This document shows, piece after piece, positions 1 to 43,152 of a stretch of 43,152 nucleotides of DNA. The stretch comes from Bacteroidales bacterium. Its GTDB lineage: Bacteria > Bacteroidota > Bacteroidia > Bacteroidales > UBA932. Location: NCBI GenBank assembly GCA_024402095.1, contig JAKSJU010000007.1:1-43152 (forward strand). The letters run 5' to 3'. Positions within the stretch are counted from its first letter, which is position 1; each line of letters opens with the position of its first letter. A program made the position numbers and the translations under genes. The notes beneath the pieces were generated by a model. The model had not been told where the DNA came from. It saw only the letters and a program-made list of their open reading frames with translations, and ran no database searches.

Positions 1-66
1 CCGCTTCTGCTTATCTCTCGCACGTATGGAATAATTGATTTATAGAGGAAAGATATTAATATTTAC

Positions 67-74
67 TATTTTTG
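67..74 (+). promoter_or_regulatory. Bacteroidota -7 box upstream of rnpB
   Basis: TATTTTTG matches the Bacteroidota housekeeping -7 consensus TAnnTTTG exactly and lies 17 bp before the first paired base of the RNase P RNA. No convincing -33 TTTG is visible at the usual distance. The assignment rests on the match and the position. Confidence 0.6.
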
Positions 75-91
75 CAGCATCTTTGAAAATA

Positions 92-394
92 ATGGTGGAG
101 CGATTTGCCGCTCGCAAGAGAGGAAAGTCCGGACAGGAAAGGGCGACTTCCAGCAGAAAGTGCTGATAGGGGTAACCTTATGCATACTGTAACAGAGAAT
201 GACTGCCGAAAGGCGATGGTGAAAATGCAGTGTAAGAGACTGCGGCGTAGCGTGGCGACACGCTGCGGGTACAGCGCGGAGTCCTGCAAGACCAAATATA
301 CTGGCAGATGAGGGCTGCCCGCCCGATGCCAGGGGGTAGGTTGCGAAGATAAATGGCAAATTCAAAAACAGAAACCGGCTTACGGCTCCACCAT
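92..394 (+). ncRNA. rnpB: RNase P RNA (M1 RNA), bacterial class A
   Basis: This is the catalytic RNA subunit of RNase P, which trims tRNA 5' leaders. The conserved 5' core is seen as GAGGAAAGTCCGGAC near 119-133. The middle holds the conserved GTAAGAG and GCAAGACCAAATA segments. The 3' conserved block reads ACAGAAACCGGCTTAC near 368-383. The ends pair perfectly: ATGGTGGAGC (92-101) with GCTCCACCAT (385-394) makes a 10-bp P1 helix. P1 is followed at once by a run of T (394-401), which probably gives a terminator-like 3' end. Small ORFs across this region are incidental. The exact mature ends are inferred from P1. Confidence 0.95.
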
Positions 395-403
395 TTTTTT
401 TAT

Positions 404-411
404 TATCTTTG
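404..411 (+). promoter_or_regulatory. Bacteroidota -7 box for the DUF1846 gene
   Basis: TATCTTTG is an exact match to TAnnTTTG, starting 10 bp after the end of rnpB P1 and 24 bp before the ATG at 435. The -33 region would lie inside the 3' end of rnpB. The box supports starting the next gene at ATG 435 rather than at the TTG at 426. Confidence 0.7.
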
Positions 412-434
412 CATCCCGAAATCATTTGCAGAAT

Positions 435-1907
435 ATGAAAATCGGGTTCGACAGCGAGAAATATCTCAAGATACAATCAGAGCACATAAAAGAGCGCATT
501 TCCAAATTCGGCGACAAGCTGTATATGGAATTCGGCGGCAAATTGTTTGACGACAACCATGCCAGCAGGGTCCTTCCGGGTTTTGAGCCGGACAGCAAGC
601 TGAAAATGCTCTATCAGCTCAAGGACGAAGCTGAAATCATCATTGTCATCAGTGCCGTCGACATTGAAAAGAACAAGGTCAGAGGCGACCTGGGAATCAC
701 CTATGATATGGATGTTCTCAGATTGCGTGACGCTTTCATCTCAAGAGGATTCCTGGTAAGCAGCGTAGTGATAACCCATTACAACGGACAGTCAAGTGCA
801 GACAACTACAGGACACGGCTCGAGAGGATGGGAATCACAGTATATTATCACCATACCATCGAGGGATACCCGGAGAATGTATCGCTGATCGACTCTGAGG
901 AAGGATTCGGAAAGAACGACTACGTGGAGACTACAAGGCCTCTGGTCGTTGTGACCGCCCCGGGTCCCGGAAGCGGCAAAATGGCCGTGTGCCTGAGCCA
1001 GCTTTACCAGGAAAACATCAGGGGCATCAAGGCCGGATATGCGAAATTCGAGACCTTCCCTATCTGGAACCTCCCGCTCAAGCATCCTATCAATATTGCA
1101 TACGAAGCTGCGACCGCAGATTTGAATGACATCAATATGATAGACCCGTTCCATATCGAGGCATACGGACAGGCTGCAGTGAACTACAACAGGGACATAG
1201 AGATTTTCCCTGTGCTGAACGCCCTGTTCGAGGGAATTTATGGAGAGAATCCTTACAAATCCCCTACTGATATGGGAGTCAATATGATAGGATACTGTAT
1301 CAGTGACGAGGAGGCGTGCTGCGATGCTGCAAAGGACGAAATCATACGCAGGTACTACACGGCACTCAACAAGCTTGCTGACGGCGAATGCAACGACAAT
1401 GAGGTCAACAAGATATCTATTTTAATGAAGCAGGCCAAGATCACCACCGACTTCAGGAAGACCACGATAGCAGCAAAGGAGAGACAGGAGAAATCAGGAG
1501 TCGCATCCGCTGCAATCGAGCTCCCGGACGGGACGCTCATCACGGCGGAGACCAGTCCTCTCCTTGGCCCGAGCGCCGCGCTGATCCTCAATGCCACAAA
1601 AGAGCTTGCCGGGATAGATCACTCGGTTAAACTTATACCTCAGAGTATGATCGAACCTATCCAGAAGACCAAGGTGGAATATCTCCACGGGCACAATCCA
1701 AGGCTTCATACGGATGAAGTGCTCGTAGCCCTTTCAATGCTCAGCCAGTCTGACGAGAACTGCAGGAAAGCGCTTGAAATGCTCCCTCAGCTTGATGGCT
1801 GCCAGGTACATACGACAGTAATGCTCAGCGAAGTCGACCAGAAGATATTCAAAAAATTAGGGGTCGGACTTACGTCAGACCCCGTAAAAAAGAATAAGAA
1901 ATACTGA
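435..1907 (+). CDS. DUF1846 (UPF0371) family protein
   Basis: The product is about 490 residues and covers the whole DUF1846/UPF0371 family, a widespread cytoplasmic family without an established reaction. Family landmarks visible here are the N-terminus MKIGFDSEKY, the segment VVTAPGPGSGKMA near residue 175, which looks like a nucleotide-binding glycine-rich loop, and LPDGTLITAETSPLLGPSAA in the C-terminal third. The frame continues upstream to a TTG at 426, but ATG 435 matches the family N-terminus and fits the -7 box at 404-411. The gene is monocistronic: rnpB precedes it and a convergent gene ends 2 bp after its stop. Family assignment is firm; the biochemical role is not known from the sequence. 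Confidence 0.9.
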   Translation: MKIGFDSEKYLKIQSEHIKERISKFGDKLYMEFGGKLFDDNHASRVLPGFEPDSKLKMLYQLKDEAEIIIVISAVDIEKNKVRGDLGITYDMDVLRLRDAFISRGFLVSSVVITHYNGQSSADNYRTRLERMGITVYYHHTIEGYPENVSLIDSEEGFGKNDYVETTRPLVVVTAPGPGSGKMAVCLSQLYQENIRGIKAGYAKFETFPIWNLPLKHPINIAYEAATADLNDINMIDPFHIEAYGQAAVNYNRDIEIFPVLNALFEGIYGENPYKSPTDMGVNMIGYCISDEEACCDAAKDEIIRRYYTALNKLADGECNDNEVNKISILMKQAKITTDFRKTTIAAKERQEKSGVASAAIELPDGTLITAETSPLLGPSAALILNATKELAGIDHSVKLIPQSMIEPIQKTKVEYLHGHNPRLHTDEVLVALSMLSQSDENCRKALEMLPQLDGCQVHTTVMLSEVDQKIFKKLGVGLTSDPVKKNKKY

Positions 1908-1909
1908 TT

Positions 1910-2503
1910 CTATAGGTATTTCACCGTCTCCGACAAATCCCTGTAGGAACTGTGGTTGCTTGAAGGCTCGGAAATCTCCGACGGATATCCGAAAGGCATA
2001 AGCAGCACAGGATGTATGTTTTCAGGGAGCTGAAGTGCCTCCACGAGCTTTTCAGGGTCGTAATATCCTACGATACATGTACCGACTCCCAGGTTCTGAG
2101 CCTCCAGCATCATATGGGTGAGCACTATTGTGACGTCAATGTCGCCATAATTGCCAGAAGCACCTCTTCCGGCAACATTTTCATCATTGTAACAGAACAC
2201 AAAGCACTGGGGAGCTCCGTAGATGCATGGGGAAACTTCATTGAGTTTTGCCATAACATCTTCGGATTTAACAACGTATACCATCTGCGGCTGTGAGTTC
2301 ACGGCTGTCGGGGCAATCTGTCCTGCACGTATGATTTTGTCAATGATAGACTGGTCTACCGGAGTAGAGTCAAAACTACGGACCGAATATCTTTCAGCTG
2401 CAAGTTCGAGAAAATCCTTTGTCATGTTCTCTGTCTGTGGATTACGGCCGCATGAAGAAAGCAGGAGAGCTGATGCGGCGACAATTAATAGATAAGGTTT
2501 CAT
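1910..2503 (-). CDS. Nitroreductase-family lipoprotein
   Basis: The product is 197 residues. Residues 1-18 are a lipoprotein signal ending in LLLSSC, so Cys18 is the predicted lipidated residue and the protein should sit in the periplasm on a membrane. The rest is a compact FMN-dependent nitroreductase fold: the N-terminal RYSVRSFDSTPV segment is typical of the family, APTAVNSQPQ follows near residue 70, and the C-terminal half carries the GVGTCIVGYYDPEK segment. Such enzymes reduce nitro or quinone compounds with NAD(P)H, but most are cytoplasmic, so the lipobox is notable. It is the last gene of a long minus-strand run and overlaps the upstream HepT-like gene by 4 bp (ATGA), which implies coupled translation. 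The substrate cannot be inferred. Confidence 0.85.
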   Translation of the reverse strand: MKPYLLIVAASALLLSSCGRNPQTENMTKDFLELAAERYSVRSFDSTPVDQSIIDKIIRAGQIAPTAVNSQPQMVYVVKSEDVMAKLNEVSPCIYGAPQCFVFCYNDENVAGRGASGNYGDIDVTIVLTHMMLEAQNLGVGTCIVGYYDPEKLVEALQLPENIHPVLLMPFGYPSEISEPSSNHSSYRDLSETVKYL

Positions 2504-2904
2504 TTATTTTGGTTTGTGGTTAATTTACCGGATTCAAGGTCTGAAAGCATCTTTTCGATTGTAGTCTTCAGCACAGGGATATCTGTCCTGATAGTATTGA
2601 ACAGGGCTTCAGAATCCGCATCAATATACTCCCCTTTCAACACATCCCCCATACCGAAAACAGATTTCCACTGTACCTGTCCGTAGGATGAGAAGACAGA
2701 CTCGGTGGCAATCTGCTTTATTCTCTTGAAGTAATTGGACAAATATATCAGGCTCATGCCGCAGGCACGGAAGACAGTGCGTCCGAGCAGGGTTTCCGTC
2801 AGGTCTTCAGGAGAACTGATAGAGACAGAAATCTGATCCATGAACTCAATTTCAGAAAGGCAATGCTTCAGGTATGCGGAAACTGTTTGATTATTATTCG
2901 ACAT
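2500..2904 (-). CDS. HepT-like HEPN protein lacking the RNase motif
   Basis: The product is 134 residues and helical. It fits the HepT/DUF86 (HEPN) layout: an N-terminal helix (AYLKHCLSEIEF), a central helical stretch, then WKSVFGMGDVLKGEY and a C-terminal helix with TDIPVLKTTIEKML that closely mirrors the HepT ending. In active HepT toxins the signature is R-x4-H-x-Y. Here the matching positions are Gly86, Gly91 and Tyr93, so Arg and His are gone and the Tyr is kept. RNase activity is therefore unlikely. The gene overlaps the upstream XRE-MNT gene by 11 bp and the downstream nitroreductase by 4 bp. The family call is my own alignment by eye. A neutral alternative is a conserved helical protein of unknown function. 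Confidence 0.7.
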   Translation of the reverse strand: MSNNNQTVSAYLKHCLSEIEFMDQISVSISSPEDLTETLLGRTVFRACGMSLIYLSNYFKRIKQIATESVFSSYGQVQWKSVFGMGDVLKGEYIDADSEALFNTIRTDIPVLKTTIEKMLSDLESGKLTTNQNK

Positions 2905-3400
2905 CTTCTATTATATAATTAAAGGCCTTCCCGCTGTGTGAAAAACGGGAGGAAGATTCCGGTATAAGATATACTTTCTGCTTGATAACAGACTCAAGGG
3001 AAGATTTCAGTTCGGCGTACAGATAAATGCTCGGCTTTTTCATTCGGACCATTATTTCCAGAACTCCTTCTTCTGAAGTATCCTGACCGTCATCCGGCAG
3101 CAGCAGCGCAAGGCGAACAAGCCCGAAATGATCTGAATTGTATTTTTTGAAAAGGCCCAGAAGATACATCAGGCGCTGCTTCGCTGTGGAAAGAGAAGAC
3201 AGTCTGTCCACGACCTTGAGCTCAACGGCATAGCCCATCGCATCCAGAAGCCTGTCGACAGTTTCCTCGCTGCCGAGCTGGCCGCTCTCCATCTTGCAGA
3301 CCTGGGACTTTGTCATGCCGGAAAGTAGGCCGAGCTGTTCCTGCGTAAGCTTTCTGCTCTTTCTCAGAGACTTGATCAATTCCGCCGTTGATGATTTCAT
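2894..3400 (-). CDS. XRE HTH protein fused to a degenerate MNT domain
   Basis: Residues 5-58 are a Cro/C1-type helix-turn-helix (LTQEQLGLLSGMTKSQVCKM). Residues about 88-146 follow the minimal nucleotidyltransferase (MNT) pattern: a strand LVRLALLL, then the place where GSxxRGEATxxSDIDL is expected, then IMVRMKKPSIYLYAELKSSL and KVYLI. The nucleotide and metal motif G-S-x10-D-x-D is absent; the aligned residues are L-P at the glycine-serine position and V-L-E at the D-x-D position. This is the usual antitoxin partner of HepT, here apparently inactive as an enzyme but with a DNA-binding domain. The start is taken at ATG 3398-3400 because a TACCTTCG box lies just upstream. A longer in-frame ATG at 3437-3439 would add 13 residues. 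The pair sits directly downstream of rimO. Confidence 0.7.
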   Translation of the reverse strand: MKSSTAELIKSLRKSRKLTQEQLGLLSGMTKSQVCKMESGQLGSEETVDRLLDAMGYAVELKVVDRLSSLSTAKQRLMYLLGLFKKYNSDHFGLVRLALLLPDDGQDTSEEGVLEIMVRMKKPSIYLYAELKSSLESVIKQKVYLIPESSSRFSHSGKAFNYIIEDVE

Positions 3401-3405
3401 ATCTG

Positions 3406-3413
3406 CGAAGGTA
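3406..3413 (-). promoter_or_regulatory. Possible -7 box before the XRE-MNT gene
   Basis: On the minus strand TACCTTCG differs from TAnnTTTG at one base. It ends 5 bp before the ATG at 3400, a spacing seen for other genes in this window. If real, it would allow the XRE-MNT, HepT-like and nitroreductase genes to be transcribed separately from rimO. Confidence 0.35.
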
Positions 3414-3444
3414 AATAAAGTTTCACAGATATGCAACATCTACA

Positions 3445-4752
3445 CTAAATTATCTCTGCCCTCAGATCGTAATAATCGGCCTCAGTAATACGTACGTTAA
3501 GGAAATCACCCACTTTCACTCCCTCAGCGGCAGGAACTATAATTTCTCCGTCAACTTCAGGGCTTTCATGCTGCGAACGGCAGACAAGGTATCCGTCACC
3601 GATTGCATCGACAAGCACTCTCTCCTCGTCCCCGACCCTCGACAGGTTGTACGCAAGGGATTTTTCAGCCTGCAATTCCATCAGTGCCTCGTACCTGCTC
3701 TGCTTGACATCAGCGGGAACATCGTCTATAAGATGTTCTGCACCCCAGGTGCCTTCCTCTTCCGAATACTGGAAAGCTCCCAACCTTTCAAAACCGGCGG
3801 ACTTGACGAATTCAAGCAATTCATTGAATTCCGTCTCCCCCTCTCCGGGATGACCTACTATCATCGTAGTACGGAGTGATACCCCGGGTACTTTCTCCCG
3901 CATGCGTGAAATAAGTTCTCTTGTCCATTTCCCGTCAACGTGCCTGTGCATATTTGAAAGAACTTTGTCAGAAATATGCTGCAGTGGGATGTCCAGGTAT
4001 TTGCATACTTTAGGATTGTCAGCCATCTGTTCGAGTACATCCTCCGGGAAATCATCAGGATATGAATAATGGATCCTTATCCATTCAAGGCCATCAATTC
4101 CGGAAAGTTTTTGGAGAAGCTCGGCCAGACAACGCTTACCATAAAGATCCAGGCCATAATAGGTCGTATCCTGAGCAATAAGTATTATTTCCCTGGCTCC
4201 TTTCCTGACAAGTTCGGTAGCTTCAGAAACGATATCCTCCATAGGGACAGACCTGTGTGCGCCTCTGATATGCGGAATGGCGCAATATGAGCATCTTCTG
4301 TCGCAGCCTTCGGACACTTTGAGATAGGCATAGCTTGCAGGCTCGAAACGCCTTTGGCCGGCATTCTTCCCGTTAAGCCGCACCTTGAACTCATCAGCAA
4401 TCCAATCTGCTACAGGTCGCAGGTCACGGGCACCGAACCAGGCATCGACTTCCGGGATTTCCGAAGGCAGTTCGGACGAATACCTCTGGGACAGACAGCC
4501 GAATACAGCGATTCTGTCTATTTCCCCATCATTTTTACGTGCCACCGCGTCGAGTATCTTCTGTATGGACTCTTCCTTGGCGTCACCGATAAATCCGCAG
4601 GTATTGATCAGCAGACAGTTAATATGCCCACTGACGTCATCAGTAATTTCAAAAGCATCTTCCGGCAGCATTGCCAGGAGATGCTCTGTATCAACTGTGT
4701 TTTTTGAACAGCCTAAGGTAATGACGCTAAGCCTCTTCCTGCTGCTGTTCAT
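3445..4752 (-). CDS. rimO: Ribosomal protein S12 methylthiotransferase
   Basis: This radical-SAM enzyme adds a methylthio group to an aspartate of ribosomal protein S12. The 435-residue length is normal. The N-terminal UPF0004 domain carries the three cluster cysteines Cys15 (GCSKN), Cys52 (NTCGF) and Cys86 (GCLSQ). The radical-SAM motif CxxxCxxC is Cys150, Cys154 and Cys157 in EGCDRRCSYCAIPHIRG. A TRAM-type RNA/protein-binding domain forms roughly the last 65 residues. RYSSELPSEIPEVDAWFG is the RimO-type rather than MiaB-type neighbourhood. The start overlaps the upstream DUF5606 gene by 26 bp, and the gene belongs to the long minus-strand run starting at nusB. Confidence 0.95.
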   Translation of the reverse strand: MNSSRKRLSVITLGCSKNTVDTEHLLAMLPEDAFEITDDVSGHINCLLINTCGFIGDAKEESIQKILDAVARKNDGEIDRIAVFGCLSQRYSSELPSEIPEVDAWFGARDLRPVADWIADEFKVRLNGKNAGQRRFEPASYAYLKVSEGCDRRCSYCAIPHIRGAHRSVPMEDIVSEATELVRKGAREIILIAQDTTYYGLDLYGKRCLAELLQKLSGIDGLEWIRIHYSYPDDFPEDVLEQMADNPKVCKYLDIPLQHISDKVLSNMHRHVDGKWTRELISRMREKVPGVSLRTTMIVGHPGEGETEFNELLEFVKSAGFERLGAFQYSEEEGTWGAEHLIDDVPADVKQSRYEALMELQAEKSLAYNLSRVGDEERVLVDAIGDGYLVCRSQHESPEVDGEIIVPAAEGVKVGDFLNVRITEADYYDLRAEII

Positions 4753-5149
4753 CTTCTTTTACAAAGTCAAGGGACGCGAACTTGACGATTTCATTGTACC
4801 ACTCCACAACTTTCTTCATATGGGACACATAGAAACGGTCTTCGTCGTAATCTGGAATTGCCTTTACGAACAAGGCTTTCAATTCGTCGTCGGACGCCTT
4901 GGCTCCCGGACATTCTGCATCGCCGAGCGCCTTTTTGATGGAAAGGAACACTTCTGCAAGACGGACTTCAGCATCTTTTGTAAAGATGGAGATGTCAGCC
5001 AAAGTGGTAACGCGGCTGTGCGCATCAAATACAGTTCTTTTCTTATCGGAAAGGCTTTCAGCGATAATTCCGTTTCTTGCCTGTGCAATGAACTCGTAGA
5101 GTCCGTGATGTCCTGATACTGACAGGATTTTTCTTAAATCAGTTTGCAT
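4727..5149 (-). CDS. DUF5606 domain protein
   Basis: The product is 140 residues. The N-terminal part (LRKILSVSGHHGLYEFIAQA, then AESLSDKKRTVFDAHSRVT) is the DUF5606 pattern, a small Bacteroidota-specific family without a known function. The C-terminal part is charged and ends in an acidic/glutamine tail (EDEQQQEEA). No signal peptide or membrane segment is visible, so it is probably cytoplasmic. It overlaps coaE by 16 bp upstream and rimO by 26 bp downstream, which points to tight translational coupling. The family call is from memory of the N-terminal pattern and is fairly secure; the function is unknown. Confidence 0.8.
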   Translation of the reverse strand: MQTDLRKILSVSGHHGLYEFIAQARNGIIAESLSDKKRTVFDAHSRVTTLADISIFTKDAEVRLAEVFLSIKKALGDAECPGAKASDDELKALFVKAIPDYDEDRFYVSHMKKVVEWYNEIVKFASLDFVKEDEQQQEEA

Positions 5150-5658
5150 ATCAACTTTTCTTCAATTTGTCTGTATAAATTCTCCAAAGTGGAGTCATTT
5201 TCCAATATTATGTCGGTTTCCGGCTGCTGCGCCGACTGGGAGGAGAGTCGCTGAACTGTCTTAGGATTTCTTCCGACCCGCTGTTCGAGCGGAGCCATTA
5301 CGCATACCGTAAGGTCAAAAACATTCCTGAACGTTTCTTTTTCCAGGGCAACTGCTGACTCAAAGATAACCGTACCGCATGATTGTGAGTTTCTCCAGTT
5401 TTCAAAATCAGAGAGAACCTCGGGATATACCACAGCTTCGAGCGACTCTCTTTTCTCCTTGTCGGAGAAGATAATTCCGATCCGTTCAAACGGCACCCCT
5501 ATAGCTTCCTCCACTTTTTCCCTGAGTCCCGGAACAGAATCATAAAGAGCTTTGGTCCTGCTGTCCGAATCATACACAGGAAAGCCTTTGGAAGCCAGAT
5601 ATCTGCATACTGTGGACTTGCCGCTGGCGATTCCTCCGGTTATGAGGACAGTCTTCAT
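5134..5658 (-). CDS. coaE: Dephospho-CoA kinase
   Basis: It catalyses the last step of coenzyme A synthesis, phosphorylation of the 3'-OH of dephospho-CoA by ATP. The P-loop GGIASGKST is at residues 8-16. YDSDSRTKALYD follows as the expected substrate-binding acidic segment, then VVYPEVL and IFESAVALEKE in the lid/acceptor region. The protein is 174 residues, somewhat shorter than the usual 190-210, and the C-terminal lid helix after VGRNPKTVQRLSSQ looks trimmed. It overlaps the YbbR-like gene upstream by 4 bp (ATGA) and DUF5606 downstream by 16 bp. The nusB, yajC, ybbR, coaE order is a familiar Bacteroidales arrangement. Confidence 0.92.
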   Translation of the reverse strand: MKTVLITGGIASGKSTVCRYLASKGFPVYDSDSRTKALYDSVPGLREKVEEAIGVPFERIGIIFSDKEKRESLEAVVYPEVLSDFENWRNSQSCGTVIFESAVALEKETFRNVFDLTVCVMAPLEQRVGRNPKTVQRLSSQSAQQPETDIILENDSTLENLYRQIEEKLICKLI

Positions 5659-6590
5659 TCCATTCCTCCGTTTTCAACACAACTGCACACCTCCGGATCA
5701 ATGACACAGGATATCACAGAAGCAGGAAGTTCAGAACAGCGGATAACGCAGTTTCCATTTATCGATCTGACGAATTCATTGTAGTCAACATACAGATGGA
5801 CATCGTCAAACGGCTCATTCTCAAGAGGGAAAGGGCATCTTAACACCACCTTGGCCACCGACGGGAAGATTGAAACGTTCTTGCTTTCCGGTACATTTAG
5901 TACATCTATCCTGATCTCTCCCGTTACATCAACGTATCTCGTAACATCAAGGGAGTAGGACACTTCCTCATAGGAAACTCTAACGCCCTGTATGCGTTCA
6001 AGCTTTGCCACGCCGTTGATATTGCCGCGTATGTCCCTGACAGTGATCGGCTCTGTCCGTATATCCGACAGTGACTCAAGCCTTGACGGCTCGGCATATA
6101 CGGTAACTGAATCCGGGCTGATTCTCATTTCGCCCAGAGAACAGTATTGAGGCCTGAAGGAAAGCACCTTGACAGGAGTCACAGGCACACGCTTATAGTT
6201 CTCATGGGCAAAGCGGAATGAAATCTTGCTGCTCACGAAAGACTCTACAGTAACGCCCTGCCCGAAGATATCGGCGACGTATTTGTACAGGGTTGCACTT
6301 CCGATGGAAAATATATCGTTTTCTGAAGGAGTGAAATCCGAGCGGTCTATGAAAACGCTCCTGATTTTTTCGTCGGATCCTGCCTTCAAGTCGAGAAGCT
6401 TGAATCCAGAGCAGCGGCACCTTGCCGTTACTGTGGCCGGAGATATCGAATTTCTGGCAAAGCCATCAATATTGCTCATTGCCGAGATGTTGACGCTGAC
6501 AACATCAGTGTACATTCTGGACAGGTTGTGAACCAGCCAGACACTGAATGACAGCATCACACAGAGAATAAATCCGACCCAGCGTTTCAC
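5655..6590 (-). CDS. YbbR/CdaR-like membrane-anchored protein
   Basis: The product is 311 residues. A single N-terminal hydrophobic helix (VGFILCVMLSFSVWLVHNL) is followed by a periplasmic beta-rich region resembling tandem YbbR repeats, with recurring segments such as RVPVTPVKVLSF, PDSVTVYAEPSRLESL and IRTEPITVRDIRG. In Firmicutes the YbbR protein CdaR regulates the diadenylate cyclase CdaA. No cyclase gene is present in this window, so the same role is not shown here. The gene lies between yajC (2 bp gap) and coaE (4 bp overlap). The identification rests on operon position and repeat pattern, and the sequence is diverged. Confidence 0.75.
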   Translation of the reverse strand: MKRWVGFILCVMLSFSVWLVHNLSRMYTDVVSVNISAMSNIDGFARNSISPATVTARCRCSGFKLLDLKAGSDEKIRSVFIDRSDFTPSENDIFSIGSATLYKYVADIFGQGVTVESFVSSKISFRFAHENYKRVPVTPVKVLSFRPQYCSLGEMRISPDSVTVYAEPSRLESLSDIRTEPITVRDIRGNINGVAKLERIQGVRVSYEEVSYSLDVTRYVDVTGEIRIDVLNVPESKNVSIFPSVAKVVLRCPFPLENEPFDDVHLYVDYNEFVRSINGNCVIRCSELPASVISCVIDPEVCSCVENGGME

Positions 6591-6592
6591 TT

Positions 6593-6916
6593 TTACTTGG
6601 AAGCCTGAGTGTCAGAGAAATCGCGTCCGAGAGAAGACTTGTCCACTCTCAGTTTCACCTCACCGTCAACCTTGATGAGAACTGTCTTTTCATCGATTTC
6701 CGCTACAGTACCGTAAATACCTCCGGCAGTAACCACTTTATCACCCTTTTTGAGCTCATTGCGGAACTTCTCCATCTCTTTCTGCTGCTTGCGCTGAGGA
6801 CGGATCATAAAGAGCCACATAACTACAAAGATGAGGATCATCATAATCCAGAATCCAGCTCCACCGCCGGCCTGTGCATTGGCATTTGCCTGAAGAATAA
6901 CTGTTAAAAGCTTCAT
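6593..6916 (-). CDS. yajC: Preprotein translocase accessory subunit YajC
   Basis: The product is 107 residues. A single membrane helix (FWIMMILIFVVMWLFMIRP) is followed by the YajC hallmark RPQRKQQKEMEKFRNELKKG and then GDKVVTAGGIYGTVAEI, the conserved cytoplasmic beta domain. YajC associates with the SecDF translocase in the inner membrane. An extra small-residue stretch (ANANAQAGGGAG) precedes the helix, common in this phylum. The gene is 9 bp downstream of nusB and 2 bp upstream of the YbbR-like gene. SecD and SecF are not in this window. Confidence 0.95.
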   Translation of the reverse strand: MKLLTVILQANANAQAGGGAGFWIMMILIFVVMWLFMIRPQRKQQKEMEKFRNELKKGDKVVTAGGIYGTVAEIDEKTVLIKVDGEVKLRVDKSSLGRDFSDTQASK

Positions 6917-6925
6917 AATAACTTA

Positions 6926-7810
6926 TTAATTAATGATTTTATCCAATAAACCGTTTACAAAGGCCTTGCTCTCATGGGTACTGTAGAACTTGGAGATTTC
7001 AACGTATTCGTTGATGATGATCTTCTTGGCGGTATCCTTGAAAGCCTCGGCTTCAGCCTGACCGGCTACGATAAGGCACAGATCCGCAGTACAGATTCTG
7101 TTCTTGTCCCACTTCGGAGTGCGGCTAGCGACCTCCTGATAATATCTGTCGAAATTGTTGACCGCCTTGCGCAAGATATTCACGACAAAGGCCTTGTCAT
7201 CATTCCTGAATAGTTCCGGAAGTGCCCATCGGCCACCGTTTCCCAACTCTTCAAAAGTCTTGCAGCAAAGATTGATGACATAATCGACGTCATCATTCCA
7301 GAAAATGGAGGAATCCTCAAGAATCTCCCTGAGTTCATCATTGTCCTGGAGTTCGTTTGCAAAGATATCAGCCCATAGTCCGGCATCCTGCTTGAGTGAA
7401 CGCTCCGGTTCATCCATGTACCGGGTAAAGTACTCCCTTTCCCTGATATTTTCATAAAGGTGCCTCAGAATGGCGTCATACTGGTCCCAGGTAAACTTTT
7501 TTTTCTTTATGATCTTCGCGAAATCAGGATCATTCTCAAGAAGAGGTGCGATTGAATTCTCTACGAACTTGAGCTTTGGATTTTTCTCCTCTTCGGAAGG
7601 ATTGAACTTTGATTTTGCCGCCTCGATACGGTTTCTGGCTTCTACTGTCAAAGGAGCGACAATGGAAAGAAGGAAAAGATACAGATCCCTGGTGGATTCA
7701 CACGATTCCTCAAGCTGGGCTTCAGCCTCCTTGACCGTCATTCCAGGATTTTCTGCGTAACTGTATATGGTTTTGAAAACCTTGATACGGAGAATTCTAC
7801 GATTCAGCAT
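6926..7810 (-). CDS. nusB: Transcription antitermination factor NusB (long form)
   Basis: NusB binds boxA RNA with S10 (NusE) during rRNA antitermination. At 294 residues this is about twice the E. coli protein. The Bacteroidota form carries an N-terminal extension (beginning LNRRILRIKVFKTIYSYA) and keeps the NusB helical domain in the C-terminal half, seen as DKNRICTADLCLIVAGQAEA followed by IIINEYVEISKFYSTHESKAFVNGLLDKI. It is the first gene of the nine-gene minus-strand run. Its promoter is the -7 box TATCTTTG at 7831-7838, back to back with the promoter of the DUF3276 gene. Confidence 0.93.
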   Translation of the reverse strand: MLNRRILRIKVFKTIYSYAENPGMTVKEAEAQLEESCESTRDLYLFLLSIVAPLTVEARNRIEAAKSKFNPSEEEKNPKLKFVENSIAPLLENDPDFAKIIKKKKFTWDQYDAILRHLYENIREREYFTRYMDEPERSLKQDAGLWADIFANELQDNDELREILEDSSIFWNDDVDYVINLCCKTFEELGNGGRWALPELFRNDDKAFVVNILRKAVNNFDRYYQEVASRTPKWDKNRICTADLCLIVAGQAEAEAFKDTAKKIIINEYVEISKFYSTHESKAFVNGLLDKIIN

Positions 7811-7830
7811 CTTGTTGTCAAATATTTCAG

Positions 7831-7838
7831 CAAAGATA
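7831..7838 (-). promoter_or_regulatory. -7 box for the nusB operon
   Basis: On the minus strand TATCTTTG matches TAnnTTTG exactly and ends 20 bp before the nusB ATG. It lies 22 bp from the plus-strand box at 7861-7868, forming a divergent promoter pair. Confidence 0.65.
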
Positions 7839-7860
7839 GCAAGGAATCGATAAAAAATTA

Positions 7861-7868
7861 TATTTTTG
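7861..7868 (+). promoter_or_regulatory. -7 box for the DUF3276/deaminase/phosphorylase operon
   Basis: TATTTTTG matches TAnnTTTG exactly. Its last base is the G of a GTG that could be read as an in-frame start at 7868, so that GTG cannot be the real start. The ATG at 7898 is at a normal distance. Confidence 0.65.
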
Positions 7869-7897
7869 TGAAAATTAATCCTATAAAAATTACAGCT

Positions 7898-8245
7898 ATG
7901 TACAGGGACGATTTCGATTTCAAGGACCGCAATGCCGAGGATGTATATTCAAAGCCGGTCAGGGCAGGCAAGCGTACATATTTCTTTGACGTAAAGTCTA
8001 CCAAGGGAGCCAATGATTTCTACATGACGATCACTGAAAGCAAGCGCAGACAGAACCCGGACGGAACATTCACTTATGACAAGCACAAGATCTTCCTGTA
8101 CAAAGAGGATTTTGAGAAGTTCCAGGAAGGATTCACAGATGCTGTCGAGTACATCAGACAGAATTGCTTCAACGGGGAGATTCCGCAGCGTCCGGCATCG
8201 GAGCAGGCGGAAGGAAAGTCAGATTTGGAATTTGAAGACCTTTAG
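7898..8245 (+). CDS. DUF3276 / PUR-family nucleic-acid-binding protein
   Basis: The product is 115 residues from ATG 7898. It matches the DUF3276 family, a bacterial version of the PUR-alpha repeat (relatives include Borrelia BpuR). Conserved features are VYSKPVRAGKRTYFFDVKST, DFYMTITESKRR and HKIFLYKEDFEKF, giving the beta-beta-beta-beta-alpha PUR unit. The C-terminus is acidic (DLEFEDL). Such proteins bind single-stranded DNA or RNA and may act as dimers. The frame extends upstream to a GTG, but that codon overlaps the -7 box. The TAG stop is followed after one codon by a deaminase ORF in the same reading frame, which is discussed in the findings. Confidence 0.88.
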   Translation: MYRDDFDFKDRNAEDVYSKPVRAGKRTYFFDVKSTKGANDFYMTITESKRRQNPDGTFTYDKHKIFLYKEDFEKFQEGFTDAVEYIRQNCFNGEIPQRPASEQAEGKSDLEFEDL

Positions 8246-8248
8246 GAT

Positions 8249-9523
8249 TTGGGAACTATAGTATTGAAAAATATCACGGTATCCGGACAGCAGAAGGATA
8301 TCTTGATTGACAAGGGCTTGATCAGGAAGATCGAGCCCGCTTCTTCATGTGAGAAATGGAACATCGCCGGCGATGTGGAGATTATGGAATGTAGCGGAAA
8401 AGCGGCTGTTCCGGGACTGATAAACATGCACACCCACACTTCGATGACACTTATGCGAGGCATCGGGGAGGATATGCTCTTCCACAACTGGCTTGACAAG
8501 ATATGGAAGATTGAGTCTAACATAGATGAAGAGTTCATCTACTGGGGGACAAAGGTTGCTTGTCTGGAAATGATCAAGACGGGAACCACTACTTTCAACG
8601 ACCAGTACTGGTTCCAGAACCAAAGCGCAAGGGCTGCATCAGAAGCCGGAATCAAGTCAGGCATATGCTACATCATATGCGACAGGAATGATCCGTCAAG
8701 TTTCTCCAGAATCAAGGACGAATGTCAGCAGGCGTATGAGGAATCAAGCGGATGGGCCCAGGAAGCACAGTTCCTGGTATGCTGCCACGCCATCTATTCC
8801 GTCAGCGAAGAGATGCTCAGATGGGGTATCGATTTCGCACGCAGGCACAATCTCAGGATGCACATCCACCTCAGCGAGACAGAAAAGGAAGTGTCAGACT
8901 GCAAGGAGCAGCACGGCGGCCTCTCCCCTGTCGAATACCTTGAAGAGATGGGATTTCTCGGTCCTGAAGTGATTGCCGCACACACACTTTGGCTGTCAGA
9001 CAAGGACGTGGAACTGCTCGGAAAACATAAGGTGACCTGCGTCCACAATATCAATTCCAACCTCAAGCTCGCCTCAGGATACAGATTCAGGTACAATGAG
9101 CTCAAAGAAGCCGGAGCTAATGTCTGCATAGGCACTGACGGTTGCGCTTCTTCAAACAACCTAGACCTTCTTGAGGCCATGAAGACCTCTGCGATTGTCC
9201 AGAAAGCATGGCGGCAGGACCCGAGCACATGGCCACTCAACGAGCTTTTCGACTGCGCCACAGTGAATGGTGCCAAGGCGCTCGGCCTGAATACCGGAAG
9301 AATTGAGGAAGGATGCTTTGCCGATATCTGCATCGTGGATACAGACAACAGTTTCTTCCTTTCTCCCGCTCCGTTCCTGGCAAATCTGGTATATTCAGCC
9401 CATTCCGACTGCATTGATTCCGTCATTTCCAACGGAAAATTTGTCATGAGACACCGTGAAATAGAAGGAGAGAAAGAAATCCTTCGCGAAGCAAGAAAGG
9501 TAATCGCACAACTGAAATACTGA
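8249..9523 (+). CDS. Amidohydrolase, MTA/SAH (adenosine-type) deaminase
   Basis: The product is about 424 residues, the normal length for the MtaD/SsnA-like amidohydrolases that deaminate S-adenosylhomocysteine, 5'-methylthioadenosine or adenosine. Metal ligands are visible: His61 and His63 in MHTHTSM, His207 in MHIHLSE, the AAHTLWLSDKD histidine near 245, and Asp297 in GTDGCASSN. Glu210 is the likely proton shuttle. There is no ATG near the N-terminus: the first usable codon is TTG at 8249, one codon after the TAG of the DUF3276 gene and in its frame. Translation may start at TTG by coupling. A purine nucleoside phosphorylase follows after 1 bp, which supports a nucleoside substrate. The exact substrate is not determined by sequence alone. 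Confidence 0.88.
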   Translation: MGTIVLKNITVSGQQKDILIDKGLIRKIEPASSCEKWNIAGDVEIMECSGKAAVPGLINMHTHTSMTLMRGIGEDMLFHNWLDKIWKIESNIDEEFIYWGTKVACLEMIKTGTTTFNDQYWFQNQSARAASEAGIKSGICYIICDRNDPSSFSRIKDECQQAYEESSGWAQEAQFLVCCHAIYSVSEEMLRWGIDFARRHNLRMHIHLSETEKEVSDCKEQHGGLSPVEYLEEMGFLGPEVIAAHTLWLSDKDVELLGKHKVTCVHNINSNLKLASGYRFRYNELKEAGANVCIGTDGCASSNNLDLLEAMKTSAIVQKAWRQDPSTWPLNELFDCATVNGAKALGLNTGRIEEGCFADICIVDTDNSFFLSPAPFLANLVYSAHSDCIDSVISNGKFVMRHREIEGEKEILREARKVIAQLKY

Positions 9524-9524
9524 T

Positions 9525-10352
9525 ATGGAGGAACTGTCACACAAGATACACTCGGCCGCTGAATATGTAGAAAGCAGACTCGAAGGCAGAAAGCCTTATG
9601 CGGGTATCGTGCTTGGAAGCGGGCTGGGGAAACTGGCCGATATGATTTCAAACCGGATTGTGATACCGTACAAGGATATCCCCGGTTTCCCGATATCCAC
9701 TGCAATAGGCCATAAAGGCAATTTCATCTGCGGTGAATTGGGCGGAAAATGCGTCATTGCCATGCAGGGGCGCTTCCACAATTACGAAGGATACCAGACC
9801 AGTCTGGCCGCTATGCCGATAAGAGTGATGAAACTGCTCGGCATCGAATTCCTGTTCGTTTCAAACGCGGCAGGAGCAATCAACCAGAGCTACAAAGTCG
9901 GTGACCTTGTAATAATCAAAGACCATATCAATCTGCTCCAGAACCCTCTGATAGGACAGAATCTGGATGAATTCGGGCCGCGTTTTCCGGATATGACCTG
10001 TGCCTATGACATCGAACTTCAGGATCTGGCATGCAGAATCGGAAGAGAGATGGGTCTAAACTTCAACAAAGGAGTATATCTGGGGAACCCGGGACCTTCA
10101 TACGAGACACCGGCAGAAGTAAGATTTTACAAAATCATCGGCGCCGACATAGTCGGAATGTCCACAATCCCGGAAGTGATCGTTGCACGCCACTGCGGTA
10201 TCAGAGTATTCGGCATGTCGGTAATCACCAATGTATCGAACACTGACAACACAGCTAAGATATTGAATGATGGCGACGATGTCATCAAACAAGCTGACAT
10301 GGCCGCCACCAGAATGACTGAACTGTTCAGCAGGATTATCTCCGCTATTTAG
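9525..10352 (+). CDS. punA: Purine nucleoside phosphorylase (trimeric type)
   Basis: It cleaves purine nucleosides with phosphate to free base and ribose-1-phosphate. The product is 275 residues. Family landmarks are [10 protein letters not shown] (phosphate loop), [22 protein letters not shown], then [16 protein letters not shown] and [20 protein letters not shown], which is nearly identical to mammalian PNP. The base-site Asn is present in [12 protein letters not shown], the residue associated with 6-oxopurines (inosine, guanosine). The gene follows the deaminase after 1 bp, so the two should be co-translated. The 3' end overlaps the convergent rny gene by 8 bp. Confidence in family is high; preference among nucleosides is inferred. 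Confidence 0.95.
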
Positions 10353-11880
10353 CTATCGCTACAGAGCGGGTTTCCCTGATCACAGTTACCTTTACCTGTC
10401 CAGGATAAGTCATCTCGTCCTGGATTTTTTGTGCTATGTCAGTTGAGAGCCTTGCAGCCTGATCGTCAGTAACCTCGTCTGATCCGACAATGACTCTAAG
10501 CTCACGGCCGGCCTGGATAGCATAGGACTTGGTGACTCCAGGATAAGAAGCAGCAAGGTCTTCCATACCCTTAAGCCTCTTGATATAGCTTTCGATGACT
10601 TCGCGACGTGCTCCAGGGCGTGCTCCGGAAATGGCATCTGCTACGAGCACGAGAGGAGAGATGATTGAGGTCATTTCCATTTCCTCGTGGTGAGATCCGA
10701 TGGCATTGACAATCTCAGGACGCTCCTTGTACTGCTCTGCAAGTTTGGCACCGAGAAGTGCGTGTGGAAGCTCCGGCTCTTCTTCTGATACTTTACCGAT
10801 ATCATGAAGGAGTCCGGCTCTCTTCGCAGTCTTAGGGTTCAGTCCGAGTTCGGATGCCATGATAGCAGAAATATTGGCGACTTCGCGTGAATGCTGAAGA
10901 AGATTCTGGCCGTATGAACTTCTGTACTTCATACGTCCGATAAGCTTCACCAGTTCAAGACTCAACCCATGGATACCAAGGTCTATACAGGTACGCTTAC
11001 CAGTCTCAAGTATTTCATCTTCAAGCTGTTTGCTTACTTTAGCAACGACCTCTTCGATACGTGCCGGGTGTATGCGTCCGTCAAGTACAAGCTGATGAAG
11101 CGAAAGTCTGGCAATCTCGCGGCGAACAGGGTCGAAAGCTGAAAGAAGGATTGCGTCCGGTGTATCGTCAACGACAATCTCAACTCCGGTTGCAGCCTCC
11201 AGAGCACGGATATTACGTCCTTCACGACCGATAATGCGTCCCTTGATCTCGTCATTCTCGATAGGGAAAGTTGAGACGGCATTTTCGATTGCGGTTTCAG
11301 TAGCCGTGCGCTGGATAGTATTGATGACTATCCTCTTTGCCTCCTTAGCGGCGTTCAGCCTGGCTTCATCCATTGTGTCATTGATATAAGCCTGAGCCTC
11401 TGTACGGGCCTGAGCCTTCATATTCTCTACAAGCATGGACTTGGCATCCTCTGCGCTCATGCCGGCAATGGTCTCGAGCTGTTTGTTGACCTGCGCTGTA
11501 AGTTTTGCCAGTTCCTCTTCCTTAACTTTATAAGCCTCTTTCTGGGCATTGACCTGTCCTTTTTCGGAGTCAAGCTGATGCTGCTGCCTGCCAAGTTCGG
11601 AAGCCTGCTGGTTCAACTGGTTCTCACGGTTCTTTATATTATTCTCACGATCCCTGAGTTCATTGTTTCTGGCATTGACTTTCTCCTCGTGTTCGCTTTT
11701 AAGCTGATAGAACTTTTCCTTGGCCTGAAGAATCTTCTCCTGCTTGATCTTTTCGGCTTCAAGTTTGGCTTGCTCAATAATGGCATCGGCACGGCCCTTG
11801 GAAACGGACCTATTGACCAATATGTAAATTACCAGGGCGATTATTGCGCCCAAAACGGCAGCGATAATATAAAACAACAT
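10345..11880 (-). CDS. rny: Ribonuclease Y
   Basis: RNase Y is a membrane-anchored endoribonuclease that starts mRNA decay. The 511-residue product has an N-terminal membrane helix (residues 3-24, [20 protein letters not shown]), a long charged coiled coil (about 30-190), a KH domain with [17 protein letters not shown] near 212-228, and an HD domain with LLHDIGKV as the catalytic His-Asp pair. The C-terminal [17 protein letters not shown] is typical. It lies downstream of zapA and the 6S RNA candidate, and the terminator at 11904-11936 separates it from them. No consensus -7 box was found immediately upstream on this strand. Confidence 0.96.
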
Positions 11881-11903
11881 ATTATATATTTGTTAAAAAT
11901 GTC

Positions 11904-11936
11904 AAAAAAGCGGCATCCGCAAAAGCAGATGCCGCT
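11904..11936 (-). terminator. Intrinsic terminator after the zapA/6S transcript
   Basis: A 9-bp stem pairs 11909-11917 with 11928-11936 around a GC-closed AAAA loop. On the minus strand it is followed by TTTTTGAC. It ends 24 bp before the rny start codon, so it separates rny from the upstream transcript. Confidence 0.85.
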
Positions 11937-12095
11937 ATAACAAAGCCGCCAGCCGAACTTTCAGAAAAGACTTCTGATAAGATTTGGGCTCCGTTGCATA
12001 TCTGGCTTCCGGTCAAAGCCGGCCTGTCATCCTTGCCTCGAGTGGACCCGGTTCCTTCGGAACTTGTTGTTTTCAGAAGATGGGCCTGACGGCTA
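11905..12095 (-). ncRNA. ssrS: Candidate 6S RNA (6S-Flavo-like)
   Basis: The gap between zapA and rny folds, read on the minus strand, into one long interrupted hairpin. The closing stem pairs 12088-12094 with 11944-11950 (one G-U), a second stem pairs 12073-12079 with 11971-11977, a small hairpin GTTCC/GGAAC lies at 12051-12063, a further stem pairs 12044-12049 with 11986-11992 (one bulge), and an apical hairpin covers 12004-12024. An open central bubble with a side hairpin is the 6S architecture, in which the RNA mimics an open promoter and binds RNA polymerase. The length of about 190 nt and position next to zapA match 6S genes known elsewhere. The ends and the call are inferred by hand folding. 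Confidence 0.6.
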
Positions 12096-12377
12096 CTTGT
12101 CTTTCAGATATTCATCAGTCTGGGCCTTGAACTCATCGACTTCCTGCACAAGTTTTGAGAACTTCCGCTCCGCCGTAAGTCTGGCCATGGTTTCATTCAA
12201 AGTGACAAAAGCAAGCTTGTCTGAAAGGGATCTGTCAGGAAACTTTTCATCATACTTGGCAAGCACCGAGTTGATCTCCTCGGCGGAAAGGCGCATAATT
12301 TGCTCCATTTCAGGGCTTTTAGCCTTGAGAGCATATTCTTTGCCCGCGATTTTAAGTGTAATGTTCTGTTCCGGCAT
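12093..12377 (-). CDS. zapA: Cell division protein ZapA
   Basis: ZapA is a small protein that stabilises FtsZ filaments at the division ring. The 94-residue product fits the family: an N-terminal beta segment (NITLKIAGKEYALKAKSPEME) and a long helix/coiled coil with AFVTLNETMARLTAERKFSK. It starts 2 bp after the coiled-coil protein upstream. Its stop codon falls within the 5' strand of the 6S closing stem, so the mRNA and the ncRNA share bases. The family is diverged, but length, N-terminal strand pattern and neighbours agree. Confidence 0.88.
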   Translation of the reverse strand: MPEQNITLKIAGKEYALKAKSPEMEQIMRLSAEEINSVLAKYDEKFPDRSLSDKLAFVTLNETMARLTAERKFSKLVQEVDEFKAQTDEYLKDK

Positions 12378-12379
12378 AA

Positions 12380-12655
12380 TCAGTCTTCAAGCAGTGATAT
12401 GCATTTGTCAATCTCATGAATAAGCTTGTCTATGCGCTCCTTCGCTACGGAATTGTCACCTTCCGAAGATGAAGTGAAAACGCTGGAAAGCTTCAGACTA
12501 TCTATCTGTTTGTTCAATTCTGCAATCTGCTCTTTACAGGCATTCAAAGACTCCTCCTTCTGAGAAAGCGAGGCTGCAAGCGACTCTGCACGCTGCTTCT
12601 CTTCCTCATACAGAGAGATAATCCTGGCGAAATTGTCTTTTATTCCTTCAATCAT
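12380..12655 (-). CDS. Small coiled-coil protein upstream of zapA
   Basis: The product is 91 residues and almost entirely heptad-like: residues 15-57 (LYEEEKQRAESLAASLSQKE and following) and 70-89 are predicted coiled coil, separated by a serine-rich linker (SSVFTSSSEGDNS). It has no signal peptide or membrane segment. It is the first gene of the zapA transcript, with a -7 box at 12681-12688. Its position and structure recall ZapB, the coiled-coil partner of ZapA, but no specific homology can be claimed. Treat it as a hypothetical protein with a possible cell-division role. Confidence 0.75.
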   Translation of the reverse strand: MIEGIKDNFARIISLYEEEKQRAESLAASLSQKEESLNACKEQIAELNKQIDSLKLSSVFTSSSEGDNSVAKERIDKLIHEIDKCISLLED

Positions 12656-12680
12656 ATCAAGCCTTCTTAACCTGTAAATG

Positions 12681-12688
12681 CAAATTTA
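12681..12688 (-). promoter_or_regulatory. -7 box for the coiled-coil/zapA/6S transcript
   Basis: On the minus strand TAAATTTG matches TAnnTTTG exactly and ends 25 bp before the ATG at 12655. Confidence 0.65.
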
Positions 12689-12698
12689 GCAAAAAATT

Positions 12699-13115
12699 TT
12701 ATTTTTTGTGCATACGTCTCCACATATCCGGGGACATTCCTGTTACTTCCGTGAATTGTTTCCTGAAATTCGACTTGTCAGTGATACCGACGTGCACGCC
12801 TATATGGGACAATGGGGTATCCGGCATGGACAGAAGCAGTTTCTTGGCAAGTTCGATTCTGAGATCCTTCCGCAATTTTCTGAAACCGCCTTTGTACTTT
12901 TCCTGAAAGAAACATATCAGGTGATCTTCGGATATGCCCACATCCCGCGAAAGTGAGTGGATATCGCTATCGGGAGAGCAATATCCCTTCCGGGCTATCC
13001 AATCGGCAAGCGCCAGGCGAATCTTCATGTTGATGTTAATTTGGAAATCATTACGATTGCTTGCGGGCTGTCTCATCTTATGAAACGGACCCAGGTGTTG
13101 AAACACTTTTGTCAT
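12699..13115 (-). CDS. AraC-family DNA-binding protein without sensor domain
   Basis: The product is 138 residues. Almost all of it is the AraC/XylS DNA-binding domain: the first HTH lies around SLSRDVGISEDHLICFFQEK, then KLRKDLRIELAKKLLLS links to the second HTH around LSHIGVHVGITDKSNFRKQF, and the family ending TGMSPDMWRR is present. There is no room for a ligand-binding or receiver domain; only about 30 residues precede the domain, so the start could also be a later Met such as MRQPAS or MKIRLALADW. It is transcribed divergently from ffh with 52 bp between the two starts. That gap contains a 7-bp palindrome that may be its operator. The target genes are unknown. Confidence 0.85.
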   Translation of the reverse strand: MTKVFQHLGPFHKMRQPASNRNDFQININMKIRLALADWIARKGYCSPDSDIHSLSRDVGISEDHLICFFQEKYKGGFRKLRKDLRIELAKKLLLSMPDTPLSHIGVHVGITDKSNFRKQFTEVTGMSPDMWRRMHKK

Positions 13116-13119
13116 AGAA

Positions 13120-13136
13120 TAGCTTATTTTAAGCTA
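13120..13136. promoter_or_regulatory. Palindrome between the AraC-type gene and ffh
   Basis: TAGCTTA and TAAGCTA form perfect 7-bp arms separated by TTT. The element begins 5 bp upstream of the AraC-type start codon and ends 16 bp before the ffh -7 box. It is a candidate regulator binding site; no function is shown. Confidence 0.4.
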
Positions 13137-13152
13137 AATCGCAATTTTTTGC

Positions 13153-13160
13153 TAAATTCG
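13153..13160 (+). promoter_or_regulatory. Possible -7 box for ffh
   Basis: TAAATTCG differs from TAnnTTTG at one base and ends 7 bp before the ffh ATG, which would give an almost leaderless mRNA. Confidence 0.45.
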
Positions 13161-13167
13161 CGCTGCT

Positions 13168-14490
13168 ATGTTTGAAAATTTATCCGAAAGACTTGAGCGC
13201 TCCTTCAAGATTTTGAAGGGCGAAGGGAAAATCACCGAAATAAATGTAGCGGAGACCGTCAAGGAAATCCGCAGATCGTTGTTGGACGCTGACGTGAGCT
13301 ACAAAGTCGCAAAGGATTTCTGCGACAAAGTCAAGCAGAAAGCAATCGGCCAGAATGTGCTTACGGCAGTAAAGCCGCAGCAGATGATGGTGAAGATTGT
13401 CCATGACGAACTTGCCGAGTTCATGGGCAGCGAGAATTCCGAAATCAATGTAAAAGGCTCGCCTGCCATCGTCCTCGTAGCCGGACTCAACGGATCCGGA
13501 AAGACGACTTTCAGTGCCAAGCTGGCCAACAGGCTACGCATGAAAAAGGGCATGAGAGTACTCCTGGCAGCCTGTGACACATTCAGGCCTGCAGCAACAG
13601 AGCAGCTGAAGACTTTGGGCAGCCAGATAAACATTCCTGTATATTCGGAAGACGGTGTAAAAGACCCTATCGTCATTGCCAAGAATGCCGTGGCCCAGGC
13701 AAAGAAAGACGGGACGGCCGTTGTAATCATAGATACAGCCGGACGTCTGGCAGTTGACAAGGAACTGATGGACGAGATATCCGAGCTCCACAAGGCACTT
13801 AATCCTACGGAGACCCTGTTCGTAGTGGATGCCATGACCGGTCAGGATGCAGTCGAAACGGCTAAAGCATTCAATGAGGCCGTTGACTTCGACGGAGTGG
13901 TGCTGACAAAGATGGATGGTGACACCAGAGGCGGTGCAGCGTTGTCTATCAAGGCCGTAACGGGAAAGCCTGTCAAATTCATCGGCTCAGGTGAAAAGAT
14001 GGATGCGATTGACGTATTCTATCCGAAGCGTATCGCCGACAGAATCCTTGGAATGGGTGACGTAGTCAGCCTGGTCGAGAAGGCGCAGGAGCAGTTCGAC
14101 GAGAAAGAAGCGCGGGAGTTGAAGAAGAAAGTGATCCGCAACCAGTTCACGCTGAATGATTTCTACACCCAGATACAGCAGGTCAAGAAGATGGGTAATG
14201 CAAAGGATCTGATGGGAATGCTCCCTGGTATGGATAAGGCTCTCAAGGATGTTGATATCCCTGATGACGCATTCAAGAGCACGGAAGCCATAATTCAGTC
14301 CATGACTCCGTACGAAAAAGACCATCCGGACGTCATCAACATGTCACGCAGGCGCAGGATTGCTGCAGGCAGCGGCACGAAGGTGGAAGACGTCAACAAA
14401 CTTCTGAAGCAGTTCGAAGGCAGCAGGAAGATGATGAAGATGGCCATGGACGGTTCCCTGGCCAACAAATTGAAGAATTTCAGAGGCTAG
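13168..14490 (+). CDS. ffh: Signal recognition particle protein Ffh
   Basis: Ffh binds 4.5S RNA and signal sequences and delivers ribosomes to FtsY at the membrane. The product is 440 residues, normal for the family. The NG domain shows the P-loop GLNGSGKTTFSAKL (about 109-122), DTFRPAATEQLK, the DTAGR motif, and TKMDGDTRGGAALS. The methionine-rich M domain follows with GNAKDLMGMLPGMDKAL and the RNA-binding RRRRIAAGSGT. The stop codon overlaps that of the convergent 5'-nucleotidase gene by 4 bp. A one-mismatch -7 box lies 7 bp upstream of the ATG. Confidence 0.97.
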   Translation: MFENLSERLERSFKILKGEGKITEINVAETVKEIRRSLLDADVSYKVAKDFCDKVKQKAIGQNVLTAVKPQQMMVKIVHDELAEFMGSENSEINVKGSPAIVLVAGLNGSGKTTFSAKLANRLRMKKGMRVLLAACDTFRPAATEQLKTLGSQINIPVYSEDGVKDPIVIAKNAVAQAKKDGTAVVIIDTAGRLAVDKELMDEISELHKALNPTETLFVVDAMTGQDAVETAKAFNEAVDFDGVVLTKMDGDTRGGAALSIKAVTGKPVKFIGSGEKMDAIDVFYPKRIADRILGMGDVVSLVEKAQEQFDEKEARELKKKVIRNQFTLNDFYTQIQQVKKMGNAKDLMGMLPGMDKALKDVDIPDDAFKSTEAIIQSMTPYEKDHPDVINMSRRRRIAAGSGTKVEDVNKLLKQFEGSRKMMKMAMDGSLANKLKNFRG

Positions 14491-16208
14491 AACAGCAGTC
14501 CGAAATCGGACCCGATCTTTTCCGTTGCACTCTCCGGAACAAAAGACCAGGCGCCAAGTACGGCGCTGTCGTTGAACTTGTCGGCGCATACAGGGCTTTC
14601 GGCCTTGAAATACCGATAAATCATTTCTCTGATTTCCGGATACTTGGCAACCGTACGCTCAGCAATCTCTTCATCACTCAAGCCGGCTCCTTGTGTAATG
14701 TGTCCGCCTCCTCCTGAGGCGCGGTATGAAGTCATCGCCACATTGTACGTAGAATCAAGTTCGAAAGTACTGCCGTCAGCAAGGCTCAGGATGCAGACTC
14801 TTTCGCCATAAGGCTTTGTCACATCCACTGTGTAATTGATACCTGCGCAGGAATCAAAATTGTACGTCCTCCCTGAAAATGACCATTTTGACTGACCGGT
14901 ACGTGCATCATCCTTATTTTCAATTTTCAGAATATGTTCTTCGCCGTTCTGTATCCACCCGTCATATGAATACTCAAGGACAGACTTTATCTCTGATCCC
15001 GTGAGGGCAAGCACAAACAGCTGGTTCTCATAAGGATATATGGTGAACATATCATTATAAAGGAGTGTGCCCGAATGAATTGTCCCGTTGTATGTAAGCG
15101 GGGCCGCAAAGGAAAGACTGGCCTCAGGAACGGATAGCTGGACAGTGTGAATTAGATTCATATAGTCGCACATGCCTTTGTATGCATCCCTTGTGTACAA
15201 ATCACGGTCAAGTGAGCCGACTTCCTGGAGAGTGAACGCCTTGACCTTCAGATACTCAGGATAAAAATAATCTCTCATCTGGCTGTCTGCAAGCTTCCTG
15301 TCAACCCTGACCAGGGATACGAAAGATTCTTTTGACAGCACTTTTCCCCCTTCCATGTTCAGACTGATTTCCGCATGGCCGAGATATGCGGACTTGCTGC
15401 CTGCATTTGACATTATGATACTGTCTGTCACTGCGGTATAAGGGCTGTGGTCATGGGCGCAAATAAGATAATCCACGCCTCTGAGAGAGCGGAAAAGGTC
15501 AAGACCCTGGTTCTCAAGCTGGCCGCCATCGCCATCCCCGGTCCCCGAATGTGCTGCAACTATCACCACATCTGGTTTCTCTTTCTTGGTTGCCCTGTCG
15601 ACAACATCCTGGGCGTACGGCAGCAAGGACTCGAACTCAAGACCGCTCCATACCTCCTCATCCAGCCATGCCGGGATGTTTGGATTGGTAAAACCAATAA
15701 CCAGCACTTTCAAACCGGCCTTCTTGAAGACCTTGTATTCAGCGAAATACGGCTTTCCCGTAGCTTGTTCTACTGCATTGGCCCCTAGGAAAGCGACACC
15801 GGCGGATTTGAGTTCACGGTTCAGTCTGTCGAACACGTCGTGTCCGGTTTCAATGTCATGATTCCCGACGCATACCACATCATATCCCATGTAATCAGCA
15901 ATCCTTGGGAAAAGATGAGGTTCCCCGACAGCTACATAATTATAATAGTATGGGGCATTGTCACCCTGGAGACAGTCTCCCCCGTCGATCAGAAGCACGT
16001 TGTCCTCGCCGAACTCATTCCGGATGCTGTCGACATAATGATAGACAGCAAAAATGTTGTTCCTGACATTTCCGTCGACATAGGTACTGTCAAACCATGC
16101 ACCGTGGGTATCATTGGTGGTGAGTACGTGAAGAGTATGAATACCATCCGAAGGGACACTGCAGGAAAGAGCCAGCAACGCCGTGATAAATAGAGAGAGA
16201 CGTTTCAT
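14487..16208 (-). CDS. 5'-nucleotidase / metallophosphatase lipoprotein
   Basis: The product is 573 residues. A lipoprotein signal ends at Cys16 (LLALSC). The N-terminal metallophosphoesterase domain has NDTHG (32-36), DGGD (75-78), GNHD (115-118), the AAHSGTGDGDGG loop and the metal site CAHDHSPY. The C-terminal 5'-nucleotidase substrate domain follows from about residue 330, with LTYNGTIHSGTLLYNDMF and the stacking-residue region YENQLFVLALTGSEIKSVLE. UshA-type enzymes hydrolyse nucleotides or UDP-sugars in the periplasm. Here the lipid anchor fixes it to a membrane. It follows a beta-barrel gene after 1 bp, so outer-membrane transport and periplasmic nucleotide cleavage may be linked. The substrate is inferred. 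Confidence 0.92.
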   Translation of the reverse strand: MKRLSLFITALLALSCSVPSDGIHTLHVLTTNDTHGAWFDSTYVDGNVRNNIFAVYHYVDSIRNEFGEDNVLLIDGGDCLQGDNAPYYYNYVAVGEPHLFPRIADYMGYDVVCVGNHDIETGHDVFDRLNRELKSAGVAFLGANAVEQATGKPYFAEYKVFKKAGLKVLVIGFTNPNIPAWLDEEVWSGLEFESLLPYAQDVVDRATKKEKPDVVIVAAHSGTGDGDGGQLENQGLDLFRSLRGVDYLICAHDHSPYTAVTDSIIMSNAGSKSAYLGHAEISLNMEGGKVLSKESFVSLVRVDRKLADSQMRDYFYPEYLKVKAFTLQEVGSLDRDLYTRDAYKGMCDYMNLIHTVQLSVPEASLSFAAPLTYNGTIHSGTLLYNDMFTIYPYENQLFVLALTGSEIKSVLEYSYDGWIQNGEEHILKIENKDDARTGQSKWSFSGRTYNFDSCAGINYTVDVTKPYGERVCILSLADGSTFELDSTYNVAMTSYRASGGGGHITQGAGLSDEEIAERTVAKYPEIREMIYRYFKAESPVCADKFNDSAVLGAWSFVPESATEKIGSDFGLLF

Positions 16209-16209
16209 A

Positions 16210-17319
16210 TTAATGTTTTCTACCGCTCGGGGTCAGTGCACCCAAGTCAAATTTAACACTCAAGACCTGCTGCCATCCCCTGAAAAAGCCGATTATGCTG
16301 GTAGGATTCCCAAGATGGAAGTCAAATGCAAGCTTGATGTTGATCCATGAGGCAATATCGTGAGAATAATACAACTCCGCCCTGTCATAGAAGGAAAAGC
16401 CGTCTATCTTTGTGTGATAGAAAGCCTTTGCAGGATAAAGATCGGAGCCGTACACATAATCATTGAAAGAATATGAATAGAACGGCATCAGGTCTCCACC
16501 GAAATAGAAATTGTTATCGAGCCCGATTCCCCATTTGTTCAGATTAAGAACAACTGCAGCACCACCTGGCATTGCCACGTCACCGAAAGCAAGATCATGC
16601 TGATATGTCTGTATCCAGCCCGCAATGATGTCGAAACGGTCCATACCTATTTTAGGCGAATACTTGACGTACAAATTGGCCATTGCAGACAGGACAGTGT
16701 TTGGAGCATCCAATGACTCTCCGAATTTGAGAAAACGTCCTGACCATCCTAAAGAAACAGGTCCCCAGAATTTCCATGTACCGGCTGTCAGCGCCTGAAA
16801 TTTGAACCTCTCGGTCTTCTGCTTGGCAGACATCAAGTCTGCAACAAGCTCGGCATATAATTTTTTAGTCTTGTATTTCAACGAAATTCCGTCATAGAAC
16901 CTGTCGTTGAACAAATCGATGTCGCTGAAAAAAGCATTGTCATAATAACCTTCGGAAAAGCTTCGCGGGAAGGATCCCAACATGGAGGAGAATACCCCGT
17001 TGCCGAGTTCGGCTTTCAGATTATAATAGAAAAGGATCTCCGTGCTGTTGTCGAGAGGGGTCTTGAAACCAAGGTCCTTGCGGAGATCGACTCCGAACAT
17101 CAGGCTATGCGATATTTCACCGAACTGGTCAACCCTGAGACCAAGCCAAGGGGTGAGCACGGCAGAATTCAGAGTACCGGTCTCCTCAAAGATATTCCTT
17201 GAAGCCTGGTAACTTCCGTTATTGAAAAGATATTGGAAATCAACATCATAATCAAATTTCTGGGCATGCGCTGAAATACAGGACAGCACAAGAGTCAGTG
17301 AAATTAGTGTCCTTTTCAT
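16210..17319 (-). CDS. Putative outer-membrane beta-barrel protein
   Basis: The product is 369 residues. Residues 1-19 form a signal peptide ending in SAHAQ, the usual cleavage site in this phylum. The mature part alternates aromatic and polar residues in short strands (for example LFYYNLKAELG, VSLGWSGRFLKFG, INIKLAFDFHLG), as expected of an outer-membrane barrel, and ends in a strand (QVLSVKFDLGAL) followed by a short tail. I do not recognise a named family. It is the first gene of a two-gene unit with the 5'-nucleotidase. Its promoter is unclear: only a weak TAAATTAG box is seen upstream. Confidence 0.75.
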   Translation of the reverse strand: MKRTLISLTLVLSCISAHAQKFDYDVDFQYLFNNGSYQASRNIFEETGTLNSAVLTPWLGLRVDQFGEISHSLMFGVDLRKDLGFKTPLDNSTEILFYYNLKAELGNGVFSSMLGSFPRSFSEGYYDNAFFSDIDLFNDRFYDGISLKYKTKKLYAELVADLMSAKQKTERFKFQALTAGTWKFWGPVSLGWSGRFLKFGESLDAPNTVLSAMANLYVKYSPKIGMDRFDIIAGWIQTYQHDLAFGDVAMPGGAAVVLNLNKWGIGLDNNFYFGGDLMPFYSYSFNDYVYGSDLYPAKAFYHTKIDGFSFYDRAELYYSHDIASWINIKLAFDFHLGNPTSIIGFFRGWQQVLSVKFDLGALTPSGRKH

Positions 17320-17335
17320 AATCTGCTAATTTAGT

Positions 17336-17343
17336 TATTTTTG
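17336..17343 (+). promoter_or_regulatory. -7 box for the GSCFA gene
   Basis: TATTTTTG matches TAnnTTTG exactly and ends 22 bp before the ATG at 17366. Confidence 0.6.
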
Positions 17344-17365
17344 CAGTGAATACAACAACGCTCAT

Positions 17366-18097
17366 ATGAAAATCGAACAGGGAGACAGAATAATGGTGCT
17401 TGGCAGCTGCTTCGCAGCCAATATCGGCAACAAGCTTATCGAGTCCGGCTATGATGTATGTCTCAACCCGTTCGGCACGATTTTCAATCCTGCAAGCATA
17501 GCAAATTCAGTGGACAGGCTGAATTCAGGAAAAAAATTCACAGAAGAAGACTGCATCATGATGGGGGCCGGGGCCGGCAAGATCTGTTCTTTTTATCATC
17601 ACACTTCCTTCGCAAGAGCAGAAGCCGCGGATTTTCTGGAAAATGCCAACCGCAAACTTGCCGATGCAGTGGAATTCTGGAAGCGGTGCAACAAGGTTAT
17701 CGTCACCTACGGCACATCACAGGTCTGGAAATGGAGTGACGGTCGTATTGTTTCTAATTGTCTGAAAAGACCCGGATATGAATTCACGCATGAAATGCTT
17801 ACTCTGGAAGAGATCGAGGACTGTATTGAACGTATCATTTCTCCGGACAAGGAGTTCCTGTTCACCATCTCCCCTGTACGTCATATGGGTGAAGGTGCGC
17901 ACACAAATACCATCAGCAAATCCCAGCTCCAGTTGGCCATATTCCGCAAAGGAGTTGAATATTTCCCTGCGTATGAGATAATGATGGACGAACTCAGGGA
18001 CTATAAATGGTATGCGGAAGACCGCGTACACCCTGGCACAGAGGCTATTGAAATTATTTGGTCAAAATTTTACGAATCTGTTTGCAAAAGTGAATAA
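17366..18097 (+). CDS. GSCFA domain protein (SGNH/GDSL-like)
   Basis: The product is 243 residues. The family name motif GSCFA is at residues 13-17 (MVLGSCFAANIG), followed by NPFGTIFNPASIANS, the GTSQVWKW block, ISPVRHMGEG and the catalytic-type EDRVHPG near the C-terminus. The Ser of GSCFA and the Asp-x-x-His of DRVHP suggest an SGNH hydrolase mechanism, but no substrate is known. Family members I know of are longer (about 320 residues) and have 15-20 more N-terminal residues. Here the motif begins almost at the start. No better start codon exists because the -7 box is only 22 bp upstream. It is probably monocistronic, since a new promoter lies just downstream. Confidence 0.88.
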   Translation: MKIEQGDRIMVLGSCFAANIGNKLIESGYDVCLNPFGTIFNPASIANSVDRLNSGKKFTEEDCIMMGAGAGKICSFYHHTSFARAEAADFLENANRKLADAVEFWKRCNKVIVTYGTSQVWKWSDGRIVSNCLKRPGYEFTHEMLTLEEIEDCIERIISPDKEFLFTISPVRHMGEGAHTNTISKSQLQLAIFRKGVEYFPAYEIMMDELRDYKWYAEDRVHPGTEAIEIIWSKFYESVCKSE

Positions 18098-18111
18098 TTA
18101 TTGTACATTTG
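18081..18111 (+). promoter_or_regulatory. Full -33/-7 promoter of the ABC/GntR operon
   Basis: TTTG at 18081-18084 and TACATTTG at 18104-18111 are separated by 19 bp, the textbook arrangement of the Bacteroidota sigma-ABfr promoter. It overlaps the 3' end of the GSCFA gene. Confidence 0.8.
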
Positions 18112-18112
18112 C

Positions 18113-18136
18113 AGTGTATTAGTTCAGTAATACACT
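18113..18136. promoter_or_regulatory. YtrA-type operator at the transcription start
   Basis: AGTGTATTA (18113-18121) and TAATACACT (18128-18136) are perfect 9-bp inverted arms with a 6-bp spacer. The element begins 1 bp after the -7 box, so a bound protein would block the start. The half-sites AGTGTA and TACACT resemble the inverted repeat reported for Bacillus subtilis YtrA, and a YtrA-type GntR gene is encoded in the same operon. Confidence 0.75.
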
Positions 18137-18149
18137 AAAAAGATTAAAA

Positions 18150-18962
18150 ATGATTTCAATTAAAGACCTAGCTTTCAGTTACGGGACAAACTGCGTACTG
18201 AAAAACATCTCACTCGAACTGGAGGAGGGAAAAATCTACGGACTGCTCGGCGAGAACGGAGTAGGAAAGACTACCCTTCTGACTCTTCTCGCCGGACTAA
18301 AAAAAGTATCTGCAGGTATTATCGAAACAGATGGCAAAGACCCCTACAAGAGGGAGCCGTCAATGCTGTGCAGTCTGTATTATCTGCCTGACGAAGTTGT
18401 AGGCTACAATATGACCGCCGCACAATATGCAGGTTCGGCCGGAAATTTCTGGCCGGGTTTCTCCATGGACAGATTCAAAGAGATAATGCAGCTATTTGAG
18501 ACGGATTACAACATGAAGATGAACAAGATGTCTTCCGGTCAGCTGAAAAAGACCTACATAAGTCTCGCTCTGTCAAGCGGAGCAAAGTATCTGCTTCTGG
18601 ATGAGCCTACTAACGGACTTGACATCCCGAGCAAATCAGCGTTCCGTTCCGCACTGATGAAGTACACCGACGAGAAATCCACCATCATCATCTCCACCCA
18701 TCAGGTAAAGGACCTGGAAAACATTATTGACCCGATTATAATTCTCGACAACAGCAGCGTACTCTTGAACGCTTCTATCGAAGAGATAGGCCGCAAGCTG
18801 TTCTTTGACTACGGTACCGAGCTGCACAGCGATGCGCTATACATGGAGCAGGTGCCAGGCGGCTACGTACAGGTATGTCTTAATCAGGATGGCCGTGAAT
18901 CAAAAATAAATCTTGAAGCGCTGTTCAACACAGTGCACAAACATAAAGAATTGTTCGTATGA
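18150..18962 (+). CDS. ABC transporter ATP-binding protein
   Basis: The product is 270 residues. Walker A is GENGVGKTT (34-42), the signature is MSSGQLKKT in place of the usual LSGGQ, Walker B is YLLLDEPTNGLD, and the switch His is in IISTHQVKDLE. The C-terminal 60 residues form an accessory region. It belongs to the family of single-domain ATPases paired with a multi-helix permease in YtrA-regulated exporters. It is the first gene of the operon driven by the promoter at 18081-18111, and overlaps the permease gene by 4 bp. The substrate is unknown; such pairs often respond to envelope stress. Confidence 0.93.
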   Translation: MISIKDLAFSYGTNCVLKNISLELEEGKIYGLLGENGVGKTTLLTLLAGLKKVSAGIIETDGKDPYKREPSMLCSLYYLPDEVVGYNMTAAQYAGSAGNFWPGFSMDRFKEIMQLFETDYNMKMNKMSSGQLKKTYISLALSSGAKYLLLDEPTNGLDIPSKSAFRSALMKYTDEKSTIIISTHQVKDLENIIDPIIILDNSSVLLNASIEEIGRKLFFDYGTELHSDALYMEQVPGGYVQVCLNQDGRESKINLEALFNTVHKHKELFV

Positions 18963-19762
18963 GTGAAATATTCAATATAAACAGGTTCTGGAAATATTTC
19001 GTCCACGACCTGAAATCCGCAAAAAGCAACTACTGGCTTTCTCTGATCGTATGCGGGCTTACGCCGCTGGTAGGATATATCATATATGAAATCCCTATGC
19101 TTCTGTTCCAGCATCACTTTGGAGAATATCAGACTGCTGTCAAAGTGACTCTTGTATTCTTTGCATTTTTCGTTGTCCTGATGTCATTTCCTGCAAAGGC
19201 ATACGGAAGTCTTACAGACAAAAAGGCGGGAAGCAACTGGATACTGCTCCCGGCTTCGACCCTTGAGAAATACATCTCAATGATTCTGATCACTTGCATT
19301 GTAGTGCCCGCAGCCCTGGCTGCAGTAGTGTTCGCGTCCGATTTCATTTTCAGCCTTGTGCTGCCTCGTTACGGGCACTTCATTCTGTCGGGATCTGGTC
19401 TTTCATCTGCCGTTCCCGATCTGGCAGATGCTTCAGTATTTATCAATGTGTACGCTTTATTATTCCTGAATTGGGTATGCAACTCTCTTGCATTCACACT
19501 GGGCGCTGTCTGCTTCAAAAAGGCCAAAATTGTCAAGACATATATCGCAGAATGTATTATCGGGATTATATGTTTCATTATCGTCGCAGTTGTCCTTGCC
19601 ATCTTCACTCACGGTTTCGATGAGACTTTGATGTACAATATCAATCTCGATGAGGAAGAAGCAATCAAATGGATCAAATTTTTATTATATTCGGCCATCA
19701 CAATATGGATATTGGCTGTTGGCTCCGCACTGTATCTAAGGGTGAAAACAATCAAGCACTGA
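18959..19762 (+). CDS. ABC transporter permease-like membrane protein
   Basis: The product is 267 residues with about six hydrophobic helices, for example YWLSLIVCGLTPLVGYIIY, TLVFFAFFVVLMSFPAKAYG, ISMILITCIVVPAALAAVVF, and a last one near WIKFLLYSAITIWILAVGSA. The segment GSLTDKKAGSNWILLPAS between helices 2 and 3 is typical of the ABC-2-like permeases that pair with YtrA-type systems in this phylum. It starts inside the last codons of the ATPase gene (ATGA) and is followed by the regulator gene after 1 bp. It should form the membrane half of the exporter. The substrate is not evident. Confidence 0.85.
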   Translation: MSEIFNINRFWKYFVHDLKSAKSNYWLSLIVCGLTPLVGYIIYEIPMLLFQHHFGEYQTAVKVTLVFFAFFVVLMSFPAKAYGSLTDKKAGSNWILLPASTLEKYISMILITCIVVPAALAAVVFASDFIFSLVLPRYGHFILSGSGLSSAVPDLADASVFINVYALLFLNWVCNSLAFTLGAVCFKKAKIVKTYIAECIIGIICFIIVAVVLAIFTHGFDETLMYNINLDEEEAIKWIKFLLYSAITIWILAVGSALYLRVKTIKH

Positions 19763-19763
19763 A

Positions 19764-20099
19764 ATGGAATTCGAGAGTAATAAACCCATTTATATGCAGA
19801 TAGCCGACTCCTTCTGCGACAGGATACTATCCGGAGATCTTAAGGCCGGAGACCGTATCCAGAGTGTCAGGGAGTTCGGAGCCGGAATCGGCGTGAATCC
19901 TAATACGGTCATGCGGTCCTATGAGCTTCTGACAGAGCAGAATATCATATTCAACAAGAGAGGCATAGGCTATTTCGTATCCGAGGACGCCCCTGAAATA
20001 ATTATTGAAGCTGAACGGGAAAAGTTCATCAGGAACGAGTTTCCAAAAATCGTCAAAAGAGCTGAACTGCTCGGTATTGACATAAAAGAATTGAATTAA
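19764..20099 (+). CDS. GntR-family regulator, YtrA subfamily
   Basis: The product is 111 residues. The winged HTH of the GntR family occupies residues 1-70: PIYMQIADSFCDRILSGDLK, RIQSVREFGAGIGVNPNTVMR, then the wing IIFNKRGIGYFVSEDA. Only a short helical tail follows (EREKFIRNEFPKIVKRAELL), the mark of the YtrA subfamily. Because the ABC genes precede it and an AGTGTA-N12-TACACT site lies at the operon start, autoregulation is the likely mode. The inducing signal is unknown. Confidence 0.93.
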   Translation: MEFESNKPIYMQIADSFCDRILSGDLKAGDRIQSVREFGAGIGVNPNTVMRSYELLTEQNIIFNKRGIGYFVSEDAPEIIIEAEREKFIRNEFPKIVKRAELLGIDIKELN

Positions 20100-20110
20100 A
20101 CTGAACAAAT

Positions 20111-20785
20111 ATGAAAAGAATCATCATTATCGCTGCAGTTGCGTTAGTTGCGATAGCAGCCATTGCATCAAGCAAACTGTCCGGAAGCACAGCCAATGCA
20201 GAACCGGCTGACAAGGTATACATTTCCAAAGACTTCCCGGTCACAGATTTCATCGAGCTGGAAGTGAATGTCCCCGCAGACATCGAATACGAGACAGGAG
20301 CTCCTTACTGCCACGTTGAAGGATCAAGCGGCATCATCGACAAACTGGACATCAAGGTAGCAGGCAACAGATTGACAATAAGCACTGACCGCAAGTTGAA
20401 AAATATCAAGAAACTTGACATTGTACTCAGTTCTTCCACCCTCAGGAAACTCAACCTCAACGGAGCGTGCGATTTTGAATGCGAACGCGGATTCGAGACA
20501 GAATCCTTCAAAGCCGAATGCAACGGCGTAGCTGACGTCAGCATTGACAATCTGATTGCAGGAAACGTCAGAATAAACATCAACGGCGCAGGTGACATCG
20601 AACTTGAGAACCTTTCCGCACAGAAGACCGACGTGCAGATCAACGGAGCCGGCGACGTAAGCCTTTCAGGAAGTTCTAAGGATGTCAAGGCGGTAATCAA
20701 CGGAGCAGGTGACGTTGACGTCAAGGAACTCCGCTATGACACTATCAGTGCCTCAACAAACGGAGCAGGCAGGATTGAGAGATAG
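20111..20785 (+). CDS. GIN-domain (DUF2807) envelope protein
   Basis: The product is 224 residues. Residues 1-20 are a hydrophobic export signal or anchor (RIIIIAAVALVAIAAIAS). The rest is a DUF2807 beta-helix-like domain built from repeats of about 20 residues, each with a turn like NGAGD: at residues 117 (NGACDF), 138 (NGVADV), 158 (NGAGDI), 178 (NGAGDV), 197 (NGAGDV) and 217 (NGAGRI). GIN domains are called putative adhesin heads, but their function is not established. Its place in a YtrA-regulated exporter operon, 11 bp after the regulator, suggests an envelope role linked to that exporter. Confidence 0.88.
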   Translation: MKRIIIIAAVALVAIAAIASSKLSGSTANAEPADKVYISKDFPVTDFIELEVNVPADIEYETGAPYCHVEGSSGIIDKLDIKVAGNRLTISTDRKLKNIKKLDIVLSSSTLRKLNLNGACDFECERGFETESFKAECNGVADVSIDNLIAGNVRININGAGDIELENLSAQKTDVQINGAGDVSLSGSSKDVKAVINGAGDVDVKELRYDTISASTNGAGRIER

Positions 20786-20790
20786 CAGAA

Positions 20791-20946
20791 ATGGCTGACA
20801 ATTATCTTGAAAAAAGATACAGGGACGTGTTCGGCAAGACCGAAACCACCGATCCCGAAACAGGTTATACAAAATCCGGCGGCAATGCAAACCATTACCG
20901 CCGGATAAATATCTGCAAGCCAGTCAAGCAGAAGAAAAGCAGATAG
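20791..20946 (+). CDS. Small conserved-looking protein, 51 residues
   Basis: An ATG 5 bp after the GIN-domain gene opens a 51-residue frame beginning MADNYLEKRYRDVFGKTE and ending KPVKQKKSR. The C-terminal half is very basic, and no signal or membrane segment is present. Tiny proteins starting with a similar MADNYLE block occur in Bacteroidales, from memory, where they carry uninformative names. Its stop lies 1 bp before the convergent yebC stop, so the frame fills the gap exactly. Reality as a gene is supported by the tight spacing and the plausible N-terminus; the function is unknown. Confidence 0.6.
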   Translation: MADNYLEKRYRDVFGKTETTDPETGYTKSGGNANHYRRINICKPVKQKKSR

Positions 20947-20947
20947 C

Positions 20948-21703
20948 TTATTCCTCCTCTGACGGCTTCATAGTCGTGTAGACATTGGTGACGTCTTCAT
21001 CATCCTCAAGCAGGCCTATAAGCTTATCAAGCGTAGCGCGCTGCTCCGGGGTGACTTCCTTGAGTTCGGTGTTAGGGATTCTCTCGAATCCTCCGGAAAC
21101 AAGCTCATAGCCGTTGTCCTCGATGAATTTCTGAATCTGTCCGTATGCAGTGTAATCACCATAGATGACAACCACCTTGTACTCTTCACCTTCCTTGGTG
21201 ACTTCAGTATCTTCAAACAATTCGTCCACACCGTAGTCTATCATCTCAAGCTCGAGCTCTTCGAGATCGGTTCCTTCTTTCTCCTTGATACGGAACACAC
21301 ACTTGTGATCGAACATGAAACTTACCGAGCCGCTGGTACCGAGTGAGCCGCCGCACTTTGTAAAATAGCTGCGGACATTGGCTACTGTACGGGTATTGTT
21401 GTCAGTAGCGGTCTCAACAAGATAAGCAATACCGAAAGGACCGTATCCCTCGAATACGACTTCCTTGAAATCCCCCTGCTTTGATTCTGTAGCCTTCTTG
21501 ATGGCACGCTCGATATTCTCCTTAGGCATCTGCTCGACGCGGGCCTCGGCGATAAGAGCGCGGAGACGCGGATTTCCGGTGACCTCAGGGCCTCCCTGAC
21601 GAACCGCAATAGTGATTTCCTTTCCAAGTTTTGTGAATGTACGGGCCATATGACCCCAGCGCTTCATCTTGCGCTCCTTACGGAATTCAAACGCTCTTCC
21701 CAT
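20948..21703 (-). CDS. yebC: YebC/PmpR-family protein
   Basis: The product is 251 residues, normal for the family. The N-terminus MGRAFEFRKERKMKRWGHMA is the family start, and it continues with FTKLGKEITIAVRQGGPEV, ENIERAIKKAT, GYGPFGIAYLVETATDNNTR and SGSVSFMFDHKCVF. Members were annotated as transcriptional regulators; some relatives act in translation, helping ribosomes over proline stretches. The sequence alone does not decide between the two roles. It follows the TPR membrane protein after 2 bp and is the last gene of that two-gene unit. Confidence 0.95.
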   Translation of the reverse strand: MGRAFEFRKERKMKRWGHMARTFTKLGKEITIAVRQGGPEVTGNPRLRALIAEARVEQMPKENIERAIKKATESKQGDFKEVVFEGYGPFGIAYLVETATDNNTRTVANVRSYFTKCGGSLGTSGSVSFMFDHKCVFRIKEKEGTDLEELELEMIDYGVDELFEDTEVTKEGEEYKVVVIYGDYTAYGQIQKFIEDNGYELVSGGFERIPNTELKEVTPEQRATLDKLIGLLEDDEDVTNVYTTMKPSEEE

Positions 21704-21705
21704 AA

Positions 21706-22383
21706 CTACTCGGCAATTCTATTGATGTAACGCTCGATATCGTAAGCCTCAATGCTCTGGGGATATTTGTCCTTTATCTGCTTGTAGCAGGCTACTGCCT
21801 TCTGTGGCTGCTGGAGAGCTTCATAAGTCACTCCGGCCTTCAGAAGATATGCGGCTGCAAATACATTGTCAGCAGTTGCCACAGCCTTCTCGAAGCATGA
21901 TACAGCCTTCTGATAGTCTCCGAGTCCTACATAGGCATCACCCTTGCAAGCCTCTGCACGTGCAGCGAGGATAGGGTCCTTTCCTGAATACTTTCCGAGG
22001 AACTGGAGAGCCTCTTCATTCTGGCCAAGCTGAAGATTGCAGATGCCGGCATAGAGATATACTGCCTTTCCGGCCTTTGTACCATACTCATTGATGATAT
22101 CGGCAAATCCGAGAACGTTTCCGTCACCGTTGAGAGCAATCTCCCACTCACCCTGCTGGAAACTGAGCTCTGCAGGATAAGCAGCCTGCATTGCCTCCTC
22201 GCACTTAGGCTGATAGATGAACTTTGAATAAGCGAGAACCGCAAGTCCGACGACAACAACGACAGCGACTGCCGTCCAGAGTTTTTTACCGTTGTTTTTA
22301 AAGAACTGCTCCACAGATGAAACGGTGGCCTCTAAATTCTGCTGGCCAGCTGCTTCATTCTCATTTTTGATTTTTTGTGCCAT
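21706..22383 (-). CDS. TPR-repeat membrane protein
   Basis: The product is 225 residues from ATG 22381-22383. One membrane helix (LWTAVAVVVVVGLAVLAYS) follows a short charged N-terminus. The periplasmic or extracytoplasmic part has TPR-like units, for example YAGICNLQLGQNEEALQFL, EACKGDAYVGLGDYQKAVSC and LKAGVTYEALQQPQKAVACY. Frames reading further upstream would begin inside the -7 box (22428-22435), so the later Met is right. It shares a divergent promoter region with recF and is followed by yebC. TPR proteins mediate protein contacts; the partner is unknown. Confidence 0.88.
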   Translation of the reverse strand: MAQKIKNENEAAGQQNLEATVSSVEQFFKNNGKKLWTAVAVVVVVGLAVLAYSKFIYQPKCEEAMQAAYPAELSFQQGEWEIALNGDGNVLGFADIINEYGTKAGKAVYLYAGICNLQLGQNEEALQFLGKYSGKDPILAARAEACKGDAYVGLGDYQKAVSCFEKAVATADNVFAAAYLLKAGVTYEALQQPQKAVACYKQIKDKYPQSIEAYDIERYINRIAE

Positions 22384-22427
22384 AGTATTTGATAATTTTA
22401 ATTTCGGTCTTCGGCTATAATAGCCCA

Positions 22428-22435
22428 CAAAGATA
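22428..22435 (-). promoter_or_regulatory. -7 box for the TPR/yebC unit
   Basis: On the minus strand TATCTTTG matches TAnnTTTG exactly and lies 44 bp upstream of the ATG at 22383. It is back to back with the recF box at 22457-22464. Confidence 0.65.
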
Positions 22436-22456
22436 AGATTTTTTTACATTTTTTAC

Positions 22457-22464
22457 TACATTTG
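22457..22464 (+). promoter_or_regulatory. -7 box for recF with nearly leaderless spacing
   Basis: TACATTTG matches TAnnTTTG exactly and ends only 5 bp before the recF ATG at 22470, so the transcript should begin at or next to the start codon. Confidence 0.65.
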
Positions 22465-22469
22465 TACTT

Positions 22470-23588
22470 ATGCCTGACCTGAAGAAAATTATCGTACAGA
22501 ATTTCCGCAACATAGAGCTGCAGGAACTGGAGTTCTCCCCAAACATAAACTGCATTTCGGGAGGGAACGGAGAAGGGAAAACCAACCTTCTTGACGCGAT
22601 ATACTACCTGTCGATGACCAAAAGTGCGTTCAGCGCCTCCGACAGTTTCAATATCAGATACGGAGCCGGAGGATTCGCCATTGCAGGATCCTACAACATG
22701 CCGGACATGCTGGGCAGGGACAGCACTATCCGTTTTTCCGTCCAGGTCAGCGGAAATGAAAAGAAGGTAAAGCGGGACGATAAGCTCTACACCAAGATTT
22801 CGGAGCATATCGGGGTGCTTCCAATAGTGCTGGTCTCCCCTTCCGACAGCTCTCTGGTCAGCGAATCCGGCGAAGAAAGACGCAAGTTCGTCAATTCTGT
22901 ACTTTCACAGATTGACAGGGAATATCTTGTTTCACTCCAGCAATACAACCGGGTTCTTGCCCAAAGGAATCACTTTCTAAAGAATGGATCGTCCGACGAG
23001 GAACTTCTGAGCACCTTCGACGCGGAGCTTTCAAGACTTGCCGGTCCGATTTTCAGCAAGAGGGAGAAATTCTGCAAGGAACTGAGGCCTGTTGTCGGAC
23101 AGTATTATGAGACAATCTCCGGCGGTCAGGAAACCGTCGGCATAGAATACAGGTCTGACCTCTCCGGTGCGAGTCTTGAAGAAACTCTCAGGGCAAGAAG
23201 GGAAAAGGACCGGATTCTCAAATATACCACTGCAGGTATCCAGAGGGATGATTTTATCTTCAGCATGGGCGGCGAGCCTATAAGAAGATGCGGATCACAG
23301 GGACAGCAGAAGTCCTTCCTTGTCGCTCTCAAATTCGCCCAGTACGAAATCATGAAGCAGCGTTATCACTTCGCTCCGATGCTGCTGCTTGACGATTTGT
23401 TTGACAAATTGGACATGAAGAGGATACAGAACCTCCTGAGCATGGTTGCCGGCAATGACTTCGGCCAGATTTTCCTTACGGACTGCGACCCTGCAAGGAT
23501 AAAGGGCATAGTCAGGAACATCACTGCCGACAGCGCGTTCTTCGAAGCGAAGGGCGGAATTTTCAGTAAAACGGATGGAAAAGAATAG
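22470..23588 (+). CDS. recF: DNA replication/repair protein RecF
   Basis: RecF is an SMC-like ATPase that helps load RecA at gapped DNA. The product is 372 residues. The N-terminal VQNFRNIELQELEFSPNINC and Walker A GGNGEGKTNLLDAIYYLS (about 32-49) are clear. The ABC-type signature lies in CGSQGQQKSFLVALKFAQYE and Walker B is MLLLDDLFDKLD. Length and motif order are normal. It overlaps the DUF721 gene by 14 bp. The order recF then DUF721 is common in bacteria and suggests coupling of repair and replication genes. Confidence 0.96.
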   Translation: MPDLKKIIVQNFRNIELQELEFSPNINCISGGNGEGKTNLLDAIYYLSMTKSAFSASDSFNIRYGAGGFAIAGSYNMPDMLGRDSTIRFSVQVSGNEKKVKRDDKLYTKISEHIGVLPIVLVSPSDSSLVSESGEERRKFVNSVLSQIDREYLVSLQQYNRVLAQRNHFLKNGSSDEELLSTFDAELSRLAGPIFSKREKFCKELRPVVGQYYETISGGQETVGIEYRSDLSGASLEETLRARREKDRILKYTTAGIQRDDFIFSMGGEPIRRCGSQGQQKSFLVALKFAQYEIMKQRYHFAPMLLLDDLFDKLDMKRIQNLLSMVAGNDFGQIFLTDCDPARIKGIVRNITADSAFFEAKGGIFSKTDGKE

Positions 23589-23907
23589 AGTATCCAGAAA
23601 GACTGCCGTAAGTCTCGGCGACACCATCCTGATGGCCTTGAAGGAGATGCGTGTAAGTTCAACGCACAATACGCACAGGATATTCAAGGCATGGGATGAC
23701 GCTTCCGGTGCCGGTCCCTATACCACAAAACGTTTCTTTCGTGACGGAAAACTTTATATAACAGTTAATTCATCTGTGATACGCAACCAGTTGTATTTCC
23801 AGAAAAACAGTCTGATCGAAAAGATGAACGGTCTGCTTGAGGAGGATGACCTGTTCATAAGGGACGATAGGAACGTCGGTCTCGTCAAAGAATTGATATT
23901 GAAATGA
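23575..23907 (+). CDS. DUF721 protein, DciA-like
   Basis: The product is 110 residues. DUF721 features are LGDTILMALKEMRVSSTHNT near the N-terminus, FKAWDDASGAGPYTTKRFF (usual W..vvG..ia.hT) and LYITVNSSVIRNQLYFQKNS (usual L.v.v.s..w...L......l). DciA, the best-known DUF721 protein, loads the replicative helicase DnaB in bacteria lacking DnaC/DnaI. It overlaps recF by 14 bp and pdxB by 4 bp. The loader role is inferred from the family. Confidence 0.88.
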   Translation: MEKNRVSRKTAVSLGDTILMALKEMRVSSTHNTHRIFKAWDDASGAGPYTTKRFFRDGKLYITVNSSVIRNQLYFQKNSLIEKMNGLLEEDDLFIRDDRNVGLVKELILK

Positions 23908-24938
23908 AAATTGTAATCGACAAGGCTATCCCGTTCATAGAAGGCGTATTGGAACCGTATGCAGAAGTAGTCTACAAGGACGGCGAGGACATCTGCAGGT
24001 CTGATATCATCAACGCTGATGCGATGATAATAAGGACGAGGACAAAGTGCGACGGAAAGCTACTCAGAGGCACAGCCGTCAAGATGATTGCAACAGCCAC
24101 CATAGGAACTGACCACATCGACCTGGATTATTGCAACAGACACCATATCTTCACCAAGAATGCGGCCGGATGCAACAGCGGAGGTGTCGTCAATTATGTG
24201 TTTTCCGCATTGTACGGCATCGCTTCGAGGAAAAGCATATCCCTCACCGACGCTACGATAGGGATCATCGGCGTCGGGAATGTAGGGCACAAAGTGGAGA
24301 TGGCTGCCAGATCCCTCGGTTTCAAGGTTCTTCTTAACGACCCGCCGAGGGCTGAAATTGAGGGAGGCTCACAGTTCTGCGACCTGGACTACCTTCTCGC
24401 AAATTCGGATATCGTCACACTGCACGTACCTTCGAACAAGCGCACCCACAATCTTGCAGACGAGAAATTCTTCGCCAAGATGAAGGTCGGCGCATTCTTC
24501 ATCAATGCAGCCAGAGGCGATATAGTCAAGGAAAAAGCCCTTCTGAACGCCATACCGAAACTTGGGCCTGTGGTAATAGACACCTGGAAGAACGAGCCGG
24601 ACATCAACAGGGCGCTGATGGACAAGGTCGACATCGCCACGCCGCACATCGCCGGATATTCATATCAGGGCAAGCAGCTGGGGACATCCATGACTGTCAG
24701 GGGCATAGCACGTTTCTTCGGGATCACGGACCTGTATGACTTCTTCCCTGAAGCCACGGACAAGGGGCTGGAAGCCGTCAAACTGGAGTTCAGGGACAAG
24801 TCACAGGGAGAGATAGCCTCGACAATACAGTACAATTATCCTATCTTCACCGACGATTTCATGTTCAGGATGAAGCCGGACAAATTCGAAGAATTGAGAA
24901 AGGAATACAATTACAGAAGAGAATTTTACATAGACTAA
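23904..24938 (+). CDS. pdxB: Erythronate-4-phosphate dehydrogenase
   Basis: PdxB oxidises 4-phosphoerythronate in the DXP-independent pyridoxal phosphate pathway. The product is 344 residues. D-2-hydroxyacid dehydrogenase landmarks are IIRTRTKCDGKLL, TATIGTDHIDLDYC, the Rossmann loop GIIGVGNVGHKVEMAA, the catalytic Arg in FINAARGDIV, and the Glu/His pair in WKNEPDINRALMD and ATPHIAGYSYQGK. The region after residue 280 fits the short PdxB dimerisation domain. The ATCGG-type spacing is tight: it overlaps DUF721 by 4 bp and is 9 bp from the DUF4301 gene. Confidence 0.94.
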   Translation: MKIVIDKAIPFIEGVLEPYAEVVYKDGEDICRSDIINADAMIIRTRTKCDGKLLRGTAVKMIATATIGTDHIDLDYCNRHHIFTKNAAGCNSGGVVNYVFSALYGIASRKSISLTDATIGIIGVGNVGHKVEMAARSLGFKVLLNDPPRAEIEGGSQFCDLDYLLANSDIVTLHVPSNKRTHNLADEKFFAKMKVGAFFINAARGDIVKEKALLNAIPKLGPVVIDTWKNEPDINRALMDKVDIATPHIAGYSYQGKQLGTSMTVRGIARFFGITDLYDFFPEATDKGLEAVKLEFRDKSQGEIASTIQYNYPIFTDDFMFRMKPDKFEELRKEYNYRREFYID

Positions 24939-24947
24939 CCACATACC

Positions 24948-26423
24948 ATGAGCAACATCGATCAACAATTGGAACATTTCCGGAAAGGTTTTCCGTGGAT
25001 GGACATCTACGCCCCGGCCACACCCGGCAAGGGAATAGAGGTAATGGACGACGAACAGATAGATGAGGCGGTAAAATATCTTGAAACCGCACGGATAGAC
25101 GGGAAATGCAAGTTTGTCCCGGCATCGGGTGCCGCTTCCAGAATGTTCAAGGATATATTCGCAGGCATGGAGACCCCGAATGATTCAGTAAGGAAGTTGA
25201 GCGACAACATCACGAAATTCGCATTCTACTCCCCCGAAGCATTCGACGGCAAGACGAACGTCGCATCGGCGCTTCTGACGGAAGACGGTCTGGGATACGG
25301 TTCAAAGCCGAAGGGCGTACTTAAGTTCCACAGATACGGGAACGAGACGCGCACCGCTCTTGCAGAGCATCTGGTGGAAGGTCAGGAATACATGCGCAAT
25401 GAAGACGGATCGGTAAATCTTGTAATCACCATCTCTCCCGAGCACAGGGATCTGTTCGAGAAGGCGCTGAAAGACGTACAGGAGGAATACGAACGCAGGT
25501 ACGGAGTCAGATACAAGGTCGAGTTCACTTACCAGGACAAAGAGACCGATACAGTGGCTGTAACTCCTGACAACAAGCTTTTCCTCAAGGATGACGGAGA
25601 AGTACTCAAAAGGCCGGCAGGTCACGGAGCCTTGATTTACAACCTCAACAATGTAAAGGAGGAACTGGTTTCCATCAAAAACATTGACAATGTATGCGTC
25701 GAGAGGATGCTGCCCGTTACTGCAAGGTACAAAAAGGCCCTGATGGGAAGGGCTCTCCAGCTGCGTGACAGGATTTTCGGATATATCTATGCCCTTGACC
25801 AGATTGCCTCGTCGGAAGTTGTCAATCCGATGTCATCGGTGCTTCAGGCTTACATGGCGGTACAGGAAGATGTTTATGCAACGGACGAGGTGCAGGAACT
25901 GTGCAATGAAATCGAAGCTTTCCTCAGGGACGAACTGTGCATAGTGATGCCCGAATCAAAGGACTGCAAGTCACGCGCGCTCGAACTCAGGGCAAAGCTT
26001 GACAGACCGATAAGGGTGTGCGGAATGGTCAGAAACCTCGGAGAACCGGGAGGCGGTCCGTACATCATAAAGGACAAGGACGGCGGCACTTCGCTTCAGA
26101 TACTCGAAAGCGTTCAGATCAATCCGGACGACAAGAAAGCCATGGAAGCCATGTCAAAGGCGACACATTTCAATCCTGTCGACATAGTCTGCTGCATAAA
26201 GGACCACAATGGAGATAAATTCGACCTGACCAGGTACGTTGACGAAGAAGCGGGATTCATAAGTTCCAAGAGCTATCAGGGACGCGAGTTGAAAGCGCTT
26301 GAACTGCCCGGGCTGTGGAACGGAGCGATGTCCGACTGGAATACCCTGTTTGTGGAAGTTCCGGTAGAGACGTTCAATCCGGTGAAGGTCGTGCTGGATC
26401 TATTGCGTCCCGCTCATCAGTAA
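24948..26423 (+). CDS. DUF4301 protein, nucleotidyltransferase-like motifs
   Basis: The product is 491 residues and matches DUF4301, a Bacteroidota family with no established function. Three segments look like GT-A sugar-nucleotidyltransferases: FVPASGAASRMFKDI (residues 57-70, compare PAAGxGTRM), GYGSKPKGVLKFHRYGNETR (about 117-135, compare PKGLLPF) and KRPAGHGALIYNLNNV (221-236, a substrate loop like GHGAL). The C-terminal half, with ICGMVRNLGEPGGGPYIIK-like spacing near residues 352-374 and ATHFNPVDIVCCIKD, looks like a second domain. This functional reading is inference. No signal peptide is present. The gene lies between pdxB and an M16 peptidase gene. Confidence 0.85.
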   Translation: MSNIDQQLEHFRKGFPWMDIYAPATPGKGIEVMDDEQIDEAVKYLETARIDGKCKFVPASGAASRMFKDIFAGMETPNDSVRKLSDNITKFAFYSPEAFDGKTNVASALLTEDGLGYGSKPKGVLKFHRYGNETRTALAEHLVEGQEYMRNEDGSVNLVITISPEHRDLFEKALKDVQEEYERRYGVRYKVEFTYQDKETDTVAVTPDNKLFLKDDGEVLKRPAGHGALIYNLNNVKEELVSIKNIDNVCVERMLPVTARYKKALMGRALQLRDRIFGYIYALDQIASSEVVNPMSSVLQAYMAVQEDVYATDEVQELCNEIEAFLRDELCIVMPESKDCKSRALELRAKLDRPIRVCGMVRNLGEPGGGPYIIKDKDGGTSLQILESVQINPDDKKAMEAMSKATHFNPVDIVCCIKDHNGDKFDLTRYVDEEAGFISSKSYQGRELKALELPGLWNGAMSDWNTLFVEVPVETFNPVKVVLDLLRPAHQ

Positions 26424-26446
26424 GAAAGACTAATCATTATCATATT

Positions 26447-29356
26447 ATGAAACGTATTACTTTTATCATCGCGATTTCCGCATTGGCTCTAGGCATCAGT
26501 TCCTGCGGAAACAAGTACAGTTACGAGACCGTGGAAGGCGATCCGACCGGGACTCGTATCTACAAGCTTGACAACGGTTTGACTGTCTACACCATTGTCA
26601 ACAAGGACAAACCGCGCATCGACGCGCAGATAGCTGTCAAAGTGGGAAGCAAGAATGATCCCCGTGAAACCACAGGACTCGCCCACTATTTCGAGCACCT
26701 CATGTTCAAGGGAACAGAGCAGTTCGGAACACAGAACTACGAGGCTGAGAAACCTCTGCTCGACCAGATAGAGGCTCTGTTTGAAGTATACCGCAAGACA
26801 GAAGACCCTGCAGAACGCAAGGCCATCTATCATGAGATAGACTCCATCTCCTATGAAGCTTCCAAGCTTTCAATTCCGAACGAATATGACAAGCTTATGG
26901 CTTCCCTTGGTGCAAGCGGCACAAACGCCTATACCAGCTATGACGTCACCTGTTACGTTGAAAACATACCTTCAAACCAGATAGAGCTCTGGGCAAAGAT
27001 TCAGGCCGACCGCTTCGAAAACGTTGTTCTCCGCGGATTCCACACGGAACTCGAGACAATATATGAAGAGTTCAACATGTACAACGCACAGGACCAGACA
27101 AGGCTTATCAACGAGATGTTCTCAGGACTGTTCGAGAACCACCCGTACAATACTGATGTCATCGGTCTTCCTTCACATCTCAAGAACCCTTCTATTACTA
27201 ATGTCAAGAACTATCATGACCAGTGGTATGTTCCGAACAATATGGCCGTTGTCCTTTCCGGAGATTTCAATCCGGATGAAGCCATTAAAATCATAGACAA
27301 GTATTTTGGCGGAATGAAGCCTAACGAGAATCTCAAGAAGATGGAATTCGCCGAAGAAAAGCCTATCACCGAGCCGATAGTCAAGGAAGTGACCGGAAAC
27401 GAGTCACCTTGCGTGCTTCTCGCATGGCGTTTCCCTGGAGCGAATTCCGAGAAGTCCGCTCTCCTCAATGCATTCTCAACAGTGATGCAGAACGGTAAGG
27501 CTGGCCTCATCGACCTTGACATCAATCAGCAGCAGAAGACCCTGGGAATGGATTCAAGCGTAGGGGAACTTGCTGACTACAGCGTATATTTGATTATGGC
27601 CGAGCCTAAGCCGGGACAGACTCTTGAAGAGGCAAAGGCGCTCGCCCTTGCTGAAATCGAGAAAGTCAAGGCCGGAGACTTCGATGAGGAAATGCTCGAA
27701 GCTACAATCAACAACCTCAAGCTCAGTCTCATGAGGCAGATGGAATCAACTGGCAGCATGGCCAGGATGGCAGTGAACAGCTTTATCAACGACGTTCCTT
27801 GGAGCGATGTCGTAAATGAGGTCGGGAAGCTTTCACAGATTACCAAGGAAGACATTGTCAAATTCGCAAACGAGTATTTCACAAACAATTACGTTCAGGT
27901 TAACAAGCTTCAGGGCAAGCCTGACGATTTCGGCAAGATTGACAAGCCGCAGATTACACCGATTTTCACCAACCGCGATACCGCCAGCCAGTTCCTGAAG
28001 GATATCCAGGCAGCCGCAGCAGTTGTGAAACCGATAGAGCCGGTATTCGTCGACTACTCCAGGGATATGTCAAAGCTCACCGCCAAGAACGGCATCGAAG
28101 TGCTTTACAAGAAGAATGTGACCAACGGGATCTTCCAGCTCGAATACATGTTCGAGACAGGAAGCTATGCAGACAAGGTACTTCCTTTCGCATGTGATTA
28201 CACAAATTATCTCGGCACAAGCAAAATGACTCCTGAAGAAGTACAGAAATATCTGTACAGTCTCGCATGCAACGTATCGGTGTCATGCGGAGGAGAACGC
28301 ACCTACGTGTACGCCAACGGACTGGCGGAGAACATGGACAAGGCCATGGAGTTCCTCGAGGAATTCATCTCGGACGCACAGCCTAATCCGGAAGCTCTCC
28401 AGATGCTCAAAGCCAATATCCTCCAGAGCAGAATCAATGCGAAATCCGACCAGAGCGAGAATGCATCAAGGCTTCAGGCTTACTGCCTCTACGGTCCTGA
28501 GAATCCTTACACAAGCGACCTTTCCGCAAAGGAAATAGAAGGACTCACAGATGAGCAGCTCATTGAAAAGATCCACAATCTGTTCGGCAAAGAGCACAGC
28601 GTAATCTACTACGGACCTATGGAAGCAAAAGAATTTGTTGCAAAGGTCAATGATATCCACAACTGTCCCGAGGCTCTCGAGCCGGTAGTCAAGGGTAATC
28701 CATTCCAGTACAAAGTGACTGAAGAGAACACAGTTGTGATAGCTCCTTATGATGCAAACCAGTCGATACTCTACTCCCTTTCTTCAAAGGGCGAGAAGTT
28801 CGATGCTGCCAAAGCACCTATCGTAAGCCTCTACAACGGATATTTCGGAGGAGGAATGAACGGTATCGTATTCCAGGAAATGCGCGAAGCCCGCGGACTT
28901 GCATACAGTGCAGCTGCAAGATTCAATCAGGCATCCGACCTCGACCACACCGAGATCTTCCTTGATTTCATCCAGACTCAGAATGACAAACTCGTCGATG
29001 CACTTACAGCATTCGATGATATAATCAACAACATGCCGGTATCACAGAACGCTTTCGACATTGCCAAAGAAAGCATTATTTCAAATATCCGCACTCAAAG
29101 GACTGTAAAGAGCAGCGTTCTTGATTCGTATATCAACGCAAAGAGGCTCGGACTCGATTATGACATCAACAAGGATGTCTACGAGCAGGTTCAGAACCTC
29201 ACTCTTGAGGACGTGCAGAAATTCCAGCAGGATAACGTGAAGGGACGCAAATATACCATCTGCATCCTTGGCCGCGAATCAGATTTCGACATGGACGGAC
29301 TCGCAAAGTTCGGTGCAATAAAGAAAGTATCAACTGAAGAAATCTTCGGATACTAA
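26447..29356 (+). CDS. M16-family zinc peptidase lipoprotein
   Basis: The product is 969 residues. A lipoprotein signal ends at Cys20 (LGISSC). The inverted zinc motif HxxEH is His80-Tyr-Phe-Glu83-His84 in GLAHYFEHLMFKGTEQFG, and the third ligand is in the ETIYEEFNMYNAQD helix, after an insertion rich in charged residues. The second, non-catalytic half has the expected YNGYFGGGMNGIVFQEMREA and ARGLAYSAAARF. This is the two-half (pitrilysin-like) architecture that degrades peptides in the periplasm. The frame runs upstream to 26315 inside the DUF4301 gene, but the lipobox fixes the start at ATG 26447. A strong terminator follows. Confidence 0.94.
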   Translation: MKRITFIIAISALALGISSCGNKYSYETVEGDPTGTRIYKLDNGLTVYTIVNKDKPRIDAQIAVKVGSKNDPRETTGLAHYFEHLMFKGTEQFGTQNYEAEKPLLDQIEALFEVYRKTEDPAERKAIYHEIDSISYEASKLSIPNEYDKLMASLGASGTNAYTSYDVTCYVENIPSNQIELWAKIQADRFENVVLRGFHTELETIYEEFNMYNAQDQTRLINEMFSGLFENHPYNTDVIGLPSHLKNPSITNVKNYHDQWYVPNNMAVVLSGDFNPDEAIKIIDKYFGGMKPNENLKKMEFAEEKPITEPIVKEVTGNESPCVLLAWRFPGANSEKSALLNAFSTVMQNGKAGLIDLDINQQQKTLGMDSSVGELADYSVYLIMAEPKPGQTLEEAKALALAEIEKVKAGDFDEEMLEATINNLKLSLMRQMESTGSMARMAVNSFINDVPWSDVVNEVGKLSQITKEDIVKFANEYFTNNYVQVNKLQGKPDDFGKIDKPQITPIFTNRDTASQFLKDIQAAAAVVKPIEPVFVDYSRDMSKLTAKNGIEVLYKKNVTNGIFQLEYMFETGSYADKVLPFACDYTNYLGTSKMTPEEVQKYLYSLACNVSVSCGGERTYVYANGLAENMDKAMEFLEEFISDAQPNPEALQMLKANILQSRINAKSDQSENASRLQAYCLYGPENPYTSDLSAKEIEGLTDEQLIEKIHNLFGKEHSVIYYGPMEAKEFVAKVNDIHNCPEALEPVVKGNPFQYKVTEENTVVIAPYDANQSILYSLSSKGEKFDAAKAPIVSLYNGYFGGGMNGIVFQEMREARGLAYSAAARFNQASDLDHTEIFLDFIQTQNDKLVDALTAFDDIINNMPVSQNAFDIAKESIISNIRTQRTVKSSVLDSYINAKRLGLDYDINKDVYEQVQNLTLEDVQKFQQDNVKGRKYTICILGRESDFDMDGLAKFGAIKKVSTEEIFGY

Positions 29357-29380
29357 CATCCGAATACCATAATTTATTAG

Positions 29381-29425
29381 GCACGCAGAAAAGGCAAAAT
29401 ACAATTCTGCGTGCTTTTCTTTTCT
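29381..29425 (+). terminator. Intrinsic terminator after the recF-M16 run
   Basis: GCACGCAGAA (29381-29390) pairs perfectly with TTCTGCGTGC (29405-29414), giving a 10-bp stem with a 14-nt loop, followed by TTTTCTTTTCT. It separates the M16 gene from the V-ATPase operon. Confidence 0.88.
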
Positions 29426-29454
29426 AATTCTGAACAATTTCGGCTTTTATTTCG

Positions 29455-29462
29455 TATATTTA
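29455..29462 (+). promoter_or_regulatory. Possible -7 box for the V-ATPase operon
   Basis: TATATTTA matches TAnnTTTG at all but the last base and ends 34 bp before the first start codon of the operon. No clear -33 element is seen. Confidence 0.4.
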
Positions 29463-29496
29463 GCAAAACTAATTAACCAGTAACACAAATAGCAAT

Positions 29497-30102
29497 ATGT
29501 CAAATAAATTGCAGGAACTAACGGACAAGCTGTACAATGAAGGCCTGTCCAAAGGAAAAGCCGAAGGAGAACAGCTTGTTGCCGAAGCAAAAAAGAAAGC
29601 CGGTGAAATAGTCGACTGTGCCAGAGCTGAAGCGGAAGCCATACTTGCAAATGCTGGCAAGGAAGCTGAAGACCTGAAGGCAAAAGCCGCATCTGACATT
29701 CGCATGGCCTCGACCCAGGCGCTTCAGGCTACCAGGAAAGACATCGAAAACCTGCTTGTCGGAAATCTGTGCGATGCCAAGGTCAAGGAGGCCTGCAAAG
29801 ACCCGGATTTCATCAAAGAAGTCATCAAGTCAGTGTCAGCAGGATTCAGCGCTCAGGAATCAAAGGACCTTGAACTCGTGCTTCCAGAAAATCTGAGAAG
29901 CAATCTTGAGCCATGGGTCAAGTCAGAGCTTTCAAAAGCGCTTGCATCAGGCATAAAGGCTGATTTTTCAAAGAAGATCCAAGGTGGATTCACAATAGGT
30001 CCCGCCGACGGAAGCTACTTTGTAAGTTTCACGGATGAAACATTCAAAGAGCTGATATCCGAATATTTGAGACCTGTCACCAAAAAGCTTCTTTTCGGTT
30101 AA
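29497..30102 (+). CDS. ntpE: V-type ATPase subunit E
   Basis: Subunit E forms the peripheral stalk that holds the catalytic head to the membrane sector. The product is 201 residues: a long charged helix (residues 3-90, with KLQELTDKLYNEGLSKGKAE and AKKKAGEIVDCARAEAEAIL) and a globular C-terminal domain with FTIGPADGSYFVSFTDETFK, a typical ending for the family. It is the first gene of the seven-gene operon and overlaps the next gene by 1 bp (TAATG). The long coiled helix biases composition, so the call also relies on context. Confidence 0.9.
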   Translation: MSNKLQELTDKLYNEGLSKGKAEGEQLVAEAKKKAGEIVDCARAEAEAILANAGKEAEDLKAKAASDIRMASTQALQATRKDIENLLVGNLCDAKVKEACKDPDFIKEVIKSVSAGFSAQESKDLELVLPENLRSNLEPWVKSELSKALASGIKADFSKKIQGGFTIGPADGSYFVSFTDETFKELISEYLRPVTKKLLFG

Positions 30103-30674
30103 TGAACAATTACGAATACATCATTGCTTCTCTTCCCGTTCTGGAAAAGGACGAGAAGGATCTTGATACGGATGCGCTTATCGGGCAGATCAAGGAACTC
30201 TGCAGCGACAAAGATCGCAGGACCGTTGAATTCCTTCTCGACGGATATGACGGTAGCAAGCTCAGCGAATCGTTCTACAGGGAAGCGCTGAAGAGCGGCA
30301 GCCGCTACATCAGGGAATTCTTCACCTTCGACCTTAACGTAAGGAATTCAAAGGTTAAGTATCTCAATGAAGCTTTGGACAGACCTGAAGGCAAGGATGT
30401 CATAGAGATAGAGACAGACGAATTCTCCGAACGCTCAAAAATCGAAGGAATACTTGCGGGAAGCAATCTCCTGGCCAGGGAAAGGGATATTGACGAGCTG
30501 TTCTGGCAGAAGATAGACGAACTGACCGAGATGGAGGTATTCTCTCTCGACAGGATACTGGGCCTTGTCAGCAAGATAAAGATAATCGACAGATGGGTCA
30601 AGCTTGACAGGCAGACCGGAAGGGAACTCTTCAGAAAACTGGTTAAAGAAATAAAAGAAACACACGGAATATGA
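30102..30674 (+). CDS. DUF2764 protein, V-ATPase subunit-C-like
   Basis: The product is 190 residues. It occupies the place of subunit C (the rotor-to-ring connector) in this operon and matches DUF2764, a family found in Bacteroidota V-ATPase operons, by its N-terminus YEYIIASLPVLEKDEKDLD and the C-terminal helical part DELFWQKIDELTEMEVFSLD then VSKIKIIDRWVKLD. From memory, relatives are usually longer (about 270-290 residues), so this version looks compact. It overlaps subunit E by 1 bp and subunit A by 4 bp. The connector role is inferred from position. Confidence 0.82.
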   Translation: MNNYEYIIASLPVLEKDEKDLDTDALIGQIKELCSDKDRRTVEFLLDGYDGSKLSESFYREALKSGSRYIREFFTFDLNVRNSKVKYLNEALDRPEGKDVIEIETDEFSERSKIEGILAGSNLLARERDIDELFWQKIDELTEMEVFSLDRILGLVSKIKIIDRWVKLDRQTGRELFRKLVKEIKETHGI

Positions 30675-32425
30675 AAACAACAGGAAAGGTAACAGGCATC
30701 GTTTCCAACCTTGTAACAGTCCGCACAGACGGACCTGTGGCTGAAAATGAATTGTGTTACATCGATCTGAAAGGCACGAAGCTGCTGGCCGAGGTTATCA
30801 AGGTCACTGCAGACCAGGCGTCCGTTCAGGTATTCGAGAGCACCAGAGGCCTGAAAAACGGAGACAGCGTGGAATTTCTTGGCAAAATGCTTGAGGCCAC
30901 ACTTGGCCCGGGATTGCTGAGCAGCGTTTACGATGGCCTCCAGAATAACCTGACGACCATGTCGGACGTTTTCCTCAAGAGAGGAGAATACACAGACCCC
31001 CTTGATCACGAAGCGAAGTGGGACTTCTCCCCTATCGCTGTAAGCGGGGACAAGGTTGAAGCATCCGACTGGCTGGGAGAAGTGAAGGAAGGATGGCTGA
31101 GCCATAAGATCATGGTCCCTTTCTCATTCAAAGGTGAATATACGGTCAAGGAAATAGCAGCTGCAGGACAGTACACAATTGATGACAAGATAGCGGTTCT
31201 AGTAGATGCCGAAGGCGTGGATCATGCAGTCACAATGACACAGAAGTGGCCTGTAAAGGTAGCCGTCAAAGGATATAAGGAAAAGCCAAGGCCGGAGAAA
31301 ATCATGGAGACTGGCGTAAGGGTCATCGATACTTTCAACCCTATCGCCGAGGGCGGAACCGGTTTCATCCCGGGACCTTTCGGCTGCGGAAAAACAGTCC
31401 TTCAGCACGCGATAGCGAAGCAGGGTGAAGCCGACGTCATCGTGATGGCGGCATGCGGCGAGCGCGCTAACGAGGTTGTGGAAATCTTCACCGAATTCCC
31501 TGAGCTCATTGACCCACACACAGGACGGCACCTGATGGAGAGGACGACCATCATCTGCAACACTTCAAACATGCCGGTTGCCGCCAGGGAGGCTTCCGTA
31601 TATACGGCAATGACCATTTGCGAATACTACAGGGCAATGGGTCTGCGATGCCTGCTGCTGGCCGACTCCACTTCAAGATGGGCGCAGGCGCTCAGGGAGA
31701 TGTCAAACAGAATGGAGGAACTTCCGGGAGCAGATGCATTCCCTGTCGACCTCAGTGCCATTATCAGCAATTTCTATTCACGTGCAGGAATGGTTGTCCT
31801 GAAAAACGGAAAGAAAGGCGCAATCACATTCATCGGGACCGTTTCCCCTGCCGGCGGAAATCTCAAGGAGCCTGTGACCGAGTCCACAAAGAAGGCTGCT
31901 AGATGTTTCTATGCGCTTGAGCAGAGCCGTGCCGACCAGAAGAGATATCCTTCTATCAACCCTATAGATTCATATTCTAAATATCTGGAATATCCGGAGA
32001 TCAAGGAATACCTGGATGAAAAGATTGAAAAGGGATGGGCAGACAAGGTCAACAGCGCGAAGTTCATCGTCCGCAAAGGAAAGGAGATGAATGACCAGAT
32101 CAACATTCTCGGTGATGACGGCGTTCCTATGAGTTATCATGAGGCGTTCTGGAAATCGGAACTGATAGACTTCGCCTTCCTTCAGCAGGACGCTTTTGAC
32201 GCAATCGACGCACTGTGCCCTATCGAAAGGCAGAAATACATGCTTGACCTGATTCTTGATATATGCGGCAGGACCTTCGAGTTTGAAGATTACGAAAAGT
32301 GCCGCGGCTATTTCAAGGAAATGATCAATGTTCTCCGTCAGATGAACTATTCGGAGTTCGGAAGCGAGAATTTCAATTCATACAGAGAGAAAATCCAAAA
32401 ATTACTTGAGCAAAATGGCAAATAA
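30671..32425 (+). CDS. ntpA: V-type ATPase catalytic subunit A
   Basis: This is the catalytic subunit that hydrolyses or makes ATP. The product is 584 residues. The P-loop GPFGCGKT is at residues 235-242, preceded by the A-specific non-homologous insertion (about 115-200, including KWDFSPIAVSG). The Walker-type acidic strand is LRCLLLADSTSRWAQALREM with SNRMEELPGADAFP. The C-terminal helical domain follows IKEYLDEKIEKGW. It overlaps DUF2764 by 4 bp and subunit B by 11 bp. Confidence 0.97.
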   Translation: MKTTGKVTGIVSNLVTVRTDGPVAENELCYIDLKGTKLLAEVIKVTADQASVQVFESTRGLKNGDSVEFLGKMLEATLGPGLLSSVYDGLQNNLTTMSDVFLKRGEYTDPLDHEAKWDFSPIAVSGDKVEASDWLGEVKEGWLSHKIMVPFSFKGEYTVKEIAAAGQYTIDDKIAVLVDAEGVDHAVTMTQKWPVKVAVKGYKEKPRPEKIMETGVRVIDTFNPIAEGGTGFIPGPFGCGKTVLQHAIAKQGEADVIVMAACGERANEVVEIFTEFPELIDPHTGRHLMERTTIICNTSNMPVAAREASVYTAMTICEYYRAMGLRCLLLADSTSRWAQALREMSNRMEELPGADAFPVDLSAIISNFYSRAGMVVLKNGKKGAITFIGTVSPAGGNLKEPVTESTKKAARCFYALEQSRADQKRYPSINPIDSYSKYLEYPEIKEYLDEKIEKGWADKVNSAKFIVRKGKEMNDQINILGDDGVPMSYHEAFWKSELIDFAFLQQDAFDAIDALCPIERQKYMLDLILDICGRTFEFEDYEKCRGYFKEMINVLRQMNYSEFGSENFNSYREKIQKLLEQNGK

Positions 32426-33734
32426 GGCTTTTCAGAAAATTTACACACATCTGCAGGCGATCACCAAGGCAACGGTATCGCTGAAAGCGAGCGGCGTATC
32501 TAATGATGAACTGGCCGTAGTTGCCGGCCGTCTTGCACAGGTGGTCAAGACAAAGGGCGAGCTTGTCACGTTGCAGGTGTTCTCCGGGACAGAAGGTATC
32601 CCTACGGATGCTGAAGTGACGTTCCTCGGCGCCCCTCCAACGCTGAAGGTCAGCGACCAGCTTTCGGGAAGGTTCTTCAATGCCTACGGCAATCCTATTG
32701 ACGGCGGCCCTGAAGTGGACGGAGAAGAGCGCGAAGTGGGCGGTCCGTCTGTGAATCCGTACAAGCGACGTCAGCCGTCGGAGCTCATTCCTACGGGAAT
32801 TGCAGGCATTGACCTGAACAATACGCTGGTATCAGGCCAGAAGATTCCGTTCTTCGCCGACCCGGACCAGCCATACAATCAGGTGATGGCGGACGTGGCC
32901 CTCAGGGCGGATGTGGACAAGATCATACTTGGAGGTATGGGACTCAGCAATGACGACTACCTCTTCTTCAAGCACGAATTCGAATCTGCAGGAGCCCTTG
33001 ACAAGATTGTATGTTTCATCAATACGACAGAAGAGCCTCCGGTTGAGAGACTTCTTATTCCTGACATGACTCTGGCTGCCGCCGAGTATTTTGCCGTGGA
33101 CAAGAACGAAAAAGTGCTGGTTCTGCTTACTGATATGACGTTGTATGCCGATGCACTCAGTATTGTCAGCAACCGTATGGACCAGATTCCTTCAAAGGAT
33201 TCAATGCCGGGGTCCCTGTATTCAGACCTTGCCAAGATATACGAAAAGGCTGTCCAGCTTCCGTCAGGCGGTTCAATAACCATCATAGCCGTCACCACAC
33301 TGAATGACGGTGACATCACCCACGCCATTCCGGACAACACGGGATATATCACTGAAGGCCAGCTCTTCCTCAGGGCTGATTCAGACTCAGGCAAAGTCAT
33401 CGTTGACCCGTTCAGGTCACTGAGCCGACTGAAGCAGCACGTTCAGGGAAAGAAGACAAGGGAAGACCATTCCCAGGTCATGAATGCCGGGGTGCGTCTC
33501 TATGCTGATGCACAGAATGCAAAGACCAAGCTTGAAAACGGATTCGACCTTTCAGACTATGACCTCAGATGCCTTGACTACGCCAAGGAATACGCCACAA
33601 GGCTTCTTAGTATAGACGTCAACATTGATATAGAAACCATGCTGAACACGGCATGGGAGATATTCGGCAAATATTTCTCACCTGCAGAGACAGGAATCAA
33701 GCAGAGTTTGATTGACAAATACTGGAAAGCCTGA
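32415..33734 (+). CDS. ntpB: V-type ATPase subunit B
   Basis: The non-catalytic partner of subunit A in the A3B3 head. The product is 439 residues from ATG 32415; an in-frame TTG at 32406 lies 3 codons earlier but ATG fits the family. Recognised segments are PTLKVSDQLSGRFFNAYGNP, PSVNPYKRRQPSELIPTGI, GQKIPFFADPDQPYN (where a P-loop would be in subunit A) and DMTLYADALSIVSNRMDQIP. The missing P-loop is expected of subunit B. It overlaps subunit A by 11 bp and subunit D by 1 bp. Confidence 0.96.
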   Translation: MANKAFQKIYTHLQAITKATVSLKASGVSNDELAVVAGRLAQVVKTKGELVTLQVFSGTEGIPTDAEVTFLGAPPTLKVSDQLSGRFFNAYGNPIDGGPEVDGEEREVGGPSVNPYKRRQPSELIPTGIAGIDLNNTLVSGQKIPFFADPDQPYNQVMADVALRADVDKIILGGMGLSNDDYLFFKHEFESAGALDKIVCFINTTEEPPVERLLIPDMTLAAAEYFAVDKNEKVLVLLTDMTLYADALSIVSNRMDQIPSKDSMPGSLYSDLAKIYEKAVQLPSGGSITIIAVTTLNDGDITHAIPDNTGYITEGQLFLRADSDSGKVIVDPFRSLSRLKQHVQGKKTREDHSQVMNAGVRLYADAQNAKTKLENGFDLSDYDLRCLDYAKEYATRLLSIDVNIDIETMLNTAWEIFGKYFSPAETGIKQSLIDKYWKA

Positions 33735-34341
33735 TGGCCATCAAATTTCAATATAACAAGACCTCACTGACCAACCTTGGGAAGCAGCTCAAGGTCAGGC
33801 AGAATGCATTACCGACGCTGAAGAACAAGGAGTCGGCACTGCGTGCGAGCGTCATTGCGGCCAAAGCCAATGCAGAGGAGCATTCCCGCAATTTTGAGCG
33901 AATGATACAGGACTACGATTACCTCGCTGCCCTGTGGAACGAATTCGAGCCGGGACTCATCAGTATCAAGGATGTTGAGCTCAAGACCGTGAAGGTGGCA
34001 GGCGTCAAATGCCCTGAACTTGGTGAGATAACTTTCGAGCTCAAGGATTTCAACGCATTCGTAAAACCTGCGTGGTATGCTGACGGTGTCAGGATACTCA
34101 AGGATCTCACTTACGAAGGTCTGGAGGCTGAAGTTGCACTGGAGCGAAGGCGCATTCTTGAATTCAGCAGGAAAAAGACGACTCAGAAGGTGAATCTTTA
34201 TGAGAAAGTCCAGATTCCGGGATACCAGGAGGCTATCAGAAAGATCAAGAGATATATGGAGGATGAAGAGAACCTGAGCAAGGCTTCATCGAAAATCGTC
34301 AAGGAGCGTCACGCACTGGAGGAAGAAGAGGAGGAAGTACT

Positions 34342-34345
<4 letters not shown>
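33734..34345 (+). CDS. ntpD: V-type ATPase subunit D
   Basis: Subunit D is the central rotor shaft, a helical hairpin. The product is 203 residues, with N-terminal helix FQYNKTSLTNLGKQLKVRQN, LPTLKNKESALRA and C-terminal helix ending EEDEENLSKASSKIVKERHA-like segments before an acidic tail (LEEEEEEVL). A central part around FELKDFNAFVKPAWYADGV lies between the helices. It overlaps subunit B by 1 bp and subunit I by 4 bp. Length is typical for the family. Confidence 0.92.
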
Positions 34346-36511
<2,166 letters not shown>

Positions 36512-36515
36512 TAAT

Positions 36516-36632
36516 AGACTTTTCCGAGCGAAGCGATAGTTCTAAGACTATAAGGGAGTGCCCCTCCCTGAAGACTTTTCCGAGCGAAGCGACGGGCTTT
36601 CTCAGTCTTCAGGGAGGGGCACTCCCTTATAG
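36516..36632. repeat. Nested direct and inverted repeat between convergent operons
   Basis: A 21-bp unit (AGACTTTTCCGAGCGAAGCGA) occurs at 36516-36536 and 36572-36592 without mismatch. A perfect 29-bp inverted repeat pairs 36548-36576 with 36604-36632, enclosing most of the second copy. Each inverted arm also contains its own small palindrome (AGGGAG/CTCCCT), so two alternative folds are possible. It fills the gap between subunit K (plus) and the lytic transglycosylase (minus). It could act as a bidirectional terminator or be a dispersed intergenic element. Confidence 0.9.
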
Positions 36633-36646
36633 GTATCAAAAAATAA

Positions 36647-38029
36647 TCAATTAGGATAGATGTAGAGAATCTGGCCGACACGAATCGTCGTACTCTTCAG
36701 ATGATTCCACTTCTGTATATTCTTCACAGTAACATGATACTTGGTCGCAATTTTCCCGAGTACATCTCCCTTCTTGACCTTATATGCAATACGGTCAGAA
36801 GCTGTAGTACTTGTCTTGATACTCTTCACAACCTGCTCAGTAAAAAGAGTGTCCGCCTTATAACGCACCAGAGAATCCACTCCGATATCAATAAATGAAT
36901 TGGAATAGTTAAACGGGAGCTTAAGCACATACGAAGCCTCATTACCCGGAACTATATCCCTGATATACTGAGGATTGAGTTCTCTCAACTTCTCTACAGG
37001 CACACCTATCACCTCACTGACCTGCTGGAAATGCAGATTCTGATTGATAACAAAAGTGTCAACCTCCACAGGAATAGGGCAAGGTTGAGGTACAATACCA
37101 TAGTCACGATAATACGTCATAGCATACATGGCGCCGACGAATGCAGGCATATATCCCCTTGTCTCACGCGGCAGATAAGGATAAATAGACCAGAAGTCCA
37201 TTTTACCACCCGCCCTGCGGATAGCTTTGCGCACATTGCCTGTGCCGCAGTTATATGAACTGATTGCAAGGGTCCAGTCACCGAATGCATTATAAGAATC
37301 ACGCAAATACCTTGCAGCAGCATCCACGGCCTTTTCCACATCCATTCTCTCATCAACGTACGAGGTGATTGTCAGCCCGTAGAGCTTGCCAGTCCTGTAC
37401 ATGAACTGCCACATACCCTTGGCACCAGCACGTGACTCTGCAGTCGCTCTGAGCATTGACTCTATGACAGCCATGTATTTGAGTTCAAGAGGCAGTCCAT
37501 AACGGTCGAAAACCTCTTCAAAGATAGGCATATAATACTGCGCAAGGCCGAGAACCACACCCATTTTCTCAGGCATCTTCTCGGAATACTGCACGATATA
37601 ATTCCTTACTGTAGGATTGAAAGGCAGAGAAATATATGAATTCATGGACTTGAGCCTCTTCATAAGCTCCTCATCTGAAGTCTTGGAAGGGAACAGGACA
37701 GAATCCAGGTCATATGACTGGCCTTCAACGTAATCAACCACCCTCCTTTTCTCGTACATAACGGAAAGGATGCTGTCAGTGACATCTGCGGTATACTCAA
37801 TCTGCTCAACAATCTCCTCCTCTTCCGAATCCGGCAATGTATAGAGGTCCAGAAGCTGGTACAAATCGGTGACAACAGCTTTTATGGAATCAAGTTCATA
37901 CTGAAGGCGCAACTTTTCCTGCTGAAGCTGCCTTTTAGAAGGAGCCTCAAGATAGTCCTTGATACTGACCTGTGCATTTGTCACGAAAGGCGTGAGCAAC
38001 GCTGTCAACAGAATTATTATTCTTTTCAT
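36647..38029 (-). CDS. Lytic transglycosylase with C-terminal LysM
   Basis: This MltD-like enzyme cleaves peptidoglycan. The product is 460 residues: a signal peptide (to about residue 19, FVTNAQ), a helical N-terminal region, an SLT (GH23) domain with the catalytic Glu in MAVIESMLRATAESRAGAKG and MWQFMYRTGKLYGL, later SSYNCGTGNVRKAI, and one LysM at the C-terminus (about 415-459, YKVKKGDVLGKIATKY and RVGQILYIYP). A second LysM-like segment sits near residues 335-375 (LHFQQVSEVIGVPVEKLREL). It is the last gene of the parA operon, 1 bp after the DUF5683 gene. Confidence 0.94.
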   Translation of the reverse strand: MKRIIILLTALLTPFVTNAQVSIKDYLEAPSKRQLQQEKLRLQYELDSIKAVVTDLYQLLDLYTLPDSEEEEIVEQIEYTADVTDSILSVMYEKRRVVDYVEGQSYDLDSVLFPSKTSDEELMKRLKSMNSYISLPFNPTVRNYIVQYSEKMPEKMGVVLGLAQYYMPIFEEVFDRYGLPLELKYMAVIESMLRATAESRAGAKGMWQFMYRTGKLYGLTITSYVDERMDVEKAVDAAARYLRDSYNAFGDWTLAISSYNCGTGNVRKAIRRAGGKMDFWSIYPYLPRETRGYMPAFVGAMYAMTYYRDYGIVPQPCPIPVEVDTFVINQNLHFQQVSEVIGVPVEKLRELNPQYIRDIVPGNEASYVLKLPFNYSNSFIDIGVDSLVRYKADTLFTEQVVKSIKTSTTASDRIAYKVKKGDVLGKIATKYHVTVKNIQKWNHLKSTTIRVGQILYIYPN

Positions 38030-38030
38030 C

Positions 38031-38942
38031 TCAGAAATTGAATCCCAGCCTCAATCCGAATGCAGGCGAAAGGCTGCCTGAGGCCGCGAGTTTAGTGTCT
38101 GGGGTTATTACAGTAGGACTGACGTCAAGAGCCAGATTGTCGTCAATCTCAAAATTATGCATATAGGCGAAGACATTGGCGTCTATAATCTGGAGAAGAT
38201 ATACGGCAGCAACGGCCAGGATTGAATAATCCCTGTATCTTCTATAGATATCCCTATAGTAAAGTGCCTGCTCCGCAGTGATAGGGCTGGTATTTCCTTC
38301 CATTCCCGCTTCCTTGTATATCCTGCGGAACCGTTCATAGTTTGTACCGTAGAAATTATAATAATGAAGTCCGGCCACGATACCGCCCCAGTATATCGGC
38401 AGTTTCCACGCTTCGCCATTATATATCTGGCCCAGCCCCGGGCAGAGTAGAGAATATAACGTCGCCTTCGCGGCCACCGGATATTCATCCTTCTTCATAT
38501 TATAGACTCCGTCCATCAAAGAAGACCAATAGAAAAGTCCGGCGCCTATGAAGCAGGCATTGCTGATATACTTGTTCCTGACTTCGAACTCAGTACCTAC
38601 AGACTGTTTGTAGAGATTGTTGAAATAGAATCCCGAACCGAGGGAAGCGGCGATTCCGCCATAAAAGATCGGGAGTTTCCAATACTGTCTGTTGTATATC
38701 TGCTCTCCACCGATAAAAAGAAGAGAGCCGGCGAAAACCACTCCCGGTTTCACCTCTTCCTTGTGACTGATACCGCGGAAATAGTTTTTGAAGGAAAACA
38801 TCACATCCACGGAAGAGGTATCGGCAGGATCGTCGTTATAGTTCTGTTTGAAGGCATCTTCACGGAACTGCGCCAACGCGGCAGAACTGAAAATGCACAG
38901 AAAAGCCGTTGAAACCAAAAGATATGTCAGCAGCCTACGCAT
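38031..38942 (-). CDS. DUF5683 membrane protein
   Basis: The product is 303 residues from ATG 38940-38942, which overlaps the parB stop by 8 bp (ATGCGTAG). A signal peptide ends near ALAQ. DUF5683 motifs are seen twice as LFIGGEQIYNRQYWKLPIFYGG and LLCPGLGQIYNGEAWKLPIY, with WGGIVAGLHYYNFYGTNYER; both resemble the TM2-type loop P-G-x-G-Q-x-Y. Several hydrophobic helices follow. The family is always near parB in Bacteroidales as far as I recall; its function is not established. The longer in-frame start at 38969 is less likely. Confidence 0.87.
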   Translation of the reverse strand: MRRLLTYLLVSTAFLCIFSSAALAQFREDAFKQNYNDDPADTSSVDVMFSFKNYFRGISHKEEVKPGVVFAGSLLFIGGEQIYNRQYWKLPIFYGGIAASLGSGFYFNNLYKQSVGTEFEVRNKYISNACFIGAGLFYWSSLMDGVYNMKKDEYPVAAKATLYSLLCPGLGQIYNGEAWKLPIYWGGIVAGLHYYNFYGTNYERFRRIYKEAGMEGNTSPITAEQALYYRDIYRRYRDYSILAVAAVYLLQIIDANVFAYMHNFEIDDNLALDVSPTVITPDTKLAASGSLSPAFGLRLGFNF

Positions 38943-39870
38943 CAATATCCTTTTTCTCCAATATGTCAAGCAGTTTCTTTACCTGCTCGTCAGAATCAAA
39001 ACGGATGGTAAGGCTTCCCTTTCCTGACGCGCTTCTGCGTACACTCACTGCACCATTGCAGCACTTGGACAAACATTCCCTAAGCCTGTTGTACCCGTCA
39101 TTCAGATTATCAGAACTGTCCTTAGAAGATTTTGAAGTCTTCGATGACATTCTGGAAATCCTTTCTTCAAGCTGCCTTACAGAAAGATCCTCCTTGACTA
39201 CAAGATCGCACAACTGCTCCTGGACTTCCGGTTTGTCTATACCGAGAAGCACTTTTGCGTGTCCTACGCTGAGCAAGCCGACTTTCAGGTCATGCTGGAC
39301 TTTCACAGGCAACTTCAGAAGCCTGAGAGAATTGGTTACGGATGTACGCTTCTTCCCTACCCTGTCAGCCATCTCTTCCTGGGTAAGCTGGCATTCGTCA
39401 ATCAGCCTCTGATAGCTCATAGCAACCTCGATAGGATCCAGATTCTCTCTCTGGATATTCTCCACAATTGCCATTTCGAGCATGCTGCGGTCATTTGCCT
39501 CGCGCACATACGCCGGAATCATGGTCATTCCTGCCAGACGGCAGGCACGGAACCTGCGCTCACCGCTTATAATCTGGTATTGTGTATCAGACACCTTTCT
39601 CACGGTGATAGGCTGTATCAGGCCGAGCGTCCTGATAGATGATGCCAGTTCCTCAATCGCATCCTGATTGAAAGTCAGACGCGGCTGATAAGGGTTGGCG
39701 ACAATCATGTCGGCAGGCACTCTCATCACATCCGAGGTGTTTGTCCTGCTCTTGACGCCGACAACTTCCTTGTTTATATATCCTACGGGCTTGCGCAATG
39801 ATTCTGCACTTGGTGCGTCACCAAGCAGAGCGCTGAGACCTTTTCCTAATCCTCTTGGTTCTTTTGGCAT
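38935..39870 (-). CDS. parB: Chromosome partitioning protein ParB
   Basis: ParB binds parS, spreads along DNA and, with ParA, segregates chromosomes. The product is 311 residues from ATG 39868-39870, giving the family N-terminus MPKEPRGLGKGLSALLGD. The CTPase/ParB domain has the box ISGERRFRACRLAGM. The HTH region is VEVAMSYQRLIDECQLTQEE-like, with MADRVGKKRTSVTNSLRLLK. It lies 13 bp downstream of parA. No parS site was found in the window. Confidence 0.95.
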   Translation of the reverse strand: MPKEPRGLGKGLSALLGDAPSAESLRKPVGYINKEVVGVKSRTNTSDVMRVPADMIVANPYQPRLTFNQDAIEELASSIRTLGLIQPITVRKVSDTQYQIISGERRFRACRLAGMTMIPAYVREANDRSMLEMAIVENIQRENLDPIEVAMSYQRLIDECQLTQEEMADRVGKKRTSVTNSLRLLKLPVKVQHDLKVGLLSVGHAKVLLGIDKPEVQEQLCDLVVKEDLSVRQLEERISRMSSKTSKSSKDSSDNLNDGYNRLRECLSKCCNGAVSVRRSASGKGSLTIRFDSDEQVKKLLDILEKKDIDA

Positions 39871-39883
39871 AATCGGAAAGAGA

Positions 39884-40648
39884 TTAACTGCGTTCGAGCA
39901 GTTCCTTAGCAAGATTCAGATAATTTGTAGAGCCATTGCTCATAATATCATACAGAATGATAGGCTTACCGTGTGAAGGGGCTTCAGACAGCCTTATGTT
40001 CCTCTGTATGATTGTGCGGAATACGAGGTCCTTGAAATGTTCCCTGAGCTCGTTGACGACCTGTGTGTGAACTTTGGTCCTGCCGTCAAACATGGTAACG
40101 ACGAATCCCTCGATCGTCAGGCTAGGATTGACACCGTTCTGTACAAGCCGTATGGTCTGCAGAAGCTTTCCAAGTCCTTCGAGAGCAAAGAACTCCGGCT
40201 GGACAGGGATGATCACGGAATCCGCTGCAGTCAGGGAATTCACTGTAATAAGCCCTAGCGAAGGGGAACAGTCGATAATTATGTAATCGTAATTGTCCCT
40301 TATCGAATCAAGTGCATTCTTCAGGATGGATTCACGGTTCTCAGCATCGAGCATCTCTATCTCGGCACCGACAAGATTGATATGGGAAGGAATCATATGG
40401 AGCTTCTCTATTTCAGTCTGGATGAGCGCGTCTTCGATATTGATCCTCCCTATCATTACTTCATACAGAGTCCTGCGATGCTCATCATCCGGAGAGAAAT
40501 TAAGACCCGAGGTAGTATTTGCCTGAGGGTCAGCATCGATAATCAGTACACTCTTCTCAAGCACTGCAAGAGATGCAGCAAGATTTATTGCTGTCGTGGT
40601 CTTGCCTACCCCACCTTTCTGATTTGCTATTGCTATAATCTTTCCCAT
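39884..40648 (-). CDS. parA: Chromosome partitioning ATPase ParA
   Basis: ParA is a deviant Walker ATPase that binds DNA and is stimulated by ParB. The product is 254 residues with KGGVGKTTTAINLAASLA at the N-terminus (residues 10-27), IDADPQANTTSG as the second motif, IIIDCSPSLGLITVNSL as Walker B, and IPVQPEFFALEGLGKLL. Length is normal for chromosomal Soj. It is the first gene of the four-gene operon; the -7 box is at 40673-40680, and an inverted repeat lies between the box and the ATG. Confidence 0.96.
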   Translation of the reverse strand: MGKIIAIANQKGGVGKTTTAINLAASLAVLEKSVLIIDADPQANTTSGLNFSPDDEHRRTLYEVMIGRINIEDALIQTEIEKLHMIPSHINLVGAEIEMLDAENRESILKNALDSIRDNYDYIIIDCSPSLGLITVNSLTAADSVIIPVQPEFFALEGLGKLLQTIRLVQNGVNPSLTIEGFVVTMFDGRTKVHTQVVNELREHFKDLVFRTIIQRNIRLSEAPSHGKPIILYDIMSNGSTNYLNLAKELLERS

Positions 40649-40656
40649 AAAACGAT

Positions 40657-40677
40657 ATTTGCACTAAGAATGCAAAT
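40657..40677. promoter_or_regulatory. Inverted repeat in the parA leader/promoter
   Basis: ATTTGCA (40657-40663) and TGCAAAT (40671-40677) are perfect 7-bp arms separated by 7 bp. The right arm overlaps the parA -7 box and the left arm ends 9 bp before the parA ATG, a placement suited to autorepression. No function is shown. Confidence 0.4.
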
Positions 40678-40680
40678 CTA
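40673..40680 (-). promoter_or_regulatory. -7 box for the parA operon
   Basis: On the minus strand TAGATTTG matches TAnnTTTG exactly, 24 bp upstream of the parA ATG. It lies 12 bp from the divergent box at 40693-40700. Confidence 0.65.
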
Positions 40681-40692
40681 CTAAAAAAATCG

Positions 40693-40700
40693 TACATTTG
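40693..40700 (+). promoter_or_regulatory. -7 box for the lipid kinase gene
   Basis: TACATTTG matches TAnnTTTG exactly and ends 7 bp before the ATG at 40708, again giving a very short or absent leader. Confidence 0.65.
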
Positions 40701-40707
40701 CAGCACT

Positions 40708-41652
40708 ATGACCAAAACCAAAAACAGTTGGTTCATCATTGTGAACCCACATGCCGGTTCCGGCAAGACCATGAAGGAATGGCCGGCCGGGCAGAGCAGA
40801 CTGGACGAGCTGGGAGTAAACTACAATGCCGTCCTGACCAGTCACAGAGCACACGCCACCACCCTGGCATGCTTCGCTGCAAGCAAGGGATACAGAAGGA
40901 TCCTCGGTGTCGGAGGAGACGGAACAATCCACGAAATATTCAACGGAATCCTCAAATGGTGTGAGGAGAACGGCGCAGATCCATCAGAGTTCTATCTGGG
41001 AGTTGCTCCGATAGGCTCCGGGAATGACTGGATCAAGGCTTTTGACATAGAGAAGGACGTTGTCACTGTTGCCGATCTGATGGCCAAAGAGTCGTTCGGA
41101 CAGGAGGACGTGGTTAAAGTCGAGCTTGCGGATGACAAGGTATGCTACATGGCCAACATCGGAGGCCTAGGTTTTGACTCACACGTATGCGAGATAGTGA
41201 ACAGGCAGAAGGCTGCAGGACGCAGGAACAAGATGATATATGCAAACGCATTGAGGCGAACTATCTTCAGCCTTCGTGCAATCAATCTGCAGATTCTTGC
41301 AGACGGAGAGGAAGTCCACAACGGACCTTGTCTGTCAATCGCACTCGGAAACGGCAGGTACAGCGGCAGCGGAATGTGCCAGGTACCTCTTGCAGAAATC
41401 AATGACGGCATTCTTGACGTCATGATAGTGCCGAAACTTCCACTTAAGATATTGCTGAAAGAAGTGAAAAGAATCTTCGGTCATAACGTGCACGAGTCCG
41501 AATACATCAAGTACGTAAGGTGCAAGACGCTGGAGATTCTGCCTCTTGACGCACGGTCCAAAGACATAGTAGAAGTGGACGGCGAGATAGAAGGAATGCT
41601 CCCTGCAAGGGTCAGCGTTACAGGCCAGAAGGTCAACGCACTAACCTGGTAG
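40708..41652 (+). CDS. Diacylglycerol kinase-family lipid kinase
   Basis: The product is 314 residues of the YegS/BmrU type. The catalytic domain has the N-terminal NPHAGSGKTMKEW, the nucleotide motif GVGGDGTIHEIFNGI, and GVAPIGSGNDWIKAFDI. The second domain includes YMANIGGLGFDSHVCE and ends EVDGEIEGMLPARVSV. Such kinases phosphorylate diacylglycerol or related lipids at the inner membrane. The 3' end overlaps the convergent PAP2 gene by 20 bp. The gene is divergent from parA. Confidence 0.94.
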   Translation: MTKTKNSWFIIVNPHAGSGKTMKEWPAGQSRLDELGVNYNAVLTSHRAHATTLACFAASKGYRRILGVGGDGTIHEIFNGILKWCEENGADPSEFYLGVAPIGSGNDWIKAFDIEKDVVTVADLMAKESFGQEDVVKVELADDKVCYMANIGGLGFDSHVCEIVNRQKAAGRRNKMIYANALRRTIFSLRAINLQILADGEEVHNGPCLSIALGNGRYSGSGMCQVPLAEINDGILDVMIVPKLPLKILLKEVKRIFGHNVHESEYIKYVRCKTLEILPLDARSKDIVEVDGEIEGMLPARVSVTGQKVNALTW

Positions 41653-42238
41653 AAACTATTTCCGCGATTTTTCCGAAAATCCAGCCGATAATCCAGCCTG
41701 CAATCAAACCGACAAGCACGTCTCCGAAGAAGTGCTTCCCGACGAATATCCTGCTGAGGCCTACAAGCACGGCCCATATCACCATGCACCGCTCATACCT
41801 GTTGTAGGAATGTTTCCTGTCTATTCTGAAACAGACCAGGGAGCCCACGGCGAACATCATCGAATTGGCGGCATGGGCTGAGAAAAAGCCATAGTAATTT
41901 CCCTTACCCTCAAGCAGATGGAGGCCGTTTCTTATCATATAGTCTGTCCAGCAGGGGCGGAATCTTGCCACGGCATCCTTGACAAGATTGGCAAACTGGT
42001 CGCAGGCCGTGACAGCGAGTGCCAGGGAGGCCACTGCAACCAAGCCCCTCTTCCACCCGAGTCTGATAAAAAGAAACACTGCCACCACAAGATACATGGG
42101 AAACCATATATACTTGTTGGACATGAACATCCACAAAGCATCCGTGGCCGGGGAATTCAAAGAATTGATAAACAGAGTGATATCCCAGTCACAACGCTCA
42201 ATATAATGAAGCAGGCTTATTTCTGCAACGCCTTCCAT
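41633..42238 (-). CDS. PAP2-family lipid phosphatase
   Basis: The product is 201 residues with about five membrane helices. The three PAP2 motifs are KDAVARFRP (K-x6-RP), [10 protein letters not shown] in place of the usual PSGH, and [12 protein letters not shown] (SR-x5-H-x3-D). Such enzymes remove phosphate from phosphatidic acid, undecaprenyl diphosphate or lipid A. The SAHA form of motif 2 is common in Bacteroidales. It starts inside the end of obgE (22-bp overlap) and overlaps the convergent lipid kinase gene by 20 bp. Confidence 0.93.
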
Positions 42239-43152
42239 AACAAGTCTTTTAGTTCATTCAAGCCTTCCGATGAAACGGAAGAGATGAAAACGTGTGGTAT
42301 TTTTTTCGGAAGATGAGGCCGGATTTCCTTCTCAATCTGCTCATCTGCCAGGTCACACTTGGTAATGGCCAGCACACGCTCCTTCGCAAGAAGTTCCGGA
42401 TTGTAAAGCTTCAATTCAGAAAGAAGTGTCTTATATACGGCGGCAATATCATCCTCTTCAATGCTTACCATAAAGAGCAGCACGGAGTTGCGCTCGATAT
42501 GCCGCAGGAACCTGGTCCCGATACCGCGACCCTCGTGAGCTCCCTCGATGATGCCTGGTATGTCCGCCATTACAAAGGAACGGTCATCAAAGTACTTCAC
42601 GATACCAAGGTTCGGTTCCAGAGTCGTGAACGCATAATCGGCTATCTTGGGCTTGGCTGATGTTATGCTGGAAAGCAGCGTGGATTTACCGGCATTCGGG
42701 AATCCCACAAGGCCGACATCTGCAAGAAGCTTGAGCTCAAGGATAAACCATCCCTCCTCTCCGTCTTCTCCCGGTTGCGCGTACATCGGAGTCTGTCTGG
42801 TAGGAGACTTGAAATGGTCATTTCCCCAGCCTCCCTTGCCTCCTTTGCAGAGAATCCTTTCTTCACCGTCTTCCGTGAGTTCGAAAAGGATTTCTTCAGT
42901 CTCGGCATTCTTCACCACAGTGCCAAGAGGGACATCGAGATAGATATCCGCACCATTCTTGCCGTGCTGGAGCGCCGCTCCGCCCTTCTCACCTTCATCC
43001 GCCTTGATATGCTTGCGGTATTTGAGATGGATCAGGGTCCAGAACTGTGCATTCGCCCTGAGGATAATATGGCCGCCTCGTCCTCCGTCTCCTCCGTCAG
43101 GACCACCCTTTGGAATATATTTGGCCCGGTGAAGATGCATTGACCCGGCGCC
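42217..43152 (-). CDS. obgE: GTPase Obg, 5' end cut by the window
   Basis: Obg is a ribosome-associated GTPase needed for 50S assembly. The visible part runs from the Obg domain ([18 protein letters not shown], later [18 protein letters not shown]) through the G domain (P-loop [20 protein letters not shown], and ITKCDLADE). The frame stays open to the window edge as GAGS before [13 protein letters not shown], matching the family, so the N-terminal about 20 residues lie beyond position 43152. The apparent ATG at 43138-43140 is internal. It shares 22 bp with the PAP2 gene downstream. Confidence 0.95.

Follow-up and report, generated by a model that had tools for sequence, protein, structure and literature searches.

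An XRE-MNT/HepT-like gene pair without catalytic residues in a Bacteroidales genome, and its possible persistence as an autoregulatory DNA-binding pair

What keeps both genes of an MNT-HEPN type pair open once the active sites of both products are gone? The question is raised by a locus of a Bacteroidales bacterium (assembly GCA_024402095.1, contig JAKSJU010000007.1), from which a stretch of 43,152 nucleotides, referred to as the window, was analyzed. The first-pass annotation of this DNA had proposed that the pair was repurposed, for example as a DNA-binding regulator with a helical partner. The features concerned are the following:

1910-2503, minus strand (2503..1910): nitroreductase-family gene with a lipoprotein-like signal, judged by eye
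2500-2904, minus strand (2904..2500): HepT-like protein P0002, 134 aa, with R86G and H91G and with Y93 kept
2894-3400, minus strand (3400..2894): XRE-MNT protein P0001, 168 aa, with a conserved HTH (residues 1-63) and an MNT region (residues 64-168)
3406-3413, minus strand: -7-like box TACCTTCG, one mismatch against TAnnTTTG
3420-3437, minus strand: operator-like dyad GTTGCATATCTGTGAAAC, counterpart of the family element GTTGCATAWWTATTAAAC
3445-4752, minus strand: radical SAM/TRAM gene (Pfam Radical_SAM, UPF0004, TRAM_2), the insertion boundary

Gene layout and homology of the pair

The XRE-MNT gene begins 44 nt past the radical SAM/TRAM gene, which we take to be rimO, and on the same minus strand. 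Its ORF overlaps that of the HepT-like gene by 11 nt, and the order, an MNT gene with a HEPN gene directly downstream, is that of type VII MntA/HepT systems. The start codon of the nitroreductase gene overlaps the HepT-like stop codon (ATGA), and this gene is probably co-transcribed with the pair. The overlap was considered as proof that the nitroreductase had been recruited, an idea that was dropped since comparable tight junctions occur behind other HepT genes of the family: among 39 other HepT loci, two further ones show a 4-nt junction at the 3' side of HepT and one shows a 10-nt overlap. In two other genomes of the genus (L036, L094), the end of HepT overlaps by 4 nt a downstream ORF whose start resembles a signal peptide. 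XRE-MNT/HepT modules may favor insertion at gene starts.

The rimO-like gene is the last of a conserved YbbR-coaE-DUF5606-rimO run. A rimO match was obtained in 40 of 47 genomes (own genome included), and 30 loci were taken, one being the window. All four genes are present in 27 of the 29 relatives' loci, and the remaining two start inside DUF5606. Conserved synteny of the inserted genes was rejected: none of the 29 carries the pair or the nitroreductase gene within roughly 1.5 kb downstream of rimO. Nitroreductase orthologues (best 62-64% identity) sit elsewhere, and neither the pair nor rimO lies near them in the nine best loci inspected; these came from 30 loci, the window among them, and the underlying search had matched 77 of 198 genomes. 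The arrangement of the locus is lineage-specific.

HMMs were built from 16 chosen relatives for XRE and MNT and from up to 14 for HepT, with the window sequence excluded. The window reached 57.8 bits in the MNT region (best shuffle 11.0), 131.9 bits in HepT (9.3), and 104.5 bits in XRE (13.3); of 2000 shuffles per region, 1897, 1826, and 1956, respectively, were reported. As judged from these sequence profiles, the homology of all three regions to XRE-MNT/HepT relatives is far above chance. General domain models recognize the proteins unevenly. P0002 matches the HepT-like family PF01934 (E 6.2e-8, 32.8 bits, cut-off 23.5), and the sole Pfam domain detected in P0001 is HTH_3 (PF01381; 30.6 bits, cut-off 23). 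The Pfam search did not find PF01909 in the window MNT; the same model matches a paralogue on contig C50 of the same genome. Residues 85-151 of P0001 match the PADLOC model PDC-S09 with E 0.018, compared to E 2.3e-22 for the C50 protein. The NCBIfam MntA/HepT models gave no match in the window, and matched C50 below their cut-offs. Profiles containing the window proteins match, by sequence, the structures 5yep (E 0.0002 and 0.0037) and 1wot (E 3.6e-8).

Scanned with PF01934, the genome holds just two HepT genes, that of the window and that of C50. The PF01909 scan returned C50 and a solo MNT gene on contig C1, and missed the window. The solo gene (L205, 1486-1800, minus strand; G000) encodes an intact MNT protein of 104 aa with no HepT partner detected by PF01934, and adjoins ORFs that, by eye, resemble a restriction endonuclease and an HTH protein. 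XRE-MNT genes were also seen in G110 and G349 (L059, L060), genomes in which the P0002 search of 400 genomes gave no HepT match and which contributed no HepT sequence to the identity comparison.

The C50 pair, about 51%/46% identical to the window pair (HepT 61/130 residues), is its closest relative among the sequences found. It is intact and carries GSFSRGEQNDESDVD and GMRNFLVHEY. In a tree of 14 sequences, the window groups with C50 and the C50 relative L055 with a support of 0.984, on a branch of 0.90 as against 0.06 and 0.08 for C50 and L055. The C50 module (L050) and the module of G232 (L055) are identical at 56/63 XRE and 90/104 MNT residues, and the RimO proteins of the two genomes are 63% identical, which suggests that the intact module has recently been transferred across species.

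Loss of catalytic residues and the search for further dead copies

For the residue comparison, the window proteins were aligned with the other distinct sequences of each family, 39 XRE-MNT and 38 HepT. These are ORFs on 104 loci that matched by blastp with E up to 1e-6; an XRE-MNT match had to reach query residue 130 to be included. The window MNT differs by G101L, S102P, D113V, D115E, and D144Y, positions that read G, S, D, D, and D in 39/39 other sequences. It thus reads L101-P102 and V113-L114-E115 where GSX10DXD is expected. The HepT-like protein carries R86G and H91G, with R and H in 38/38 others, so that RX4HXY is broken to G86/G91; Tyr93 is kept and is common to all aligned HepT sequences. 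Every residue named in the first-pass annotation (L-P, V-L-E, Gly86, Gly91, Tyr93) was exact on the alignment, and both HMMs and residues agree with its description of an MNT-HEPN type pair that has lost both active sites and retained XRE; D144Y is an additional loss. The role of the third Asp, at the position of D144, is known from the nucleotidyltransferase fold. An assembly error behind the lost motifs was ruled out by reasoning, as dozens of substitutions coexist with open frames.

Functional roles of the GS and DxD residues, the HepT R/H, and the Tyr are described in the available part of PMC7641770, where substitution of GS or DXD abolished the modification of HepT. By this analogy, it is very unlikely that the window MNT adenylylates its partner. 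Neither adenylylation nor RNase activity would be expected from the pair. The retention of Tyr93 had been called notable. It is indeed kept, but this is weak evidence: the residue is one of 26 kept among 44 conserved HepT positions, and adenylylation by the MNT protein of the same pair is hardly to be expected.

Other dead copies were searched for in four genome sets that overlap one another. P0001 matched 21/101 genomes (E up to 1e-3, own included, many in the HTH only), 42/400 genomes of the genus (E up to 1e-12, own included), 6/397 relatives of G232 (E up to 1e-28), and 22/198 genomes of the genus (E up to 1e-20, own included), the last set comprising genomes of at least 88% completeness plus the window's own genome at 84.72%; P0002 matched 19/101 and 43/400 genomes. 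No relative nearer than C50 was found in these overlapping sets of 101, 400, 397, and 198 genomes. A peptide-pattern scan of genome contigs (best 80 of 145 relatives) and two scans of viral contigs returned nothing beyond short, partial matches, most of them to the HTH, and a third viral-contig scan returned none. A second dead orthologue was not found among the matches inspected (which left out, for example, G265 and G274 of the 400-genome set), so conservation of the dead state cannot be shown. A conserved dead subfamily was rejected: all aligned relatives keep both motifs, and nothing in the sets searched is nearer than C50. Among the sequences seen, the catalytic loss is therefore confined to the window copy, and is lineage-specific rather than the mark of a conserved repurposed family. 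The literature search, which covered publications in part, found no report of a double-dead XRE-MNT/HepT pair.

Constraint by domain and the operator-promoter element

Rates, conservation, and codons were compared against the chosen 16 XRE-MNT and 14 HepT relatives rather than all 39 and 38. At 90% conservation, the window keeps 22/23 conserved positions in XRE, 10/25 in MNT, and 26/44 in HepT; at full conservation, it keeps 21/22, 8/22, and 21/35. Relative-rate counts against C50 used 14 outgroups (12 for HepT) that are related to one another and thus not independent. In XRE, the window shows 1-7 unique changes and C50 2-4, with p 0.18 or more for each of the 14 outgroups. In MNT, the counts are 28-40 for the window versus 3-11 for C50 (p 0.0012 or less, 14/14 outgroups), and in HepT 24-37 versus 5-13 (p < 0.05 in 11/12 outgroups, 0.073 in one). 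The direct Fisher contrast of XRE with MNT is weak (p 0.032 to 1; below 0.05 with 1/14 outgroups) because XRE changes are very few.

At codon positions 1/2/3, the window and C50 differ from the outgroup L056 by 40/30/68% and 43/30/67%, respectively, in XRE, by 56/35/74% and 33/23/68% in MNT, and by 50/34/69% and 31/19/62% in HepT, so that in the dead domains, too, the second positions have changed less than the third. We also fitted a codon model with two ratios, using a script of our own limited to 60 optimiser steps; the model averages over any earlier functional period. On the window branch, omega = 1 was rejected for MNT (p 8.2e-5) and HepT (p 2.6e-4), and XRE was borderline (p 0.052). Window and background omega could not be told apart (p 0.19-0.48), and the estimates of omega are unusable because the length of the window branch lies at its bound of 30. 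Neutral simulations to hand-chosen targets (63 or 55% identity for MNT, 73 or 65% for HepT) yielded 6.6-8.9% of runs without a stop for MNT and 7.4-13.3% for HepT, jointly 0.5-1.2%. A neutral XRE at 0.2 substitutions per site would retain about 41/63 residues (99.9th percentile 48), compared to at most seven window-unique changes observed. Averaged over window-unique changes, the BLOSUM62 score is -0.21 in MNT (P 0.07-0.14) and 0.03 in HepT (P 0.03-0.05), only a slight shift toward conservative exchanges relative to neutral ones, which are hardly more radical. Conserved HepT positions were lost more often when polar than when hydrophobic or small (p 0.032), and the same test gave p 0.41 in MNT. 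Taken together, MNT and HepT are best read as strongly relaxed but still under some constraint, and XRE shows no sign of this relaxation.

The element GTTGCATAWWTATTAAAC is common to the upstream regions of the relatives and, in 30 of 32 promoters, lies 6 nt before TAnnTTTG, the -7 box consensus of this phylum; these 32 distinct promoters were themselves picked by the TAnnTTTG pattern. The window promoter has the same arrangement, with GTTGCATATCTGTGAAAC followed after 6 nt by TACCTTCG. At 17.9 bits, GTTGCATATCTGTGAAAC is the top site on both strands of the window (next non-overlapping site 12.6), just under the lowest of the relatives' scores (18.6-31.4), on which the matrix was trained. Two features expected of an XRE autorepressor are present, an HTH_3 domain above cut-off and an own-promoter dyad conserved in relatives. 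The box TACCTTCG lacks the TTTG of all 32 relatives' promoters, a difference that is partly by construction as they were chosen by that pattern; the mismatch would count against full promoter activity. Seen across the genus, the element (3420-3437; upstream regions of L022 and L055-L104) appears to be a family-wide operator-promoter element of XRE-MNT modules.

In the genome, the palindromic operator pattern occurs at three sites (window, C50, and C7) and not at all in the reversed control. The third site (C7:25356; L207 near 1501), upstream of what is presumably an IMP-dehydrogenase-like gene from the start of its sequence, differs in its spacing to the promoter box. It was thus taken as a chance match, and a wider regulon was rejected. 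The window operator agrees with those of L056 and L057 at 16/18 positions each and with that of C50 at 12/18 (counted by eye), so cross-control with C50 is not suggested.

That close relatives retain both motifs had been named in the first-pass annotation as a sign that only this copy is decayed. The relatives do retain them, but mere decay does not follow, since XRE is constrained as in the intact copy, the operator is kept, and a window-branch omega of 1 is rejected for both MNT and HepT.

Explanations of the locus and known systems

The explanation that we favor, at a probability that falls just short of even, is that the locus holds a long-diverged, lineage-specific XRE-MntA/HepT copy in which both enzymes are gone and which survives as a DNA-binding pair regulating its own expression. 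The XRE domain would bind the dyad that has been retained in the spacer separating rimO from the XRE-MNT gene and thereby repress the promoter that overlaps the dyad, and this autoregulation would be what selection sees. The catalytically empty MNT and HepT-like domains, presumably no longer toxic, would serve at most as structural partners in a complex, contributing to dimerisation, stability, or the tuning of repression. Via the ATGA overlap, the same promoter probably drives the nitroreductase gene, whose level the regulator may set. Precedents exist for parts of this scheme: in the available text of PMC8406773, the Xre/MNT module of Streptococcus suis represses its own promoter, with downstream genes included in the authors' model, and both motif-less HEPN proteins acting without catalysis and the domestication of TA modules have been proposed in the part available of PMC3710099. 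Repurposing as a DNA-binding regulator with a helical partner is thus plausible, given the XRE constraint, the operator, and the omega test, but is unproven. A bolder version, in which the TA module has become a two-protein transcription switch with XRE and operator under selection, the enzymes as inert co-regulators, and the lipoprotein nitroreductase captured as cargo, appears unlikely.

The main rival, a decaying TA remnant, is well possible. Toxicity would have been lost first and both catalytic sites afterwards; XRE would trail them, either by chance or because autorepression is the constraint that goes last. That the window copy alone is dead among the aligned sequences fits this course of events, as do the strongly accelerated MNT and HepT, the near-neutral types of substitution, the eroded -7 box, the lineage-specific locus, and the small draft genome (1.33 Mb, 84.72% complete). 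Decay is harder to reconcile with two open frames, free of stops and frameshifts despite saturated third-position divergence, with the rejection of omega = 1 in MNT and HepT, and with an XRE domain showing no excess of change.

Action in trans on the intact C50 module is rather improbable. The dead proteins would bind the HepT or MntA of C50, or its operator, and damp the module in an anti-addiction or dominant-negative manner. C50 is the closest relative and intact, the operator pattern matches both promoters within the one genome, and some conserved HepT positions are kept along with Tyr93; against this, the window operator is nearer to those of L056/L057 (16/18 each) than to that of C50 (12/18, by eye), and at 61/130 identical HepT residues, cross-binding would require selection. 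It is very improbable that the pair still acts as a TA system with a non-catalytic, RNA-binding HEPN toxin that MNT neutralizes by binding only. Motif-less HEPN proteins were toxic in a genome-scale screen according to the available part of Anantharaman et al., 2013 (PMC3710099), but here the motif was lost in one copy while all other aligned family members keep it, and polar conserved HepT positions were lost more often (p 0.032), though the trend is not significant in MNT (p 0.41).

On the favored autoregulatory reading, the window pair is a modest, testable case of TA domestication that may be caught midway. The intact C50 module in the same genome is a natural control that allows gain or loss of function to be assessed for each domain separately, and the family-wide operator offers a defined DNA target for the XRE-MNT modules of this genus.

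Among known systems, Xress-MNTss of Streptococcus suis also links XRE to MNT, with repression of its own promoter reported there and proposed here; it differs in that XRE and MNT are separate proteins, that MNT is reported as the toxin, and that no HepT partner is mentioned in the available text (PMC8406773). The mannitol repressor MtlR resembles the HepT-like protein as a HEPN protein without an active site that is thought to be non-catalytic, and differs in that the available part of the source (PMC3710099) mentions no XRE-MNT partner; MtlR would belong to a family of long standing, in contrast to a loss of recent date. With type VII MntA/HepT (Shewanella SO_3165/SO_3166; PF01909/PF01934), the window pair shares adjacent genes with MNT first and HepT-like second, homology through intact relatives, and the Tyr of RX4HXY, whereas it lacks GSX10DXD and RX4H and has XRE fused to MNT. 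Closest are the intact XRE-MNT/HepT modules of the genus, such as C50, with the same domain order, similar lengths, the operator-promoter arrangement, and about 51%/46% identity; the catalytic residues are present in all aligned modules (39/39, 38/38), and the window pair alone has lost them.
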